Below, one piece after another: positions 1 to 64,000 of a stretch of 64,000 nucleotides of DNA (its first letter is position 1; each line of letters opens with the position of its first letter). The stretch comes from Modestobacter versicolor. GTDB lineage: Bacteria > Actinomycetota > Actinomycetes > Mycobacteriales > Geodermatophilaceae. Both the position numbers and the translations under genes were made by a program. Location of the stretch: the NCBI RefSeq assembly GCF_014195485.1, contig NZ_JACIBU010000001.1:3348001-3412000 (forward strand), written 5' to 3'. The notes beneath the pieces were generated by a model, which worked only from the letters and a program-made list of their open reading frames with translations, was not told the origin of the DNA and searched no databases.

Positions 1-466
1 ACATGACGATCTCGCCGGCGGCCGGCAGGTGCTGCACGTAGCGCTGGAAGTACCACTGGGTCCTCTCGCGCTCCGACGGCTTGTCCAGCGCGATCGTCCG
101 CGAGCCGCGCGGGTTCAGGTGCTCGGTGAACCGCTTGATGGTGCCGCCCTTGCCGGCGGCGTCGCGGCCCTCGAACACCAGCACCAGCTTCTGCCCGGTG
201 CCCTTGACCCAGCCCTGCAGCTTGAGCAGCTCGATCTGCAGCTTCCGCTTCTCGATCTCGTACTCGCGCCGCTCCATCCGCTCGCTGTACGGGTAGCCCT
301 CGCGCCAGGTGTCGACCCGGTTGCCCGCCGGGTCGAACAGCTCGCGGTCGTCGTCCCAGTCCTCGTCGGAGTTGGTGTCGGGCAGCGCGTTGAGCCGCCA
401 CTGGCTGAGGTCGAGGACGGGGGAGGGGGTGCCCTCGGGGGCTCGATCGCGCAGGTGCTGGGACAC
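1..466 (-). CDS. ppk2: Polyphosphate kinase 2 (PPK2 family), 3' end outside window
   Basis: PPK2 enzymes transfer phosphate between polyphosphate and nucleotides. The 155 visible codons contain the Walker-A-like [11 protein letters not shown] (about residues 98-108), the following [13 protein letters not shown] segment and the [15 protein letters not shown] block, all typical of PPK2. The N-terminal 60 residues are acidic and less conserved. I chose the GTG at 466 because a GGAG lies 5 nt ahead; a second in-frame GTG at 472 is possible. The C-terminal half lies beyond the window edge. It sits 14 bp after the stop of the Pit phosphate permease on the same strand, so uptake and polyphosphate turnover are probably co-transcribed. 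Confidence 0.93.
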
Positions 467-480
467 GTTCACTCCGGACG

Positions 481-1758
481 TCACAGGGGCTGCCGGGTCC
501 GATCCTGCCGCCGCGCGGCCGACTCCGCCTCCTCCAGGCTGCCGCCGCGCTCGAGCACCTCGCGGCTGGCCGGGACGCCGCGGGAGTCGATGATCGACCC
601 GGTGCCCGGTCGCATCGCGACCTCCAGCTCCTCGTCGTCGCCGGGCACCACGTCGGAGGCCTTCGGCGCCGAGCGCAGCGCCAGGCCGAGGAGCGCGACG
701 AGGCCGAGCACGACCGCGGTCATGACGACGGCCGACACGGCCGTCGGCGGGGCGGTGGTGAGCAGGTAGGCGACCGCCGCGACGGCGGCGGCCGCCGGCA
801 GGGTGACGACCCAGGCGACGGTCAGCCGGCCGAACACCCGCCAGTTCACGGTGGCGCCGCGGTTGGCGGCGCCCACGCCGGTGACGGCGCCGGCCACGGT
901 GTGCGTGGTCGAGACCGGTGCCCCCAGGGCGGTCGAGCCGAACAGCGCCACGGCCGCGCTGGTCTCGGCGGCGAAGCCGCTCACCGGGCGCAGCTGGGTG
1001 ATGCTCGAGCCCATCGTGCGCACCAGCCGCCACCCGCCGGACATCGTGCCGGCCGCGATCGCGACGTAGGCGCTGATCGCCACCCAGTCGGGGATGGGCA
1101 GGTCGCCGTCGATCGGGGCGTCCAGGTGCCCGGTGCTGACCAGCAGCGCGGCGATCACGCCCATCGTCTTCTGCGCGTCGTTCCCGCCGTGGCCCAGCGA
1201 GACGGCGGCCGAGGAGACCAGCTGCAGGGCGCGGAACCGGCGCTCGGTCCGCGGCACGTCGGCCCGGCGCAGCAGCACGCCGAGCAGCGCCATCACCAGC
1301 GAGCCGAGCAGCAGTCCGGCCACCGGGGAGACGACGATGAACAGCGCCGTCTTCTCCACGCTCTCGCCCTTGATCGCCGACAGCCCACCGGCGGTCAGCC
1401 CAGCCCCCACGAGCCCGCCGACCAGCGCGTGCGAGGAGGACGTGGGCAGCCCGAGGTGCCAGGAGGTGAAGTTCCAGACGACGGCACCGAGCAGCGCCGC
1501 GAAGACGACGGCCGGGCCGAAGTACTCGGTGTGCACGGTGGAGCCGACGGTGTTGGCGACCGCCGTCCCGACGAAGAAGAACGCGACGAAGTTCCACCCG
1601 GCCGCCCAGGCGACGGCCCAGCGGGGCCGCAGCACCCGGGTGGCCACCACGGTGGCGATCGCGTTGGCCGCGTCGTGGAAGCCGTTGGTGTAGTCGAACA
1701 GCAGCGCGAGCGCGATGAGCCCGACGAGGGTCAGGGTGGTGACGTCCACGGCGAGCAC
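481..1758 (-). CDS. pit: PiT family inorganic phosphate permease
   Basis: A 425-residue polytopic membrane protein of the PiT (low-affinity phosphate:cation symporter) family. The duplicated signature is visible: [16 protein letters not shown] near the N-terminus and [15 protein letters not shown] in the middle, each in a hydrophobic repeat. The C-terminal tail of about 60 residues is charged and cytoplasmic-looking. A start at GTG 1758 is preferred since AAGGGG lies 5 nt upstream; the frame is open a further 7 codons. First gene of an apparent pit-ppk2 operon. PiT proteins often pair with a PhoU-like partner, which is not seen here; PPK2 takes the downstream place. Confidence 0.93.
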
Positions 1759-1812
1759 CGTTCCCCTTGCGGGAGGCAACCAGTTCGGCGTGCGGGTGAA
1801 CGGTGCGTGAAC

Positions 1813-2928
1813 TCAGGCGGGGACGGCGTGGCGCAGCCGCTGCAGGTGCCCGATCAGCTCGTCGCCGACCCGCCCCCACGTCCGGCTCTCCACCGAGGGC
1901 CGGGCCAGCGCCGCGGCGGCCCGCACCGCGGCCGGGTCGTCGCGCAGCCGGGCGACCGTGGCGGCGAGCACCTGCGGGTCGTCCCCGGCCCACAGCCAGC
2001 CGTTCTCGCGGTGCCGCACCAGGTCCAGCGGCCCGCCCGACGCGGCGACGACGGCCGGCACCCCGGCCGCCAGCGCCTCCTGCACCGCCTGGCAGAACGT
2101 CTCGTCGGCGCCCGGGTGCACGAACAGGTCCAGCGACGCCACGACGGCGCCGAGCTCGGTGCCGCCGAGCTGGCCGAGGAAGCGCGCCCGCGGCATCTCG
2201 CGGGTCAGCGCCCGGCGCTGCGGCCCGTCGCCCACGACGACCAGCTGGACGCCGGGCAGCTCGCTGAGCGGGGCGAGCAGCTCCAGCCGCTTCTCCACCG
2301 CCAGCCGGGCCACCACCCCGACCAGCAGCTCGCCGCCGGGGGCCAGCGCCGCGCGCAGGCCGTCGTCCCGGCGGCACGGCGCGAACTGCTCCAGGTCCAC
2401 CCCGCGCGGCCAGAGCGCGACCGGGCCGATCCCGTGCCGGGCCAGCTGGGCGGCGCTGGCCGAGGACGGCGCCAGGGTGAGGTCCGCCGTCCCGTGCACC
2501 GTGCGCAGGTACCGCCACGCCGCGGCGGCGCCGCCGGGCAGCCGGTAGCGCTGGGCGTAGGCGGCCAGGTCGGTCTGGAAGACGGCGATCGACGGGATGC
2601 CGAGCGTGCGGGCGGCCCGCGCGGCGGCCAGCCCGAGCACGGCGGGCGAGGCCAGGTGCACGACGTCCGGGGCGAGCCGGCGCAGCACCGCGGTGAGGTC
2701 GCCGGCGGGCCGGGCGAGCGCGAGCTGCCGGTAGCGGGGCAGCCGCATCGCCGGCACGGTCACCACCTGGACCCGGGCTCCGCAGCGGGACTCGTAGTCG
2801 GCACCCGACGGCGCGACCACCACCGGGTCGTGACCCCGGACGGCGAGGTGGTCGACGAGCCGGAGCACCGAGCCGACCACGCCGTTGACCGCGGGCAGGA
2901 ACGTCTCGGCGACGACCGCCACCCGCAT
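1813..2928 (-). CDS. Glycosyltransferase family 4 (GT-B fold), mannosyltransferase-like
   Basis: A 371-residue GT4 glycosyltransferase. The N-terminus ([17 protein letters not shown]) is the usual GT-B opening of actinobacterial GDP-mannose-dependent alpha-mannosyltransferases (MgtA/PimB-like). The C-terminal donor-binding half shows [28 protein letters not shown] and a late E-x7-E-like segment ([20 protein letters not shown]). The ATG at 2928 lies 13 bp beyond the stop of the upstream acyltransferase, so the two are probably one transcript. The likely role is adding a hexose, probably mannose, to a lipid or cell-wall glycolipid; the acceptor cannot be told from sequence. Confidence 0.85.
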
Positions 2929-2941
2929 CGGGCCGACCGGG

Positions 2942-3865
2942 TCAGGCAGCACGCGCAGCACGGTGACCGGTGACCGGCCGGCGGACCCGCACCGGGGCCG
3001 GGACCCGGGGGCGGCGGGGGTGGGCGGTGACCACCGGCGGCCGGGCCTCGGTGACCTCGGCGACCGCGTACTCGGCCAGCGCGGCCAGCTCGCGCCGGTC
3101 GGCGCCGGCGGGGTCCAGGGCGGGGAGCAGGTGCACCTCGACGACCAGCCCGCGGGCGGCCACGATCCGGGCCAGGGTGCGCGGCAGCGGCTCACCGCCG
3201 AGGTAGGCGGCCACGGCGCTGGCCGCGCCGCCGTCGACCCGGTAGCGCACGGCGACCGGGCAGACCGGGGCGGCGGCGTCCACGGCGGCCTGGAAGAAGG
3301 CGGGCCGGAACCGGCCGAGCTCGACGCCGCACGACGTCGTCCCCTCCGGGTGCACGGTGACCGGCGTGCCGGCCCGCAGCAGGTCGGCGACCTCGGCGAC
3401 CGTGCCGGGCAGCGCCCGGAGGCGGCCGCGCTCGACCAGGACGACGCCGGTGCGGCGGAGCAGCCGGCCGACGACCGGCCAGTCACCGATCTCCCGCTTG
3501 GCCACCGGGACGCCGGGGACCACGGTGAGCAGCGCGAGCCCGTCGAGCCAGGAGACGTGGTTGGCCACCACCAGCGGCGCCGGCCCGGTGCGCGGCCAGG
3601 CGACCGGCGAGGCGTGCACCTCCACCCGGACGCCGGCCGCGGTGAGCAGCCGGGCCGCCGCGCAGACCACCAGCCGCCGCCGGCCGCGGGTGCCGGCCAG
3701 CGGGGCGCGCAGCGCGGCGACGCCCGCCCCGGCCAGCGCGCCGGTCAGCCGCCGCCAGCGGTGCCGCTGCAGGGTGGCGTCCACGGTCGGCACCGGGTCG
3801 GCGGTGCAGCGCGGCGTGCAGGCGGAGCGGGGGACCCACGGGCTGAGCGTCTGGGCAGCTGTCAC
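2942..3865 (-). CDS. Lysophospholipid acyltransferase family protein (PlsC-like)
   Basis: A 307-residue acyltransferase of the 1-acyl-sn-glycerol-3-phosphate type. Motif I is NHVSWLDG (HX4D catalytic pair) and motif III is VHPEGTTS; the GTPVTV and RPAFFQAA regions fit the rest of the fold. The N-terminal 70 residues are basic and hydrophobic, consistent with monotopic membrane binding. The GTG start at 3865 has only a weak GAGGTG upstream. Transcribed ahead of the GT4 glycosyltransferase with 13 bp between, suggesting a shared role in making an acylated glycolipid or modified phospholipid. It could instead act on a lyso-ornithine lipid; the sequence does not decide. Confidence 0.85.
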   Translation of the reverse strand: MTAAQTLSPWVPRSACTPRCTADPVPTVDATLQRHRWRRLTGALAGAGVAALRAPLAGTRGRRRLVVCAAARLLTAAGVRVEVHASPVAWPRTGPAPLVVANHVSWLDGLALLTVVPGVPVAKREIGDWPVVGRLLRRTGVVLVERGRLRALPGTVAEVADLLRAGTPVTVHPEGTTSCGVELGRFRPAFFQAAVDAAAPVCPVAVRYRVDGGAASAVAAYLGGEPLPRTLARIVAARGLVVEVHLLPALDPAGADRRELAALAEYAVAEVTEARPPVVTAHPRRPRVPAPVRVRRPVTGHRAARAA

Positions 3866-4002
3866 GGCGACACCTCGGGTGTCGGGAGGCCCCTGGACGA
3901 GGCCCGGACGCTGCCAGGTTCGACCGGCGAGGTGGCCGTCCGGTGGCCGAGGACTGGCGCGTCCCCGTCGGGACGGCGAAACGTGACCCGGGTGTCGCCC
4001 GA

Positions 4003-4650
4003 TCAGGCGGCGATGCGCCCGGCCAGCTCCTCGGCGTAGCTGCGCGCGGCGTCGGCCTCGGCGGCGGCCTGGCCGCGCAGGTCGGCCATCGCCGGCACCC
4101 GGTCGGCCAGGGTCAGCTGCAGGGTGATCACCGAGACCTGCATCCCGAACGACCGGCCGAGCACCAGCTCCAGGGGCGGCACGGTGTGGTCCCAGCTGGC
4201 CTGCTCGCCGCCGGAGTCGTAGCTCGCGCCGCGGCTGGAGACCACCACGGCGGGGCGGCCGGCCAGCGGCCGCGCCTCGAACTCGCCGAACGGGACGGTC
4301 GTGCCCAGCACGTGCACGTGGTCGACCCACGCCTTGAGCGTCGAGGGCAGCGACCAGTTGTACATCGGCGCGCCGAGCAGCAGGACGTCGGCGCCGAGCA
4401 GCTCGTCGAGGTAGCCCTGCTGCAGGGCGGCGGCGGCCGGGTCGACGGTCTCCGCGTCGGTACGCAGCCGGGGCGCCCAGTGCAGCGCGGCGTCGGGCAG
4501 GTGCGGCGGCGGGTCGGTGTGCAGGTCGCGGGAGGTGACCGTGAAGTCCGCGCCCCGCTCCTGCCACCCCCGCACGAACGCGGCGGTGACCTCGCGCGAC
4601 GCGGAGGTGCGCGGATCGGCGGACGAGTCGAGGTGCAGCAGGTGCGGCAT
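4003..4650 (-). CDS. FMN-dependent NADH-azoreductase / NAD(P)H quinone reductase
   Basis: A 215-residue flavodoxin-fold protein of the AzoR family. The N-terminal LHLDSSADPRTSASREVT loop binds FMN phosphate, GAPMYNWSLPSTLKAWVDHV is the central family motif, and VVVSSRGASYDSG the third flavin-contact loop. Such enzymes reduce quinones and azo dyes with NADH via FMN and mainly act in quinone or electrophile detoxification. The ATG at 4650 has GGGAGG six nt upstream. It stands alone, divergent from the dehydratase at 4747. Family assignment is firm; the natural substrate is unknown. Confidence 0.9.
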   Translation of the reverse strand: MPHLLHLDSSADPRTSASREVTAAFVRGWQERGADFTVTSRDLHTDPPPHLPDAALHWAPRLRTDAETVDPAAAALQQGYLDELLGADVLLLGAPMYNWSLPSTLKAWVDHVHVLGTTVPFGEFEARPLAGRPAVVVSSRGASYDSGGEQASWDHTVPPLELVLGRSFGMQVSVITLQLTLADRVPAMADLRGQAAAEADAARSYAEELAGRIAA

Positions 4651-4734
4651 CGTGGGCCTCCCGGGTCGGGTGTGCGCGGGGTCACCGCACACCCCCACCC
4701 AAGCAGGGCGCCCCGAGCGGCCCGCCACCGGCCG

Positions 4735-4740
4735 TATCGT
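4735..4740 (+). promoter_or_regulatory. Probable -10 box for leaderless threonine dehydratase transcript
   Basis: TATCGT matches the actinobacterial TAnnnT -10 form and lies exactly 6 nt before the GTG at 4747, which has no ribosome binding site. The expected transcription start would coincide with the start codon. Inferred from spacing only. Confidence 0.5.
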
Positions 4741-4746
4741 GCTCCG

Positions 4747-5688
4747 GTGATCACCCGGGACGACGTCCTCGCCGCGCAGCACCGCACCGCCGGCCACGTC
4801 CGGCGCACCCCGCTGCTCCAGGTCGGCGCGACGTCGTGGGTCAAGGCCGAGTTCCTGCAGCACACCGGGTCGTTCAAGGCCCGCGGCGCCTTCAACCGGC
4901 AGCTGGCCGCGGCCGAGCGCGGCGAGCTGGACCCGGCCGTCGGCGTGGTGGCGGCGTCCGGGGGCAACGCCGGCATGGCGCACGCCTTCGCCGCCCGGTC
5001 GATCGGCGTGCCGGCCACGGTGTTCGTCCCCGAGCCGACGCCCGCGGTGAAGGTCGACCGGCTGCACGCCTACGGCGCCGATGTCCGGCTGGTCGGCGCG
5101 GAGTACGCCGAGGCGTACGCGGCGGCGGTGGACTTCGCCGACGCGCGGGGGGCCGTCTTCTGCCACGCCTACGACCAGCCGGAGATCGCCGCGGGCGCCG
5201 GGGTGCTCGCCGAGGAGGTGCTCGCCGACCTGCCGGACGCCGACACCGTGGTGGTCGCGGTGGGCGGGGGTGGGCTGCTGGCCGGGGTGCTGGCCGCGCT
5301 CGACGGCCGGGCCCGGGTGGTCGCGGTCGAGCCCGTCGGGGCGCCGACGCTGCACGCGGCGCTGGCCGCCGGCGAACCGGTGGACGTCGAGGTCTCCGGG
5401 GTGGCCAAGGACTCCCTGGGCGCCCGGCGGATCGGCGCGATCGCCTTCGCCGCGGCGCAGGCCACGCCGGACCTGGTGAGCCTGCTGGTGACCGACGAGG
5501 AGATCGTCGCCGCCCGGGCGGAGCTGTGGAGCGAGGCCCGGATCGCCAGCGAGCACGGTGCCGCGACCGCCTGGGCGGCGCTGACCTCCGGCAGGTTCGT
5601 GCCGGCTCCCGGCGAGCGGGTCGTCACCGTGGTCTGCGGCGCCAACACCGACCCGGCCACGCTGGCCCCGGCCCCCGCCGAGCCCTGA
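4747..5688 (+). CDS. Threonine/serine dehydratase (PLP fold type II)
   Basis: A 313-residue PLP enzyme of the tryptophan-synthase-beta fold. The PLP lysine lies in HTGSFKARGAFN, the substrate loop is ASGGNAGMA, and the phosphate-binding glycine loop is VAVGGGGLLAG. It lacks the C-terminal ACT-like regulatory domain of biosynthetic IlvA, so it resembles short catabolic threonine/serine dehydratases (or serine racemase-like enzymes), converting the amino acid to a 2-oxo acid plus ammonia. The GTG at 4747 has no Shine-Dalgarno and sits 6 nt after TATCGT, suggesting a leaderless mRNA. Monocistronic; it converges with the SEC-C protein gene at 5716. Confidence 0.9.
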   Translation: MITRDDVLAAQHRTAGHVRRTPLLQVGATSWVKAEFLQHTGSFKARGAFNRQLAAAERGELDPAVGVVAASGGNAGMAHAFAARSIGVPATVFVPEPTPAVKVDRLHAYGADVRLVGAEYAEAYAAAVDFADARGAVFCHAYDQPEIAAGAGVLAEEVLADLPDADTVVVAVGGGGLLAGVLAALDGRARVVAVEPVGAPTLHAALAAGEPVDVEVSGVAKDSLGARRIGAIAFAAAQATPDLVSLLVTDEEIVAARAELWSEARIASEHGAATAWAALTSGRFVPAPGERVVTVVCGANTDPATLAPAPAEP

Positions 5689-5691
5689 GCC

Positions 5692-5711
5692 GATGTTCCA
5701 CGTGGAGCATC
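5692..5711. other. parS-like 20-bp palindrome between convergent genes
   Basis: GATGTTCCACGTGGAGCATC is a near-perfect palindrome (one mismatched pair) centred on CACGTG, between two convergent genes. The inner 16 bp match 13 of 16 positions of the bacterial parS consensus TGTTTCACGTGAAACA. It could be a ParB site or a loopless terminator-like dyad; a similar motif lies at 38984. No parAB genes are adjacent. Confidence 0.35.
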
Positions 5712-5715
5712 TGCG

Positions 5716-6102
5716 TCAGGCCAGCGCGACGCCGTTCAGGTAGCGCCACTCGCCGTCCTCGCGGACGAAGCGGCTGTTCTCGTGCTGGGTGCCCGCCGCC
5801 CGGTCGACCACCGAGTGGGCGCGGAACTCCACGGTGCCGTCCGCGGCGAGCAGGCCGCCGCCGGTGGTCGCCAGCACCTCCAGGGCGGTCCAGCGGATCC
5901 GCGGGTCGAGGTCGACGTGCGCGGGGCGGGTCGTCGAGTGCCAGGTGCGCCGCAGGTAGGCGGGATCGCCGACGGCGAAGGCGCTGAACCGCGAGCGCAT
6001 CAGCTGCTCGGCGGTGGCGGCGGTCGCCGTCCCGTCGTGCAGCCGGCCGCAGCACTCGGCGTACGGGAGACCGGTGCCGCACGGGCAGCGTCGGGGAGCC
6101 AC
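5716..6102 (-). CDS. YchJ-family protein with SEC-C zinc-binding motif
   Basis: A 128-residue protein of the YchJ/UPF0225 type. The N-terminus carries the SEC-C metal-binding pattern CPCGTGLPYAECCGR (CxC-x8-CC), followed by an NTF2-like YchJ middle domain with LMRSRFSAFAVGD and TWHSTTRP. Proteins of this type are small zinc-binding proteins of unknown biochemical role. GTG start at 6102; the stop is 27 bp from the convergent dehydratase stop. Confidence 0.88.
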   Translation of the reverse strand: MAPRRCPCGTGLPYAECCGRLHDGTATAATAEQLMRSRFSAFAVGDPAYLRRTWHSTTRPAHVDLDPRIRWTALEVLATTGGGLLAADGTVEFRAHSVVDRAAGTQHENSRFVREDGEWRYLNGVALA

Positions 6103-6152
6103 CCGGCCAGTCTCCCAGGCAATCCAGTTGACCCCGGCTCGACGCTGGACGG

Positions 6153-8142
<1,990 letters not shown>

Positions 8143-8187
8143 CCCCGCCGGTGCATCCGGAGCCGGGGGTGGCTGCGAAGAGAGTGC

Positions 8188-8424
8188 GTGGAGTCGCGCG
8201 CTCGGGAGCAGCAGCAGTGGGTGGTGCAGCCGTTGATCGAGGCGGGCGTGGAGCTCGACCAGGTCCGCGAGCTGGTCTTCCGGCTGGCCTTCGAGGACAT
8301 CGTGAGCGAGGGCCGGGGCACCCTGGCCTGCGTCGCCGAGCTGGTCGCCGACCGGTCACCGGAGGTGCAGCAGGCGTGGGCGCAGACCATCGCCCGGATG
8401 CTCACCCTGGAGTTCCCGCCCTGA
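8188..8424 (+). CDS. Small conserved hypothetical protein
   Basis: A 78-residue acidic, probably all-helical protein (MESRAREQQQWVVQPLIEAG at its start) that I do not recognise. GTG start at 8188 with a weak AGAG upstream, 45 bp after argG in the same direction. A strong hairpin follows it. No catalytic or metal-binding pattern is visible. Codon use is typical of the window. Confidence 0.55.
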   Translation: MESRAREQQQWVVQPLIEAGVELDQVRELVFRLAFEDIVSEGRGTLACVAELVADRSPEVQQAWAQTIARMLTLEFPP

Positions 8425-8437
8425 CGCCCGTGGCTCC

Positions 8438-8458
8438 CTGAGCGCGCGCCGCGCTCAG
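8438..8458. terminator. Bidirectional hairpin terminator candidate
   Basis: CTGAGCGCG-CGC-CGCGCTCAG is a perfect 9-bp stem with a 3-nt loop, between the convergent 78-residue hypothetical gene and zwf. It overlaps the zwf stop codon. There is no U-run, as usual for high-GC actinobacteria. Confidence 0.6.
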
Positions 8459-9822
8459 CCGGCAGCGGGGCCGGCGGACCCCGCCGGGTAGTCCAACAGC
8501 GGCACCTCCCCGGCGGACCACGCCGCCAGGATCGGCTCGACGATCCGCCAGGACTCCTCGGCCTCGACGTCGCTGATCGACAGGGTGCGCTCGCCGCCGA
8601 GCATCTCCGCCAGCAGCAGCCCGTACGCCGACAGCGGGGTCGGCGGCAGGTCGATGTCCAGGGACCGGCGCTCCAGCTCGAACGGGTCGTCGGCGCCGTT
8701 GAGGTTGATCTCCAGGCTGATGTGGTCGGGGTCGAAGCGCATCCGCAGGACGTCGGGCTCGGCCTGGCCGCGGCTGCCGAAGGCCAGGTGCGGCACCGGC
8801 TTGAACCAGATGGCGATCTCCTGGCGGTCGGTGCCCAGCGCCTTGCCCGTGCGCAGCCGGAACGGGACGCCGGACCACCGCCAGTTGTCGATCGTCACCG
8901 TGTACTCGGCGTAGGTCTCGGTCTCCCGGGCCGGGTCGACGCCCTCCTCGCTCGTGTAGTCGGGCAGCGCGCGACCGTCGACCGTGCCGGCGGTGTAGCG
9001 GCCGCGCACGGTGTCGCGGGCCATGTCCGCCGGCGACCGCACCGCGCGCAGCACGTCGGCCTTGCGGGCGGAGAGGCTGGCGCCGTCGATGGCCTGCGGC
9101 GGCTCCATGGCGATGAGGGCCAGCTGCTGCAGCAGGTGGTTCTGCAGCATGTCGCGCAGCGCGCCCGCGGTGTCGTAGTAGCCGGCGCGCCCCTCCAGCC
9201 CGAGCGTCTCGTCGAACACGATCTCCACCCGCTCGATGTGCCCGGCGTTCCACACCGGCTCGAACAACCGGTTGGCGAAGCGGAGCCCGAGCAGGTTCAG
9301 CACGGTCTGCATGGCGAGGAAGTGGTCGGTGCGGAAGACCCGCTCCTCCGGGACCAGCCGGTGCAGCACGGCGTTGAGCTCGCGGGCGTCGGCCTGGTCG
9401 CGGCCGAAGGGCTTCTCCACCCCGATCGTCGTCCCCTCGGGGAGGTCCACCTCGGTCAGCGCCTGCAGGGTGCCCAGGAACACGGTGTTGGGCAGCGCGA
9501 GGTAGACGACCGGGCGGCCCGCGGCCCGGTCCAGCGCCTTGCGCAGGTCGGTGGCGGCGGTGACGTCGCCCTGCTGGTGGGCGAGCCGGCCGACCAGCGC
9601 GTCGCGGACGTCCTCGGCGACGTGCCCGGCGTGCTCGGCGAGCCGGGCGCGGGCCCAGTCGCGGTACTCCTCGTCGGACCAGTCCTGCTGGCTCACCGCG
9701 AGCAGTGCGACGTCGCCGTCCCGCGCGCGGGCGTCGGCGGTGAACAGCTCGGCCAGCCCCGGGAGCAGCAGGCGACCGGTGAGGTCACCCGTCCCGCCCA
9801 GCACCACGAAGGTCGTCTGCAC
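8455..9822 (-). CDS. zwf: Glucose-6-phosphate dehydrogenase family protein
   Basis: A 455-residue G6PD-fold enzyme; the reaction would oxidise glucose 6-phosphate to 6-phosphogluconolactone with NAD(P)+. Visible are the N-terminal nucleotide loop VVLGGTGDLTGRLLLPGL, the EKPFGRD motif, the catalytic-histidine segment RTDHFLAMQ, and RTGKALG in the C-terminal domain. The segment that reads DHYLGKE in canonical Zwf lacks the lysine here (DHFLAMQ), which marks this as the divergent actinobacterial subgroup; substrate or cofactor preference may differ. The GTG at 9822 is chosen, with GGACGG upstream; GTG 9837 is an alternative. Not clustered with tal, tkt or gnd. Confidence 0.85.
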   Translation of the reverse strand: MQTTFVVLGGTGDLTGRLLLPGLAELFTADARARDGDVALLAVSQQDWSDEEYRDWARARLAEHAGHVAEDVRDALVGRLAHQQGDVTAATDLRKALDRAAGRPVVYLALPNTVFLGTLQALTEVDLPEGTTIGVEKPFGRDQADARELNAVLHRLVPEERVFRTDHFLAMQTVLNLLGLRFANRLFEPVWNAGHIERVEIVFDETLGLEGRAGYYDTAGALRDMLQNHLLQQLALIAMEPPQAIDGASLSARKADVLRAVRSPADMARDTVRGRYTAGTVDGRALPDYTSEEGVDPARETETYAEYTVTIDNWRWSGVPFRLRTGKALGTDRQEIAIWFKPVPHLAFGSRGQAEPDVLRMRFDPDHISLEINLNGADDPFELERRSLDIDLPPTPLSAYGLLLAEMLGGERTLSISDVEAEESWRIVEPILAAWSAGEVPLLDYPAGSAGPAAG

Positions 9823-9900
9823 AGTCGTCCGTCCCACCCGTCGGGCATGGAGCCCGGGTCTGGGGCGCCGCTCCGACGACCTGCCCACCGCTGCCCCGGC

Positions 9901-10260
9901 TCAACCCCCCGGCGGGTCGACCAGGGTGAAGACGGTGGTCAGGCCGGTGATCTGCAGCGGGCGGAGCACCGCCCGGGTGGTGCCACAGCGCATCCGCAGC
10001 ACCCGGCCGGCGGCCTCGGCTGCCCGGTGGACGCCGACCAGCGCCGTGAGCCCGGCGGAGTCCAGGAACGTCACCTGCCGCAGGTCGAGCTCCACGGTCG
10101 TGGCGGCGGGGTCCTGCAGCAGCTCGCGCAGCCGGTCACCCAGCACCGGCGCGCTGCGGGTGTCGACCTCCCCGCTGACGACCACCGTGCACCCGTCGGA
10201 ACCGGGCACGGTCCGGATGTCGAGGTCCCCGGCATCGGGGTCTACGGGCGGTGCGGTCAT
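9901..10260 (-). CDS. STAS-domain anti-sigma factor antagonist
   Basis: A 119-residue single STAS domain protein of the SpoIIAA/RsbV type. Strand and helix landmarks are VVVSGEVDTRSAPVLGDRL, ATTVELDLRQVTFLDSAGLTALVGVHR and the C-terminal GLTTVFTLVD. The serine in FLDSAGL is the expected phosphorylation site used by anti-sigma kinases. The ATG at 10260 begins just before the domain. No kinase or sigma gene is adjacent, so it is an orphan partner-switch component. A GTTTAC/GTAAAC dyad lies 37 bp upstream. Confidence 0.88.
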   Translation of the reverse strand: MTAPPVDPDAGDLDIRTVPGSDGCTVVVSGEVDTRSAPVLGDRLRELLQDPAATTVELDLRQVTFLDSAGLTALVGVHRAAEAAGRVLRMRCGTTRAVLRPLQITGLTTVFTLVDPPGG

Positions 10261-10296
10261 CGGGGTCTCCGGCGGTCGCCGTTCACGAGTCGAGCC

Positions 10297-10311
10297 GTTT
10301 ACAGCGTAAAC
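10297..10311. promoter_or_regulatory. Inverted repeat between STAS antagonist and patatin genes
   Basis: GTTTAC-AGC-GTAAAC is a perfect 6-bp dyad and an AT-rich island in otherwise GC-rich DNA, in the divergent intergenic region. It may be an operator or part of an alternative-sigma promoter (GTTTAC resembles SigF/SigB -35 boxes). Its position allows control of either gene. Confidence 0.4.
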
Positions 10312-10360
10312 CACTTCCGATCTTGCTGGGCAGCCGGAGGCCACGCCGGCGCCCGCCGCC

Positions 10361-10366
10361 TACGGT
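10361..10366 (+). promoter_or_regulatory. Probable -10 box for leaderless patatin gene
   Basis: TACGGT ends 7 nt before the GTG at 10374, which has no ribosome binding site. It has the same TAnnnT-7-start arrangement as argG and the amidohydrolase in this window. Inferred from spacing. Confidence 0.45.
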
Positions 10367-10373
10367 GCACGGC

Positions 10374-11237
10374 GTGACCACCTCCGTCCCGGACACCGCT
10401 CTCGTCCTCGCCGGCGGGGGCGTCGCCGGCATCGCCTGGGAGCTCGGGGTGCTGCGCGGGCTCGCCGACGCCGATCCCGCGCTGGCCGACCGGGTGCTCG
10501 CCGCCGACCTCGTCGTCGGCACCTCGGCGGGCTCCGCGGTGGCCGCCCAGGTCACCAGCGGCGTGCCCCTCGACGAGCTCTACGCGGCCCAGCTGCGCCC
10601 GGAGACCGCCGAGATCGAGGTGGACGTCGACCTCCCCGCGCTCGTGGCGTCGATCAACGCGGCGATGGCCGGCGCCACCGGGCCCGAGGACGCCGGCCGC
10701 CGGATCGGTGCCCTCGCGCTGGCGGCACCGACGACCGACCCGGCCCCCCGGCTGGCCGCCATCGACGCCCGGCTCCCGGTGAAGACCTGGCCGGAGCGCC
10801 GGCTGCTCGTCGCCGCCGTGGACGCCCGCTCCGGGGAGCTCGCCGTCCTCACCCGCGACTCCGGGGTCGCCCTCGTCGACGCGGTGGCCGCGAGCTGCGC
10901 GGTGCCCGGGGTCTGGCCGCCGGTCGTGGTCGACGGGCGGCCGCTCATCGACGGCGGCACCCGCTCGATGGCCAACTCCGACCTCGCTTCCGGGGCCGGT
11001 CGCGTCCTCGTGGTGCTGCCCGCCCTGGAGGGCGCGCCCGCCCTGTGGGGCAGCAGCCTGGACGCCGAGCTCGCCGCCCTGGCGCCGTCCGCGGTGCACG
11101 TGGTGTACGCCGACCAGGCCTCGATCGACGCCTTCGGCACCAACGCGCTCTCCCCGGCGACCCGGGCGGCCTCGGCCCAGGCGGGCCGGGCGGTCGGCGC
11201 GGCGCACGCCGAGGCGGTCGCGGCGCTCTGGGGCTGA
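10374..11237 (+). CDS. Patatin-like phospholipase family protein
   Basis: A 287-residue patatin-fold hydrolase with a Ser-Asp dyad. The oxyanion loop is LAGGGVAGIAWELGVL (residues about 11-27), the nucleophile elbow is VVGTSAGSAVAAQ, and the catalytic Asp is in PLIDGGTRSMAN. It has no signal peptide, so it is likely cytosolic or membrane-associated, acting as a phospholipase or lysophospholipase. The GTG start at 10374 lies 7 nt after TACGGT. Short for the family, with no lipid-binding extension. Stand-alone gene. Confidence 0.9.
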   Translation: MTTSVPDTALVLAGGGVAGIAWELGVLRGLADADPALADRVLAADLVVGTSAGSAVAAQVTSGVPLDELYAAQLRPETAEIEVDVDLPALVASINAAMAGATGPEDAGRRIGALALAAPTTDPAPRLAAIDARLPVKTWPERRLLVAAVDARSGELAVLTRDSGVALVDAVAASCAVPGVWPPVVVDGRPLIDGGTRSMANSDLASGAGRVLVVLPALEGAPALWGSSLDAELAALAPSAVHVVYADQASIDAFGTNALSPATRAASAQAGRAVGAAHAEAVAALWG

Positions 11238-11306
11238 CCTGCCGATGAGTTCTGCGGCCCGGCGGCGTCCTACCGCTGAGCCCACCGACCGGAGGAGTCA
11301 GACCAG

Positions 11307-11600
11307 ATGTCGTTCCAGGCCTACCTCGACGCGATCGAGCAGAAGACCGGCAGGACGCCGCGCGAGCTGCTGGCCCTGGCCGCGGACCGCGGCTTCACCC
11401 CCGGGACCAAGGCCGGGGAGGTCGTGTCCTGGCTGGCGGAGGACTTCGGGCTGGGCCGCGGTCACGCGATGGCCCTCGTGCACGTGCTCAAGAACGGCCC
11501 GGAGATCAGCGACCGGCACGTCGGGACGACCGGCACCCACCGCGACGAGTCCATCGTGCTGCACCTGGACGGGAAGGCCGCCCGCGGCGAGGCGGGCTGA
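11307..11600 (+). CDS. DUF4287 domain-containing protein
   Basis: A 97-residue protein matching the DUF4287 pattern: SFQAYLDAIEQKTGRTP, KAGEVVSWLAEDFGLGRGHAMALVHVLKNG, then a short polar tail. The function of this family is unknown; the first 70 residues look like a helical bundle. The ATG at 11307 has a strong GGAGGAG ahead of it. The gene ends 2 bp from the convergent aminopeptidase stop. Confidence 0.85.
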   Translation: MSFQAYLDAIEQKTGRTPRELLALAADRGFTPGTKAGEVVSWLAEDFGLGRGHAMALVHVLKNGPEISDRHVGTTGTHRDESIVLHLDGKAARGEAG

Positions 11601-11602
11601 CG

Positions 11603-12874
11603 TCAGTCGGTGAGGCAGGCGGTCAGCGCGTCGACCATCAGCGGGACGTCGAGCGCCGACGCCAGCTCCCGGCAGGAGTGCATCGCCAGCATCGGTGCGC
11701 CGACGTCGACCGTCGGGATGCCCAGCCGGGTCGCGGTCAGCGGGCCGATCGTGCTCCCCGACGGCAGGTCGGCGCGGGTGACGAACCACTGCACCGGCAC
11801 GCCGGCCGCGGCGCACCGCTCGGCGAACCAGCCGCTGGAGGCCGCGTCGGTGGCGTAGGCCTGGTTGGCGTTCACCTTCAGCACCGGGCCGCCGCCCAAC
11901 TGCGGCCGGTGGGCCGGCTCGTGCCGGTCGGACCGGGTCGGGTGGACGGCGTGCGCCATGTCCGCCGACACCAGCCGGGACTGCGCGATCGCCCGGGGCA
12001 GCGCCTGCGGGTCGCCGGCGTCGACGACCGCGACGAGCCGGCGGACGACGTCCTCGAGGAAGCTGCCGCGTGCACCCGACATCGAGCCGCTGCCGACCTC
12101 CTCGTGGTCGTTGCAGACCAGCACCTGGGTGCGCGGCCCGGCGGTCGCGGCGATCAGCGCCGTGAGCCCGGAGTGGCAGCACGCCTGGTCGTCCAGCCGT
12201 GACGCGGCCACCCAGCTGCCGTCGGCGCCGGCCCGGGCCGCGGGCTGGGTGTCGGCCAGCACGAGGTCGTGCCCGACGACGTCGTCCGGGCCCACCCCGG
12301 CCGCCTCGGCCAGCGCCGCGGTGAACCCGGGCTCGGAGTCGAGGTCGCGGGACCAGACCGGCACCAGCTCGCGCTGCGGGTCGAGCGTCAGCCCGTCGCG
12401 GACGCTGCGGTCCAGGTGGATGGCGAGCGACGGGAGCCGCAGCGGCGCCCCGGGCAGTTGGACGAGCTCCGTCGTCCCGCCCCGCAGCGCGACCCGGCCG
12501 GCCACCGTCAGCTCGCGGTCCAGCCAGGTGTGCCACAGCCCGCCGCCGTAGGGCTCGACGCCGATGAGCCGGTAGCCGGCCTGCCGGACGTCGGAGTGTG
12601 GGCGCACCTTGAACGTCGGGGAGTCGGTGTGCGCGCCGACCAGCCGCAGGCCCGCCTCGGCGAGCGGCGCGCTGCCCACCCGGAAGGCGATCAGGCTGCC
12701 GTGCCGGACGACGAAGTGCTGCCCGCCGGGCGTCAGCGACCAGGCGTCGGCCTCGGCGAGCTCGGTGAACCCCGCGGCGCGGAGCCGGCGGGCCAGCTCG
12801 GCGACGGCGTGGAACGGCGAGGGGGAGGCGTCGACGAACGCCCGCAGGTCGTCACCGAGGGAGAGGTCCGGCAT
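11603..12874 (-). CDS. apeB: M18 family aminopeptidase
   Basis: A 423-residue zinc aminopeptidase (aspartyl aminopeptidase/ApeB family). Metal-binding and catalytic segments are GAHTDSPTFKVRP, ASRLDDQACCHSGL, CNDHEEVGSGS and, near the C-terminus, GAPMLAMHSCRELAS. Full length for the family. It removes N-terminal residues from peptides in the cytosol. ATG start at 12874. It is followed, 38 bp upstream in its direction, by the aldo/keto reductase gene on the same strand, so a two-gene transcript is possible. Confidence 0.95.
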   Translation of the reverse strand: MPDLSLGDDLRAFVDASPSPFHAVAELARRLRAAGFTELAEADAWSLTPGGQHFVVRHGSLIAFRVGSAPLAEAGLRLVGAHTDSPTFKVRPHSDVRQAGYRLIGVEPYGGGLWHTWLDRELTVAGRVALRGGTTELVQLPGAPLRLPSLAIHLDRSVRDGLTLDPQRELVPVWSRDLDSEPGFTAALAEAAGVGPDDVVGHDLVLADTQPAARAGADGSWVAASRLDDQACCHSGLTALIAATAGPRTQVLVCNDHEEVGSGSMSGARGSFLEDVVRRLVAVVDAGDPQALPRAIAQSRLVSADMAHAVHPTRSDRHEPAHRPQLGGGPVLKVNANQAYATDAASSGWFAERCAAAGVPVQWFVTRADLPSGSTIGPLTATRLGIPTVDVGAPMLAMHSCRELASALDVPLMVDALTACLTD

Positions 12875-12912
12875 GCCGCCATCCTCTCCCGCGGCCCCTC
12901 GGCCCGGCCCGC

Positions 12913-13905
12913 TCAGGTCTCCAGCCAGCGCATGCCCGAGGGCGAGTAGCGCTCGCCGGCGGTGATGCCGACCGGTCCGACCTCCTCGATCGCCGCCAGG
13001 TCCGCGGGCGTCAGCTCGACGTCCAGGGCGGAGACGTTCTCCTCCAGGTTGGCCACCCGCCGGGTGCCCGGGATGGGGACGACGTCCTCGCCCTGGGCGA
13101 GCACCCACGCGAGCGCCAGCTGGGTCGGTGTCACGCCCTTCGCCTCGGCCAGCGCGACGACCCGGTCGAGGACCTCGAGGTTCTTCGCGAAGTTCTCGCC
13201 CTGGAAGCGCGGCGAGCTGCGCCGGAAGTCGTCCTCGGCGAAGTCGTCGACCGAGCGGATCTTCCCGGAGAGGAACCCGCGGCCCAGCGGGGAGTAGGGC
13301 ACGAAGCCGATGCCGAGCTCCCGCACCGTCGCCAGCACCCCGTTGTCCTCGACGTCCCGGGTGAACAGCGACCACTCGGTCTGCACGGCCGACAGCGGGT
13401 GGGTGGCGTGCGCCCGCCGGATGCTCGCCGGGGAGGCCTCGCTGATGCCCAGGAACCGGAGCTTGCCCTCGGCGACCAGCTCGCCCAGCGCCCCGAACGT
13501 CTCCTCCAGCGGCACGGCCGGGTCGACCCGGTGCTGGTAGTAGAGGTCGATCACGTCGGTGCCCAGGCGCTGCAGCGACCCGTCGACTGACGCCCGCACG
13601 TACTCCGGCGTCCCGTTGACCGCCCCGGTGCGCCGGCCCTCGGCGTCCAGCTCGTTGCCGAACTTGGTGGCCAGCACGACCTCGTCGCGGCGGGTGGCCA
13701 GCACCTGCCCCAGCAGCCGCTCGTTGGTCCAGGGTCCGTAGACGTCGGCGGTGTCCAGCAGCGTCACGCCCAGGTCGAGGGCCCGGTGCAGGGTCTGCAG
13801 GTTCTCCGTGTCGTCGAAGGCGCCGTAGTAGGAGCTCATGCCCATGCAGCCGAGCCCCTCCGCCGAGACGGTGAGGCCCTGCGCGCCGAGTGCTCGTGTC
13901 CGCAT
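12913..13905 (-). CDS. Aldo/keto reductase
   Basis: A 330-residue NADPH-dependent (beta/alpha)8 oxidoreductase. The catalytic tetrad is visible as Asp/Tyr in LLDTADVYG, Lys in LATKFG and His in LYYQHR; the NADPH site is [14 protein letters not shown] near the C-terminus. Closest in pattern to the AKR13/YajO-like group that reduces carbonyl compounds. It diverges from the SRPBCC-ArsR operon; two ArsR-like dyads lie between, so it may belong to the same regulon. Substrate not inferable. Confidence 0.92.
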
Positions 13906-13932
13906 GACCTGATCCTGCGCCTCGCCGCAACA

Positions 13933-13947
13933 GCAACCGGTGGTTGC
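13933..13947. promoter_or_regulatory. Operator dyad 1 for the ArsR-type regulator (predicted)
   Basis: GCAACC-GGT-GGTTGC is a perfect 6-bp inverted repeat, 28 bp from the aldo/keto reductase start and upstream of the SRPBCC-ArsR operon. A related dyad recurs 45 bp downstream, which argues for binding by a dimeric regulator. Confidence 0.55.
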
Positions 13948-13977
13948 GCATCTGGCGTCGGCGCCCTACGGTCATCA

Positions 13978-13992
13978 GCAACCGACAGTTGC
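13978..13992. promoter_or_regulatory. Operator dyad 2 overlapping the SRPBCC-ArsR transcription start (predicted)
   Basis: GCAAC-CGACA-GTTGC is a second copy of the same half-site. It lies just after a TACGGT -10 box (13966-13971), where a repressor would block initiation. The SRPBCC start codon follows at 14011 with a GGAGGAG site. Confidence 0.55.
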
Positions 13993-14010
13993 GCGTCCGG
14001 AGGAGTGGTC

Positions 14011-14460
14011 ATGGAGCACGGCAGCATCGAGCGCGAGTTCACCGTCCAGGCCGCACCCGAGGTGGTGTTCGACGTGCTCAGCAGCCCTGAGCACATCGCC
14101 CGGTGGTGGGGCGCGGACGCGGTCCTCGACCCGACGCCCGGGGCGGTGGGCGAGCTCGCCTGGAACGACCGGGCGCACGTCACCCCGCTCACCGTCGTCG
14201 AGGCCGACCCGCCGCGGACCTTCTCCTTCCGCTGGGCCTACGACGACGAGAGCCCGAGCCCCACCAACTCCTTCTTGGTCACCTTCACGCTCCGGCCGAC
14301 CGAGGGCGGGACCGTCGTCCGGCTGGTCGAGACGGGCTTCCGCGAGCGCGGCTGGGCCGACGCCGTGGCGCAGGCCCACCACGACGACCACGTCCAGGGC
14401 TGGGACCAGCACCTCGCCACCCTGCGCGGCTACGTGACCCGGCTGGCCACCGCCCGATGA
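14011..14460 (+). CDS. SRPBCC domain (AHSA1-like) protein
   Basis: A 149-residue START/SRPBCC-fold protein of the activator-of-Hsp90-homology type that typically pairs with ArsR regulators. It opens with IEREFTVQAAPEVVFDVLSSPEHIARWWG and ends with GWDQHLATLRGYV, both hallmarks of the family. These proteins bind hydrophobic ligands in a deep cavity. ATG 14011 has GGAGGAG spaced well. The stop overlaps the ArsR start (ATGA), indicating translational coupling and a shared function in ligand handling or sensing. Confidence 0.9.
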   Translation: MEHGSIEREFTVQAAPEVVFDVLSSPEHIARWWGADAVLDPTPGAVGELAWNDRAHVTPLTVVEADPPRTFSFRWAYDDESPSPTNSFLVTFTLRPTEGGTVVRLVETGFRERGWADAVAQAHHDDHVQGWDQHLATLRGYVTRLATAR

Positions 14461-14795
14461 GCGTCGCCGTCGACGACGACCTCTGGTCGGCGATCGGGGA
14501 CCCGACCCGGCGGCGGCTGCTCGACCTGCTCCTCGCCGACGGCGACGGCACGGCGACCACGCTCAGCGAGCAGCTGCCGGTGACCCGCCAGGCGGTCGCC
14601 AAGCACCTCGGGGTGCTCGACCGGGTCGGGCTGGTGCACGGGACGCCGGCCGGGCGGGAGCGCCGGTACCGGGTGGACGACGCGCAGCTGGCCCGGGCCG
14701 TCGCGCAGCTCTCCGCCGTCGGGGCCACCTGGGACGCGCGGATCCGCCGGATCACCGAGCTCGCCGAGGCCGTCCAACGACGTCAGGAGCGGTGA
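14457..14795 (+). CDS. ArsR-family winged-helix transcriptional regulator
   Basis: A 112-residue winged-helix repressor: LWSAIGDPTRRRLLDLLLADG, the recognition helix region VTRQAVAKHLGVLDRVGLV, and a wing RERRYRVDD. It has no metal-binding cysteines, which suits the ArsR branch that pairs with SRPBCC proteins rather than metal sensors. ATGA overlap with the upstream gene. The two GCAAC/GTTGC dyads upstream of the operon are its likely autoregulatory operators and may also control the divergent aldo/keto reductase. Confidence 0.92.
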   Translation: MSVAVDDDLWSAIGDPTRRRLLDLLLADGDGTATTLSEQLPVTRQAVAKHLGVLDRVGLVHGTPAGRERRYRVDDAQLARAVAQLSAVGATWDARIRRITELAEAVQRRQER

Positions 14796-14864
14796 CCACC
14801 GTGGACACCGCCGCCCCGCGCGGCCCGGGCGTTCGACCCTGGGGCGCGCGGGTAGGTCGGGGGC

Positions 14865-15131
14865 ATGGCCGACGACATCGAGATCGACGCGCAGGGCGAG
14901 AACACGTTCCTGGTGGTCCAGCCCAGCGAGCTGGAGGACGTCCGCACCTGGTTCACGGTGAGCCCCGAGGTCATGGACCGGCTGGGTGCCGACGACGAGG
15001 AGGACGTCGTCCGGCGCACCGTGCTCTTCCTCCGGAAGCACCAGGAGGTGGCCGACTTCCCCGAGACCGTCGACCTGGAGGACGTCGTCTCCAGCTACGA
15101 CGACTACCTCGAGGCGATGGCCACCGACTGA
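14865..15131 (+). CDS. Conserved hypothetical acidic protein
   Basis: An 88-residue very acidic protein (start MADDIEIDAQGENTF, end DDYLEAMATD) that I do not recognise. It has no signal, membrane segment or cysteine. A GGGGG stretch sits directly ahead of the ATG, and TAGGTC lies 6 nt upstream, so either a leaderless or an SD-led start is possible. It ends 28 bp before the MoxR gene and reads the same way. Confidence 0.6.
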   Translation: MADDIEIDAQGENTFLVVQPSELEDVRTWFTVSPEVMDRLGADDEEDVVRRTVLFLRKHQEVADFPETVDLEDVVSSYDDYLEAMATD

Positions 15132-15159
15132 GCTGACCGGGAGGTGGGATGCTGCAGAC

Positions 15160-16047
15160 GTGAGCCAGCCCACCCTCCCCGCCGACCCGGCCGCACTCGG
15201 CACCGCGCTGGAGGGCACCGGGTACCTGCCCGACGAGGGCCTGGCCACCGCGGCCTACCTCGCGCTGGTCATGCACCGCCCGCTGTTCCTCGAGGGCGAG
15301 GCCGGCGTCGGGAAGACCGCGCTGGCCCGGGCGCTCGCCGAGGTCACCGGCCGGCCGCTGTACCGGCTGCAGTGCTACGAGGGCCTCGAGGCCAGCCACG
15401 CCCTCTACGACTGGGACTTCGGCCGCCAGCTGCTGCACCTGCGCGCCGCCGAGGCCGCCGGCACCGCCGAGCGCACCGAGGACCTGGAGGCCTCGCTGTA
15501 CGACCGGCGGTTCCTGCTGGCCCGCCCGCTGCTGCAGGCGCTGGAGGACTCCCCGTCGGTGCTGCTGGTCGACGAGGTCGACCGGGCCGACGACGAGTTC
15601 GAGGCCTTCCTGCTCGAGGTGCTCAGCGACTTCACCATCTCCATCCCGGAGCTGGGCACGGTGCGCGCCGAGACGCCGCCGCTCGTCGTCCTCACCTCCA
15701 ACCGCACCCGCGAGGTGCACGACGCGCTCAAGCGCCGCTGCCTCTACCACTGGCTGGAGCACCCCGACTTCGAGCGCGAGGTGGCCATCCTCCGGCGGCG
15801 GCTGCCCGACGTCACCGAGACCCTCGCCCGGCAGGTCGCCCGGGCGACCGCCCAGCTGCGCACCCTGGACCTGCTCAAGCCGCCCGGGGTGGCCGAGGCG
15901 ATGGACTGGGCGACCGCGCTGCACGCCCTGGGCGCCCGCGAGCTCGACCCGGACGTCGCGGCCCGCACGCTGGGGGCGGTGCTGAAGTACCGCGAGGACA
16001 CCGACCGGGTGCACGCGCTGGCCCGGGGGGCGCTCTTCGGTGGGTGA
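15160..16047 (+). CDS. MoxR-type AAA+ ATPase (CoxD-like)
   Basis: A 295-residue AAA+ ATPase. Walker A is LEGEAGVGKTALARAL (about residues 43-58), Walker B is VLLVDEVDRADDEFEAFLLEVL, and sensor 1 is VVLTSNRTREVHDALKRRCLYHW; this pattern is that of CoxD-like proteins that work with a CoxE-type VWA partner. In CO dehydrogenase systems CoxD helps assemble the [CuSMoO2] site. The next gene is such a VWA protein (8-bp overlap) and then XdhC, so this is a maturation module for a molybdenum hydroxylase, plausibly the coxSLM enzyme at 52 kb. GTG start, no clear SD. Confidence 0.9.
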   Translation: MSQPTLPADPAALGTALEGTGYLPDEGLATAAYLALVMHRPLFLEGEAGVGKTALARALAEVTGRPLYRLQCYEGLEASHALYDWDFGRQLLHLRAAEAAGTAERTEDLEASLYDRRFLLARPLLQALEDSPSVLLVDEVDRADDEFEAFLLEVLSDFTISIPELGTVRAETPPLVVLTSNRTREVHDALKRRCLYHWLEHPDFEREVAILRRRLPDVTETLARQVARATAQLRTLDLLKPPGVAEAMDWATALHALGARELDPDVAARTLGAVLKYREDTDRVHALARGALFGG

Positions 16048-17167
16048 CAACGGGGCAGCGCCGGGCACCCGGGACGTCGTCACGACGGTCCTCGGGTTCG
16101 CCCGCACGCTGCGGCACGCCGGCGTCGCCGCCTCCCCCGACCGGGTCGAGGCGATGCTGGACGCCGTCGGGCACCTCGACGTCCTCGACCCCAGCGCCGT
16201 CTACTGGGCCGGCCGGCTGACCCTGTGCGGCAGCCCGGACGACCTGGACCGGTACGACGCCGCCTTCGCCGCGTACTTCGGCGGCGAGGCGCCCCGGCCC
16301 CGCCGGGCGAGCGGGGCCGAGCAGCCGCGGGTCGCGCAGACCGCGTCGCTGGGCACCGGCGAGGGCAGCGAGGAGGGCGGCGAGCCCAGCGACCTGGCCA
16401 CCCGGGCCAGCGGCGAGGAGGTGCTGCGGCACCGGGACGTCGCCGAGCTGACCCTCCCCGAGCGCGAGCAGCTGCGCCGGCTGTTCGCCCTGCTCGTCCC
16501 GGCCGCCCCGATGCGCGCCTCCCGCCGGCGCAGCCCGTCGGCGCACGGCTCGATCCACCGGGCCCGCACCGTGCGGCGGGCGCTGCGCGACGGCGGCGAG
16601 ATCACCCGGCTGGCCCACCACCGGGCCCGCCCCCGGCCGCGCAAGGTCGTGCTGCTGGTCGACGTCTCCGGCTCGATGAGCCCCTACGCCGACGCGCTGC
16701 TCCGGTTCGCGCACGCCGCCGTCCGCGCCCGGCCGGCCAGCACCGAGGTCTTCACCATCGGCACCCGGCTGACCCGGGTCACCCGGGAGCTGCGGCTGCG
16801 CGACCCCGACCGGGCGCTGGCCGCCAGCGGCTCGGCGATCCCCGACTGGTCCGGCGGCACCCGGATCGGCGAGGTGCTCAAGGCGTTCCTGGACCGCTGG
16901 GGGCAGCGCGGCACCGCCCGCGGCGCGGTCGTCGTCGTCTGCAGCGACGGCTGGGAACGCGGCGGCGCGGACCTGCTGGCCGAGCAGATGGCCCGGCTGC
17001 AGCGGCTCGCGCACGCCGTCGTCTGGGTCAACCCGCACAAGGGCCGGGACGGCTACGAGCCGCTCACCGCGGGCATGGTCGCGGCGCTGCCCAGCGTCGA
17101 CCACTTCGTCGCCGGGCACAGCCTGGCCGCGTTCGAGGAACTGGCAGGAGTGATGACGCGTGCATGA
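16040..17167 (+). CDS. VWA domain-containing CoxE-like protein
   Basis: A 375-residue protein of the CoxE type. The N-terminal 190 residues are helical with a low-complexity acidic Gly/Glu stretch (GTGEGSEEGGEPS), and the C-terminal half is a von Willebrand A domain with an intact MIDAS motif, LLVDVSGSMSPYAD (Asp at about residue 208), plus GTRIGEVLKAF and CSDGWERG. It overlaps the MoxR gene by 8 bp, as is usual for MoxR-VWA pairs, which act together as chaperone-like machines on metalloenzymes. A structured repeat begins at its stop codon. Confidence 0.9.
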   Translation: MGDNGAAPGTRDVVTTVLGFARTLRHAGVAASPDRVEAMLDAVGHLDVLDPSAVYWAGRLTLCGSPDDLDRYDAAFAAYFGGEAPRPRRASGAEQPRVAQTASLGTGEGSEEGGEPSDLATRASGEEVLRHRDVAELTLPEREQLRRLFALLVPAAPMRASRRRSPSAHGSIHRARTVRRALRDGGEITRLAHHRARPRPRKVVLLVDVSGSMSPYADALLRFAHAAVRARPASTEVFTIGTRLTRVTRELRLRDPDRALAASGSAIPDWSGGTRIGEVLKAFLDRWGQRGTARGAVVVVCSDGWERGGADLLAEQMARLQRLAHAVVWVNPHKGRDGYEPLTAGMVAALPSVDHFVAGHSLAAFEELAGVMTRA

Positions 17168-17222
17168 AGGACCCCGGTCCCCTCATCACTCGCCAGCTCG
17201 CGACGAGCCTCTGACCGGGGCC
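17166..17222 (+). repeat. Structured interspersed repeat, copy A
   Basis: 57 bp beginning GAAGGACCCC and ending GGGGCC. The ends pair as a 10-bp stem with one bulged A (GG-a-CCCCGGTC with GACCGGGGCC), and the loop carries TCGCCAGCTCGC. It starts at the stop codon of the VWA gene. Two further copies are at 22354-22412 and 22497-22553 on the other strand, with changed but still complementary stem bases. A 16-codon ORF inside it is judged not to be a gene. Confidence 0.7.
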
Positions 17223-17239
17223 GGAGGAGGAGCAGTCGG

Positions 17240-18361
17240 ATGAGAGATGTGCTGGACGACCTGGTCGGGTGGTGGCAGGCGGGGGAGACCGTCGGCGTGG
17301 GCACGGTGGTGGGCACCTGGCGCTCGGCGCCCCGCCCACCCGGCGCGTCCATGCTGGTGGGCCCGGACGGGACGGCGGTGGGCAGCGTCTCCGGCGGCTG
17401 CGTCGAGGGGGCGGTGTACGAGGAGGCCACGGACGTCGTGGCCAGCGGTGAGCCCACCCTGCAGCGCTACGGCGTGAGCGACGACGACGCCTTCGCCGTG
17501 GGCCTGACCTGCGGCGGGATCCTCGACGTCTACGTGGAGTCGATCTCCCGGGAGTCCTTCCCCGAGCTCGGCGAGGTGGCCGCGTCGGTCGGCGCGCACG
17601 AGCCGGTCGCCGTCGTCACCTGCGTGAAGGGCCCGGCCGACCGGCTGGGCCGGCGGATGGTGCTGTGGCCGGACCGCGCCTCGGGCTCCTTCGGCGAGCA
17701 GCACCTGGACGACGCGGTCGCCGACGACGCCCGCGGCATGCTGGCCGCCGGCCGCACGGCCACCCTCACCTACGGCCACGACGGCGAGCGCCGCGGCGAC
17801 GACATCACGCTGTTCGTCTCCTCGTTCGCCCCGCCGGCCCGGATGGTCGTCTTCGGCGCGATCGACTTCGCCGCCGCGGTGGCCCGGGTCGGGTCGTTCC
17901 TCGGCTACCGGGTCACCGTCTGCGACGCCCGCCCGGTGTTCGCCACCGCCCGCCGCTTCCCCGACGCCGACGAGGTGGTCGTGGAGTGGCCGCACCGCTA
18001 CCTGCAGGCCGAGGCCGACGCCGGGCGGGTCGACGAGCGCACGGTGCTCTGCGTGCTCACCCACGACCCGAAGTTCGACGTCCCGCTGCTGGAGGTGGCG
18101 CTGCGGCTGCCGGTGGCCTACGTCGGGGCGATGGGCTCGCGGCGCACCCACGACGAGCGGCTGGACCGGCTGCGCGAGGCCGGGCTCAAGGACGACGAGC
18201 TGGAGCGGCTGTCCTCGCCGATCGGGCTGGACCTGGGTGCCCGGACGCCGGAGGAGACCGCGGTGTCGATCGCCGCGGAGATCATCGCCGGCCGCTGGGG
18301 CGGCACCGGCGAGCGGCTGGCCGAGGTGGAGGGACCGATCCACCGCACCGCCGACCGCTGA
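17240..18361 (+). CDS. xdhC: XdhC/CoxI family molybdenum-enzyme maturation protein
   Basis: A 373-residue XdhC-family protein. The N-terminal CoxI domain shows GTWRSAPRPPGASMLVGPDG, SVSGGCVEGAVYEEA and LTCGGILDVYVE; the C-terminal Rossmann domain ends with AYVGAMGSRRTHDERLDRLREAG. XdhC proteins bind the molybdenum cofactor and help sulfurate and insert it into xanthine-dehydrogenase-family enzymes. ATG 17240 has a strong GGAGGAGGAG. It follows the MoxR-VWA pair, separated only by a structured repeat, and with them makes a complete accessory set for the coxSLM-type enzyme 34 kb away. Confidence 0.93.
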   Translation: MRDVLDDLVGWWQAGETVGVGTVVGTWRSAPRPPGASMLVGPDGTAVGSVSGGCVEGAVYEEATDVVASGEPTLQRYGVSDDDAFAVGLTCGGILDVYVESISRESFPELGEVAASVGAHEPVAVVTCVKGPADRLGRRMVLWPDRASGSFGEQHLDDAVADDARGMLAAGRTATLTYGHDGERRGDDITLFVSSFAPPARMVVFGAIDFAAAVARVGSFLGYRVTVCDARPVFATARRFPDADEVVVEWPHRYLQAEADAGRVDERTVLCVLTHDPKFDVPLLEVALRLPVAYVGAMGSRRTHDERLDRLREAGLKDDELERLSSPIGLDLGARTPEETAVSIAAEIIAGRWGGTGERLAEVEGPIHRTADR

Positions 18362-18382
18362 TCCCCACCCCGACCGCTGTTC

Positions 18383-18429
18383 CCCACCCCGGACCCCGGA
18401 GATGGCCATCTTCGGGGGTCAGGGGTGGG
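18383..18429. terminator. Long near-palindromic hairpin between convergent xdhC and M20 peptidase
   Basis: About 47 bp centred on GATGGCCATC, with arms CCCACCCC (18383-18390) and GGGGTGGG (18422-18429) and only a few mismatches or bulges. It spans the stop codon of the M20 gene, so it can end transcription from both sides. No U-run. Confidence 0.6.
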
Positions 18430-19813
18430 TGGGCCAAGGGGCGCCGGGTTCGCCGAGGTCCCACCACAGCCCGGCCATGAGCTGCAGCGACTCCCGCACC
18501 AGCGCGGTGGGCAGGTGCTCGTCGGGGGCGTGCTGGGCGCAGCCGGGGTAGGAGTGCGGCACCCACACGGTCGGCAGGCCCAGGGTGAGCGCGAACGGCT
18601 CGTTGGGCAGCGAGCCGCCGAGGTTGGGCAGCAGCGCGGGCGTCACCCCGGTGCTCCGCTCGAGCGACGCCAGGGTCCAGGCCACCCACGGGTCGTCCGG
18701 GTCGGTGCGGGTGGCGGCCATCGTGTGCTCGACCTCGACCTGCACCGACGGGAACCCGGCGGCGTCCAGGTGCGCGCGCAGCAGCTCCGGCACCCGGGCG
18801 TGGTCGGTGCCGACGACGAAGCGCAGCTGGCAGTGCGCCCGCGCGGACGGCGGGATGGCGTTGACCGGCGCGTCCGGGTCGCCGGCGGTCATCGCCAGCA
18901 GCTCCAGGGTGTTCCAGGCGTACAGCCGCTCGCTGGGCGACAGGCCCGGCTCGCCCCACCCCGGGTCGACGGCCGGGCTGTCCGGGCCCTGGTCGACGTC
19001 GATCCGGCGCAGCGCCGCCCGCACCGGCTCGGGCACCGGCGTCGGCCGCAGCCCCTCGACGAGCAGCCGCCCGGCGCCGTCGACGAGCGAGGACAGCGCG
19101 TTGACCAGCACGGTCGCCGGGTTGCTCAGCACCCCGCCCCAGTTGCCCGAGTGGTGGGCGGCCTCCCGGGCGGTGACCCGGAAGGTCAGGTTCATCGAGC
19201 CCCGGGAGCCGAGGAAGACCGTCGGCCGGTCAGCGGCGACCCGCGGCCCGTCGGACCCGATCAGCAGGTCCGCGGCGAGCTCGTCGGACGACGAGGCGCA
19301 CAGCTCGGACAGTCCCGGCGAGCCGGACTCCTCGCCCATGTCCAGCAGCAGCGTGACGTCGTAGCCCAGCCGGCCGCCGCGGGCGGCGATCACCTGCTCG
19401 AGCGCGACCAGGTTCACGGTGTGCTGGCCCTTGTTGTCGGCCACCCCCCGGCCGTACCAGCGGTCGCCCTCGACGACGACGCGCCACGGGTCCAACCCGG
19501 CCCGCCACTGCTCTGGGTGGGCGGGCTGGACGTCGCCGTGCCCGTATGTGAGCACCCGCCGCCCCGCCCCCTCCGACCGGTGCGCGACGAGGAACGGGTG
19601 CCCGGGGGAGACCGGGTTCTCCACCACCCGCGCAGTGAAGCCCAGCCCCTCGACGTCAGGTACCAGCTCCGCGGTCAGGTACTCCCGCAGGTCGCCGGCG
19701 CGGCGGGGGTCGGCGCTCTCGGTGCGGTACGCCACCCGCCGGGCGAGCACCTCGAGGAACGCCCCCGAGTCGAACTGGGCGGTCGCGGCGTCGAGGGCGG
19801 TCTGGCGGTCCAC
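18419..19813 (-). CDS. M20 family metallopeptidase (dipeptidase-like)
   Basis: A 464-residue M20 peptidase related to CNDP-type dipeptidases. Zinc-site segments are YGHGDVQPA, GRGVADNKGQH (the bridging Asp region), DMGEESGSPGL (Glu base plus metal ligand) and, near the end, the histidine in YPGCAQHAPDEHL. Full length for the family, with the dimerisation insert between. It would hydrolyse dipeptides or related amides in the cytosol. Start taken at GTG 19813; GTG 19822 is equally possible. Divergent from the MOSC gene. Confidence 0.92.
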   Translation of the reverse strand: MDRQTALDAATAQFDSGAFLEVLARRVAYRTESADPRRAGDLREYLTAELVPDVEGLGFTARVVENPVSPGHPFLVAHRSEGAGRRVLTYGHGDVQPAHPEQWRAGLDPWRVVVEGDRWYGRGVADNKGQHTVNLVALEQVIAARGGRLGYDVTLLLDMGEESGSPGLSELCASSSDELAADLLIGSDGPRVAADRPTVFLGSRGSMNLTFRVTAREAAHHSGNWGGVLSNPATVLVNALSSLVDGAGRLLVEGLRPTPVPEPVRAALRRIDVDQGPDSPAVDPGWGEPGLSPSERLYAWNTLELLAMTAGDPDAPVNAIPPSARAHCQLRFVVGTDHARVPELLRAHLDAAGFPSVQVEVEHTMAATRTDPDDPWVAWTLASLERSTGVTPALLPNLGGSLPNEPFALTLGLPTVWVPHSYPGCAQHAPDEHLPTALVRESLQLMAGLWWDLGEPGAPWPTHP

Positions 19814-19869
19814 GCCGTCCACCGTGCGGGGTCGGCCGCAGGCGGGCAAGCGCGCGGGATGATCGACCC

Positions 19870-20433
19870 GTGAGCGAGGACCTGCCGTACCGGTACGACG
19901 TCGAGGTCGTCGGCCTGCTCGCCTCGCCGGAGCACCGCTACGACGGCCGGCCGGACGACGCGGTGGCCGCGCTGCCGGTGGAGCGGCGTGACCGGGTCGA
20001 GGTGCGGGCCGGCCTGGGCATCGTCGGCGACCGCTACTTCGGCAGGCCGGCGCACCGGGACGCCTCGGTCACCGTGATCGCCGCCGAGGCGCTGGACGCC
20101 CTCGCCGCCGAGCTGGGCAGCGGGCCGCTGGACCCGCTGGCCACCCGGCGCAACGTCGTCCTGCGCGGGGCGGAGGTCGAGGCGCTGCGCGGGCAGCCGT
20201 TCAGCCTCGACGGCGTCGTGCTCGCCGGTGGGCGGCCGGCCAACCCGTGCGCCTGGCTGGACCTGGTGCTCGCCCCCGGCGCGCACCGGGGGATGCGCGG
20301 TCGGGGCGGCGTGCGCTGCGCGCCCCGCACCGACGGCGTCCTGCGGCTCGGGCCCGCGGTGCTGCGCTCGGCCGTCCCGCTGGACCCGGCGCGGGCCGGG
20401 GACGCCGTGACGCCGGTGCGGCGACCCCGCTAG
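19870..20433 (+). CDS. MOSC domain-containing protein
   Basis: A 187-residue stand-alone MOSC domain: GLGIVGDRYFGRPAHRDASVTVIAAEAL, LDPLATRRNVVLRG and the conserved cysteine region ANPCAWLDLVLAPG, followed by GMRGRGGVRC. MOSC domains bind sulfur carried on, or destined for, the molybdenum cofactor. This fits the neighbouring XdhC-MoxR-VWA genes. The GTG start lies 6 nt after GATGAT without an SD, so leaderless expression is likely. Its TAG stop shares the palindrome CTAG with the convergent VWA gene's stop. Confidence 0.85.
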   Translation: MSEDLPYRYDVEVVGLLASPEHRYDGRPDDAVAALPVERRDRVEVRAGLGIVGDRYFGRPAHRDASVTVIAAEALDALAAELGSGPLDPLATRRNVVLRGAEVEALRGQPFSLDGVVLAGGRPANPCAWLDLVLAPGAHRGMRGRGGVRCAPRTDGVLRLGPAVLRSAVPLDPARAGDAVTPVRRPR

Positions 20434-21368
20434 TCGAGCAGGGCGCGGACGGCGGCCGGGGCCTGGGACGGCCGGTGCAGCGCCGCCGCGCGGCCACCGC
20501 CGGCCGCGGCCAGCGCGGTGCAGTTCTCGACCGACTCCGGCTCAGCGGACAGCCCGAGCACGTGCAGCCGGGCGCCGCTGCGGGCCAGCGCCGCGGCCGC
20601 CGGCCGGGGGTCGGCGCTGTCGGTGGGCATCCCGTCCGACAGCAGCAGCACGTCGCGGGCCGCGGTCCGGGCGCGGGCCAGCTGCTGCCCCGCGGTGCGG
20701 AGCGCCAGGTCCAGGTCGGTCGTGCCGCCGCCGCGCAGGTCGAACAGCCGGTCGACGACGACGTCCGGCCGGGTGCCCGCGCTCAGCGGCTGCAGCACCA
20801 CCGCCGTCGACCAGAACGCGACCACGGCGAGCTCGTCGTCCGGCCGCATCCGCTGGGCCAGCGCGGACGCGGTGAGCACCGCGGCGGCCAGCTCGTCGCC
20901 GGCCACGGACCCGGAGGCGTCCACCACCAGCACGCAGGCCCGGCCGGTCGCCCGCCAGCCCCGGGTGTGCAGGTGCTCTGCCCGCCAGTGCGGCTCGGCG
21001 CCGCGGGCGGCCAGGGTGGCGTCCAGGTCGACGTCGGCGCCGGTGGGGTCGCGCCGGGTGACCACCCGGCGGCTCCCCGCCCGGTCGGGCACGCCGGTGC
21101 GCGGCACGGTCACCGGCAGCCGCGCGGCCAGCGCCCGGGCCGCGCGACGAAGCCCGGGGTCGAACGCACGCCCGAGCGCGGAGAGCAGCCGGGCCGCGGC
21201 GTCCGGGTCGCGGCCGGCCAGGTCGGCCAGCGCCTCCTCGTCCAGCTCACCCGGCTGCGGGCTGACCTGCTGGAACTCCGAGTGCGCGCGGCTCAGCTCG
21301 TCGCGCCCGGCGCGCCGGGCCTGCCGGTCGCGGAGCAGCTCGGCGACCTCGCCCGGCTCCTGCACCAC
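20430..21368 (-). CDS. VWA domain-containing protein (partner of MoxR at 21464)
   Basis: A 312-residue protein whose C-terminal half is a VWA domain with MIDAS motif VLVVDASGSVAGDEL, FWSTAVVLQPLS and LLLSDGMPTDSADPRP; the N-terminal half is helical and contains basic segments. The arrangement is that of BchD/CoxE-like co-chaperones. It follows a MoxR ATPase (95 bp) and lies downstream of an NDMA-dependent alcohol dehydrogenase on the same strand. GTG 21368 is the first convenient start; the true start may be further upstream because no SD is clear. A paralogue with the same neighbours in kind is at 37506. Confidence 0.82.
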   Translation of the reverse strand: MVQEPGEVAELLRDRQARRAGRDELSRAHSEFQQVSPQPGELDEEALADLAGRDPDAAARLLSALGRAFDPGLRRAARALAARLPVTVPRTGVPDRAGSRRVVTRRDPTGADVDLDATLAARGAEPHWRAEHLHTRGWRATGRACVLVVDASGSVAGDELAAAVLTASALAQRMRPDDELAVVAFWSTAVVLQPLSAGTRPDVVVDRLFDLRGGGTTDLDLALRTAGQQLARARTAARDVLLLSDGMPTDSADPRPAAAALARSGARLHVLGLSAEPESVENCTALAAAGGGRAAALHRPSQAPAAVRALLD

Positions 21369-21463
21369 CGACGGCGCCTGCGGCCGGCGGCCCGGTGGCT
21401 CGGCCAGCCCGCCGCCCGGTGGAGGGAGGCCCTGCTCACCCCGGGGCTCGTCGGCCTCGGGGG

Positions 21464-22417
21464 TCAGGGTTTTCCCAGCTCCTCACCCGCCCGCCGCCAG
21501 ATGTCGGTGATCACGGCCTCGACCGGCCGGGTGAGTCCGTCGGCGACGGTGACCTTGCCGGTGAGCGCGGCCAGCGCGGCGTCACCGCCGGTGCGCTCGT
21601 CGACCTCGGCGGCGCCCCGGACGACGGCCAGCTCGGTGGCGATCAGCACCGTGTCGATGGCGCCGCGCACCGAGGCGCCGATCCGCAGCTCGGCGTGGTC
21701 CCGGGTGATCCGGACCGCGCGCACCGCGCGGTGCACCAGCCCCTCCGGGCCGCCGGTGGCCGCGGCGACCACCGCCCGCTCGGCGTCCTCGTCCTGGTAG
21801 CCCATCGCCACCCGGCAGGACCGGTCGTACAGCGCCGGGGTGATCCGCGCGGTGCCCACGGCGTCGAACGGGTTCATCGCCGCCACCAGCCGGAACGTCG
21901 GCCGGGCGGGCACCCGGCCGAAGCGCGGCACGTGCATCTCCCGCTCGGAGAGCACCCCGAGCAGCACGTTCATCGTCTCCTCGGGGACCCGGTTGAACTC
22001 CTCGACGTAGAGCAGCGCGCCCTCGGTCATCGCCCGGGTGAGCGGGCCGGGCACGAAGTTCTCCGGCCGGTAGTCCTCGGTGAGGACCCGGGAGGCGTCG
22101 TGGTGCCCGACCAGGCGGGTCGGGGTCAGCTCGGCGTTGCCCTCGACCAGCACCAGCGGGACGCCGGTGCCGTCGGCGAGCGCCCGCAGCAGCGTCGTCT
22201 TGCCGGTACCCGGCGGGCCCTCCAGGACGACGTTGCGGCCGGCCGACAGCGCCGCGGCCACCACCTCCGCCTCGCCCACCCGGGCGACGACCCGCTCGCG
22301 CGCGGTGCGGACCATCCCCACCGCGTCCAGCCGTGCGGCGTCCGGGCGGGCATGGCCCCCGTGCAGGGGCTCGGGGCGAGCCTGCGAGTCCAGGGGGGCA
22401 CGGGGGTCCTTCGTCAT
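21464..22417 (-). CDS. MoxR-type AAA+ ATPase (NDMA-dehydrogenase-linked)
   Basis: A 317-residue AAA+ ATPase. Walker A is LEGPPGTGKTTLLRAL, Walker B is LLYVEEFNRVPEETMNVLL and sensor 1 is LVAAMNPFDAVGTARIT; the VEGNAELTPTRLVGHHD stretch is shared almost word for word with the MoxR at 36420 but not with the CoxD-like one at 15160. ATG 22417 has GAGGAG seven nt ahead. Its first 22 codons are encoded by structured-repeat copy C, so these residues are unlikely to be functional, or the real start is further in (around the VRTARERVVARV segment). Co-directional with the upstream alcohol dehydrogenase. Confidence 0.88.
   Translation of the reverse strand: MTKDPRAPLDSQARPEPLHGGHARPDAARLDAVGMVRTARERVVARVGEAEVVAAALSAGRNVVLEGPPGTGKTTLLRALADGTGVPLVLVEGNAELTPTRLVGHHDASRVLTEDYRPENFVPGPLTRAMTEGALLYVEEFNRVPEETMNVLLGVLSEREMHVPRFGRVPARPTFRLVAAMNPFDAVGTARITPALYDRSCRVAMGYQDEDAERAVVAAATGGPEGLVHRAVRAVRITRDHAELRIGASVRGAIDTVLIATELAVVRGAAEVDERTGGDAALAALTGKVTVADGLTRPVEAVITDIWRRAGEELGKP
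22354..22412 (-). repeat. Structured interspersed repeat, copy C
   Basis: 59 bp read on the minus strand: GAAGGACCCCC at 22412 down to GGGGGCC at 22354. The terminal stem is 11 bp with the same single bulged A as copies A and B (CCCCCGTGC pairing with GCACGGGGG). The loop has TCGCAGGCTCGC. It lies inside the annotated 5' end of the MoxR gene. Confidence 0.7.
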
Positions 22418-22442
22418 CGGCTCCTCGTCGAGCAGGTGCGGA

Positions 22443-22476
22443 CCCCGGGGGCCGGTCGGGTGACCGGCCCCCGGGG
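22443..22476. terminator. Perfect 15-bp hairpin downstream of the alcohol dehydrogenase gene
   Basis: CCCCGGGGGCCGGTC, loop GGGT, then GACCGGCCCCCGGGG: a perfect 15-bp stem. It lies about 80 bp beyond the dehydrogenase stop and before the MoxR start, so it probably ends or attenuates the dehydrogenase transcript. Confidence 0.65.
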
Positions 22477-22496
22477 GGTGTGGCTCGCTGTCCCTC

Positions 22497-22553
22497 GGCC
22501 CCGTCCAGGGCCCCGCCCTGAGCTCGCGAAGGGTGGGGAGGACGGGGTCCTTC
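22497..22553 (-). repeat. Structured interspersed repeat, copy B
   Basis: 57 bp read on the minus strand, starting right after the alcohol dehydrogenase stop. The ends pair as GG-a-CCCCGTCC with GGACGGGGCC, again with the bulged A. The loop contains TCGCGAGCTC. Stem bases differ from copies A and C but stay complementary. Confidence 0.7.
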
Positions 22554-22554
22554 C

Positions 22555-23682
22555 TCAGTCGTAGACGATGACGCCGCGGATGTTCTTGCCCTCGTGCAGG
22601 TCCTCGTAGCCCTGGTTGATGTCGTCGAGCTTGTAGCGCGTGGTGATCAACTCGTCGAGCTTGATGGTGCCCTCCTGGTAGAGGCGCAGCATCTTCAGCA
22701 TGTCCGAGCTGGGGTTCTGGTCGCCGAACAGGGCGCCGCGGATCTCCTTGGTGAACAGCGCCAGCATGCTGGGGTTGATCGGGATGCCGACGTCGGTGAG
22801 GTCGCCCAGGCCGGTGATCACCACCCGCCCGCCCTTGCCGATCGCGTCGAAGGCCTGGGCCACGTGCTCGCCCTTGAGCACCCCGACGGTGACCAGCGCC
22901 TTGTCGGCGCCCTGACCGTTGGTGACGCTGCGGGCGAAGTCGCCGGCCTCCTCGATGCTCGCGAAGCTGTGGGTCGCGCCGAGCTCCATCGCCTTCTCGC
23001 GCTTGAACGCCACCGGGTCGACGGCGATGACGTGGCTCGCGCCCGCGTTGGCCGCGCCCTGCACCGCGTTGATCCCGATGCCGCCGATGCCCATCACGAT
23101 GACCGTGTCACCGGCGCGGACCTCGCCGGCCTGGACCGCCGTACCCCACCCGGTGCCGACGCCGCACCCGACGAGGCAGGCGACGTCCAGCGGGATGCTC
23201 TTGTCGATCTTCACGGTCGAGCGGACGTCGACCGTGGTGATCTCGGCGAAGGTGCCGAGCCCGCACATCTGCCCGACGTCCTCGCCGTCCGCGGTCTTGA
23301 CCCGGAAGCTGGTGGCGTCGTCCCACCGCGAGCCGATGAGCAGGTTGGCGCCGGAGTCGCAGATGTACTGCTGGCCGTTGGCGCAGTACCGGCAGCGGCC
23401 GCAGCCGGGCAGGAACGAGAAGACGACGTGGTCGCCCTCCTCGAAGCCCGTCACGCCCGGGCCGACGGCGGTGACGACGCCGGCTCCCTCGTGGCCGCCG
23501 AGGAACGGGTACTTGCCGACCTGCATGTCGCCGGTGGCGATGTGGTCGTCGGAGTGGCACAGCCCGGAGGCGGCCAGCTTGACCTGGAGTTCGCCGGCCT
23601 GCGGGTCGTCGACGACGAGGTCGACGACCTCCCACGAACCGGGGGCCTGGCGCAGGATCGCGCCGCGGGTGTTGACGGGCAC
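22555..23682 (-). CDS. NDMA-dependent alcohol dehydrogenase (zinc MDR family)
   Basis: A 375-residue medium-chain zinc alcohol dehydrogenase. Catalytic zinc ligands lie in SGLCHSDDH and GGHEGAGVV; the structural zinc lobe is CGRCRYCANGQQYIC; the Rossmann glycine motif is VMGIGGIGINAVQ. The overall pattern (LGTFAEITTVD, LVGCGVGTGWGTAVQAGEV, GKNIRGVIVYD) is that of the nicotinoprotein-type, NDMA-dependent group, in which NAD stays bound and mycofactocin is the presumed physiological acceptor. GTG 23682 has GGAGGAG 4-5 nt ahead. A MoxR-VWA pair follows on the same strand, mirroring the layout in the mycofactocin locus at 34.7-38.4 kb. Confidence 0.9.
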   Translation of the reverse strand: MPVNTRGAILRQAPGSWEVVDLVVDDPQAGELQVKLAASGLCHSDDHIATGDMQVGKYPFLGGHEGAGVVTAVGPGVTGFEEGDHVVFSFLPGCGRCRYCANGQQYICDSGANLLIGSRWDDATSFRVKTADGEDVGQMCGLGTFAEITTVDVRSTVKIDKSIPLDVACLVGCGVGTGWGTAVQAGEVRAGDTVIVMGIGGIGINAVQGAANAGASHVIAVDPVAFKREKAMELGATHSFASIEEAGDFARSVTNGQGADKALVTVGVLKGEHVAQAFDAIGKGGRVVITGLGDLTDVGIPINPSMLALFTKEIRGALFGDQNPSSDMLKMLRLYQEGTIKLDELITTRYKLDDINQGYEDLHEGKNIRGVIVYD

Positions 23683-23875
23683 TGGGCTCCTCCTCCTCGC
23701 CCTCACCGTTGAGGGCATGGGTGGCGTGCGCTCGGACGCGCCCTGGCACCGTATGACACCGGTCACAGCGGCGGTAGGGGGCGATCCGGTACCGGGTGGC
23801 GGGCCGGGCGGGGCGCTGCTCGGATGGGTCGACCCGGTGGTGCACCGCCCGGCCGGGCCGTGACGAAGGAGTTCC

Positions 23876-24235
23876 ATGCCGTCTCTCACCGCTGCCGTCG
23901 GCGCGGCCACCGCCGCGTACTCCGCCGCGCTCGTCGTCTCCCCGCGGATCCTGATCCGGCCGGTCGGGCTGGACGACTCCCCCGGCACCCGAGCGCTGGT
24001 CCGGTCCCTCGGCGCCCGGGACGCCGCCCTCGGGCTGGCGATGGTCGCTGCACCGGCCGGCCTGCTCCGCCGGTCCGCCGTCGCGGCGCGCGTGCTCGCG
24101 GACTGCACCGACGCCGCCTCCTTCAGGGTCGGGCTGGCCGGTCGCCCGAGCCGGGTGCCGGTCGCGGTGGGTGCTGCGGCCTGGGGTGCCCTGTCGCTGC
24201 TGGCCGGGGTCCTGGACGAGCGCGCCGGCCGCTGA
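23876..24235 (+). CDS. Small membrane protein, DUF4267-like
   Basis: A 119-residue hydrophobic protein with about three or four predicted membrane segments: residues about 3-23, 50-63, and 95-113. The pattern SPRILIRPVGL followed by GARDAALGLAM resembles DUF4267-type proteins of unknown function, but I am not certain. ATG 23876 has GAAGGAG six nt upstream. It is followed by a short reading frame that looks like a regulator fragment. Confidence 0.6.
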   Translation: MPSLTAAVGAATAAYSAALVVSPRILIRPVGLDDSPGTRALVRSLGARDAALGLAMVAAPAGLLRRSAVAARVLADCTDAASFRVGLAGRPSRVPVAVGAAAWGALSLLAGVLDERAGR

Positions 24236-24252
24236 CCCGTCGGGTCACCGAC

Positions 24253-24456
24253 GTGGCCCTGGTGCCGGTGATGGTCGGCGCGGTGCTCGACCGGGCCCGC
24301 GGGGTCGCCCCGGACGCCTGGCGCCGGGCGCTCACCGCCGTCCTCGACGGGTTCCGGCCCGCCGGGGCGGGCGCCCTGCCGGGTGCGCCGCTCACCCCGG
24401 ACCAGCTCGAGCAGCTCATGGCCGCCGGTGGGCCGCGCCGCGCCCGGCAGGGCTGA
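24253..24456 (+). pseudogene. TetR-like C-terminal fragment (probable remnant)
   Basis: A 67-codon frame starting at GTG 24253. VLDRARGVAPDAWRRALTAV followed by LDGFRPAGAG and LPGAPLTPDQLEQLMA resembles the last helices of TetR-family ligand-binding domains. There is no DNA-binding domain upstream; the preceding gene is an unrelated membrane protein whose stop is 17 bp away. No SD is evident. The likeliest reading is a decayed TetR gene that lost its 5' part; a genuine small protein is the alternative. Confidence 0.4.
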
Positions 24457-24458
24457 GC

Positions 24459-24854
24459 TCAGCCGGGCAGCACGACGTCCAGCGTGAGCAGTTCGTGCGC
24501 GACGGTCCCGGTGCCGGTCAGGCCGGCGAGCTCCCCGGTGCCCGACCCGGCGACCACCCGGGCCCACTGGACCGTCGCCACGCCCTCGCCCATCGAGGCG
24601 CCGTGCTCGAGCACGAAGCTGCCGCGGCGCCCGGCGAGGGTGCCGGTGACCCGCTCCTGCGCCACGTACGAGGCGCCCCGCTCGCCCTGGCAGGTGAGCG
24701 CGTGCCCGGTGGCGGAGCCGCTGAGCGCCTCGCCGGTGTAGGTCTTGGCCAGCTCCACCCGGCCGGTCGGCGGGGCGCCGGGCTCGCTGGGCGCCGGGTC
24801 GGGGACGGCGTCCCAGGTGTCCAGGGTGAACGGGGCGTCGAGGTGCAGCTCCAT
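24459..24854 (-). CDS. DUF3224 domain-containing protein
   Basis: A 131-residue beta-barrel-like protein of the DUF3224 (allene-oxide-cyclase-like) group: LAKTYTGEALSGSATGHALTC, ERVTGTLAGRRGSFVLEHGA and GSGTGELAGLTGTGTV are its typical repeating strands. The function of the family is unknown. ATG start at 24854. Divergent from the monooxygenase gene; its stop lies 2 bp from the TetR-like fragment. Confidence 0.87.
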   Translation of the reverse strand: MELHLDAPFTLDTWDAVPDPAPSEPGAPPTGRVELAKTYTGEALSGSATGHALTCQGERGASYVAQERVTGTLAGRRGSFVLEHGASMGEGVATVQWARVVAGSGTGELAGLTGTGTVAHELLTLDVVLPG

Positions 24855-24917
24855 GGCGGCATGCTGGCCTCCGGCGCCCGCGCGGTCTTGGACATCCGCG
24901 ACAGGCAGACTCGACCG

Positions 24918-26321
24918 GTGACCGTCGTGGTGGTGGGGGCCGGGCCGGTCGGCGTGACCGCCGCGCTGCTGCTCGCCCGCCGGGGTCTGGACGTGCTGGT
25001 GGTCGACCGGCACCGGGCCGCCTACCCCCAGCCCCGAGCGGTGCACCTGGACGACGAGGCGCTGCGCGTGCTGCAGGCCGCCGGGGTCGCCGACCGGTTC
25101 GCCGCGGTCAGCCGGCCGATGGCCGGGCTCCGGCTGCTCGACGGCGCGCACCGCACGCTGGTCGAGTTCCCGCGTGGCGACGGTGCGCACGGGTGGCCGC
25201 AGGCGTCGATGTTCAGCCAGCCCGACCTGGAGCGGGTGCTGCGCGAGGCGGTCGCCGCCGAGCCGCGGGTCGAGCTGCGCGGCGGGGTCGAGCTGGTCGG
25301 GCTGGCCGACCGGGCCGGACCGGTCCGTCTCACCGTGCGGGACCGGGAGACCGGGGTCGAGGAGGAGCTGCTCGCCGACGCGGTGCTGGGCTGCGACGGC
25401 GCGAACAGCACGGTGCGGCGGCTGATCGGGGCCTGGATGCACGACCTGGGCCCGACCGAGCGCTGGCTGGTCGTCGACCTGGTGGCCGCCGTCCCGCTCG
25501 ACGTCTGGCCCGGCGTGCACCAGGTCTGCGACCCCGAGCGGCCGGCCACGTTCATGCCGGTCGCCGGGTCGCGGTACCGGGCGGAGTTCCGGCTGCGCGA
25601 CGGCGAGGGAGCCGCCGACCTCGACCTGCCCGCGCAGCTGGCCCGGTTCGGTGCCGCCGGGTGCACGGTCACCCGCGCCGCCGAGTACACCTTCGCCGCC
25701 CGGGTGACCGACCGGTGGCGCAGCGGGCGGGTGCTGCTCTGCGGCGACGCCGCCCACCTGACCCCGCCGTTCATCGGCCAGGGGCTGGGCCTGGGGCTGC
25801 GCGACGTGCACCAGCTGAGCTGGAAGCTCGCCGCGGTGCTGGCCGGGGCGGACGACGCCCTGCTCGACACCCACCAGGCCGAGCGGGCGCCGCACGCCCG
25901 GTCGCTGGTCCGGCTCGCCGTGCTGCTCGGCCGGCTGATGACCGGGGGCGGGGAGCGGGCCGCGCTGGTGCGCCGGGTGGTGCTCACCGGGGTGCGGCGG
26001 CTGCCCCGGCTGGCCGCCTTCGCCTCGTCCAGCCGCACCCCTCCGCTGCGGCCGGGGCCGCTGGTCCGGCGCTCGCGCTTCGCCGTCGGCTCCCCGGTGG
26101 GCGGGCTGCTGCCGCAGCCGCCGGTCGACCGGCCGGGCCGGCTGGACGACGTCCTCGGGCCGGGCTGGGCGGTGCTGACCACCGGCGGCCCGGTGCCCGC
26201 GGACTGGCCGGGCCCGGTGCTGCGGGCCGACCAGCTGGGCTCGCCTTGGCTGGTGCGCTGGCTGGCCGGCCGGTCGGTGCTGGTGCGCCCGGACCGGATC
26301 GTCGCCGCCGTCGCGCGGTAG
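24918..26321 (+). CDS. FAD-dependent monooxygenase (aromatic hydroxylase-like)
   Basis: A 467-residue class A flavoprotein monooxygenase resembling MhpA-type 3-(3-hydroxyphenyl)propionate hydroxylases. Motifs: dinucleotide fold VVVVGAGPVGVTAALLLARRG (residues about 2-22), the DG motif LGCDGANSTVR, and the GD motif LCGDAAHLTPPFIGQGLGLG that binds the ribityl chain. It would hydroxylate an aromatic or polyketide-like substrate with NAD(P)H and O2. The GTG at 24918 has no SD. It stands alone, with no ring-cleavage genes nearby, so the substrate is open. Confidence 0.88.
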   Translation: MTVVVVGAGPVGVTAALLLARRGLDVLVVDRHRAAYPQPRAVHLDDEALRVLQAAGVADRFAAVSRPMAGLRLLDGAHRTLVEFPRGDGAHGWPQASMFSQPDLERVLREAVAAEPRVELRGGVELVGLADRAGPVRLTVRDRETGVEEELLADAVLGCDGANSTVRRLIGAWMHDLGPTERWLVVDLVAAVPLDVWPGVHQVCDPERPATFMPVAGSRYRAEFRLRDGEGAADLDLPAQLARFGAAGCTVTRAAEYTFAARVTDRWRSGRVLLCGDAAHLTPPFIGQGLGLGLRDVHQLSWKLAAVLAGADDALLDTHQAERAPHARSLVRLAVLLGRLMTGGGERAALVRRVVLTGVRRLPRLAAFASSSRTPPLRPGPLVRRSRFAVGSPVGGLLPQPPVDRPGRLDDVLGPGWAVLTTGGPVPADWPGPVLRADQLGSPWLVRWLAGRSVLVRPDRIVAAVAR

Positions 26322-26339
26322 CCGAGCCCCCGCCCTCGG

Positions 26340-26397
26340 CGATCATGGCGCCGGGACGCCGACGCGCCGGGGTGTCGCCGTCCGGGCGCCATGATCG
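26340..26397. repeat. 58-bp imperfect palindrome (hairpin) between monooxygenase and desulfurase genes
   Basis: Arms CGATCATGGCGCC (26340-26352) and GGCGCCATGATCG (26385-26397) are perfectly complementary, and pairing continues inward to give about 24 bp with two mismatches around a 10-nt loop. It sits 18 bp after the monooxygenase stop. It may be a terminator or a dispersed REP-like element; no second copy is visible in this window. Confidence 0.6.
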
Positions 26398-26437
26398 TCG
26401 GGAGGGCGCGCCGAGTCCCCGCTAACGTCAGCCGGCG

Positions 26438-27649
26438 ATGACTCTCGACGTCGCGGCCGTCCGCGCCTCCTTCCCCGCCCTGTCCGCCGGCGCCGCCCAC
26501 TTCGACGGCCCGGGCGGCTCGCAGACACCCAGCGAGGTGGCCCAGGCGATGGCCGCGGTGCTGCTCGCGCCGATCGCCAACCGCGGGTCGGTCACCGAGG
26601 CCGAGCGCAACGCCGACGCCGTCGTCGTCGCCGCCCGGCAGGCCGTCGCGGACCTCACCGGCGGCGACCCGGGCGGGGTGGTGTTCGGCCGCAGCGCCAC
26701 GGCGCTGACCTACGAGCTGTCCCGGGTGCTCTCGGCCGGCTGGGGGCCGGGCGACGAGGTGGTGGTCACCCGGCTCGACCACGACGCGAACATCCGCCCC
26801 TGGGTGCAGGCGGCCGAGGCGCGCGGCGCGACGGTGCGCTGGGCCGACTTCGACCCCGCGACCGGCGAGCTGGAGCCGGCCGTGGTCGGGGCGCTGCTGT
26901 CGCCGAGCACCCGGCTGGTCGCCGTCACCGGCGCCTCCAACCTGATCGGCACCCGGCCCGACGTCGCCGCGATCACCGCGCTGGCGCACCAGGCCGGAGC
27001 GCTGACCTGGGTCGACGGCGTGCACCTCACCGCGCACGCGCCGGTCGACGTCGCGGCGCTGGGCGCGGACTTCTACGTCTGCTCGCCCTACAAGTTCCTC
27101 GGCCCGCACTGCGGCTGCCTCGTCGCCGCGCCGGCCCTGCTGGAGACGCTGCACCCGGACAAGCTGCTGCCCTCGACGAACGCCGTCCCGGAGCGGTTCG
27201 AGCTGGGCACCCTGCCCTACGAGCAGCTCGCCGGCACCACCGCGGCGATCGACTTCCTGGCCGGCATCGCCGGGCCCGAGGGCGACCGGCGGACCCGGGT
27301 GACCGCCTCGATGGCCGCGCTGGAGGAGCACGAGGACCGGCTGCGCCAGCGGATCGAGGAGGGGCTGCGCGGCCTGCCCGGCGTCACCCTGTGGTCGCGG
27401 GCCGCCCGGCGCACGCCCACGCTGCTGCTCACCCTGGACGGGCGGGACGCCGCCGACGCCCACCGCTTCCTGGCGCAGCGCGGGGTCAACGCCCCGGCCG
27501 GCTCCTTCTACGCGCTCGAGGCCTCCCGGCACCTGGGGCTGGGCGACACCGGCGGCCTGCGGGTCGGGCTCGCCCCGTACAACGACGACACCGACGTCGA
27601 CCGGCTGCTCGCCGGGCTGGCCGAGTTCCTGGGGCATCGACGGCCGTGA
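26438..27649 (+). CDS. Cysteine desulfurase-like protein (class V aminotransferase)
   Basis: A 403-residue PLP fold type I enzyme of the SufS/CsdA-like subfamily. Seen are HFDGPGGSQTPSEVAQAM at the N-terminus, FGRSATALTYELSRVL, the PLP aspartate in TWVDGVHLTAH, and the Schiff-base lysine in VCSPYKFLGPHCG. The active-site cysteine loop typical of true SufS is not obvious, so the family label is safer than an Fe-S role. No suf genes are nearby. ATG 26438 follows TAACGT by 9 nt. It overlaps the next gene by a GTGA stop-start. Confidence 0.85.
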   Translation: MTLDVAAVRASFPALSAGAAHFDGPGGSQTPSEVAQAMAAVLLAPIANRGSVTEAERNADAVVVAARQAVADLTGGDPGGVVFGRSATALTYELSRVLSAGWGPGDEVVVTRLDHDANIRPWVQAAEARGATVRWADFDPATGELEPAVVGALLSPSTRLVAVTGASNLIGTRPDVAAITALAHQAGALTWVDGVHLTAHAPVDVAALGADFYVCSPYKFLGPHCGCLVAAPALLETLHPDKLLPSTNAVPERFELGTLPYEQLAGTTAAIDFLAGIAGPEGDRRTRVTASMAALEEHEDRLRQRIEEGLRGLPGVTLWSRAARRTPTLLLTLDGRDAADAHRFLAQRGVNAPAGSFYALEASRHLGLGDTGGLRVGLAPYNDDTDVDRLLAGLAEFLGHRRP

Positions 27650-28263
27650 CCGAGTGGGCCTGGGAGGAGTCCCGCCGGGCGTACGCCGACGCCGCCGGCT
27701 GGTTCGTGGGCACGGTCCGGGCCGTCGGTGACCGCTGGAGCGCCCCGGGGCTGGGCGAGTGGGACGTCCGGGCACTCGTCGGCCACACCGGCCGGGCGCT
27801 GCTCACGGTCGAGACCTACCTCGCGCGCCCGGCGTCCGAGGTGGCCGTCGGCTCCGCCGCCGAGTACTACCGGGCCACCCGGGCAGCCGCGGCCGACCCC
27901 GCGGTCACCGCGCGGGGCCGCGAGGCGGGGGTGGCGCTGGGAGGCGACCCGGCCGCGGCCGTCGCCGAGACCGCCGGACGGGTGCTGCGGCTCGTCGAGG
28001 GGTGCGACGGCTCGGAGCTGGTCAGCACCCTCGGCGGTGGCATGCGGCTGGCCGACTACCTGCCCACCCGCACCTTCGAGCTGGCCGTGCACACCGCCGA
28101 CCTCGCCACCGCGCTCGGGCTGCCCGCCGACGTCCCGCCGACCACCGCCGCGCAGGCGCTCGGCCTGGTGGGCGACCTCGCGGTCGCGGGGGGCCTGGCC
28201 GGGGCGCTGCTGCTCGCCGCGACCGGCCGGGCCCCGCTGCCTCCGAGGTGGTCCGTGCTCTGA
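27646..28263 (+). CDS. Maleylpyruvate isomerase-family (DinB-like, mycothiol-type) protein
   Basis: A 205-residue protein of the actinobacterial maleylpyruvate isomerase/TIGR03083-3086 superfamily. RWSAPGLGEWDVRALVGHTGRALLTVE is the family N-terminal motif with a metal-ligand histidine, and TRTFELAVHTADLATALG supplies the later His pair. These DinB-fold proteins are often mycothiol-dependent transferases or isomerases. The GTG overlaps the desulfurase-like gene's stop, so the two are translationally coupled; a joint thiol/sulfur role is possible but unproven. Confidence 0.8.
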   Translation: MTEWAWEESRRAYADAAGWFVGTVRAVGDRWSAPGLGEWDVRALVGHTGRALLTVETYLARPASEVAVGSAAEYYRATRAAAADPAVTARGREAGVALGGDPAAAVAETAGRVLRLVEGCDGSELVSTLGGGMRLADYLPTRTFELAVHTADLATALGLPADVPPTTAAQALGLVGDLAVAGGLAGALLLAATGRAPLPPRWSVL

Positions 28264-28271
28264 CGAGGGCC

Positions 28272-28736
28272 TCAGCCGGCCTCGGCGATCCGCTTGATCG
28301 CCGCCAGCGTCGCCGGGATGCCCTCGCGGGCAGCCCGGGTCCGGTCGGCGACCTGGGCCTCGGCCTGGTCGCCGTAGCGCTCCCGGAAGACGTCGTGCCC
28401 GGCCGGGAGGAACTCCCAGCTCTCGGTCAGCCGGGTGCCGCCGGGCACCGGCTCCAGCGTGTAGCCCCACCGGACGACGCCCGCGCCGACCTGCCAGGCG
28501 AACTCGCGGCCGCGCTCGGCGGCCACCACCTGGCTACGGGTCTCCCAGGTGCGCGCCGGCGTCTCGTTGCGCCCGGTGAACCAGTCGCCGACCTGCCCCG
28601 ACGCGCCCTCGTCCCACCAGCACGCCCGGCACACCGGGCTCCACTCGCCGGTGCGCGGCACGTCCGACACCAGGTCGTACAGCTCCTCCGGAGTCACCCG
28701 GACGACGATCGAGTCGGAGTGCGTGCGACTGCCCAT
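28272..28736 (-). CDS. SRPBCC family protein
   Basis: A 154-residue START-fold protein (polyketide cyclase/dehydrase type). The opening VRVTPEELYDLVSDVPRTGEW and the RACWWDEGASGQVGDWFTGRN loop are common in actinobacterial SRPBCC proteins. It probably binds a hydrophobic ligand. ATG start at 28736, 9 bp after the stop of the NTF2-like gene on the same strand, so the two are likely one operon. The stop is 8 bp from the convergent isomerase-family gene. Confidence 0.85.
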   Translation of the reverse strand: MGSRTHSDSIVVRVTPEELYDLVSDVPRTGEWSPVCRACWWDEGASGQVGDWFTGRNETPARTWETRSQVVAAERGREFAWQVGAGVVRWGYTLEPVPGGTRLTESWEFLPAGHDVFRERYGDQAEAQVADRTRAAREGIPATLAAIKRIAEAG

Positions 28737-28745
28737 GCAGAAGTC

Positions 28746-29102
28746 CTACCGCGTCGGGTCCAGCTCGACCGCGTAGGACGTGATCTCGGTCAGCACCCCG
28801 TCGGCGAAGCCGTAGACGTCGCACGAGGAGACGACGCTGACCTCGCCGTCCGTGGCGACGTACCGGGCGATGACGTCCACCGCGGCCGCGTCCCCGTCGG
28901 CGATAACGACGAACCGGGAGAACTCCACCGCCGTGCCGACCAGCTCGGCACGGGTGGCCTCGCAGGCGTCGACGACCGCCTGCCGGCCGGTGAGCGTCCC
29001 CTGCCCGGCGGTGGTCCACCGCACGTCAGGGGCGAGCGCCGGGTAGGCGTCCTCGAAGCGGTGGCCGGAGAAGGCCTCGGCGGTCTCTCGGGGGGTGAGC
29101 AT
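28746..29102 (-). CDS. Nuclear transport factor 2 (SnoaL-like) family protein
   Basis: A 118-residue NTF2-like alpha+beta cone protein: HRFEDAYPALAPDVRWTTAGQG, GRQAVVDACEATRAEL and ALDVIARYVATDGEVS-like strands are typical of SnoaL_2 proteins. Such proteins serve as isomerases or ligand binders; no catalytic pair can be assigned. ATG 29102 has AGAGGA upstream. First gene of a two-gene unit with the SRPBCC protein. Confidence 0.82.
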   Translation of the reverse strand: MLTPRETAEAFSGHRFEDAYPALAPDVRWTTAGQGTLTGRQAVVDACEATRAELVGTAVEFSRFVVIADGDAAAVDVIARYVATDGEVSVVSSCDVYGFADGVLTEITSYAVELDPTR

Positions 29103-29251
29103 GACGGGGTCCTCTCGCCGGCGGTGGCTCTCGGTGGAGCAAGGACCGACCGCCGGCTCGCTCCTCATCGCCGACGGAGCAGAAAGGAAGCGTGCGACGG
29201 AAACCGACGGGTACCGGAGGTCCAACGACCCCCGACCGCAGGAGCTCACTC

Positions 29252-29803
29252 ATGGCCCGCAACACCGTCTCCCGTTCCCTCCACGACGTCGGCCTCGCCG
29301 CCTGGTTCGGTGGCACGCTCGCCAACGCCGTCTCCCTCAACGCAGCCGCGTCCGAGGCCGGCAGCGACAAGGCCACCGGCGCGGTGGCCAACGCCGGCTG
29401 GGACCGGTGGACGCCGGTCAACGCCGCCGCCATCGGTGCCCACCTGATCGGCAGCGTCGGCCAGCTCGGCGCCAACAAGGACCGCGTCGCCCAGCAGCAG
29501 GGTGTCGGTGCCATGTCGGCGGCCAAGACCGTGCTGACCGCGGCGGCCCTCGGCGTGACGGCGTACTCCCGGGTGCTCGGCAAGATCGTCTCCCAGGCCG
29601 GCGCCACCCCGTCGAAGCGGGGCACCAAGCCCTCGAAGCGCGCGCGGGCCGACATCGCCGCGGCCCAGACGCGGCTGGACCAGCTGCAGTGGGTCATCCC
29701 GGCGATCACCGGGACGCTCGTCGTGATCAGCTCCTACGCCGGCGAGCAGCAGCGCCCCGGCGAGGTGCTGCGCGGCACCACCGAGAAGAGCTCCACCGTC
29801 TGA
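29252..29803 (+). CDS. Hypothetical membrane protein
   Basis: A 183-residue protein with hydrophobic segments near residues 10-32, 58-72, 90-110 and 150-168 and a basic Lys/Arg patch (TPSKRGTKPSKRARAD) between the last two. I do not recognise the family. ATG 29252 with GGAG upstream is preferred over an upstream in-frame start that adds a low-quality 20 residues. It ends at a strong 16-bp hairpin. Confidence 0.7.
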   Translation: MARNTVSRSLHDVGLAAWFGGTLANAVSLNAAASEAGSDKATGAVANAGWDRWTPVNAAAIGAHLIGSVGQLGANKDRVAQQQGVGAMSAAKTVLTAAALGVTAYSRVLGKIVSQAGATPSKRGTKPSKRARADIAAAQTRLDQLQWVIPAITGTLVVISSYAGEQQRPGEVLRGTTEKSSTV

Positions 29804-29809
29804 CCGGCA

Positions 29810-29863
29810 GGGACCGGACGTGGGGGTCGGGGCCTGCGGTGCGCAGGCCCCACGTCCGGTCCC
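29810..29863. terminator. Bidirectional terminator, perfect 16-bp stem
   Basis: GGGACCGGACGTGGGG (29810-29825) pairs perfectly with CCCCACGTCCGGTCCC (29848-29863); a small inner GCCTGC/GCAGGC hairpin fills the loop. It lies between convergent genes, 6 bp and 4 bp from their stops. Confidence 0.75.
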
Positions 29864-29867
29864 CGGG

Positions 29868-30575
29868 TCAGCTGAACGCCGGCTGCCGGGGCGGCTGCGG
29901 CACCTCCGCCGGCCGGAACCCCTTGACGATCAGCCAGCCGGCCAGCGCCATCTCCCACGCGGCCACCGGCACCGCGGCCAGCCCGCCGAGCGCGGAGAGC
30001 TGCTCGTACGCGCCGAACAGCACGGCCGTCGACGAGGCGAAGACCAGCGGCCCGCCGACCAGCCCCAGGACGGCGATGGGCCGGGGCACCAGGCGGGACC
30101 GGTACACGAGCACCGCCAGCAGCAGGCTGTTCACCCCGATGACCAGGCCGGGGCCGACGAGGAACGTCCAGTCGTGCACGGCGACCAGCGCCCGCGCGGC
30201 GGTCACCAGCGCGTCGGCGTCCGCACCCGAGCCCGCCGCGGCGTCCTGGCGCAGGGTGACGACGGCCAGCAGGCTGACGATGCCCACCGCGATCACCGCG
30301 GCCTCCAGCGTGCGGCCGGCGGCATAGCCCAGGGCGAGGCCCGGCCCGTGCTCCCGGAGCACCGGGTACAGCGCCACGCCGGTGCCGATGACGCTCGCGA
30401 CCAGCACGGCCTCGAAGAAGCCGCCCAGCAGGACCCGGGTGTCCGCACCGCCACCCAGGACGTACCCCGGGTCGTCGAGCACCGGCGCGTACAGCGCCAG
30501 GCCGATCACCGCAGCCACCGCGGCGACCACGAAGAACACCCCCGTGACCACTGCCGTCGTCCTCGTCGAGCGCAT
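29868..30575 (-). CDS. DUF4386 domain-containing membrane protein
   Basis: A 235-residue polytopic membrane protein with six or seven hydrophobic segments and the DUF4386 layout (ATG-proximal TAVVTGVFFVVAAVAAVIG, then VLLGGFFEAVLVASVIGTG, and a middle HDWTFLVGPGLVIGVNSLLLA). Function unknown. The ATG at 30575 follows directly on operator 1 (30597-30615). The divergent TetR gene is surely its regulator, since two copies of one palindrome fill the shared promoter region. Confidence 0.87.
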   Translation of the reverse strand: MRSTRTTAVVTGVFFVVAAVAAVIGLALYAPVLDDPGYVLGGGADTRVLLGGFFEAVLVASVIGTGVALYPVLREHGPGLALGYAAGRTLEAAVIAVGIVSLLAVVTLRQDAAAGSGADADALVTAARALVAVHDWTFLVGPGLVIGVNSLLLAVLVYRSRLVPRPIAVLGLVGGPLVFASSTAVLFGAYEQLSALGGLAAVPVAAWEMALAGWLIVKGFRPAEVPQPPRQPAFS

Positions 30576-30596
30576 GACCGTCCACCTCTCCCACCG

Positions 30597-30615
30597 AGGT
30601 GTACGGCGTACACCT
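30597..30615. promoter_or_regulatory. TetR operator 1 (predicted)
   Basis: AGGTGTACGGCGTACACCT is a perfect 9-1-9 palindrome. An almost identical 19-mer lies 34 bp downstream (centre to centre), on nearly the same helical face. It overlaps the likely DUF4386 promoter. Confidence 0.8.
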
Positions 30616-30630
30616 GTGGCCGAGGACGGT

Positions 30631-30649
30631 AGGTGTACGGTGTACACCT
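30631..30649. promoter_or_regulatory. TetR operator 2 (predicted)
   Basis: AGGTGTACGGTGTACACCT differs from operator 1 by a single base. It ends 14 bp before the TetR start codon and covers the likely -10 (TACGGT), so binding would repress the regulator itself. Confidence 0.8.
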
Positions 30650-30663
30650 GTCAAGGAGGGACG

Positions 30664-31395
30664 ATGACCGAGCGCGGACGACGGGTGCCGCTGAACCGCG
30701 ACCGGGTGCTGCAGGCCGCGGTCGCCCTGGCCGACCAGGTGGGCGTCGAGGCGCTCAGCATGCGGCGGCTGGCCCAGGAGCTGGGCGTCGTCCCGATGGC
30801 GCTGTACAAGCACGTCGCGAGCAAGGACGAGCTGCTCGACGGGATGGTCGACGCCGTCCTGGGCGAGGTCGAGCCGGTCGACCCGGCGCTGGACTGGCAG
30901 GACGCCGTCCGCCGGCGCGTGCTGTCCGCCCGCCGCGCGGTCCTCCGGCACCCGTGGGCCCGCCGGGCGATCGAGTCGCGCACCCGCCGGACGCCCACCG
31001 TGCTGGGCTACATGGACGCGCTGGCCGGCGAGTTCCGGGCCGGCGGGTTCTCCGTGGACCTGACCCACCACGTCATGCACGCGCTGGGCAACCGGATGTG
31101 GGGGTTCAGCCCCGAGCTGTTCGAGGAGCCGCCGCGCGAGGACCCGGCGCCGGCCGACCCGGCGGAGCAGGAGGCGGTGGTGCGCGCCTTCGGGCAGCGG
31201 TACCCGCACGTCCTGGAGATCGCGACGGCCGCGACCGGGGGCGACCTCGGCCGGGTCGGCGAGGGGTGCGACGAGCAGTTCGAGTTCGAGTTCGCCCTCG
31301 ACCTGCTGCTGGACGGCTTCGGCCGGCTCCAGCGGCAGGGGTGGGCGTCACGGGCTCAGCGCAGCGGCGCGACCAGCCCGGGGGCGTCTGCCTGA
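30664..31395 (+). CDS. TetR/AcrR family regulator with TetR-type C-terminal domain
   Basis: A 243-residue repressor. N-terminal HTH: NRDRVLQAAVALADQVGVEAL then MRRLAQELGVVPMALYKHVASKDELLDGMVD, typical of the TetR_C_1 branch. The ligand domain has THHVMHALGNRMWGFSPELF. ATG 30664 with AAGGAGG ahead. Divergent from the DUF4386 gene with two 19-bp palindromes between. Autoregulation and control of the membrane protein are strongly suggested; the inducer is unknown. Confidence 0.93.
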   Translation: MTERGRRVPLNRDRVLQAAVALADQVGVEALSMRRLAQELGVVPMALYKHVASKDELLDGMVDAVLGEVEPVDPALDWQDAVRRRVLSARRAVLRHPWARRAIESRTRRTPTVLGYMDALAGEFRAGGFSVDLTHHVMHALGNRMWGFSPELFEEPPREDPAPADPAEQEAVVRAFGQRYPHVLEIATAATGGDLGRVGEGCDEQFEFEFALDLLLDGFGRLQRQGWASRAQRSGATSPGASA

Positions 31396-31460
31396 CCCGG
31401 GAGCAGGTCGGCGAGGGTGAGCAGGGCGAAGAACGCGACGAGGACGACGACGGTGAGCAC
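31356..31460 (-). CDS. Small (34-residue) predicted membrane protein
   Basis: GTG 31460 is preceded by GGAGGTG at good spacing. The frame encodes VLTVVVLVAFFALLTLADLL followed by a short polar tail PGQADAPGLVAPLR and a TGA. A single hydrophobic helix with a strong SD and the right codon bias is what real small membrane proteins look like. It is too short for usual gene calling, and its 3' end overlaps the last 40 bp of the convergent TetR gene. Function unknown; it may be a membrane anchor or regulator. Confidence 0.5.
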   Translation of the reverse strand: MLTVVVLVAFFALLTLADLLPGQADAPGLVAPLR

Positions 31461-31550
31461 GGGGCACCTCCGGGTTGGGCGTGACCCCACCGTCGTCCCG
31501 GCGTCTGGACGCGGGCCGGGTCGTCGCTGTGAGCCTGCTGCGAGGGCGGC

Positions 31551-31943
31551 TCAGCCGGTGGCGGCGCGCTCGGCGTCGCTGCGCAGGAGGCAGAACTCGT
31601 TGCCCTCCGGGTCGGCGAGCACCACCCACCCGGTGCCGTCGGGACGGCGGAGGTCGTCGACCACCTGCGCCGCCAGTGCCAGCAGCCGCGCCAGCTCCTC
31701 GTCCCGGGTGCCCTCGGCGGGGACCAGGTCCAGGTGCAGCCGGTTCTTCACCGTCTTGGCCTCGGGCACCTCGATGAACAGCAGCCGCTGGTCGCCGGTG
31801 GGCGCGAGCAGCAGGCACTCCTCGTGGCCGGGCTCGTTCGGGTCGTCGGGGTCCTCGGCGTAGCCCAGCACCGCGGCCCACCACACCGACTGGGCGTGGG
31901 CGTCGCGGCTGTCCACGGTGGTCTGCCAGACCCGGGCCGTCAT
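31551..31943 (-). CDS. VOC (glyoxalase-like) family protein
   Basis: A 130-residue vicinal-oxygen-chelate fold protein. WQTTVDSRDAHAQSVWWAAVLGY opens the first beta-alpha-beta unit, NRLHLDLVPAEGTRDEELARL the second, and VVLADPEGNEFCLLRS the closing strand with the conserved Glu. This is the actinobacterial glyoxalase-like subgroup with unknown substrate. ATG start 31943; 53 bp downstream of mftR in the same direction, so it may be on the mftR transcript. Confidence 0.87.
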   Translation of the reverse strand: MTARVWQTTVDSRDAHAQSVWWAAVLGYAEDPDDPNEPGHEECLLLAPTGDQRLLFIEVPEAKTVKNRLHLDLVPAEGTRDEELARLLALAAQVVDDLRRPDGTGWVVLADPEGNEFCLLRSDAERAATG

Positions 31944-31996
31944 CCGGTCAGCCTCACCGCGCGCCGGCCGGGTGTCCACGGGTTTCCGCGGGGCGG

Positions 31997-32590
31997 TCAG
32001 CGCAGCGAGGGGAACCCGCCGGCCAGCTCGTCGAAGGCCTGGTGCAGCGCGGCCCCGAGGGTGATCCGGCCGTCGGCGAGCCACACCTCGAACGCGGTCG
32101 TGGCCGCCGCGCGGGTGCTGATCGCCACCAGCCGGGGCACCAGCGCGTCGGGCTGCACCCCCGTCCGCCGGGCCACGTGCGCGGCGACCACCCGGTCGAC
32201 GGCGGCGTAGCGCACCTGCGAGTGCGCCTGCAGCGCCGGCTCGGTGAGGATCAGCCGCATCCGCTGCCGGAGCATCGGCAGGTCGGCCTCGGCGTAGTCG
32301 TTGACCTCCACGTAGGCGGCGCAGATGGAGGCGAGCACCGACTGGTCGCCCGCGGTGGCGGCCAGCATCGCCTCCAGCCGGAGCACGTGGCTGTCGAAGT
32401 CGCCCCAGACGGCGTCGGCCTTGCCGGTCACGTGGCGGAAGAACGTGCGCCGGCTGATGCCCGCGGCATCGGCGATCTCGTCGGTGGTCACCCGCTCGAA
32501 GCCGTGCTCGGTGAACAGGCCGAGGGCGGCGGCCTCGATCCGGGTGCGGGTGTCCTCGCGTGCCTCGGGGGAGACCACGGTCTGGGTCAT
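31997..32590 (-). CDS. mftR: Mycofactocin system transcriptional regulator MftR (TetR family)
   Basis: A 197-residue TetR-family protein: RTRIEAAALGLFTEHGFERVTTDEIADAAGI then SRRTFFRHVTGKADAVWGDF, matching MftR, which is encoded divergently from mftA in most actinobacterial mycofactocin loci. The C-terminal domain contains AYVEVNDYAEADLPMLRQRMRLI. Long-chain acyl-CoAs have been reported as MftR ligands in mycobacteria. Its likely operator is the perfect GTGGCAC/GTGCCAC dyad at 32694-32710. ATG start at 32590. Confidence 0.92.
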   Translation of the reverse strand: MTQTVVSPEAREDTRTRIEAAALGLFTEHGFERVTTDEIADAAGISRRTFFRHVTGKADAVWGDFDSHVLRLEAMLAATAGDQSVLASICAAYVEVNDYAEADLPMLRQRMRLILTEPALQAHSQVRYAAVDRVVAAHVARRTGVQPDALVPRLVAISTRAAATTAFEVWLADGRITLGAALHQAFDELAGGFPSLR

Positions 32591-32687
32591 GCCCCCATCC
32601 TGCCCTGCCCCGGGGGCATCCGGACCGGGATCGGCCGTCGACACCACCCGTCCTCGGGGTGTCCGGACCGGACGTGCGCAGCAGGGC

Positions 32688-32716
32688 TTGCCCGTGGCAC
32701 TGAGTGCCACTAGCGT
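32688..32716 (+). promoter_or_regulatory. mftA promoter with MftR operator filling the 17-bp spacer
   Basis: TTGCCC (32688-32693) and TAGCGT (32711-32716) are spaced by exactly 17 bp. Those 17 bp are the perfect palindrome GTGGCAC-TGA-GTGCCAC (32694-32710). A repressor bound there would exclude RNA polymerase. The leader then runs about 32 nt to the GGAGGA site of mftA. A second smaller dyad, GTCCGG-A-CCGGAC, lies at 32661-32673. Confidence 0.7.
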
Positions 32717-32754
32717 CCGGGTCGTTCCGTGACCCAGCTCACCCCGGAGGAAGC

Positions 32755-32883
32755 GTGCCCGAGACGACGCAGGACGAGGTCCAGGCCCCGGCGATCACGG
32801 AGGCCCCGGCCACCGAGGAGGCCCTCGTCGAGGAGTCCCTCGTGGAGGAGGTCTCCATCGACGGCATGTGCGGGGTGTACTGA
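32755..32883 (+). CDS. mftA: Mycofactocin precursor peptide MftA
   Basis: A 42-residue ribosomal precursor, absent from routine gene calls because of its size. The acidic leader (many Glu, EEALVEESLVEEVS) ends in the invariant core IDGMCGVY; MftC decarboxylates the C-terminal tyrosine and crosslinks it to the preceding valine, and MftE then releases the VY dipeptide as the redox-cofactor precursor. GTG 32755 has a textbook GGAGGA. The stop TGA at 32881-32883 lies 14 bp before the mftB start chosen here. Confidence 0.96.
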   Translation: MPETTQDEVQAPAITEAPATEEALVEESLVEEVSIDGMCGVY

Positions 32884-32897
32884 TCGACGCCCCGTCG

Positions 32898-33257
32898 ATG
32901 GACCAGGCGCTCGTGACCGACTCCCCGGCCGGCAGCACGCCGGTCGCGGGGTCGGTCACCGTCCCCGCTGACGAGGCGCCCTTCGACCCGGGCGTCGGCT
33001 GGCGGAAGTCCCGCTCGGTCGCCCTGCGCCCCGAGCCGTTCGGCGCGCTGGTCTACCACTTCGGGAACCGCAAGCTGTCCTTCCTGAAGTCGATGCCGCT
33101 CGTCGCCGTCGTCAAGGCGCTCGAGGAGCACCCCGACGTCCCCAGCACCCTGGCCGCCTGCGACGTGCCCGCGTCGCAGCACCGTGCCTACGTGACCGCG
33201 CTGGCCACCCTCGCGCGCTCGCAGATGATCGAACGCCGCCCCGAGGAGTCCGCGTGA
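32898..33257 (+). CDS. mftB: Mycofactocin biosynthesis chaperone MftB (RRE protein)
   Basis: A 119-residue PqqD-like RiPP recognition element that binds the MftA leader and delivers it to MftC. Core segment: WRKSRSVALRPEPFGALVYHFGNRKLSFLKS, then VVKALEEHPDVPSTLAAC. ATG 32898 is preferred; GTG 32868, overlapping the mftA core codons, is in the same frame. The GTGA overlap with mftC shows coupling. The N-terminal 30 residues before the RRE are poorly conserved. Confidence 0.92.
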   Translation: MDQALVTDSPAGSTPVAGSVTVPADEAPFDPGVGWRKSRSVALRPEPFGALVYHFGNRKLSFLKSMPLVAVVKALEEHPDVPSTLAACDVPASQHRAYVTALATLARSQMIERRPEESA

Positions 33258-34486
33258 CCGCAGTGCTGCCGTCCCGTCCCACCACCCAGCGCCCCACCGG
33301 TGGGCGGCTGATCGACCAGTTCGAGTACGGCCTGGACGCCCCCATCTGCCTGACCTGGGAGCTCACCTACGCCTGCAACCTGGCGTGCGTGCACTGCCTG
33401 TCCTCCTCCGGGCGGCGCGACCCGCGGGAGCTGTCCACCGCCGAGGCCGAGGCGGTCATCGACGAGCTGCAGCGGATGCAGGTCTTCTACGTCAACGTCG
33501 GCGGCGGCGAGCCCACCGTCCGCCCGGACTTCTGGCACCTGCTCGACTACGCCGTCGGCCACGACGTCGGCGTCAAGTTCTCCACGAACGGCATCAAGCT
33601 GGACAAGACCCGCGCCGCGCAGCTGGCCGCCACCGACTACGTCGACGTGCAGATCTCCCTGGACGGCGCCACGGCCGAGGTCAACGACGCCGTCCGCGGC
33701 ACCGGCTCCTTCGCCACCGCCACCCGCGCGCTGGAGAACCTGGCCGAGGCCGGGATGAAGGACTTCAAGGTCTCCGTCGTCGTCACCCGGGAGAACGTCT
33801 CGCAGCTCGACGACTTCAAGGCGCTCACCGACCGCTACGGCGCCCAGCTGCGGATCACCCGGTTCCGCCCGTCCGGCCGCGGCGCCGACGTCTGGGACCA
33901 GCTGCACCCGACCCAGGCCCAGCAGCGGGAGCTGTACCAGTGGCTGCTGGCCAACGGCGACAACGTGCTCACCGGCGACTCGTTCTTCCACCTCTCCGCG
34001 TTCGGTGAGGCGCTGCCCGGGCTGAACCTCTGCGGTGCCGGCCGGGTCGTGTGCCTGATCGACCCGGTGGGCGACGTCTACGCCTGCCCGTTCGCCATCC
34101 ACGAGAACTTCCTGGCCGGCAACGTGCGCTCGCCCGGTGGCTTCCAGCAGGTGTGGCAGCACAGCGAGCTGTTCGCCGACCTGCGCAACCCGCAGACCGG
34201 TGGCGCCTGCACCAAGTGCCAGCACTTCGACTCCTGCCGCGGTGGCTGCATGGCGGCCAAGTTCTTCACCGGCCTGCCGCTGGACGGCCCGGACCCGGAG
34301 TGCGTGCAGGGCTACGGCGAGACGGCGCTGGCCGCCCGCGACCAGGCGGCGGTCATGCCCAAGAGCCACCTCGACCACAGCCACAAGGGTCCGGTCCGCG
34401 GCCAGCCCACGCTGCTGGGCATGCCGGCCGTCCCGCCGGCGAAGATCTGCGACGAGTCCCCGCTGGCCGGCCTGCAGCTCGGCTGA
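33254..34486 (+). CDS. mftC: Mycofactocin radical SAM maturase MftC
   Basis: A 410-residue radical SAM/SPASM enzyme. The [4Fe-4S]-SAM motif is CNLACVHC (CX3CX2C), with VNVGGGEPTVRPDF as the GGE motif; the C-terminal SPASM domain carries the cysteine sets CGAGRVVCLIDPVGDVYACPFA and CTKCQHFDSCRGGCM. It oxidatively decarboxylates the MftA C-terminal Tyr and forms the Val-Tyr crosslink. GTG start overlapping mftB. Identification is firm. The normally adjacent mftD is missing; a short ORF and SDR genes follow instead. Confidence 0.97.
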   Translation: MTAVLPSRPTTQRPTGGRLIDQFEYGLDAPICLTWELTYACNLACVHCLSSSGRRDPRELSTAEAEAVIDELQRMQVFYVNVGGGEPTVRPDFWHLLDYAVGHDVGVKFSTNGIKLDKTRAAQLAATDYVDVQISLDGATAEVNDAVRGTGSFATATRALENLAEAGMKDFKVSVVVTRENVSQLDDFKALTDRYGAQLRITRFRPSGRGADVWDQLHPTQAQQRELYQWLLANGDNVLTGDSFFHLSAFGEALPGLNLCGAGRVVCLIDPVGDVYACPFAIHENFLAGNVRSPGGFQQVWQHSELFADLRNPQTGGACTKCQHFDSCRGGCMAAKFFTGLPLDGPDPECVQGYGETALAARDQAAVMPKSHLDHSHKGPVRGQPTLLGMPAVPPAKICDESPLAGLQLG

Positions 34487-34522
34487 CCGCACGTCCACCG
34501 GCGCGACCAGGGAGGGGAGCAC

Positions 34523-34669
34523 GTGACCGTCGTCGACTGCCGCCGACCGCTCCCCGCCCTGGCCTCCCTCCAGCTCTCCCGTCCCTGGTACCTGCGCGGC
34601 CCGGCGGCCTGGCACCCGCGAACCGGGCGGCCGGCGGCCGCCGCCCCGACCGGGGCCCGAGCGGTCTGA
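34523..34669 (+). CDS. Unrecognised 48-residue ORF in the mycofactocin locus
   Basis: GTG 34523 is preceded by the strong site GGGAGGGGAG. The frame reads VTVVDCRRPLPALASLQLSR, then PWYLRGPAAWHPRTGRPAAA and a short tail, ending TGA. It is basic, with one Cys near the N-terminus and no membrane segment. It lies where mftD is normally found (37 bp after mftC, 65 bp before the first SDR) but shows no similarity to MftD that I can see. It could be a genuine accessory peptide or a chance frame. Confidence 0.4.
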   Translation: MTVVDCRRPLPALASLQLSRPWYLRGPAAWHPRTGRPAAAAPTGARAV

Positions 34670-34733
34670 CCCCCGGGGTCCGACCGCGTCCAGGTACGTC
34701 CACAGCGGGGGACCACAGGAGAGGAACAGCACC

Positions 34734-35570
34734 ATGGGCAAGCTCGAGGGCAAGGTCGCCTTCATCACCGGTGCGGCGCGCGGTCAGGGCCGCAGCCACG
34801 CCGTCCGGCTGGCGCAGGAGGGCGCCGACGTCATCGCCGTCGACCTGCTCGACCAGGTCGGGTCGGTGGGGTACCCGCTGGCCACGCAGGAGGACATGGA
34901 CGAGACCGTCCGGCTGGTCGAGGCGCTCGACCGGCGGATCGTCGCCAGCAGGGCCGACGTCCGGGACACCGCCGCGCTGAAGGCCGCCGTCGACGAGGGG
35001 GTCGCCCAGCTGGGTCGGCTCGACATCGTGCTGGCCAACGCCGGCATCGCCAGCTTCGCCCCGGTCGAGGACCTCACCGACGAGCTGTGGGACGACATGA
35101 TCGCCATCAACCTCACCGGCGTGTTCAAGACGGTGCGGGCCGCCGTCCCGCACCTGCGGGCCGGTGGCAACGGCGGGGCGATCGTGATCACCAGCTCCAC
35201 CGCCGGCATCAAGGGCATGGCCAACCTGGCCCACTACGTCGCCGCGAAGCACGGCGTCGTCGGGCTGATGAAGACGCTGGCCAACGAACTGGCGCCGGAC
35301 ATGATCCGGGTGAACACGGTGCACCCGACGTCGGTGGACACGATGATGATCCACAACGACCAGACCTACGGGGTCTTCCGGCCGGACAAGCCGGCCTCGG
35401 AGATCACCCGCGAGGACGTCGGCGAGGCCTTCCAGGGGCTGAACGCGCTGCCGGTCCAGTGGGTCGACCCGGTCGACATCAGCAACGCGATCCTGTTCCT
35501 GGTCAGCGACGACGGCCGGTACGTCACCGGCGTGCAGCTGCCCGTCGACGCGGGCTCGGTGATCAAGTGA
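34734..35570 (+). CDS. Mycofactocin-coupled SDR family oxidoreductase 1
   Basis: A 278-residue short-chain dehydrogenase. NAD site TGAARGQGRSHAVRLAQEGAD, the NAG motif LANAGI, and the catalytic Ser with YVAAK (YxxxK) are present. The long insert after the second strand (GYPLATQEDMDETVRLVEALDRR) is the hallmark of the mycofactocin-coupled SDR subfamily, in which NAD is buried and re-oxidised by mycofactocin rather than exchanged. ATG with GGAGAGG ahead. The stop overlaps the start of a close paralogue (TGATG). Confidence 0.93.
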   Translation: MGKLEGKVAFITGAARGQGRSHAVRLAQEGADVIAVDLLDQVGSVGYPLATQEDMDETVRLVEALDRRIVASRADVRDTAALKAAVDEGVAQLGRLDIVLANAGIASFAPVEDLTDELWDDMIAINLTGVFKTVRAAVPHLRAGGNGGAIVITSSTAGIKGMANLAHYVAAKHGVVGLMKTLANELAPDMIRVNTVHPTSVDTMMIHNDQTYGVFRPDKPASEITREDVGEAFQGLNALPVQWVDPVDISNAILFLVSDDGRYVTGVQLPVDAGSVIK

Positions 35571-36406
35571 TGGCCGGTCGCGTCGAGGGCAAGGTCGCGT
35601 TCATCACCGGTGCCGCCCGCAGCCAGGGCCGCAGCCACGCGCTGCGGCTGGCCCAGGAGGGCGCGGACATCATCGCCGTCGACATCGCCGGCCCGGTGGA
35701 GTCGATCCAGATGTACCCGCCGGCCACCGACGAGGACCTCGCGGAGACGGTGCGCCAGGTCGAGGCGCTGGACCGGCGGATCGTCGCCACGAAGGCCGAC
35801 GTCCGGGACACCGCGGCGCTCCGGGCGGCGGTGGACGACGGCGTCGCCCAGCTCGGCCGGCTGGACATCGTGCTGGCCAACGCCGGGGTCTTCGAGATCC
35901 AGCCGGCGCTGGAGGTCACCGACGACGCGTGGCGCGAGATGATCGACATCAACCTCACCGGCGTCTGGAACACCTGCAAGGTGGCCCTGCCACACCTGAT
36001 CGAGGGCGGCCGGGGCGGGGCGATCGTGCTCACCAGCTCCACGGCGGGCCTCAAGGGGACGCCGAACACGATCCACTACACCGCCGCCAAGCACGGCGTC
36101 GTCGGGATCATGCGGACGCTGGCCAACGAGTTCGCCGCGCACTCGATCAGGGTCAACTCGGTGCACCCGACCGGGGTGGACACCGTGATGATCCAGAACG
36201 AGAAGACCTGGGGGCTGTTCGCGCCGGACGACCCGGCGCCCAGCCGGGAGAAGGCGGAGCCCATCTTCCAGTCGACGAACGCGCTGCCCGTGCCGTGGGT
36301 GGAGCCGGTCGACATCTCCAACGCGATCCTGTTCCTGGTCTCCGACGAGGCCCGCTACATCACCGGCGTGACCCTCCCGGTCGACGCCGGCTACACCGTC
36401 AAGTAG
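35570..36406 (+). CDS. Mycofactocin-coupled SDR family oxidoreductase 2
   Basis: A 278-residue tandem paralogue of the preceding SDR, identical in length, with TGAARSQGRSHALRLAQEG, LANAGV and YTAAK. The subfamily insert differs (IQMYPPATDEDLAETVRQVEALDRR), as does the substrate-side loop (IQNEKTWGLFAPDDPAPSRE), so the two probably oxidise different alcohols. ATG overlaps the first SDR's stop. A hairpin follows 5 bp after its stop. Confidence 0.93.
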   Translation: MAGRVEGKVAFITGAARSQGRSHALRLAQEGADIIAVDIAGPVESIQMYPPATDEDLAETVRQVEALDRRIVATKADVRDTAALRAAVDDGVAQLGRLDIVLANAGVFEIQPALEVTDDAWREMIDINLTGVWNTCKVALPHLIEGGRGGAIVLTSSTAGLKGTPNTIHYTAAKHGVVGIMRTLANEFAAHSIRVNSVHPTGVDTVMIQNEKTWGLFAPDDPAPSREKAEPIFQSTNALPVPWVEPVDISNAILFLVSDEARYITGVTLPVDAGYTVK

Positions 36407-36411
36407 GCCGA

Positions 36412-36443
36412 GGCGCCCGGTGCCGGCTCCGGCACCGGGCGCC
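36412..36443. terminator. Hairpin after the tandem SDR genes
   Basis: GGCGCCCGGTGCCG, loop GCTC, CGGCACCGGGCGCC: a perfect 14-bp stem starting 5 bp after the SDR stop. It includes the GTG at 36420 that opens the MoxR frame, which casts doubt on that codon as the true start. Confidence 0.6.
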
Positions 36444-37454
36444 CCGATCGAGGAGTGCGCCATCAGCCAGGACGACGTCCGCGACAGCGACCCGCTGGTC
36501 ACCGGCAGCCGGGTCACCGGCGACGACGGGGCCTCCGTGCGCGCCGTCCGCGGCCGGGTGGCCCGCCACCTGGTGGGCCGGGCCCGCGAGCTGGACCTGC
36601 TGCTGGCCGCGGTCGCCGCCGGCCGCGACGTCCTGCTCGAGGGGCCGCCGGGCACCTCGAAGTCGACCCTGCTGCGCTCGATCACCGCCGAGTGGGGCAT
36701 CCCGCTGGTGTTCGTCGAGGGCAACGCCGACCTCACCCCCACCCGGCTGGTCGGTCACCACGACCCGGCCCGGGTGCTGCGCGAGGACTACTCGCCGGGC
36801 AACTTCGTCCCCGGTCCGCTGGTCGAGGCGATGCGCACCGGCGGCTTCCTCTACGTCGAGGAGTTCAACCGCGCGCCCGAGGACACCCTGAACACCCTGC
36901 TCACCGCGATGGCCGAGCGCCGGATGGCCATCCCCCGGGTCGGTGTGGTCGAGGCGCTGCCCAGCTTCCGGGTGATCGCCTCGATGAACCCCTACGACAA
37001 CGTCGGCACCACCCGGCTGTCGACCTCGGTGCACGACCGGCTGTGCCGGCTGGCCATCGGCTACCAGGACGCCGAGGCCGAACGCGGCATCGTCGGCCGG
37101 CGCACCGGCGTGGAGTCACCGCGGCTGGTCGCCGACGCGGTGGCCCTCACCCGGGCCACCCGGGAGCGGGACGACGTCCGGCAGGGCAGCAGCGTCCGCG
37201 GTGCGATCGACACCGCCCTGGTGGCCGCCCAGCTGGCCGCCATGCGCGGGGTGCCGCTGCCCGACGAGCCGTCGGTCGCCCCGCCGCGCGGGCTGCCGGA
37301 GGAGTACACCGACGTCGTCCTGGACGCCGTCCTGCTGGCGCTGTCCGGCCGGATCTTCCTGGACGAGACGCTCGAGTCCACCCCCGAGGCGGTCCTCCGG
37401 CAGATCTGGGAGGACCACTTCCTGCTCCAGCCGGCGGCGGCCGAGCCGGGTTGA
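36420..37454 (+). CDS. MoxR-type AAA+ ATPase of the mycofactocin locus
   Basis: Up to 344 residues. Walker A is LEGPPGTSKSTLLRSI (serine before the Lys instead of glycine), Walker B FLYVEEFNRAPEDTLNTLL, sensor 1 VIASMNPYDNVGTTRLS. VEGNADLTPTRLVGHHD is shared with the MoxR at 21464. The nominal GTG at 36420 lies inside a terminator-like hairpin. The best SD, GAGGAG at 36450-36455, is followed 6 nt later by an in-frame ATC, so either a rare ATC start or a later one (GTG near 36537) is used. It pairs with the VWA gene 51 bp downstream. Confidence 0.85.
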   Translation: MPAPAPGAPIEECAISQDDVRDSDPLVTGSRVTGDDGASVRAVRGRVARHLVGRARELDLLLAAVAAGRDVLLEGPPGTSKSTLLRSITAEWGIPLVFVEGNADLTPTRLVGHHDPARVLREDYSPGNFVPGPLVEAMRTGGFLYVEEFNRAPEDTLNTLLTAMAERRMAIPRVGVVEALPSFRVIASMNPYDNVGTTRLSTSVHDRLCRLAIGYQDAEAERGIVGRRTGVESPRLVADAVALTRATRERDDVRQGSSVRGAIDTALVAAQLAAMRGVPLPDEPSVAPPRGLPEEYTDVVLDAVLLALSGRIFLDETLESTPEAVLRQIWEDHFLLQPAAAEPG

Positions 37455-37505
37455 AGAGCCGTCGAGGCGGACTCGCCGGTCACCCGGCGGGACCGCCCGG
37501 GCGCC

Positions 37506-38447
37506 GTGCGGGGCATGCGCCCGCTGCGCCGCCGGCCCAAGCAGCTCACCGAGCAGCCGTCGCTCTACGAGCCCGCGCGCGGCGGGGGTGGGCTGGCGCT
37601 CTCCTCCGGTGACCGGCGGCGCGCCCGCGCGGCGGCGACCCGGGCCGGCGGCACGGCGTCCGGCACCACGGACGAGCCGGCCGACCTCGTCCCGCTGGCC
37701 GACCTCGCCACTGGGAGCGCGGCCGACCAGCTCACCCGGGCCCGCGCCCGGCAGATCGCCCGCCGGCTGGCGGTGCCGCGTCCGCAGCGCGACCGGCGGT
37801 CGCGGCGCGGGGCCGGTGAGCTGACCAGCACGCCGTGGAGCGGCGGGTCCGACGAGCTCGACCTGGAGCGGACCCTGGAGGCGATCGCCGGGGAGCCGTA
37901 CCCTCAGGCGACCGACGTCGTCGTGCGCGAGCGGGTCCGGCAGCGGCGATCGGTGGTGCTGGTCGTCGACGTGTCCGGGTCGATGCGCGGTGAGCGGGTG
38001 CGCACCGCGGCCGCCACGGTCGGCGCGCTGGCCGGGGAGCTGGCCCGCGACCGGCTGGCCGTCGTCGCCTTCTGGTCCGACGCCGCCGTCCTGGTGCGGA
38101 TGGGCGAGCAGGTGGCGCCGCTGGCCGTGCTGGACCTGCTGCTCCGGGTGCCCACCCAGGGGCTGACCAACGTGACCTTCGCCCTGGAGACGGCGGCGCG
38201 GCAGCTGGCCGGCGTCCCGGCCCGGGACGCCCGGGTGCTGCTGCTGTCCGACTGCGTGCACAACGCCGGGCCCGACCCGCGGCTGACCGCGGCCCGGTTG
38301 CCCCGGCTGGACGTGCTGCTGGACACCTCCGGCGAGGACGACGTCGAGCTCGGCCGCGACCTGGCCCGGGCCGGCCGCGGGCGGCTGCGGCTGGTGCGCG
38401 ACCACCGCGACGTGGCGGCCGCGCTCAGCGCCGTCTTCGCCGGCTGA
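37506..38447 (+). CDS. VWA domain-containing protein of the mycofactocin locus
   Basis: A 313-residue protein with a basic N-terminal half (MRPLRRRPKQLTEQPSLYEP) and a C-terminal VWA domain with full MIDAS: VVLVVDVSGSMRGERVR, GLTNVTFALETAA and LLLSDCVHNAGPD. It is the predicted partner of the preceding MoxR ATPase. GTG 37506 and ATG 37515 are both possible starts. It lies between mycofactocin SDRs and mftE, so the pair likely matures or remodels mycofactocin-dependent dehydrogenases. Confidence 0.87.
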   Translation: MRGMRPLRRRPKQLTEQPSLYEPARGGGGLALSSGDRRRARAAATRAGGTASGTTDEPADLVPLADLATGSAADQLTRARARQIARRLAVPRPQRDRRSRRGAGELTSTPWSGGSDELDLERTLEAIAGEPYPQATDVVVRERVRQRRSVVLVVDVSGSMRGERVRTAAATVGALAGELARDRLAVVAFWSDAAVLVRMGEQVAPLAVLDLLLRVPTQGLTNVTFALETAARQLAGVPARDARVLLLSDCVHNAGPDPRLTAARLPRLDVLLDTSGEDDVELGRDLARAGRGRLRLVRDHRDVAAALSAVFAG

Positions 38448-38535
38448 GGGTCAGCGCAGGTCGACCTCCTCGTTCTCGCTGCCGTCGTGGGCCGTGCACC
38501 GGCGGGCGGCACCCCGTCTGGCAGGGTCCCCGGGC

Positions 38536-39231
38536 GTGAGGTTGACCGACGCCACCTGGCCCGAGCTCGAGGGACGGGCGCCGCTGGTCGTCGTCCCGCT
38601 CGGCTCTGTCGAGCAGCACGGCCGGCACCTGCCGCTGACCACCGACACGGTGGTCGCCCAGGTGGTCGCCGAGGACGCCGTCGGCCGGCTGGACGGCGCG
38701 GTGCTCGCCCCGGCCCTGGCGTACGGCGCCAGCGGTGAGCACGAGGACTTCCCCGGCACCATCTCGATCGGCACCGAGGCGCTGACCGCGCTGCTGGTGG
38801 AGTACGGGCGGTCGGTCGGCCGCTGGGCCGGCCGGCTGCTGGTGGTCAACGGGCACGGCGGCAACATCGAGGCGCTGCGCACCGCGGTGCCCCGGCTGCG
38901 CGCCGAGGGGCGGGACGTCGCCTGGTTCCCGTGCGGGGTGCCGGGCGCCGACGCGCACGCCGGGCGCACCGAGACGTCGATGGTGTTGCACGTGGAACCA
39001 GCAGCCGTGCGCGAGGCGCTGGCGGCGGCCGGCGACACGACCCCGATCGGCCAGCTGCTGCCTCGCCTGCGGGCCGAGGGGGTGCGGGCGGTCAGCCCGG
39101 ACGGCGTCCTCGGCGACCCGGCCGGCGCCTCCGCGGCGGAGGGGGCGGCCCTGCTGGCCGACCTCGGTGCCCGGCTGGTCGCCGCGGCCGGGGCCTGGGA
39201 CGTCGACGCCGCCGGGCGGTTGCTGCCCTGA
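38536..39231 (+). CDS. mftE: Mycofactocin peptidase MftE (creatininase family)
   Basis: A 231-residue creatininase-family metallopeptidase. Metal-site segments: VVVPLGSVEQHGRHLPLTTDT, GASGEHEDFPGTISIG, LLVVNGHGGNIEAL and, later, DAHAGRTETSMVLHVEP. MftE cleaves the modified MftA between Gly and Val, releasing the crosslinked VY dipeptide (AHDP). The GTG start lies 88 bp after the VWA stop without a good SD. It contains a parS-like motif at 38984-38999. Confidence 0.95.
   Translation: MRLTDATWPELEGRAPLVVVPLGSVEQHGRHLPLTTDTVVAQVVAEDAVGRLDGAVLAPALAYGASGEHEDFPGTISIGTEALTALLVEYGRSVGRWAGRLLVVNGHGGNIEALRTAVPRLRAEGRDVAWFPCGVPGADAHAGRTETSMVLHVEPAAVREALAAAGDTTPIGQLLPRLRAEGVRAVSPDGVLGDPAGASAAEGAALLADLGARLVAAAGAWDVDAAGRLLP
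38984..38999. other. parS-like motif inside mftE
   Basis: TGTTGCACGTGGAACC matches 14 of 16 positions of TGTTNCACGTGAAACA. It encodes part of MLHVEP in MftE, so codon constraint could also explain it. A weaker match is at 5694-5709. Confidence 0.3.
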
Positions 39232-39240
39232 GGCAGCCCG

Positions 39241-39255
39241 CCCGGCGGCGCCGGG
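39241..39255. terminator. Small hairpin between mftE and the convergent binding protein gene
   Basis: CCCGGCG-G-CGCCGGG is a perfect 7-bp dyad 9 bp after the mftE stop, between convergent genes. Other GC-rich pairings follow within 30 bp. Modest evidence for a terminator. Confidence 0.4.
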
Positions 39256-39288
39256 TGGTGCGTCGGCCGGGCGTGCCGGCCGGGGAGG

Positions 39289-40293
39289 TCAGCCGAGCGC
39301 GTCGGCGAACAGCGGGACGGCGTTCTCCAGGGCGTACTGGATGCCCTGCGGGGTGCCGATCGAGAACGCGCTGACCAGGGTCTCGTCCTCCAGCACGATC
39401 CCGTGGCCGGCCTGCACCGAGGGGATCGCCTGCCACAGCGGGTTGCTGGTGATCTCGCTGGCCTGGACGAAGATCGGGAAGGCGACCGTGAGGCCGGCGT
39501 CCAGCAGCGGCAGCTGCTCCTCGCTCACCGAGACGAAGAAGCTGTCGGTGGCCAGCTCCTGGATCGCGGGCTTCAGGGTGAAGCCGAGCTGCTCCATGAA
39601 GTCGACCCGGGCGTCACCGCGGACGTAGGCGCCGAAGCCCTCGGAGCTGTAGGCGGCCACGGCCACCTCGGTGCCCTCGAACGCCGGGTTCGCCGCGGCG
39701 GCGTCGGCGAAGGCCTGGTCGATCTCGGCCTGCAGGTCGGCGGCCTCGTCGGCCTTGCCCAGCGCCTGGCCGATCATCTCCAGCTGCTGCGCCGACCCGG
39801 TCAGGTACGGGTCGGCACCCTCGGGCTGGGCGATGGTCGGCGCGATGGCGCTGAGGGTGTCGTAGCGCTCCTGGGTGGCCGGCGACTTGGTGTCCAGGAT
39901 CAGGTCGGGCTCCAGCGCGGCGATCGCCTCGTAGCTGGGCTCCAGGGTCTCGATGATCTCCGGCGCCTCGTCGTAGAGGCCCTCGGCCCACGGGCCGACG
40001 CCCTCGCCGCCGAAGGCGAGCCAGTCGCTGGCGCCGACCGGCTGGACGCCGAGGGCGAGCGCGGTCTCGGCGTCGCCCCAGCCGAGGGCGACCACCCGCA
40101 CGGGCTCCTCCTCGACGGTGACGTCGCCGAAGGCGGTGGGCACGGTGACCGGGAAGGCGTCCGACGAGGCGCCGGAGGCCTCCCCGCCGCCACCGCTGCC
40201 GGCGGCGTCGTCGTCGGCGTCGGAGCCGCAGCTGGTGATCACGAGCGCGGCCGCGAGGAGGGCGGCGCCGCGGAGGGCGGGACGGGTGCGCAT
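39289..40293 (-). CDS. Iron-siderophore ABC transporter substrate-binding lipoprotein 1
   Basis: A 334-residue FecB/FepB-type binding protein. The signal peptide ends in the lipobox VITSC (Cys at about residue 22), followed by an acidic Gly/Ser linker. TAFGDVTVEEEPVRVVALGWGDAETALALGVQPVG is the fold's first lobe and IAALEPDLILDTK the hinge region. It would bind a ferric siderophore outside the membrane. Second gene of a tandem pair (35 bp gap) under one IdeR-type box; neither permease nor ATPase genes are in the window. Confidence 0.92.
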   Translation of the reverse strand: MRTRPALRGAALLAAALVITSCGSDADDDAAGSGGGGEASGASSDAFPVTVPTAFGDVTVEEEPVRVVALGWGDAETALALGVQPVGASDWLAFGGEGVGPWAEGLYDEAPEIIETLEPSYEAIAALEPDLILDTKSPATQERYDTLSAIAPTIAQPEGADPYLTGSAQQLEMIGQALGKADEAADLQAEIDQAFADAAAANPAFEGTEVAVAAYSSEGFGAYVRGDARVDFMEQLGFTLKPAIQELATDSFFVSVSEEQLPLLDAGLTVAFPIFVQASEITSNPLWQAIPSVQAGHGIVLEDETLVSAFSIGTPQGIQYALENAVPLFADALG

Positions 40294-40328
40294 GGAGGAC
40301 TCCTGGTCGGTTCTGGTGGGGGAGGGGG

Positions 40329-41339
40329 TCAGGCGGCCGCGGAGAGCGCGGTCAGGTACTCGTCCAGGCCCCAGGTCATCGAGAGCACGGTGGGCGGGGA
40401 GACGGCGGCGATCAGCTCGTCGCCGACCAGCACCGCGTGGTGGCCGGTGGCGACCTGCGGCATCGTCTGCGCGTACGGCTGGGCGGCGAAGGCGTCCGCC
40501 TCCTCCTGCGTGGAGGCGTAGCTGAGCAGGACGTCGCTGGTCAGCCCAGCGACCTGCTCGTAGCTCAGCGTGTAGTAGAAGGTCGACTCCCCGGTGGACA
40601 GCTGCTCGACGCTCGGCGCCACCTCCAGGCCCAGGTCGGTCAGGAACTCGACGCGGGGGTCGGCGGCCTCGTAGACGTAGAAGGTGCCGGCGGTGTCCCA
40701 GACGGCGGCGACGGTCTTCCCCTGCAGCTCGGGGTGCTCGGCGGCGGCGTCGGCGATCGTCTGCTCGGTGTCGGCGACCAGCTCCGCGGCCTCCTGCTCC
40801 TTGCCCAGCGCCTGGCCGACGGTGGTGACGACGTCGCGCCACGGGGTGGTCCACGCCTCGCCCGGGTAGGCCACGACCGGGGCGATCTGCGACAGCGTCT
40901 CGTAGTCCTCGGCGGTGATGCCCGAGTAGTTGGCCAGGATCACGTCCGGGTCGGCGGCGGCGATCGCCTCGAAGGGCACCTCGTCGCCCTCGGGGAGGAC
41001 GGTCGGGGTCTCGACGCCCAGCTCGTCGAGCTCCTCGGCGATCCAGGGCAGCAGCCCCTCGTCGTCGCCGCCGTAGGCCTGGAACGGGATGGCGACCGGG
41101 ACGACGCCGAGCGCGAGCGCGGCGTCGGTGCTGCCGAAGCCCCAGGTGACGACCTTCTCCGGCTCCTGCTCGATGGTCGTCTCGCCGAAGGTGTGCTCGA
41201 TGGTCACCGGGAAGGCGTCGGACGAGCCGCCGGACGTCGCGGCGTCCGCGGTGTCCCCGTCGGGGTCCGAGCCGCAGCTGGTGATCACCAGCGCAGTGGC
41301 CAGCAGGGCGGCGCCACGCAGGGCAGGGCGGTACGGCAC
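40329..41339 (-). CDS. Iron-siderophore ABC transporter substrate-binding lipoprotein 2
   Basis: A 336-residue paralogue of the next gene, with the same signal peptide and lipobox (LVITSCGSD). First lobe: TFGETTIEQEPEKVVTWGFGSTDAALALG; hinge: IAAADPDVILANYSG. The GTG start at 41339 has GAGGAG. It is the promoter-proximal gene, with an IdeR/DtxR box at 41359-41377. The two proteins differ clearly in the ligand-facing loops (for example AYGGDDEGLLPW here), so they probably bind different siderophores. Confidence 0.92.
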   Translation of the reverse strand: MPYRPALRGAALLATALVITSCGSDPDGDTADAATSGGSSDAFPVTIEHTFGETTIEQEPEKVVTWGFGSTDAALALGVVPVAIPFQAYGGDDEGLLPWIAEELDELGVETPTVLPEGDEVPFEAIAAADPDVILANYSGITAEDYETLSQIAPVVAYPGEAWTTPWRDVVTTVGQALGKEQEAAELVADTEQTIADAAAEHPELQGKTVAAVWDTAGTFYVYEAADPRVEFLTDLGLEVAPSVEQLSTGESTFYYTLSYEQVAGLTSDVLLSYASTQEEADAFAAQPYAQTMPQVATGHHAVLVGDELIAAVSPPTVLSMTWGLDEYLTALSAAA

Positions 41340-41358
41340 GTCAGCACTCCTCGGTCGG

Positions 41359-41377
41359 TCAGGTGAGGCTCACCTAA
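41359..41377 (-). promoter_or_regulatory. IdeR/DtxR iron box
   Basis: TCAGGTGAGGCTCACCTAA matches 16 of 19 positions of the DtxR/IdeR consensus TTAGGTTAGGCTAACCTAA and contains the perfect dyad AGGTGAG-G-CTCACCT. It lies 20 bp upstream of the first binding-protein start, the usual place for iron-dependent repression. Confidence 0.85.
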
Positions 41378-41450
41378 CCATTGCGAGATCACGAAACGGT
41401 CACCGGGTCGGGCGACCGTGGTCACGCCGGTGGGCTCGGGAACAACGACG

Positions 41451-41477
41451 GCGTCGGTTTGTTGTCCGTACCGACGC
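41451..41477. promoter_or_regulatory. Inverted repeat upstream of rpmE2
   Basis: GCGTCGGT (41451-41458) and ACCGACGC (41470-41477) form a perfect 8-bp dyad around an AT-richer 11-nt loop, about 55 bp before the L31 start. It could be an operator or a leader hairpin. No Zur-type box is recognisable. Weak evidence. Confidence 0.35.
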
Positions 41478-41531
41478 GATCAGCCCGCCCCACTGGGGGT
41501 GGACGTCCCGCGCAGACCGAGAGGACCAGCC

Positions 41532-41786
41532 ATGCGCACCGGAATCCACCCCGAGTACCGCACCGTCGTGTTCCAGGACACCTCGACGGGCGAGACCTTC
41601 CGGACCCGTTCGACCGTCCAGACCAGCCGCACGATCGAGCTGGACGGCGAGACGCTGCCCGTGGTCCCGGTCGAGATCAGCGCCTCCTCGCACCCGTTCT
41701 GGACCGGCAACCAGCGCGTGCTCGACACCGCCGGCCGGGTGGAGAAGTTCAACCAGCGCTACGGCGCCCGGAACCGCACCCGCTGA
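41532..41786 (+). CDS. rpmE2: 50S ribosomal protein L31, type B (zinc-free)
   Basis: An 84-residue L31 of the C-minus type. It starts [20 protein letters not shown] and has [29 protein letters not shown], without the CxxC/CxxC zinc ligands of type A L31. Type B paralogues replace the zinc form when zinc is short and are usually under Zur control; no clear Zur box is seen here. ATG 41532 with GAGAGGA upstream. Its place next to an iron-uptake gene pair suggests a metal-limitation island. Confidence 0.95.
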
Positions 41787-41852
41787 GCGCCCGCACCACC
41801 TGACCGCGCCGGTCGGTCCCCTCGGGGGCCGGCCGGCGTCGTCGTCCCCGGG

Positions 41853-42242
41853 TCAGGCCGGGCCGAGCAGGTCCCAGCGGTTGCCGGCCAGGTCGCGGAA
41901 GACGACGACCCGGCCGTAGGGCTCGGTCCGCGGCTCGGACACGAACTCCACGCCCGCCGCGACCATCCGGTCGTGGGTCGCGGCGAAGTCGTCGACCCGG
42001 AGGAAGAAGCCCACCCGGTCGGCCACCTGCTCCCCGACCACGTGCGCCTGGTGCAGGTCGGCGCGGGCCAGCAGCAGCCCGGTCTCCGCCCCGGGCGGCC
42101 GCACGACGACCCACCGCTCGGGCCGGCCGTCGTTGGTCGTGGACGGGGAGTCCTCGACCAGCTCGAAGCCGAGGACGTCGACGAAGAACCGGATCGCGGG
42201 GTCGTACTCGTCGACCACGAGGGTGACCAGCGGCAGGGGCAC
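41853..42242 (-). CDS. VOC family protein
   Basis: A 129-residue glyoxalase/bleomycin-resistance-fold protein: LVTLVVDEYDPAIRFFVDVLGFELVEDSP, GFFLRVDDFAATHDRM and YGRVVVFRDLAGNRWDLLGP are the canonical strands and helices with the terminal metal-ligand region. GTG 42242 is chosen because the family N-terminus begins there; the frame is open much further upstream through shadow sequence. Substrate unknown. Confidence 0.87.
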   Translation of the reverse strand: MPLPLVTLVVDEYDPAIRFFVDVLGFELVEDSPSTTNDGRPERWVVVRPPGAETGLLLARADLHQAHVVGEQVADRVGFFLRVDDFAATHDRMVAAGVEFVSEPRTEPYGRVVVFRDLAGNRWDLLGPA

Positions 42243-42348
42243 CCCGGCAGCCTGCCACCGTCCGGTCGGGCGCCGGCCCGGCGCACCACTAGGGTCCGGC
42301 ACCGGGAGCGGGGCTCGAGCACCCCGCCGGCGAGGACGGAGCACGGCG

Positions 42349-43827
42349 ATGGCGCACCAGGTGACCGGGGAGTCGGGCGCTCCGACGGGCGCCCCCACCC
42401 CGCGGGTGGCGGTGGAGACCAACGGCATCAACGTGATCGCCGAGGCCGAGCGCAAGGGCACCCCCCGGCAGCTGTTCTGGCCCTGGTTCGGCGCCAACGT
42501 CAGCGTGCTGGGCCTGGCCTACGGCGCCTTCGTGCTCGGGTTCGGCATCTCCTTCTGGCAGGCCGTGGTCGCCGGCGTGGTCGGGATCGTCGTCAGCTTC
42601 CTGCTCTGCGGGTTCGTCGCCATCGCCGGCAAGCGCGGCTCGGCGCCCACCCTGGTGCTCAGCCGGGCCGCCTTCGGCGTCACCGGTGGCCGGGTGCCCG
42701 CCGTGCTCTCCTGGGTGCTCACCGTCGGCTGGGAGACGGTGCTCACCTCGCTGGCCACCCTCGCCACGGCCACCGTCTTCACCGAGCTCGGCTGGGGCGG
42801 CGGCACGACCACCCAGGTCGTCGCGCTGCTGGTGGTCGCCTCGCTCGTGGTCGTCGGCGGCGTGCTGGGCTTCGACCTGATCATGCGGATGCAGGCGGTG
42901 ATCACCGTCGTCACCGGCGTGCTGACCGTCGTCTACCTGGTGCTGGTCGCCGACGAGATCGACTGGTCGGTGGTCGCGGACCTGCCCGCGGGCTCCACCC
43001 AGGCGTTCATCGGGGCGCTCGTCTTCGTGATGACCGGCTACGGCTTCGGCTGGGTCAACGCGGCCGCCGACTACTCCCGCTACCTGCCGCGCACCTCCTC
43101 CACCCGCGGCGTGGTGGGCTGGACGACGTTCGGCTCCGCGCTGGCGCCCGTCGTCCTGCTGCTGGTCGGGCTGCTGCTGGCCGGCTCGTCGGGCGACCTG
43201 TCCGCCGCCATCGGCGCCGACCCGATCGGCGCGCTGTCCAGCCTGCTGCCGACCTGGTTCCTGGTGCCCTTCGCGCTGGTCGCGGTGCTCGGCCTGGTCG
43301 GCGGCGCGCTGCTGGACATCTACTCCTCGGGCCTGGCGCTGCTGGCCGCCGGCGTGCGCATCCCGCGCCCGGTCGCCGCCTCGATCGACGGCGTGCTGAT
43401 GGTGCTCGGCGCCGTCTGGGTCGTCTTCCTGGCCGAGGGCGACTTCTTCGTCCAGTTCCAGGGCTTCCTGATCACCCTCGGGGTCCCGGTCGCGGCCTGG
43501 TGCGGGATCGTCCTGGCCGACCTGCTGCTCCGCCGCCGCGACTACGCCGAGGCCGACCTCTACGACCCGCGCGGCCGCTACGGCGCGGTGCCGCCGGTGC
43601 CGCTGCTGCTCCTCGCCGCCGGCACGCTGCTCGGCTGGGGGCTGGTCACCAACACCTACGCCAGCTGGCTGACCTGGCAGGGGTACCTGCTCGAGCCGCT
43701 CGGGCTGGGCGGCAAGGACGGCGACTGGGCGTTCGCGAACCTCGGCGTCCTGGTGGCCCTGGTCGTCGGCTTTGCCGGCACCCTGCTGCTCCGCCGGGGC
43801 GCGGTCCGGGCGCAGGAGGCCGGGTGA
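42349..43827 (+). CDS. NCS1-family cytosine/purine permease
   Basis: A 492-residue, 12-segment transporter of the nucleobase:cation symporter-1 family. Signatures: the N-terminal ETNGINVIAEAERKGTPRQLFWPWFGANVSVLG, GKRGSAPTLVLSRAAFGVTGG, and TGYGFGWVNAAADYSRYLPR. It would import cytosine, purines or related compounds. ATG 42349 with GGACGGAG upstream and a TAGGGT box about 60 bp earlier. Coupled by GTGA to a cysteine hydrolase that may act on the imported compound. Confidence 0.92.
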   Translation: MAHQVTGESGAPTGAPTPRVAVETNGINVIAEAERKGTPRQLFWPWFGANVSVLGLAYGAFVLGFGISFWQAVVAGVVGIVVSFLLCGFVAIAGKRGSAPTLVLSRAAFGVTGGRVPAVLSWVLTVGWETVLTSLATLATATVFTELGWGGGTTTQVVALLVVASLVVVGGVLGFDLIMRMQAVITVVTGVLTVVYLVLVADEIDWSVVADLPAGSTQAFIGALVFVMTGYGFGWVNAAADYSRYLPRTSSTRGVVGWTTFGSALAPVVLLLVGLLLAGSSGDLSAAIGADPIGALSSLLPTWFLVPFALVAVLGLVGGALLDIYSSGLALLAAGVRIPRPVAASIDGVLMVLGAVWVVFLAEGDFFVQFQGFLITLGVPVAAWCGIVLADLLLRRRDYAEADLYDPRGRYGAVPPVPLLLLAAGTLLGWGLVTNTYASWLTWQGYLLEPLGLGGKDGDWAFANLGVLVALVVGFAGTLLLRRGAVRAQEAG

Positions 43828-44360
43828 CCGACGGGGTGCTCGTCGTCGTCGACGTGCAGCACGTCTTCGCCGACGCCGGGTCGCCGTGGTGCGTGCCCCG
43901 CTTCGCCGAGGTGCACCCGGCTATCCGGCGGCTGACGGCGGCCTTCGCCGGCCGCGTCGTGCACACCCGGTTCGTCGCGCCCACGGAGCCGGCCGGGGCG
44001 TGGGTGCCCTACTACGAGCAGTTCCCCTTCGCGCTGCAGCCCGCCGACGCCCCGCTGTACGAGCTGGTCGACGACCCGGGGAGCGACCCGGTGGTCACCG
44101 CGACGACGTTCGGCAAGTGGGGGCCGGAGCTGGCCGGGCTGGTCGGCGGCGGGCCGCTGGTGCTGGCCGGGGTCTCCACCGACTGCTGCGTGCTGTCCAC
44201 CGCGCTCCCGGCCGCCGACGCCGGCGTGCCGGTGCACCTGGTCACCGACGCCTGCGCCGGGGCCACCGACGCCGACCACGAGCGGGCGCTGGCGGCGATG
44301 GCGCTCTACGCGCCGCTGATCACCCCCACCACCACCGACGCGGTGCTCGCCGGGCGATGA
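43824..44360 (+). CDS. Cysteine hydrolase (isochorismatase family)
   Basis: A 178-residue isochorismatase-fold hydrolase. The triad is visible as Asp in LVVVDVQHVF, Lys in ATTFGKWG and Cys in VSTDCCVLSTAL. Members hydrolyse amides or ureido bonds (nicotinamidase, biuret or N-carbamoyl compounds). It overlaps the NCS1 permease gene (GTGA) and mftF (ATGA), making a three-gene coupled operon. Its pairing with a nucleobase permease favours a pyrimidine- or purine-degradation amidohydrolase role; not proven. Confidence 0.88.
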   Translation: MTDGVLVVVDVQHVFADAGSPWCVPRFAEVHPAIRRLTAAFAGRVVHTRFVAPTEPAGAWVPYYEQFPFALQPADAPLYELVDDPGSDPVVTATTFGKWGPELAGLVGGGPLVLAGVSTDCCVLSTALPAADAGVPVHLVTDACAGATDADHERALAAMALYAPLITPTTTDAVLAGR

Positions 44361-45817
44361 GGCTGCCCCCGCCACCGGCCGACCGGCTGCCCGACGGCTT
44401 CGTCGTCCGGCTCGCCCCGGGCACCCAGCGGCGGGACGGCGGGACGACGCTGCTCGGCGGTTCCCCGTTCCGGCAGCTCCGGCTCGCCCCGGCGGCCCGG
44501 CCGCTGCTGCGCGGCGACCGGCTGCAGGTCGACGGGCCCCGCAGCGCCGCGCTCGCCGCCCGGCTGCTGGACGCCGGGATCGCCGACCCCGAGGTGGCCC
44601 CGGCGCCCTTCCCCGAGGTCACGGTGGTCGTGCCGGTCAAGGACCGCACCGACGGCCTGGCCCGGTTGCTCGCCGCGCTGCGCGCCGACCCGGGGACGGC
44701 GGGCTGCCCGGTGGTCGTGGTCGACGACGGCTCGGCCGACCCCGCCGCGGTGGCCGAGGTCGCCGCCGGCGCGCGGCTGCTCCGGCACGAGCAGGCACAG
44801 GGCCCGGCCGCCGCCCGCAACGCCGGGCTCCGGCAGGCCGGCACCGACCTGGTCGCGTTCCTGGACTCCGACTGCGTGCCGGAGCCCGGCTGGCTGGAGC
44901 GGCTGGCCGGTCACCTCGCCGACCCCCGGGTGGCGCTGGTCGCCCCCCGGATCACCGCGCTGGCCGGCGGGGGCACGAGCTGGGTCGCCCGCTACGAGGC
45001 GGTCAGCAGCGCCCTGGACATGGGGCCCACCGCCGCCCGGGTCGCACCGCTGACCCTGGTCGCCTACGTGCCCAGCGCCGCGCTGCTGGCCCGCCGGGCC
45101 GCGCTCGGCGACGGCTTCGACGAGTCGATGCAGGTCGCCGAGGACGTCGACCTGGTCTGGCGGCTGGCGGCGGCCGGCTGGCGGGTGCGCTACGAGCCCA
45201 CCGCCCGGGTCGCCCACGACCACCGGGTCGCGCCGGCCGACTGGCTGCGCCGCCGGGCCTTCTACGGCACCGGCGCGGCGCTGCTGGCCCAGCGGCACGG
45301 GCCGGCGATCGCCCCGGTCGTCGTCTCGCCGTGGTCGGCCGCGGCCTGGGCGCTCGCGCTCACCGGCCGGCCGCTCGGCGCGATCGCGGCCGCCGGGGTG
45401 CTGGGCACGGCGTCGGCGAAGCTCGCCGTCCGGCTCGCCGCCCCGGGCGCCCGGCCGCCCTACGCCCTCGCGACCGCCCTGGTGGTGCGCGGGTCGGCCG
45501 CCTCCGGGCGGACGCTGGCCCGCACGGTGACCCGGCACCACTGGCCGCTGGCCGTCGCCGCCGCGCTGGCGTCCCGGCGGGCGCGCCGGCTGGTCGCGGC
45601 GGTCGCGGTGGCCGACGCCGTCGACGGCTGGTGGCCGCACCGCCGGGAGCTCGACCTGCCCACCGCGGCGGCCGGCCGGCGGCTGGAGGACCTGGCCTAC
45701 GGCGCCGGCCTGTGGCTCGGCGCGCTGCGCGCCGGCGACGCCCGGGCGCTGCTGCCCGCCGCCCCGCCCCCGATCACCCCGCCCGGGCCGACGTCGGGTC
45801 AGCCGCCGACGCGGTAG
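44357..45817 (+). CDS. mftF: Mycofactocin glycosyltransferase MftF
   Basis: A 486-residue protein with the MftF N-terminal signature (RLPDGFVVRLAPGTQRRDGG then LLGGSPFRQLRLAPAA), a GT2 domain with VTVVVPVKDRTDGLARLL, VVVVDDGSADPAAV and the DxD-like FLDSDCVPEPGW, and a hydrophobic C-terminal region with probable membrane helices. MftF attaches the beta-1,4-glucan chain to the matured mycofactocin head. The ATGA overlap puts it in an operon with a nucleobase permease and hydrolase, 5.1 kb away from mftE. Confidence 0.93.
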   Translation: MRLPPPPADRLPDGFVVRLAPGTQRRDGGTTLLGGSPFRQLRLAPAARPLLRGDRLQVDGPRSAALAARLLDAGIADPEVAPAPFPEVTVVVPVKDRTDGLARLLAALRADPGTAGCPVVVVDDGSADPAAVAEVAAGARLLRHEQAQGPAAARNAGLRQAGTDLVAFLDSDCVPEPGWLERLAGHLADPRVALVAPRITALAGGGTSWVARYEAVSSALDMGPTAARVAPLTLVAYVPSAALLARRAALGDGFDESMQVAEDVDLVWRLAAAGWRVRYEPTARVAHDHRVAPADWLRRRAFYGTGAALLAQRHGPAIAPVVVSPWSAAAWALALTGRPLGAIAAAGVLGTASAKLAVRLAAPGARPPYALATALVVRGSAASGRTLARTVTRHHWPLAVAAALASRRARRLVAAVAVADAVDGWWPHRRELDLPTAAAGRRLEDLAYGAGLWLGALRAGDARALLPAAPPPITPPGPTSGQPPTR

Positions 45818-46404
45818 CGGACGTGGGTGACGCGCGGGGACGAGGTGACCGCCAGCTGGGTGAGCCCGGGGTCGCCGACGCCGTCGAAGAGGCGCTCCCC
45901 GCCGCCGAGCAGGACCGGCACGACGTCGAGCACCAGCTCGTCGACCACGCCGGCCGCCAGCGCCTGGCGCACCGTCGAGGCGCCGCCGGCCACGGTCACG
46001 TCCGCCCCGCCCGCCGCCGCCCGCGCCCGCGCGAACGCCGCGTCGAAGCCCTCGGTGACGAAGACGAACGTCGTCCCGCCGGCCATCTCGACCGGGTCGC
46101 GCGGGTGGTGGGTGAGCACGAACACCGGTGCGCGGTACGGCGGCTCGTCGCCCCACCAGCCGCGCCAGTCCTCGTCCCACCCGCCGCGCACCGGGCCGAA
46201 CATGTTGCGGCCCATCACGAACGCGCCGCGGGGGCGCAGCAGGTCGGCGCGGGCGGCGGCGTCGGCCTCGGGCAGCGGCTCGTCGGCGAACAGCCACTCG
46301 TGCAGCCGCTCGCCGCCCGCCCCGAGCGGCTCGTCGCGCGTCTGGTCCGGGCCGGCGACGTGGCCGTCGAGGGAGATGGACACGTGGCAGGTCGTGCGGC
46401 TCAT
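45799..46404 (-). CDS. Dihydrofolate reductase family protein (RibD C-terminal fold)
   Basis: A 201-residue DHFR/RibD_C-fold protein: CHVSISLDGHVAGPDQTRDEPLG at the start, FVMGRNMFGPVRGGWDEDW, and ADVTVAGGASTVRQALAAGVVDELVLDVVP at the NADPH-binding end. Proteins of this branch are widespread oxidoreductases of unknown substrate, distinct from folate DHFR. ATG start 46404. Its last 19 bp overlap the 3' end of mftF on the other strand. Confidence 0.9.
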   Translation of the reverse strand: MSRTTCHVSISLDGHVAGPDQTRDEPLGAGGERLHEWLFADEPLPEADAAARADLLRPRGAFVMGRNMFGPVRGGWDEDWRGWWGDEPPYRAPVFVLTHHPRDPVEMAGGTTFVFVTEGFDAAFARARAAAGGADVTVAGGASTVRQALAAGVVDELVLDVVPVLLGGGERLFDGVGDPGLTQLAVTSSPRVTHVRYRVGG

Positions 46405-46572
46405 GAAGGCAGGACCCCCAGGGGCGGCGCCGCTCATCGGTCCCGCCCCAGGTGACCACCGGGTGAACTCCGGCACCGGGTGGAATGAGCAGGAGCCGTG
46501 CCGCCTTGTCCCTCCCCGTACCGCGGTAACGGCCAGCGTGGGCCCCGCACCACCGCTCCACCAAGGGGACCC

Positions 46573-47871
46573 ATGACCGCCATCCAGGACAGGACCGCCC
46601 GCTCGGCCACCGTGTCGCCGACCGGGGTCTCGTTGCCCGACCCGCGGCCGGACCGGCCGCGGACCGCGCGCACCGCGCTCACGCTGGGCGCCTTCGTCGC
46701 GCTCGGCCCGCTCACCATCGACATGTACCTGCCGGCGCTGCCGACGATCACCACCGAGCTCGAGACGACGTCCGCCGCCGTCCAGCTGACCCTCACCGGC
46801 ACGCTGGTCGGGCTGGCGCTCGGGCAGCTGGTGCTGGGGCCGCTGTCGGACACCTTCGGCCGCCGCCGCCCGCTCATCGCCGGCACCGCCCTGCACGTGG
46901 TCGCCTCGCTGCTCGTGCTGCTGGCCCCGAACATCGCCGTGCTCGGCGCGCTGCGCGTGCTGCAGGGCGTGGGCACCGCGGCGGGTGCGGTCATCGCCAT
47001 CGCCGTCGTGCGCGACCTGTTCGACGGCCGCGCGGCCGCGACCATGCTCTCCCGGCTGTTCCTGGTCATCGGCGCCGCACCCGTGCTCGCGCCCACCATC
47101 GGCGGGGAGGTGCTCCGCTTCACCTCGTGGCGCGGGGTCTTCGTCGTGCTCGCGGCCTACGGGCTGGCGCTGCTGGCCGTCGGCTGGTTCCTGCTGCGCG
47201 AGACGCTGCCGCCCGAGCGCCGCAGCACCAGCGGCGTCGCCGGCACGCTGCGCGGCTACCGCGCGCTCTTCCGCGACCGGGCCTACGTCGGCCTCGTGCT
47301 GGTCGCCGGGCTGACCATGGCCGGCCTGTTCGCCTACGTCTCGGGTTCGTCGTTCGTGTACCAGGACGAGTTCGGCCTCGACGAGCAGCAGTTCGGCCTG
47401 CTGTTCGGCGCCGGCGCGTTCTGGCTGATCGCCGCCACCCAGCTCAACCCGGTGCTGCTGCGCTGGTTCTCCCCGGCCCAGCTGCTGGTCGCGGGCACCG
47501 TGGCCGGCGCGGCCTCCGGGGCGCTGCTGCTGGTGCTCGCCGTCACCGGCACCGGCGCCCTGCTCGCCGTCGCGCTGCCCCTGTGGGCAGTGCTGTTCGC
47601 CTGCGGCCTGGCGCTGCCCAACGCCCCGGCGCTCGCGCTGTCCCGGCACGGGAACGCGGCCGGCACCGCGGCCGCCCTGCTGGGCGCCGTGCAGTTCGGC
47701 GTCGGTGCCGCGGTCTCGCCGCTGGTCGGCCTGCTGGGCAACGACGCGGTCGCCATGGGCACCGTGATCGTGGGGTCGCTGACCCTGGCGATCGTCGTCC
47801 TGGTCACCGTCGTCCGGCCGTGGGAGCTGGCCGAGCCCGACCCCGAGGCCGCGCCGGTCGCCGTCCACTGA
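46573..47871 (+). CDS. Multidrug effflux MFS transporter (Bcr/CflA family)
   Basis: A 432-residue 12-TM major-facilitator drug:H+ antiporter. ALGPLTIDMYLPALPTITTEL is the Bcr/CflA TM1 signature, LSDTFGRRRPLIAGT the loop 2-3 MFS motif A, and LRVLQGVGTAAGAVIAIAVVRDLF the TM4 region. Likely exports a hydrophobic compound such as a drug, or dipeptides/cysteine as in E. coli Bcr. ATG 46573 with AAGGGGA. Its stop is 6 bp from that of the convergent EamA gene. Confidence 0.93.
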   Translation: MTAIQDRTARSATVSPTGVSLPDPRPDRPRTARTALTLGAFVALGPLTIDMYLPALPTITTELETTSAAVQLTLTGTLVGLALGQLVLGPLSDTFGRRRPLIAGTALHVVASLLVLLAPNIAVLGALRVLQGVGTAAGAVIAIAVVRDLFDGRAAATMLSRLFLVIGAAPVLAPTIGGEVLRFTSWRGVFVVLAAYGLALLAVGWFLLRETLPPERRSTSGVAGTLRGYRALFRDRAYVGLVLVAGLTMAGLFAYVSGSSFVYQDEFGLDEQQFGLLFGAGAFWLIAATQLNPVLLRWFSPAQLLVAGTVAGAASGALLLVLAVTGTGALLAVALPLWAVLFACGLALPNAPALALSRHGNAAGTAAALLGAVQFGVGAAVSPLVGLLGNDAVAMGTVIVGSLTLAIVVLVTVVRPWELAEPDPEAAPVAVH

Positions 47872-47877
47872 CGCCCG

Positions 47878-48807
47878 TCAGGCCTGCCGGGCAGCCACCA
47901 GCGGTGCACCGGCGGGCGCGGGGGCCGGGCGTGGCCGGCGCCGGCCGCTGCTGAGCAGCACGCCGGCCACCACCACGGCGCCGCAGGCCAGCTCGACGAG
48001 GTAGACCCGCTCGCCGAAGGCCAGCCAGGACGCGCCGACCCCGACGACCGGCACCAGCATCGAGAACGGCGCGACCGTGCTCGACGGGTGCCGGCTCATC
48101 AGCGTCGTCCAGATGCCCGACCCGACCACGGTGGCCACGACCACGGTGAACGCCAGCCCGCCGAGGGCCAGTGCCCCGCGCGAGGTGCCCAGCGTGGTCA
48201 GCGAGGTGCCGATCCGGTCCGGGCCCTCGGTGAGCAGCGAGACCACCAGCATCGGCAGCGGCGGCACCACGGTCATCCACAGGGTGAGGCGCAGCGGCTG
48301 CGGTGCCCGGGCCTGCCGGCTGGCCAGGTTGCCCAGCGCCCAGCCCAGCCCGCCGCAGAGGGTGAGCACGACGGGCAGCAGGTAGGCGCCCTCGGCGAGA
48401 CCGGCCCGGTGCACGGCGATGCCGCCCAGCCCGGCCACCGCGAGCGCGACGCCGAGGGCCTGCCGGCCGCTGAGCCGTTCGCGCAGCAGCGCCGCCGCCA
48501 GCACCACGGTGAACGGGGCGGAGGACTGCAGGACCAGCGAGGCGAGGCCGGCGGGCATCCCGGAGTCCATGGCCAGGTACAGGAAGAGGAACTGCAACAC
48601 GCCGAAGCCGGCGCCGTAGCCCAGGACCCAGCGCCAGGGCACCCCGGGGCGCGGCACGAACAGCAGCGTCGGCACGGCCAGCAGCAGGAACCGCAGGGCC
48701 ACCAGGAAGAACGGCGGGAACTGCTCCAGCGACAGGTGGATCGCCGGGAAGTTGAGGCCCCAGATGAGGGCGACGAGCCCGGCGAGCAGCCGGTCGCGGG
48801 GTGGCAT
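47878..48807 (-). CDS. EamA-family (DMT superfamily) exporter
   Basis: A 309-residue, ten-TM transporter with two EamA repeats: LAGLVALIWGLNFPAIHLSL begins repeat one and VVLTLCGGLGWALGNLASRQ repeat two. The pattern resembles the amino-acid/metabolite exporters YdcZ/EamA. The basic C-terminal tail (SSGRRRPRPAPAP) faces the cytoplasm. ATG 48807 has GAGTGAGG ahead. Divergent from a LysR gene 71 bp away, which is its probable regulator. Confidence 0.9.
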   Translation of the reverse strand: MPPRDRLLAGLVALIWGLNFPAIHLSLEQFPPFFLVALRFLLLAVPTLLFVPRPGVPWRWVLGYGAGFGVLQFLFLYLAMDSGMPAGLASLVLQSSAPFTVVLAAALLRERLSGRQALGVALAVAGLGGIAVHRAGLAEGAYLLPVVLTLCGGLGWALGNLASRQARAPQPLRLTLWMTVVPPLPMLVVSLLTEGPDRIGTSLTTLGTSRGALALGGLAFTVVVATVVGSGIWTTLMSRHPSSTVAPFSMLVPVVGVGASWLAFGERVYLVELACGAVVVAGVLLSSGRRRPRPAPAPAGAPLVAARQA

Positions 48808-48878
48808 GCCCTCACTCTGCGGTCGGTGACCGTCCAGCACCATCGATCTCTTGCACCATGACCTTGTAGCGTCGCTTC

Positions 48879-49772
48879 ATGGACGTCCGCGCGCTGGAGA
48901 CCCTGCGGGCCGTGCGACGCCAGGGCGGGGTGACGGCGGCCGCCGCGGTGCTGCACCTCACGCCGTCGGCGGTCTCCCAGCAGCTGGCCGCGCTGTCCCG
49001 GGAGATGGGCGTGCCGCTGACCGAGCGGGCCGGCCGCGGGCTCCGGCTGACCCCGGCCGGCGAGGCGCTGGCCGAGGCGGCCGTCGACGTCGCGGTGGCC
49101 GTCGAGCGCGCCCGGGCCGCCTGCGCGGCCTTCGCCGACCGGCCGGTCGGCACGGTCCGGGTCTCGGCCTTCCAGAGCGGGGCGCGGCTGCTGCTGCCCC
49201 GCCTGCTCGACCGGGTCGCCGGCCTGGACGGCGTCACCGTCGAGTGCTCCGACGAGGACGTCGCGCAGGCGGACTTCCCGGCGCTGACCGACCGCGTCGA
49301 CGTCGTCATCGCCCACCGGCCCGACGACGACGCCGGCTGGCGGGACACCGGTCTGCGGGTGTTCCCGCTGCTCCGCGAGCCGCTGGACGTCGCCGTCCCC
49401 CCCGGGCACCGGCTGGCCGACCGGGCGGAGGTGCGCCCGGCCGACCTGGTCGACGAGGACTGGATCGCGGTCAAGGTCGGCTTCCCGGTCGCGCAGCTGC
49501 TGGACGCCGTCGCGGCCGGCTCCGGCACCGTGCCGCGGGTCGTGCACCGGATCAACGACTTCGGCGTCGTCGAGGCCCTGGTCGCCGCCGGGCACGGCAT
49601 CTCCCTGCTCCCGCGGTACACCGCGGGGCGGCAGCCGGGGGTGCGGCTGGTGCCGCTGGCCGGGGTGCGGGCCGGCCGCCGGATCGACGCCCTGGTGCGC
49701 CCGGACCACGCCGAGCGGCTGGTGGTGCGCCGGGTGCTCGACGAGCTGGTCGACCTGGCCGCCGGCCTCTGA
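48879..49772 (+). CDS. LysR-family transcriptional regulator
   Basis: A 297-residue LysR protein. HTH: ALETLRAVRRQGGVTAAAAVLHLTPSAVSQQLAALSREMG; effector domain GTVRVSAFQSGARLLLPRLLDRVAG and GHGISLLPRYTAG. The 71-bp divergent region with eamA carries a repeated GCACCAT element (GCACCATCGAT and GCACCATGAC) that may be the binding site. Likely controls the exporter in response to its substrate. Confidence 0.93.
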   Translation: MDVRALETLRAVRRQGGVTAAAAVLHLTPSAVSQQLAALSREMGVPLTERAGRGLRLTPAGEALAEAAVDVAVAVERARAACAAFADRPVGTVRVSAFQSGARLLLPRLLDRVAGLDGVTVECSDEDVAQADFPALTDRVDVVIAHRPDDDAGWRDTGLRVFPLLREPLDVAVPPGHRLADRAEVRPADLVDEDWIAVKVGFPVAQLLDAVAAGSGTVPRVVHRINDFGVVEALVAAGHGISLLPRYTAGRQPGVRLVPLAGVRAGRRIDALVRPDHAERLVVRRVLDELVDLAAGL

Positions 49773-49788
49773 CCTCCTGGCTGCCGGC

Positions 49789-50559
49789 TCAGCCGACGAG
49801 CACGGCCGCGGTGGTGCCCACCTGCACCAGCCGGGTCACCCCGGTGCTGGCGCTGGTCACCTCCTCCTCGAGCCAGAAGACGTAGTACGCGCCGGAGGTC
49901 AGCCCGGTGACCGTCACGCTCACCGGCACGCAGCCCTCGGGCTGGGCCGCCGCCTGCACGACGGGCGCCGGCTGCGCGCCCCCGACCAGCTGCTGGCTCA
50001 CCGCCTGGACCCGGTAGCCGAGCACCTCGGGCCGGGCGTCGGCCATCCAGTCCAGCGTCGCCTGACCCCGGCCCGGGACGACGCCGGGCACCATCCGCCG
50101 CGGGGTGGTGCCCCCACCGCCGCAGGCGTCGGGGCGCTGGCGGTAGGTCGGCGGGGTGCCCACCGCGGCGTTCGGCATGATCGTGATCCGCCCGGGGCGC
50201 GGCGGCTGCGGCACGGCGAGCCCGCCCTGCTGGGCGACCGAGGCGCGGGAGGCCGCGACGTCGTCCAGGGTGTCCACCCCCTGGGCCTCGGCCAGCACGG
50301 GCGTCGGCTCGGCCGACGGGGTGGGCGTGGCCGGCTCCTGCGGCGCCGGCTCCTGGAGCGCCGGCGCGTCGGCCAGCGTCTCGGTGGCGGCGGTCGCGTC
50401 GACCACCACCGGGGTCAGCTGCGGCACCAGGACGACGGCGCCCGCGGTCGCCGCCAGCAGCGGCACCAGCCAGCGGGTGTGGTCGCGCCGGCGGCGGGCC
50501 GGGGCACGCCGAGGGACGGCGGGGCGGCTGCCCGTCGCGCGTCGTCCCTGCTGGGTCAC
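49789..50559 (-). CDS. Predicted secreted or membrane-anchored protein, Pro/Ala-rich linker
   Basis: A 256-residue protein with a very basic N-terminus (RRAPARRRRDHTRW), one hydrophobic segment (LVPLLAATAGAVVLVPQL, about residues 31-48), a Pro/Ala/Glu-rich linker (about 60-95), and a globular C-terminus of about 110 residues. The latter reads like a fibronectin-III-type fold (LDWMADARPEVLGYRVQAVS, VTVTGLTSGAYYVFWLEEEV). Two cysteines may form a disulfide. GTG start with a strong GGGGAGGGGG. Probably exported; function unknown. Confidence 0.75.
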   Translation of the reverse strand: MTQQGRRATGSRPAVPRRAPARRRRDHTRWLVPLLAATAGAVVLVPQLTPVVVDATAATETLADAPALQEPAPQEPATPTPSAEPTPVLAEAQGVDTLDDVAASRASVAQQGGLAVPQPPRPGRITIMPNAAVGTPPTYRQRPDACGGGGTTPRRMVPGVVPGRGQATLDWMADARPEVLGYRVQAVSQQLVGGAQPAPVVQAAAQPEGCVPVSVTVTGLTSGAYYVFWLEEEVTSASTGVTRLVQVGTTAAVLVG

Positions 50560-50683
50560 GGCGGCCCCCTCCCCGGTCTCGGTGTCGGTCGCTCAGACAC
50601 CATCGGCACCACCGGACCCGCACTGCAGCCGAACCCGCCCCCCGGGGGGAATGGTCCCGGGACGCAACGTCTTGGCTGTCGCT

Positions 50684-51898
50684 GTGAGTGCAGCCCCCGC
50701 GACGACGACCCCCGCCCCACCGGTCCCGGCCACCCGGACGGCGGTGCTGGCGATCGGCGCCCTGGCGCTGGGCGGGTTCGCGATCGGCACGACGGAGTTC
50801 GTGACGATGGGGCTGCTCCCCGACATCGCCGAGGGCATCGACGCGAGCATCCCCTCGGCCGGCCACCTCATCTCCGCCTACGCCCTGGGCGTCGTCGTCG
50901 GGGCGCCGGTGATCGCCGCGCTGAGCGCCCGGCTGCCGCGCCGGCCGCTGGCGATGGCCCTGATGACGGCGTTCGTCGTCGGCAACGCGCTGAGCGCGCT
51001 GGCCCCCGGCTACGGCACGCTGGTGCTGGCTCGCTTCGTGGCCGGGCTGCCGCACGGCGCCTACTTCGGGGTCGCCTCGCTGATCGCCGCCTCGCTCGTC
51101 CCCGACCGGCTGCGCGGGCGGGCGGTCAGCTCGGTGATGCTCGGGCTGGCGGTGGCCAACGTCGCCGGGGTGCCGGCCGCGACCTGGCTCGGGCAGCACC
51201 TGGGCTGGCGGTCGGCGTACTGGGCCGTCGTCGCGATCGGCGCGGTGACGGTGCTCGCCGTGCTCACCGTCGTCCCCGCCACGCCGGGCCGGTCGGAGGC
51301 GACGATCCGCTCCGAGCTCGGCGCGCTCAAGCGGCCGCAGGTGGTGCTCACCCTGCTGGTGGCCACCGTCGGCTTCGGCGGGATGTTCGCCATGTACAGC
51401 TACATCGCGCCGATCGTCACCGAGGAGGCCGGGCAGCCGGCGGGCTTCGTCCCGGTGGTCCTGCTCGCCTTCGGCGTCGGCGGCGTGCTCGGGACGGCGT
51501 TGGGCGGCCGGCTCGCCGACCGGGCGCTGTTCCGGTCGCTGGTGGGCGCGACGCTGGCGGTCGGGCTGCTGCTCGCCGTCATGCTGGTCGCGGCCGGCGA
51601 CGTCGTCCCGCTCACCGCCACGGTCTTCCTGATCGCGGCGGCCGCCTCGACGATGGTCGTGCTGCTGCAGCTGCGGCTGATGGAGGTCGCCGGTGACGCG
51701 CAGATGCTCGGCGCCGCGCTCAACCACTCCGCGCTGAACGCCGCCAACGCCCTCGGCGCCTGGCTCGGCGGGCTGGTGATCGCCGCCGGCCTGGGCTACC
51801 GGGCGCCCAGCGCGGTGGGGGTCGGGCTCGCCGTCCTCGGGCTCGGTTTCCTGCTCGCCTCGGCTCTGCTGCGCCGGCGGGAGCTCGCCGCCGGCTGA
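50684..51898 (+). CDS. MFS transporter (AraJ/YdhP-like drug:H+ antiporter)
   Basis: A 404-residue 12-TM MFS exporter. The TM1 signature LGGFAIGTTEFVTMGLLPDIAEG and FVAGLPHGAYFGVASLIAASLV are diagnostic of the AraJ/YdhP/CmlA group. GTG 50684 is chosen near the first transmembrane helix; ATG 50651, preceded directly by GGGGGGA, would add 11 residues. Stand-alone, divergent from the secreted protein gene. Substrate unknown. Confidence 0.9.
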   Translation: MSAAPATTTPAPPVPATRTAVLAIGALALGGFAIGTTEFVTMGLLPDIAEGIDASIPSAGHLISAYALGVVVGAPVIAALSARLPRRPLAMALMTAFVVGNALSALAPGYGTLVLARFVAGLPHGAYFGVASLIAASLVPDRLRGRAVSSVMLGLAVANVAGVPAATWLGQHLGWRSAYWAVVAIGAVTVLAVLTVVPATPGRSEATIRSELGALKRPQVVLTLLVATVGFGGMFAMYSYIAPIVTEEAGQPAGFVPVVLLAFGVGGVLGTALGGRLADRALFRSLVGATLAVGLLLAVMLVAAGDVVPLTATVFLIAAAASTMVVLLQLRLMEVAGDAQMLGAALNHSALNAANALGAWLGGLVIAAGLGYRAPSAVGVGLAVLGLGFLLASALLRRRELAAG

Positions 51899-51959
51899 CC
51901 TGCGGTCGCCCGGCGGCAGTTCGAGCCCGCTGCCAGGAAACTCGGTGTGGCCAAACAGA

Positions 51960-51975
51960 TGTGTCCGTTGACACA
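51960..51975. promoter_or_regulatory. CRP/FNR-like dyad at the cox operon promoter
   Basis: TGTGTCCGTTGACACA is a perfect TGTGTC/GACACA dyad of CRP-box size (TGTG-N8-CACA). It overlaps a consensus -35 (TTGACA, 51968-51973), 60 bp before the coxS start. A global CRP/GlxR-type regulator could act here. The -10 (GGGTGA at 51991) is poor, suggesting activator dependence. Confidence 0.5.
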
Positions 51976-52035
51976 CTCACGCCGAGGCCGGGGTGACCCC
52001 GGCCACACCTGCCCTGCAACGGAGCGGAGGACTCG

Positions 52036-52587
52036 GTGACCCAGATCAACGTGCGGGTCGACGGGGCGTCGTACAGCGACGACGTCGAACCACGGACCCT
52101 GCTGGTCCACTACCTGAGGGAGCAGCTCGGCAAGGTCGGCACGGTCGTCGGTTGCGACACCAGCAACTGCGGCGCGTGCACGGTCCACCTGGACGGCCAG
52201 GCGGTGAAGTCGTGCTCGGTCTTCGCGGTCCAGGCCGACGGCAGCCAGGTCACCACGATCGAGGGGATCGCCGGGGACGGCGTCGGCGGCGCGCTGCACC
52301 CGGTGCAGCGGGCCTTCCACGAGATGCACGGGCTGCAGTGCGGCTTCTGCACCCCGGGGATGATCATGGCCTCGATCGACTTGCTCAAGGAGAACCCGGA
52401 CCCGACGGAGACCGAGGTCCGCGAGGGCATCGAGGGCAACCTCTGCCGCTGCACCGGCTACCAGAACATCGTCAAGGCGGTGCGGCACGCGGCCGCCGAG
52501 ATGCGGGGCCAGGCACCCGGTGACCCGGAGGCCTCGCCGGCCGTCGTGGACACCGCCGCCGCGGAGCACGTGGTGGCGCAGTCATGA
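52036..52587 (+). CDS. coxS: Molybdenum hydroxylase small subunit, 2x[2Fe-2S] (CoxS-like)
   Basis: A 183-residue iron-sulfur subunit. The plant-type cluster ligands are Cys40, Cys45, Cys48 and Cys60 ([16 protein letters not shown]). The second cluster lies in [11 protein letters not shown] and [16 protein letters not shown]. It passes electrons from the Mo site to FAD. About 20 residues longer than typical at the C-terminus. GTG 52036 has GGAGGA. ATGA overlap with coxL. Confidence 0.95.
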
Positions 52588-55076
52588 CGGCCGTGGAGGA
52601 CCCGGCCGCGCCGGAGACCCCGGTCGAGCCGGCCGCGGCCAAGGAGGTCGGTCAGGCCCGCCGTCGCAAGGAGGACGCCCGGCTGATCACCGGCGAGACG
52701 CAGTGGACCGACAACATCGTGCTGCCCGGCATGCTGCACATGGCGATGCTGCGCAGCCCGGTCGCGCACGGGCGGATCACCCACCTCGACGTCAGCGCCG
52801 CCAAGGAGCGCCCCGGCGTCGTCGCCGTCTACACGGGTGCGGACCTCGCCGAGGAGCAGGGCTCGCTGCCCTGCGCCTGGCCGGTCACCCCGGACATGGT
52901 CAACCCCGGGCACCCCTCGATCGCCGTCGAGCAGGTCAACCACGTCGGTGAGGCCGTGGCGATCGTCGTCGCCCGCAGCCGCACCGCCGCCGCCGACGCC
53001 CTCGAGGCCATCGACGTCGACTACGAGCCGCTGCCCGTCGTGCTGGACATGGAGCAGGCCGTCCAGGACGGCTCGCCCCTGGTCCACGACTCCACGAGCT
53101 CGAACACCAGCTACCACTTCGTCTTCGACGCCGGGGACGCCGGCACCGGGGCGGACACCGAGCAGGCCTTCACCGACGCCGAGGTCGTCGTCAGCCGCCG
53201 GTTCGTCCAGCAGCGGCTGATCCCGGCGTTCATGGAGCCCCGGTCGGTCGTCGTCCAGCCCTCACGGGACAACTACACGATGTGGTCGGCGACCCAGATC
53301 CCGCACATCCTGCGGGTGATGGCCGCGATGGTCACCGGCATCCCGGAGCACAAGCTCCGGGTCATCGCCCCCGACGTGGGCGGTGGGTTCGGCGGGAAGC
53401 TGCAGGTCAACCCGGAGGAGATCCTGGCCCTGCTGGTCGCCCGCCGGCTCGGCAAGCCGATCAAGTGGACCGAGACCCGCGGTGAGTCGCTGATGACCGC
53501 CCACCACGGCCGCGACCAGGTGCAGTTCATCGACGTCGCCGCCGACCGCGACGGCACGGTGCGCGGCCTGCGGGTGCGGCTGCTCGCGGACATGGGGGCC
53601 TACCTGCGGCTGATCACCCCCGGCGTCCCGGCGCTGGGCGCGTTCATGTTCCCGGGCATCTACAAGTTCCCGGCCTACCGGTTCGAGTGCGACGGCGTCT
53701 TCACCAACAAGGTGCCCACCGACGCCTACCGCGGGGCGGGCCGGCCGGAGGCGACGTTCGCGGTCGAGCGGATCATGGACGAGCTCGCCGTCGAGCTCGG
53801 CATGGACCCGCTGGAGCTGCGCCGGAAGAACTGGATCAACGCCGACGAGTTCCCGTTCACCACGGTGGCCGGTCTGCAGTACGACAGCGGCGACTACGCC
53901 CAGGCCACCGACCAGGCGCTGGAGCTGCTGGGCTACGACGAGCTGCGGGCCGAGCAGCAGCGGCGCCGGGAGACGAACGACCCCGTCCAGCTGGGCATCG
54001 GCTTCTCCACCTTCACCGAGATGTGCGGGCTGGCCCCCTCCCGGGTGCTCGGCTCGCTCGCCTTCGGTGCCGGTGGCTGGGAGCAGGCCTCCATCCGGAT
54101 GCTGCCCACCGGCAAGGTCGAGGTGGTCACCGGCTCGACGCCGCACGGCCAGGGGCACGAGACGGCGTGGAGCCAGATCGTCGCCGACCAGCTGGGGGTC
54201 CCGTTCGAGGACGTCGAGGTGCTGCACGGCGACACCGCGATCTCCTCGCGCGGGCTGGACACCTACGGCTCCCGGTCGCTGGTCGTCGGCGGCACCGCGG
54301 TGGTCAAGGCCGCGGAGAAGGTCGTGCTGAAGGCGCGGAAGATCGCGGCCCACCTGCTGGAGGCCAGCGAGGACGACCTGGAGTTCGCCGGCGGGAAGTT
54401 CGCCGTCCGCGGGACGCCGGGCGCCTCGATCGGCATCCAGGAGGTCGCCCTGGCCATCTTCGCCGCGCACGACTACCCCGAGGGCATCGAGCCCTCGATC
54501 GACGCCGAGGCGACCTTCGACCCGGAGAACTTCTCCTTCCCGCACGGCACGCACATCTGCGCGATGGAGATCGACACCGAGACCGGGTTCGCCAAGATCC
54601 GCAAGTACGCCTGCGTGGACGACGTCGGGACGATCGTGAACCCGCTGATCGTCGAGGGGCAGGTGCACGGCGGCCTGGCCCAGGGCATCGCGCAGGCGAT
54701 GTACGAGGAGGCGATCTACGACGCCGAGGGCAACCTGACCACCGGCAGCTTCGTCGACTACCTGGTGCCCGCCGCCTCGGACCTGCCGCACTTCGACACC
54801 GGCAACACCGTGCACGAGGCGACCAGCAACCCGCTGGGCGCCAAGGGCGTGGGGGAGGCCGGCTGCATCGCCAGCACCCCGGCGGTGGTCAACGCCGCGA
54901 TCGACGCCGTCCGGCACCTGGGCGTCACCGAGCTGCGCATGCCGCTCACCCCGGAACGGGTGTGGCGGGCCATCCACCACGGCGGTGACGGCGGCGACCG
55001 GGCCGCGGCCGTGTCCAACGCCCAGGGCGTCACCTCCAGCGGCGCCGCCGACGCATCCACCGGAGGAGCCCAGTGA
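52584..55076 (+). CDS. coxL: Molybdenum hydroxylase large subunit, form II CoxL-like
   Basis: An 830-residue Mo-binding subunit. The active-site loop is AYRGAGR (residues 381-387), the form II signature, not the AYxCSFR of form I CO dehydrogenases with the Cu-binding cysteine. The base Glu758 is in KGVGEAGC, and GGGFGGKL and [11 protein letters not shown] are cofactor-binding segments. Form II enzymes are widespread in actinobacteria; their substrate is often not CO, so the name is structural. Coupled to coxS (ATGA) and coxM (GTGA). MoxR, CoxE-like and XdhC accessory genes are at 15-18 kb. Confidence 0.93.
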
Positions 55077-55936
55077 TCCCCGCAGCGTTCGCCTACGCCC
55101 GGCCCAGCACGATCGACGAGGCGCTGCAGGCCATCGCCGACGGCGGGGACGACGTGAAGATCCTGGCCGGCGGTCAGTCGCTGATCCCGGTCATGCGGCT
55201 GCGGCTCGCCGCACCGGAGACGGTCGTCGACCTGACCCGGGTGGAGGGCCTGCGCGGCGTGCGGGAGGAGGGCGACCAGCTGGTCGTGGGGGCGATGACC
55301 ACCCACGCCGACGTCCTGCACGACCCGCTGCTCGCGCAGTACGGGCAGCTGCTGGTCCAGGCGACGGAGACGGTGGCCGACCGGCAGGTGCGCCGCCGGG
55401 GGACCTTCGGCGGCGCGCTGGCGCACGCCGACCCGGCCGGCGACCTGCCGGCCGTGGCCCTGGCCCTGGACGCCGAGTTCGTGATCGCCGGGCCGTCGGG
55501 ACGGCGGTCGGTGCCGGCGGCGGAGTTCTTCGTCGACTACCTGACCACCGCGCTGGAGGAGGGGGAGATCCTCGTCGAGATCCGCCTCCCGAAGCTGGCG
55601 GCGGCCGACGGCTGGGGTGTCCGCTACGAGAAGTTCAACCGGGTCGCGCAGGCCTGGTCGATCGTCGCGGTGGCCGCTGCGGTGCGGCGGGAGGACGGCC
55701 GGATCGCGGAGGCGCGGATCGGGCTGACCAACATGGGGCCGACCCCGCTGCGGGCCGGCGCCACCGAGGCCGCGCTCGTCGGTGTCGACGTCAGCCTGGA
55801 GACGGTCACCGCGGCCGCCGCCCAGGCGGCCGAGGGCACCAGCCCGAGCAACGACCTCAACGCCCAGGCCGACTACCGGCAGCACCTGGCCCAGGTGCTC
55901 ACCCGGCGGGCGCTGGCGGCGGCGGCGGGTCTGTAG
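55073..55936 (+). CDS. coxM: Molybdenum hydroxylase medium (FAD) subunit (CoxM-like)
   Basis: A 287-residue FAD-binding subunit. FAD motifs: ILAGGQSLIPVMRLRLA (AGGxS) and RRRGTFGGALAHADPAGDLPAV (TxGG). The C-terminal domain includes NAQADYRQHLAQVLTRRAL. It carries electrons out of the enzyme, to quinones in CO dehydrogenases. GTG overlaps the coxL stop. The subunit order here is S-L-M rather than the M-S-L order of form I operons. Confidence 0.95.
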   Translation: MIPAAFAYARPSTIDEALQAIADGGDDVKILAGGQSLIPVMRLRLAAPETVVDLTRVEGLRGVREEGDQLVVGAMTTHADVLHDPLLAQYGQLLVQATETVADRQVRRRGTFGGALAHADPAGDLPAVALALDAEFVIAGPSGRRSVPAAEFFVDYLTTALEEGEILVEIRLPKLAAADGWGVRYEKFNRVAQAWSIVAVAAAVRREDGRIAEARIGLTNMGPTPLRAGATEAALVGVDVSLETVTAAAAQAAEGTSPSNDLNAQADYRQHLAQVLTRRALAAAAGL

Positions 55937-55947
55937 CGAGCCGGCAC

Positions 55948-55977
55948 GCCGGACCGGTCCGTCACGGCCGGTCCGGC
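55948..55977. terminator. Hairpin after coxM
   Basis: GCCGGACCGG (55948-55957) and CCGGTCCGGC (55968-55977) form a perfect 10-bp stem with a 10-nt loop, 11 bp after the coxM stop. It may end most transcripts before coxG or act as an attenuator. Confidence 0.6.
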
Positions 55978-56036
55978 GCGCCGTGCCCCTCCCGCCTGCG
56001 CCACCGGCGCGGGCGTGATCGGATGTGCGTCGAGGG

Positions 56037-56067
56037 CAGTCGCGGCGCGGTAGCGTCGCCGCGACTG
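56037..56067. promoter_or_regulatory. Second hairpin between coxM and coxG
   Basis: CAGTCGCGGCG (56037-56047) pairs perfectly with CGCCGCGACTG (56057-56067) around a 9-nt loop containing TAGCGT. It is about 90 bp before coxG. It might be an operator over a coxG promoter (TAGCGT as -10) rather than a terminator. Confidence 0.4.
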
Positions 56068-56158
56068 GCCAGATCACCGCACGTCCCGGCCCGGCTGAGC
56101 CGTCGGCGCCGCACCCCCTGGCGCGGCGCCCGGGTCGCACACACTCGGAGGTCCTGCA

Positions 56159-57373
56159 GTGCAGCTGGAGAACTCGTTCACCGTCCCGGTGCCCATCGAT
56201 GAGGCCTGGCGGGTGCTCATGGACATCGAGCGGATCGCCCCCTGCATGCCGGGGGCGGCGCTGGACTCGGTGACCGGTGACGACTTCACCGGCCGGGTGA
56301 AGGTGAAGCTGGGCCCGATCAACCTGACCTACCAGGGCAAGGCGTCGTTCATCGAGCGCGACGAGGCCGCCCACAAGGCCGTCATCGACGCCCGCGGCAA
56401 GGACCAGCGCGGCAACGGCACCGCCGCCGCGATCGTGACCGCCACGCTGGCCAGCGAGGGCCAGGTCACCCGCGTCGACGTGCTCACCGACCTCAACATC
56501 ACCGGCCGTCCGGCCCAGTTCGGCCGCGGGGTGATGACCGACGTCGGCAACAAGCTGCTCGGCCAGTTCGCCGACAAGCTCTCCGCCCAGCTGGCCAGCG
56601 GCGACGCCGGCGTGGCCCCCGGGCTGGTCGACTCCGCCGCCGCCGAGCAGTCGCAGGAGCCCACCGTGGCCGCGGCGGCCACCGGTGCGGCGGCCAAGGC
56701 CGCCGCGACGGCGGCCGGCGTCGTCGAGGAGGCCGCTGCCTCCCTGGACAGCGCACCCGAGCCGGTGAAGAAGGCGGCGGCGGCCGCGAAGAAGACCGCT
56801 GCGGCAGCAGCCGACAGCGCCGCCACCGTCGAGGCATCCGCGGCCACCGCGCCGGCCAAGGCCGCACCGGCCAAGGCCGCCAAGAAGGCCGCGCCGGCCA
56901 AGGCCGCCCCGGCTGCGGCGACCGTGCCGGACCCGACGGTGCCGCCCGCCAAGTCGGCCCCGGCCGCGGCGGACACCGCCCCCGCCACCGACACCGTCTC
57001 GATCGAGGCGCAGCCGGCCCGCGGGGCCACCGACACCGTGTCGATCGAGGCCCAGCCGGCGCCCTCCGCGGCCGACACCGCGCCCGCGGCCGAGAGCGCC
57101 GCCCCGGCGCCGACGCCGATCAGCGCGGCGAAGAAGGCCCCGAGCAAGCCGCCGACCGGCACCACCGCCCCGCCGAACCGCCCCGCGGGCGGGGGCCCGG
57201 CGAAGAGCACGCCGTCCTCGGCGCCGCGGCAGCTGAACCCGGTCGAGCCCGAGCCGATCGACCTGCTCGAGGTCGCCGGTGGTGCGGCGTTCACCCGCTA
57301 CGCGGCCCCCGCGGCCGGGGCGGGCGTGCTCCTGCTGCTCATCGCACTGGTCGTCCGGCGCTTCCGGCGGTGA
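56159..57373 (+). CDS. coxG: CoxG-like SRPBCC protein with Ala/Lys/Pro-rich linker and C-terminal membrane anchor
   Basis: A 404-residue protein. Residues 1-150 are the CoxG SRPBCC domain (LENSFTVPVPIDEAWRVLMDIERIAPCMPGA). Residues about 165-350 form a repetitive Ala/Lys/Pro linker, including a duplicated TDTVSIEAQPA unit. Residues about 380-400 are a transmembrane helix (AAGAGVLLLLIALVV) ending RRFRR. CoxG proteins recruit CO dehydrogenase to the membrane and have been linked to quinone delivery, so this one should tether the soluble coxSLM enzyme. GTG start 56159 after GGAGG. A perfect hairpin follows the stop. Confidence 0.9.
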   Translation: MQLENSFTVPVPIDEAWRVLMDIERIAPCMPGAALDSVTGDDFTGRVKVKLGPINLTYQGKASFIERDEAAHKAVIDARGKDQRGNGTAAAIVTATLASEGQVTRVDVLTDLNITGRPAQFGRGVMTDVGNKLLGQFADKLSAQLASGDAGVAPGLVDSAAAEQSQEPTVAAAATGAAAKAAATAAGVVEEAAASLDSAPEPVKKAAAAAKKTAAAAADSAATVEASAATAPAKAAPAKAAKKAAPAKAAPAAATVPDPTVPPAKSAPAAADTAPATDTVSIEAQPARGATDTVSIEAQPAPSAADTAPAAESAAPAPTPISAAKKAPSKPPTGTTAPPNRPAGGGPAKSTPSSAPRQLNPVEPEPIDLLEVAGGAAFTRYAAPAAGAGVLLLLIALVVRRFRR

Positions 57374-57380
57374 CCTGCCG

Positions 57381-57423
57381 GACGTAGTGCTCTGCGTACC
57401 CGGGGTACGCAGAGCACTACGTC
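57381..57423. terminator. Perfect 21-bp hairpin, bidirectional terminator
   Basis: Two 21-bp arms (57381-57401 and 57403-57423), GACGTAGTGC at one end and GCGTACCC at the centre, are exactly complementary around a single G. It lies 7 bp after coxG and covers the stop codon of the convergent hydrolase. It is less GC-rich than the other hairpins. Confidence 0.75.
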
Positions 57424-58061
57424 GCCCGGACCCCCTCCGGGAGCCGGCCCAACCACGACACGGTGGCGTCGGCGACGGCGGCCGGGTCCTTCTTCAGCGC
57501 GTGGTCGCCCGGGACGGCGGCGACCGCCCCGGCGTGCCCGGTCAGCGCCGCCCGCACCTCGGCCGGTCCGCCGAAGGCGTCGGTCTGCCCCTGCACGACC
57601 AGCAGCGGGGCCTCGACCAGGTGCAGCTCGGCGGCGCGGCTCTTCTCCGGCCGGCCCGGCGGGTGCAGCGGGAAGGCGAGCGCCAGCACGCCGGCCGCGC
57701 CCTGGGCGGTCGCCGTCCGGCAGGCCACCCGGGCGCCGGCGCTCCGGCCACCCAGCACCAGCGGGCCGGTGATCCAGTCGGAGCGCACGGCGTCGAGCAC
57801 CGCCGTCCAGCCCTCGTCCAGTCGCGCGGGCGCCGGCGCGATCCGCCGGCCGGCCACCCGCCACGGCTGCTCGACCAGCAGCACCGCCCAGCCCGCTGCC
57901 GGCCCGGCCGCGGCGAGGGCGGACAGGTCGGCGGAGTCGACCCCGCCCCCGGCGCCGTGGCCGAGCACCAGCGTGCCGGCGACCGCCCCGTCGGGGGCGT
58001 GCCGGTGCACCCGGGCGGGGCCCAGCGGGGTGGCGACCTCCCGGGGGACCCCCGGGCTCAC
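57417..58061 (-). CDS. Alpha/beta hydrolase (KANL3/Tex30-like)
   Basis: A 214-residue small alpha/beta hydrolase. GTLVLGHGAGGGVDS holds the oxyanion loop, PLVLGGRSAGARVACRTA the GxSxG nucleophile elbow, PLLVVQGQTDAFGG the acid strand and VPGDHALKKD the catalytic His. This matches the Tex30/KANL3 bacterial group with unknown substrate. GTG overlaps the stop of the ParA-like gene (GTGA), so the two are translationally coupled. Its stop lies within the 57381-57423 hairpin. Confidence 0.87.
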   Translation of the reverse strand: MSPGVPREVATPLGPARVHRHAPDGAVAGTLVLGHGAGGGVDSADLSALAAAGPAAGWAVLLVEQPWRVAGRRIAPAPARLDEGWTAVLDAVRSDWITGPLVLGGRSAGARVACRTATAQGAAGVLALAFPLHPPGRPEKSRAAELHLVEAPLLVVQGQTDAFGGPAEVRAALTGHAGAVAAVPGDHALKKDPAAVADATVSWLGRLPEGVRAT

Positions 58062-59629
58062 GCCTGCGGGGCCGGCGCCCGCTGCAGCGGCGGGAGGGCG
58101 AAGCCGTCGGCGACGGCGGCGGAGAGCTCCAGGTAGGCCCGGCGGGTGGTCGGCGCGATCCGCTCCAGGTCGATCAGCCCGCCGGTGACCAGGTGCGGGT
58201 CGTAGGGGATCTCGATGACCGCGCGGCAGCGGGCCGCGAAGTGGTCGCGCAGCACCTGCATGTCGACGTCGCCGGTGTTCGGCCGGACGCTGGAGATGAC
58301 CGCGACCGAGCGGGCCACCAGCTCCTCGTGGCCGTGCGCGATGAGCCAGTCCAGCGTCTTGCTGGCCCGGCTCGCGCCGTCGACCGAGGGGGCACCGACG
58401 ACGACGAGCGAGTCGGCGATGGCCAGGGTGCCCGACATCGCCGAGTGCAGCAGCCCGGTGCCCGAGTCGGTCAGGATGATGTTGAAGTAGCGGGCCAGGA
58501 TGTCCGCGACGGTCGTGTACTCCTCCTCGCTGAAGGCCTCGGAGAGCGCCGGGTCCTGGTCGCTGGCGAGCACCTGCAGCCGACCGGCCAGCGAGGTGTA
58601 CGCCGAGACGTCGGTGAACGAGCGGATCGAGCCGACGTTCGCGAGCAGGTCGCGGACGGTCACGTCGGTGACGTTGGTCAGCCGCTCGGCCAGCGTGCCG
58701 GCGTCGGGGTTGGCGTCGACGGCCACCACCCGGTCGCCTCGGTGGTGCGCGAGGGTGAGGCCCAGGCAGGACGTCGTGGTGGTCTTGCCGATGCCGCCCT
58801 TGAGCGAGACGACGGCGATGCGGTTGCTGCCGCGCACCGGGGTGGTCACCCGGGCCACCAGGGCGCGGTGCTCGACCTCGGCCTGGGACAGCCCCGGGTT
58901 GTAGGCGCCGCCGGTGGCCTTGTGCACGAACTTGCGCCAGCCGGTGCGCGGGACGTCGTCCTGCTGGCGGAGCAGCGTCTGGCTGGTGAGCGAGACCGGG
59001 CCGGCCGGGCGGCCGTTCTGCGGGCCGTAGGGGGACGGCGGCGGTGCCTGCTGCGGCCCCGCAGGGCCCTGCGGCTGACCCCAGGGCTGCTGCCCGCCGG
59101 CCGGGCCCGGCTCGGCCGGTCGCCAGCTGGGAGCGGGCTGGGCCGGAGCGGGCTGGGAGGGAGCGGGCTGGGAGGGGGCGGGCTGGGACGACGTCGGCGG
59201 GTCGGCCTGGCGGTGCGCCGGCTGGCGGTCGGCAGGCTGCTCCGGCGCCGGCGGGGCGCCCCAGGAGGGCTGCGCCGCGGAGGGCTGGGCGGCGGAGGGC
59301 TGCGGGGCCGGCGGGGACGCGGGCGGCGCCCACGGCTGGCCGCCGGTCGCCCAGCTCGGCTGCTGCCAGCTCTGCGCCGGCGGGGTCGCCGAGGTCGCGG
59401 TGGAGCCGGTGGGCGCGCCGTTCCCGGTGGGCTCCTGCGGCACCTCCCAGGACGGGCGCTGCCCGCCGTCGTCGTCGGCCTTCGGCGCACCGGCCGACCA
59501 GCTCTCGACGCTGGCGTCCCAGCGCTCGCCGTCGGTGCGGCGCACGGGCTCGGCCGACCACGGCGCGGCGGCGGAACCGTCGCCCTCGGGTCGCTGCTCG
59601 TCCTCGCGGTCGGACTGGCGGTCGGACAC
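58058..59629 (-). CDS. MinD/ParA-family ATPase with Pro/Gln/Ala-rich N-terminus (EspI-like)
   Basis: A 523-residue protein. Residues 1 to about 220 are low-complexity, Pro/Gln/Ala/Trp-rich, with repeated SQPAP units. The C-terminal 280 residues are a SIMIBI ATPase with deviant Walker A SLKGGIGKTTTTSCL (about residues 274-288), AVDANPDAGTL and SRASKTLDWLIAHG. This two-part layout is that of mycobacterial EspI-type proteins of ESX-1 loci, but no secretion genes are nearby. GTG 59629 after GGGGG is preferred; ATG 59659 is possible. Coupled to the downstream hydrolase. Confidence 0.85.
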   Translation of the reverse strand: MSDRQSDREDEQRPEGDGSAAAPWSAEPVRRTDGERWDASVESWSAGAPKADDDGGQRPSWEVPQEPTGNGAPTGSTATSATPPAQSWQQPSWATGGQPWAPPASPPAPQPSAAQPSAAQPSWGAPPAPEQPADRQPAHRQADPPTSSQPAPSQPAPSQPAPAQPAPSWRPAEPGPAGGQQPWGQPQGPAGPQQAPPPSPYGPQNGRPAGPVSLTSQTLLRQQDDVPRTGWRKFVHKATGGAYNPGLSQAEVEHRALVARVTTPVRGSNRIAVVSLKGGIGKTTTTSCLGLTLAHHRGDRVVAVDANPDAGTLAERLTNVTDVTVRDLLANVGSIRSFTDVSAYTSLAGRLQVLASDQDPALSEAFSEEEYTTVADILARYFNIILTDSGTGLLHSAMSGTLAIADSLVVVGAPSVDGASRASKTLDWLIAHGHEELVARSVAVISSVRPNTGDVDMQVLRDHFAARCRAVIEIPYDPHLVTGGLIDLERIAPTTRRAYLELSAAVADGFALPPLQRAPAPQA

Positions 59630-59774
59630 GGGATGGCCCCCATCTGGCTCGCGCGGCATCGGATCGCCGCCGGTCGGGCGATCACGCTAGTGCAGGGCGT
59701 GCGGCGCGGCCCGTCGGTTCACCCGTGCGGGGGCCCCGCGACCGGGGCAGCGACCACCGCGACGCGCGCCGGGG

Positions 59775-60452
59775 TCAGACCTCGTCGCGCTCGTCGACCG
59801 GCAGGTCGGCGCCGGCGTCCGCGGGCCGCCGGAACCCGCCGGTCAGCTTCTTGTAGAGGAACCAGCCGACGCCCAGCACGACCGCGGCCACGACGGCGTA
59901 GTCGAGGTAGTGCAGGTTCTGCTGGACGAAGTCGCCCGCCGCGACGCCCAGCCCGATCAGCACGCTGTTCCAGATCAGGCTGCCGGCCGTGGTGAAGAGC
60001 AGGAACTGCGGCAGCGGCATCTTCACCACGCCGGCGGGCACGGAGACGAAGCTGCGCACGATCGGCACCATCCGGCCGAAGAAGACCGCCGACCGGCCGT
60101 GCCGCTCGAACCAGGCGAACGTCCGGTCGACGTCCTCGGTGGCGACCAGCGGCAGCCGGTCGAGGAAGGCGTGCGAGCGGCGCGGGCCCAGCGCCCGGCC
60201 GACCCAGTAGAGGACCAGCGCCCCGACCACCGAGCCCAGGGTGGCGAACAGCACGACCGGGACCACGTCGAGCCGGCCGTCGTTGATCAGCACCCCGGCG
60301 GCGCCGAGGACCGCCTCGCTGGGGATCGGCGGGATGACGGTCTCGATCAGGATCGTCAGGCCGACGCCGACGGCGCCGAGCTTGTCGACCAGGTCGAGCA
60401 GGAAGCCGGTGATCCCGCCTTCGTCGGACGCAGCGGCGGCGAGGACGGACAT
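59775..60452 (-). CDS. DedA family membrane protein
   Basis: A 225-residue VTT/DedA-fold protein. ILIETVIPPIPSEAVLGAAG holds the E-x-PxPxE-type motif, FGRMVPIVRSFVSVPAGVVKMP the conserved FxRxxPxxR-G motif, and GSLIWNSVLIGLGVAAGD the terminal amphipathic region. DedA proteins act in membrane homeostasis, likely as polyprenyl-phosphate or phospholipid translocases. The C-terminal tail is acidic. ATG start 60452. Divergent from the amidohydrolase gene. Confidence 0.95.
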   Translation of the reverse strand: MSVLAAAASDEGGITGFLLDLVDKLGAVGVGLTILIETVIPPIPSEAVLGAAGVLINDGRLDVVPVVLFATLGSVVGALVLYWVGRALGPRRSHAFLDRLPLVATEDVDRTFAWFERHGRSAVFFGRMVPIVRSFVSVPAGVVKMPLPQFLLFTTAGSLIWNSVLIGLGVAAGDFVQQNLHYLDYAVVAAVVLGVGWFLYKKLTGGFRRPADAGADLPVDERDEV

Positions 60453-60509
60453 GGCCCCACGGTATCGGCGCCGCCTGTGTGCCGCCCTGCTCCACGCCCG
60501 GGACGACCG

Positions 60510-60515
60510 TAGGGT
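60510..60515 (+). promoter_or_regulatory. Probable -10 box for leaderless amidohydrolase transcript
   Basis: TAGGGT ends exactly 7 nt before the ATG at 60523. No SD is present. Same arrangement as argG and the patatin gene. The -35 is unclear. Confidence 0.45.
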
Positions 60516-60522
60516 CGCGGGC

Positions 60523-61830
60523 ATGGTGCACCGCTTCACCGCCCGCGCCGCCGTGGTCGGGGACCGCGCCGGCACCGTCGTCCCCGATGCCGTGCTCGAC
60601 GTCGAGGACGGCGTGATCAGCTGGGTCGGCCCGGCGGCGGACGCCCCGTCGCTCGCCGCGGACGCCGAGGTGACGCGGCTGCCGGGCGTGCTCACCCCCG
60701 GCATGGTCAACACCCACTCGCACGCGCCGATGGTGCTGTTCCGCGGCCAGGGCGAGGGGCTGCCGCTGGACCGCTGGCTGCGCGAGGTCATGTGGCCGCG
60801 GGAGGCCCGGCTCACCCCCGAGGACGTCGAGGTGGCGATGACCGCGGCGTCGGCGGAGATGCTGCGGCACGGGGTGACCACCAGCGTGGAGATGTACTTC
60901 CACCCCGACCGGATGGCCGCCGCCGTGCACCGGACCGGCGCACGCGGGCTGATCACCCACCCGCTGATCGAGCTGCCGGGCATGGGCACCTTCGACGAGC
61001 AGCTCGCCCGGGCGGTCGACTCGGCCGGCGCCGGCGACGACCAGGTCGAGTACGGCATCGGCCCGCACTCGGCGTACACGGTGCCGCTGCCGGTGCTCAC
61101 CGCCGCGGCGCAGGCGGCCCGCGAGCACGACCTGCTGCTGACCGTGCACGTCGCGGAGACCGCCACCGAGGGCGACGAGCTGCTGGCCCAGCACGGCCTC
61201 AGCGTCCCGGCGCTGCTGGCGTCGCACGACGTGCTCGGCGGGCGGGTGCTGGGCGCCCACTGCGTGCACATGGACGACGGCGACCTCGAGCTGTGGCGGG
61301 AGTACGACGTCGCGGTGGCGCACTGCCCGGGCAGCAACACCAAGCTGGCCAGCGGCACCGCCCGGCTCCGCGACATGCTCGACCTGGGCATCCGGGTCGG
61401 CATGGGCACCGACGGCCCGGCGTCCAACGACAACCTCGACCTGTTCGAGGACCTCCGGCTGGCCGCCCAGCTGGCCCGGCTGCGCGAGCGGGACGCCACC
61501 GCGCTCACCGCGCCGGAGGCGTTCTGGCTGGCCACCGGGGGTGCGGCTGCGGCGATCGGGCGCGACGACCTCGGTCAGCTGACCGCCGGGCGCCGGGCGG
61601 ACCTGGTGCACGTCGACACCGAGGACATCGCGTTCGTGCCGGTCGGCGACGTCACCGACCTGCTCACCCACCTGGTCTGGTCGGTGGGCTCGCGGCACGT
61701 GCGCGACACCTGGGTCGGTGGCCGGCAGGTGGTCGCCGCCGGGGCCTCCACCACGGTCGACGAGGCCGAGCTGCGGGCCGACGTGCAGACCCGGGCGATG
61801 CGGCTCGCTGGCCGTCGAATCAGCCTATAG
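60523..61830 (+). CDS. Amidohydrolase family protein (cytosine deaminase/S-adenosylhomocysteine deaminase-like), 3' end altered by insertion
   Basis: A 435-residue metal-dependent TIM-barrel deaminase. Metal ligands: NTHSHAPMVLFRGQG (HxH), HVAETATEGDE, GAHCVHMDDGDL, and the Asp in GMGTDGPASNDN. This pattern is that of the TrzN/MtaD (5'-methylthioadenosine/SAH deaminase) branch. ATG 60523 follows TAGGGT by 7 nt. Its last 12 codons lie in a 36-bp direct repeat; a second copy at 63385-63420 carries the likely ancestral ending, where TRAMRLAGR runs straight into TAG. The present gene gains the tail RISL. Confidence 0.92.
   Translation: MVHRFTARAAVVGDRAGTVVPDAVLDVEDGVISWVGPAADAPSLAADAEVTRLPGVLTPGMVNTHSHAPMVLFRGQGEGLPLDRWLREVMWPREARLTPEDVEVAMTAASAEMLRHGVTTSVEMYFHPDRMAAAVHRTGARGLITHPLIELPGMGTFDEQLARAVDSAGAGDDQVEYGIGPHSAYTVPLPVLTAAAQAAREHDLLLTVHVAETATEGDELLAQHGLSVPALLASHDVLGGRVLGAHCVHMDDGDLELWREYDVAVAHCPGSNTKLASGTARLRDMLDLGIRVGMGTDGPASNDNLDLFEDLRLAAQLARLRERDATALTAPEAFWLATGGAAAAIGRDDLGQLTAGRRADLVHVDTEDIAFVPVGDVTDLLTHLVWSVGSRHVRDTWVGGRQVVAAGASTTVDEAELRADVQTRAMRLAGRRISL
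61779..61814 (+). repeat. Direct repeat, left copy (attL-like)
   Basis: 36 bp inside the amidohydrolase 3' end. It matches 63385-63420 at 33 of 36 positions, including an unbroken 21-bp core (61788-61808) that begins GACCCGGGCG and ends GGCTCGC. Two of the three differences are synonymous in the amidohydrolase frame. Confidence 0.8.
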
Positions 61831-63249
61831 CTCTGACCCACAAGGGCCCAGGGTGATGGACTCGTCGGCTTTCGGGGCGAGGACCGGATCCACCTGGCCA
61901 AGAGGCGACTGCTCCGAAGGCCAGATGGCCGCGCCGAGCCTGAGCTGATCAAATACCGTATCGACGGCATTAGGAGTGTCGGGTGCAAAAGCGGACCCGA
62001 GCTCAAGCATCCGCCTGGCCGCCCAGTGAACAGCCTGCTGGTAGCTCTGAGTAAAAGTCTGGTCGGACAGTCTCGAGCTCCTGCCGCCGTGAGCCACCGA
62101 GCTTCGGACCCCGTAAAGGTCCAAGTACTGCGCCCTGCGATCCAAGCGCTTGACGGGATCTCGCTCCAGTAGTGCAAATCTGTCCGCCATCGCGCCGCCG
62201 GGGACGGCGCTCCTTCCCGAAAGTAGGGCATCCATTGCGACACCCAGCGCAAGCGAGGAGTCGTCTGCCTCCGACGTAAAGAAGGCCTCACCAAACCATC
62301 GAGCCGATGTCCGTATGCGTGGTCCAATGACCCACGGTTTCATGGCCGTCTCAACGGCATTGAGGGTGTCACTAGACAGGAGTGCAGCGTCGAGAGGTAG
62401 TGGGTCTGCCGAGTACCAGTGTGTGGTTTGACTACTCGGATGCAGATCTGTGACCGTGAGCGGTTGTGCTACTAACTCCATGCGGCTCGAACCAGGAAGA
62501 AACTCGGTGACGGCTGACCGATCGAGCACGAGTCCACGAACACCCGGGCGGTTGACTTCAACGCTGCTAGCTCGGTAAGAGGATAGTTCGCGCGTCATGA
62601 GAAGGCATAGGTCCACCAGCTCCCCTGCCGCGCGCTGTGCCGCTCGGAACGCGCCGTCGTCCTGCCTGTGACTCCATGTGGCCACCGCAACTGGCGAAAG
62701 CCCGTCAACAGCGGGTCTGGCGAGCACGCGGTCTCGCAGCCAGGCTTCAGCGGCTTCACTTCCAACCGTGCACCGTTCGCCCGCCCGCCTGTTGACGAGC
62801 TCGAAGAAGTCCCGATCAGCTTTCCCAACCACGGCATCACCGATGGCAAGTGGTTCACTGTCCCATCTGACGTTGGCGAGGAGCACGATAGTGACCGCTT
62901 GTCGAGCGGACATCACCCTAGACAGTGCGCGTTCGATGAATTCGGAGACGTTCGCCGCTTCGGATGCCGCAACGGTCATGGTTGCGATCAGAGCCCACAG
63001 ATTCTCCTCACTCCAGCGCGTCTTGATCTTCTGCTCGTGAAGTAGAGCTTCCATGGCGTCTTCGAGTGCATCAATGCCGTCGGGCGTAAAGGTCACCGAG
63101 CCTCTCGGACTCGGGAGGGAGGCCATGCCTGATCGACGGTACGACAGAACCGACCAGCCGTACACCCACGGTTCCTGCGCAGGGGAGGGGTGAACCGTGG
63201 ATGCTGCGGTCACCAGTGAGCGGATTGCTTCGTTGAGACGTCGAGGCAC
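61825..63249 (-). CDS. HEPN-like (Apea-type) protein with C-terminal RX4H motif; candidate antiphage RNase
   Basis: A 474-residue protein without a recognised full-length family. The N-terminal 300 residues look like a mixed alpha/beta sensor or scaffold region with no catalytic motif I can name. Residues about 300-415 (ARWFGEAFFTSEADDSSLALGVAMDALL and YLDLYGVRSSVAHGG) match the HEPN/Apea layout, with catalytic Arg382 and His387 (R-X4-H). HEPN proteins of this kind are usually metal-independent RNases in defence. GTG 63249 is the longest start, with GAGAG immediately ahead; ATG at codon 42 is an alternative. Base composition differs sharply from neighbours. Its TAG overlaps the amidohydrolase TAG in CTATAG. 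Confidence 0.65.
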   Translation of the reverse strand: MPRRLNEAIRSLVTAASTVHPSPAQEPWVYGWSVLSYRRSGMASLPSPRGSVTFTPDGIDALEDAMEALLHEQKIKTRWSEENLWALIATMTVAASEAANVSEFIERALSRVMSARQAVTIVLLANVRWDSEPLAIGDAVVGKADRDFFELVNRRAGERCTVGSEAAEAWLRDRVLARPAVDGLSPVAVATWSHRQDDGAFRAAQRAAGELVDLCLLMTRELSSYRASSVEVNRPGVRGLVLDRSAVTEFLPGSSRMELVAQPLTVTDLHPSSQTTHWYSADPLPLDAALLSSDTLNAVETAMKPWVIGPRIRTSARWFGEAFFTSEADDSSLALGVAMDALLSGRSAVPGGAMADRFALLERDPVKRLDRRAQYLDLYGVRSSVAHGGRSSRLSDQTFTQSYQQAVHWAARRMLELGSAFAPDTPNAVDTVFDQLRLGAAIWPSEQSPLGQVDPVLAPKADESITLGPCGSEL

Positions 63250-63384
63250 CTCTCAAGCTTGCCCGTTACAGGCGACAGTTGCGATGGCAGTGAGTTCGGT
63301 CTGCCGATGAGACGTGCGGACCGTCACGAGGCGCCTGGACTGCTCCTGGGGTGAAAGTTGTCTCCCGTTGGTTAGTGACAGGAG

Positions 63385-63420
63385 CGATGTGCCGACCCGG
63401 GCGATGCGGCTCGCCGGCCG
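63385..63420 (+). repeat. Direct repeat, right copy (attR-like) with ancestral amidohydrolase ending
   Basis: Second copy of the 36-bp repeat; its 21-bp core is at 63394-63414. In the amidohydrolase reading frame it encodes DVPTRAMRLAGR and is followed at once by TAG (63422-63424). This is probably the original 3' end of the interrupted gene. Confidence 0.8.
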
Positions 63421-63428
63421 CTAGCCGC

Positions 63429-63908
63429 TCAGCCGGCCGCCTCGGCCTGCAGGTCGTCGGCGGTCCAGGTGTAGAGCTGGCCGTCCAGCACGACGGTGAC
63501 CCACCCGTCGCACAGCTGGGCGGTGTCACCCAGGTCGGGCCACGAGCCACCGCCGTCGAACGGCATGCCCACGCTGGGCAGCGCGGTGCAGTCGGCCGGC
63601 GGGGTGGTGCCGGGCACCAGCTCCATCGTGGCGCGGACGCTGCCGCTGTCGTCGCCCGCGGCGTCCCCGGGGCGGACGACGGTGACGGCGGAGCCCACGT
63701 CGCGGGTCCAGTCCGGCACCAGCCCGGCGGGGGCGGCGTCGGCGGTGCGGTAGTCGCGGGTCTCGGTGTGCCCCTGCAGCTCGGCCAGCATCGCGCCGGG
63801 GCCGTCGACCCCCGACGGCATGGTGACCGCCACCCCCGCCGCGGCGGCCGCGGCGACCCCGGCCACCGCCGTCACGGTCCCGGCCACGACCTTCCTCGTG
63901 CTGACCAC
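63429..63908 (-). CDS. Predicted secreted hypothetical protein
   Basis: A 159-residue protein with a signal peptide or N-terminal anchor (KVVAGTVTAVAGVAAAAAAGVAV, residues about 5-27) and a globular domain with two cysteines (PPADCTALPS and TAQLCDGWV) that may pair. It ends in WTADDLQAEAAG. I do not recognise the family. GTG 63908 has GGGAGG six nt ahead and is preferred over an upstream in-frame GTG at 63932. Before the insertion it would have been the direct convergent neighbour of the amidohydrolase. Positions 63933-64000 hold no further gene that I can see. Confidence 0.7.
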   Translation of the reverse strand: MVSTRKVVAGTVTAVAGVAAAAAAGVAVTMPSGVDGPGAMLAELQGHTETRDYRTADAAPAGLVPDWTRDVGSAVTVVRPGDAAGDDSGSVRATMELVPGTTPPADCTALPSVGMPFDGGGSWPDLGDTAQLCDGWVTVVLDGQLYTWTADDLQAEAAG

Positions 63909-64000
63909 GCTGGTCCTCCCTCGTCCGGCCACCGGGCGGTGGCGGTACGAGCATCGGTCAGCGGGCCCTGCCCGGGCGTCGCCCGGCGGGACGATCTGCG

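Follow-up and report, generated by a model that had tools for sequence, protein, structure and literature searches.

Organization of the insertion locus

The window analysed here is a stretch of 64,000 nucleotides, comprising bases 3348001-3412000 of contig 1 of the Modestobacter versicolor genome, which totals 4.59 Mb in two contigs. Towards its right end an amidohydrolase gene is followed by a short stretch of DNA enclosed between two direct repeats (Table 1). The initial annotation had described repeats of 36 bp with 33 of 36 positions identical, an exact 21-bp core and a spacing of 1606 bp, and recomputation bore out each of these figures. A single large open reading frame of 474 aa on the minus strand fills the inserted DNA, and the layout is compact, with the cargo stop codon (61825-61827) directly adjoining that of the host gene (61828-61830). 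On the other side of the cargo gene, no integrase-like motif or remnant of another gene was noticed by eye in six-frame translations of the 135-bp stretch. The locus has no Rfam match, a promoter scan found none, and a terminator scan returned one site, compared with 0.9 expected.

Table 1 Features of the insertion locus, numbered from the first base of the window
Feature	Position	Strand	Remarks
Amidohydrolase gene (TRZ/ATZ-like), integration target	60523..61830	+	Pfam Amidohydro_1; relatives end ...AGR*
attL-like repeat	61779..61814	+	Host-derived as far as the core, then from the element
Left 21-bp exact core	61788..61808	+	Crossover inside
Inserted DNA between the repeats	61815..63384		61% GC
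Cargo gene	61825..63249	-	At most 474 aa, no known relatives; start codon (GTG) tentative, may lie further downstream
C-terminal part of the cargo (aa 285-440)	61930..62397	-	YGVRSSVAHG; HEPN-like Rx4H at R382/H387
Stretch from cargo start to right repeat	63250..63384		135 bp
attR-like repeat	63385..63420	+	From the element as far as the core, then host-derived; original gene end kept
Right 21-bp exact core	63394..63414	+
Original stop codon of the amidohydrolase frame (TAG)	63422..63424	+	Stop here in most relatives, usually TGA
Right-flank gene	63429..63932	-	Putative secreted protein

The product of the target gene matches Pfam Amidohydro_1 at 2.3e-60, which makes its earlier designation as a deaminase plausible but unproven, as the best NCBIfam model, a TRZ/ATZ family hydrolase, is reached with 331 of the 540 bits required. 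The gene is widespread, being present at E 1e-100 or better in 103 of 112 genomes of the family, Geodermatophilaceae.

The DNA between the repeats is foreign by composition. Its GC content is 61.1% compared with 75.2% for the window, in agreement with the initial description of an AT-richer segment carrying a single gene, and the three 1-kb windows (step 500) that fall below 68% GC within the window all lie at this locus. The difference extends to the codon positions, where GC fractions are 0.665, 0.522 and 0.651 in the cargo gene and 0.788, 0.494 and 0.984 in the amidohydrolase gene, so that the third positions differ as 0.65 to 0.98. The repeat taken alone is about a 1-in-400 event, since a 33/36 match of a 36-mer within 3 kb was found at one of 400 random window places and a better one at none of the 400; the strong evidence is therefore its coincidence with the change in composition and with the break in the alignment at an empty site.

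The empty site and its distribution in the family

Such an empty site, which the initial annotation had proposed to look for in relatives, is present with the same gene order in a related genome (G104). In a blastn comparison, bases 60401-61814 of the window align to positions 179-1590 of the G104 sequence and bases 63385-63999 to positions 1555-2171, and the two flanks thus overlap on G104 by exactly 36 bp, at 1555-1590. There the amidohydrolase ends in ...AGR* and is followed by a homologue of the right-flank gene with 71% identity over 162 aa, the aligned part of which begins 21 bp past the amidohydrolase stop codon. The cargo gene, at E 1e-5 or better, is found in one of the 112 family genomes, the window's own, and together with the empty site this speaks against an arrangement shared throughout the family, which had been named as the outcome that would overturn the proposal.

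The DNA downstream of the amidohydrolase gene was compared in 89 of the 102 other genomes carrying the gene, to about 4-8 kb in 79 of them and to about 1.3-1.5 kb in ten more; the remaining 13 (G002, G019, G033, G035, G038, G058, G071-G075, G079 and G082) lay outside the survey. A low-GC run starting at the end of the gene was seen in none of the 89. Among 80 downstream stretches, the window alone combines a low-GC run from the gene with a return of the gene end, here at 23 of 24 positions, the best return of a 24-mer among the 79 others being 21/24, found 2.2 kb downstream in L074. Windows of 300 bp below 66% GC occur further downstream in five of the 79 others (L088, L090, L106, L107 and, twice, L139).

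A separate difference from G104 lies just past the right end of the window, where about 5.2 kb (L055:7873-13102, about 3412873-3418102 of contig 1) have no blastn match in that genome and the flanking matches stand about 120 bp apart. With 74.6% GC the region is host-like; either this genome gained it in an older insertion or G104 lost it by deletion.

Reciprocal chimeric structure of the two repeats

The two repeat copies were aligned with 25 relatives, drawn from 29 other loci of which four did not fit the search motif. Upstream of the core, eight columns show the base of the left copy in the relatives, in 25 of 25 at six columns and in 23 and 21 of 25 at the other two, and the base of the right copy is found in none of the 25, save one relative at one column. 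Downstream of the core the pattern is reversed: the right copy is matched by 23, 22 and 20 of the 25 relatives at columns 38, 44 and 45, respectively, and the left copy by none. At columns 46 and 47, which lie beyond the repeat and belong to the stop codon, the pattern is blurred because 17 of the 25 relatives use TGA and share the base of the left copy, the right copy having TAG. The two repeats are thus reciprocal chimeras around the 21-bp core. Within the 21 bp, host sequence gives way to element sequence at the left junction, and the reverse change occurs at the right one, which is the pattern required when a circle integrates by a single crossover. The alignment documents such a conservative reciprocal exchange, located in a short core of identical sequence at a gene 3′ end. 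As for inverted core-type binding sites around an overlap of 6-8 bp, the best inverted repeat within the core is imperfect, with 6 of 7 positions paired in its arms, and does not exceed chance, as 22% of 5000 shuffled sequences do as well.

These results agree with the earlier view of the left copy as the present 3′ end of the amidohydrolase gene, and of the right copy as the original end, which continues in frame to its TAG codon and matches the ends of the relatives. They also fit the suggestion of an incoming attP-like site that mimics the host gene, with one amendment, namely that the differences in the left copy are not only synonymous. From 61809 on the target gene is derived from the element (GCT GGC CGT CGA ATC AGC CTA TAG), and its product ends in ...AGRRISL* compared with ...AGR* in the relatives; the copy of the element codes for identical residues up to AGR and then for RISL, and the host protein consequently gains four residues.

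Added residues by themselves prove nothing, since longer tails occur in at least three relatives that lack an insertion signature. In L092, L101 and L138 (genomes G061, G064 and G056, respectively) the amidohydrolase has longer, unrelated tails, the GC content downstream is host-like, and no insertion signature was found downstream of the gene. The amidohydrolase stop codon of L101 and L138 lies within a short inverted repeat built around GATCA. A different inverted repeat, read by eye as GTGGAGT (or GCGGAGT)...ACTCCAC with a variable centre, lies immediately 3′ of the stop codon in six Modestobacter genomes (L016, L019, L020, L021, L022 and L024) and is absent at the site in the window; it has the appearance of a hairpin or terminator that recurs.

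The chimeric repeats suggest the following course of events. A circular DNA bearing a near-copy of the amidohydrolase 3′ end as its attP would have recombined once with the chromosomal attB, with the crossover falling inside the 21-bp core. The element would have supplied a substitute gene end, ...AGRRISL* for ...AGR*, leaving the product nearly unchanged, and the original end would have been displaced 1.6 kb downstream. The enzyme responsible would most likely have been a tyrosine integrase of the phage or island type, with a protein-coding 3′ end as its site of action. A tyrosine recombinase, since lost from the element, is probable because of the long identical core and the location of the target at a gene end. 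Large serine integrases usually act on attP and attB sites that share only a few bases. Elements of tyrosine recombinases are known at the 3′ ends of protein genes, where one repeat restores the gene end (PMC5704250).

The cargo gene

The cargo protein stands largely by itself. Its only Pfam match is below the cut-off (E 0.26, 12 bits compared with the 27.9 needed), no match of usable score was found in PADLOC, PHROGs or NCBIfam, and no relatives were found among solved structures, plasmids, phages and viral contigs, nor in the genome_contigs collection by a search that finds close relatives only. Structure prediction, run without relatives, reached a pLDDT of 33.8, too low for a comparison of folds. 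In samples beyond the family, matches were obtained in 3 of 397 genomes of the order, 4 of 394 of the class and 9 of 396 of the phylum, the window's own genome being counted each time, and all matches other than that of the window itself are weak.

One of these weak matches appears meaningful. L047, from a genome of another family (G235), aligns to the C-terminal stretch of the cargo at E 0.005 with 25% identity over 106 aa, and it is judged a plausible relative because a YGxRSxxAHG motif is common to both. When L047 and L147-L154 were scanned for this motif, L047 alone contained it. The alignments of L048, L148, L152, L154, L147, L149-L151, L153, L155 and L156 look like chance, and these loci were rejected as cargo relatives. 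No relative was found for the N-terminal half of the cargo. In L047 the HEPN-like motif is part of a 538-aa frame, and the locus also has a frame on the opposite strand with a HEIGH metallopeptidase motif, which presumably resembles the ImmA/IrrE proteins of mobile elements.

The C-terminal third of the cargo contains LYGVRSSVAHGG, in which R382-SSVA-H387 conforms to the Rx4-6H pattern of HEPN proteins. The Rx4H spacing fits the motif of HEPN ribonucleases, although in these the arginine is typically followed by N, D or H; a role in defence or as a toxin is given as the usual context of HEPN genes (PMC3710099). No HEPN profile match was obtained for the cargo, and Pfam reports no HEPN family. 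The balance of the motif evidence tips towards a HEPN-type ribonuclease, and the protein would probably be used in defence or as a toxin. As no HEPN profile is matched and the predicted model was too poor for a fold comparison, the cargo is termed HEPN-like and not a member of HEPN, a name that draws on one motif and one weak relative.

Searches for an integrase and for further copies of the core

The element contains no integrase as judged from its single large reading frame and from profile searches in Pfam, PADLOC, PHROGs and NCBIfam, as had been concluded from the initial inspection. In the whole genome, for which the integrase families PF00589 and PF07508 were searched, the resolvase family PF00239 not being among them, PF00589 is matched at five places, none of them at the insertion, and PF07508 at none. 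Two of the five, inspected by eye, resemble XerC and XerD. The other three genes, two of which are short frames, share their loci with tRNA-Ala, tRNA-Met and tRNA-Asn genes, located about 0.1, 0.2 and 1 kb from the PF00589 match, respectively. The frames on the tRNA-Met and tRNA-Asn loci (L053 and L054, 215 and 204 aa, near 1606491 and 1643966 of contig 1) are probably remains of older islands. The frames of the five resident recombinases, compared by tblastn with the 80 downstream stretches, gave not even a weak match, the test being an insensitive one.

The initial annotation had also proposed a search for the core elsewhere with other cargo or an integrase, and this came back empty for the family genomes, the viral contigs and genome_contigs. 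The exact core is present twice in the window's genome, in the two repeats, and once each in five of the 111 others. At up to two mismatches there is one further place in the window's genome (C1:3983107-3983127), where the 21-mer GACCCGGGCGATGCTGCTGGC is two mismatches off the core. This 21-mer is also present, as a single copy in each case, in many other genomes of the genus and probably sits in a conserved gene. Viral contigs do not contain the exact core; one of them (L075) has a version in synonymous codons, which was dismissed as chance since it lies inside a 1277-aa frame, presumably a phage tail gene, and is not repeated. A core variant is found in ten records of genome_contigs (84,980 species), all from Modestobacter and with one match each, and this collection consequently offers no second element. 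The DNA of the element has no match to plasmids or phages at E 0.01. For the attachment arms, the best 8 of 20 phage and 8 of 53 plasmid records for the right arm and the best 8 of 16 phage records for the left arm all stand at E 0.2 or worse. No integrase-bearing or larger relative at the insertion site was found in the core search of the family, the viral contigs, genome_contigs or the 80 downstream stretches.

Origin of the element

The empty site, the chimeric repeats, the composition and the limited spread together support the original proposal of a repeat-flanked insertion at a protein-coding att site. The insertion is a real, att-flanked, integrase-free, one-gene insertion, and it belongs with the reduced genomic islands: it has attL- and attR-type direct repeats at a specific site, and within its single large reading frame no integration genes were found. 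As regards its history, the lack of an integrase implies that the gene either was deleted from a larger island or acted in trans. We consider it most likely, with a probability of roughly 70%, that the locus is a reduced, CIME-like island at a protein-coding att site, formed by a single attP x attB crossover through a tyrosine-type integrase that has since been lost, and this reading follows from the present 1.6-kb form without an integrase. The element would accordingly have been larger at an earlier time. The decay of islands to CIMEs is known and favours the loss of the integrase (PMC5704250).

The most serious competitor, which we nevertheless regard as unlikely, is a minimal element without an integrase from the start, in which a circle with a single gene would have been moved in trans by a helper, either a phage or an island, with an attP that fits this gene end. 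The compactness of the insertion, with adjoining stop codons on one side and 135 bp without a noticed gene remnant on the other, is neutral to slightly in favour of such action in trans. However, no second copy of the element was found, the cargo being present in one of the 112 family genomes, no helper was found, the viral contigs offering one degenerate match to the core and no exact one, the genome has no exact core outside the two repeats, and the three resident recombinase genes that are not Xer-like sit on tRNA loci. The more specific version, that of an integrase-free one-gene satellite which relies on helper phages or islands for mobilisation in trans, uses the mimicked protein-coding att site and delivers a HEPN-type defence gene, is more doubtful still.

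Improbable as well is an insertion assisted by homology, in which a foreign circle carried by chance part of the end of a related amidohydrolase gene. The attP and attB sequences are 92% alike over 36 bp and in the same reading frame, and the copy in the element thus looks derived from such a gene, but for a RecA-type exchange a 36-bp match containing 3 mismatches is short, and the match stops at the gene end with no longer amidohydrolase stretch alongside. The least probable origin is transposition in which the target-site duplication, at 36 bp, would be unusually long and its two copies would have drifted later. This would account for foreign DNA between two copies of a host stretch and for the three differences within the repeats as later mutations, but no transposase was found in Pfam, NCBIfam and other profile searches, none of the 25 of 36 inverted-repeat pairs listed joins the ends of the element, and the three differences are distributed in such a way that the outer part of each copy is the host-like one, an arrangement expected by chance in about 1 of 8 cases by our estimate.

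Significance and comparison with known systems

As a case of site-specific integration at a protein-coding gene, the locus stands out for its small size and clean structure, with an empty site available for comparison, and it shows how the C-terminus of a host protein can be exchanged through a gene end copied in an attP. It suggests that the amidohydrolase 3′ end serves as an integration site in Modestobacter; at the level of titles and abstracts, no published account of this att site was found in the literature on Modestobacter integrases, Geodermatophilaceae genomic islands and amidohydrolase attB sites. The orphan HEPN-like gene is a candidate defence gene, and if more integrase-free, att-flanked single genes are found, the travel of lone defence genes becomes testable. 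Should mobilisation in trans prove true, the element would represent a satellite in its smallest form, consisting only of two att arms and a single effector.

With the HEPN superfamily ribonucleases the cargo has in common the C-terminal Rx4H motif, and it differs in that it lacks a usable match in Pfam, PADLOC, PHROGs and NCBIfam and a relative for its N-terminal half (PMC3710099). Among integrated elements, islands placed by tyrosine recombinases are known at the 3′ ends of protein genes such as guaA, rplL, rpsI, trmE and yicC; as in the locus described here, one direct repeat includes the gene 3′ end and the gene is left intact, whereas those islands carry their own integrase, and no amidohydrolase is named as a target in the portion of that account available (PMC5704250). 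The closest resemblance in organization is to CIMEs, which derive from ICEs or IMEs once equipped for transfer and integration and likewise have attL- and attR-like flanks, no integrase, foreign cargo and a restored target gene end, while the insertion here is only 1.6 kb long, with one gene and no sign of former transfer genes, and no tandem partner was seen at the site. Finally, the substitution of the host gene end has a counterpart in prophage e14 and phage 21, which integrate at icd of Escherichia coli and supply a slightly different substitute for the 3′ end of that protein gene; these are prophages that carry their own integrase and replace a longer stretch.
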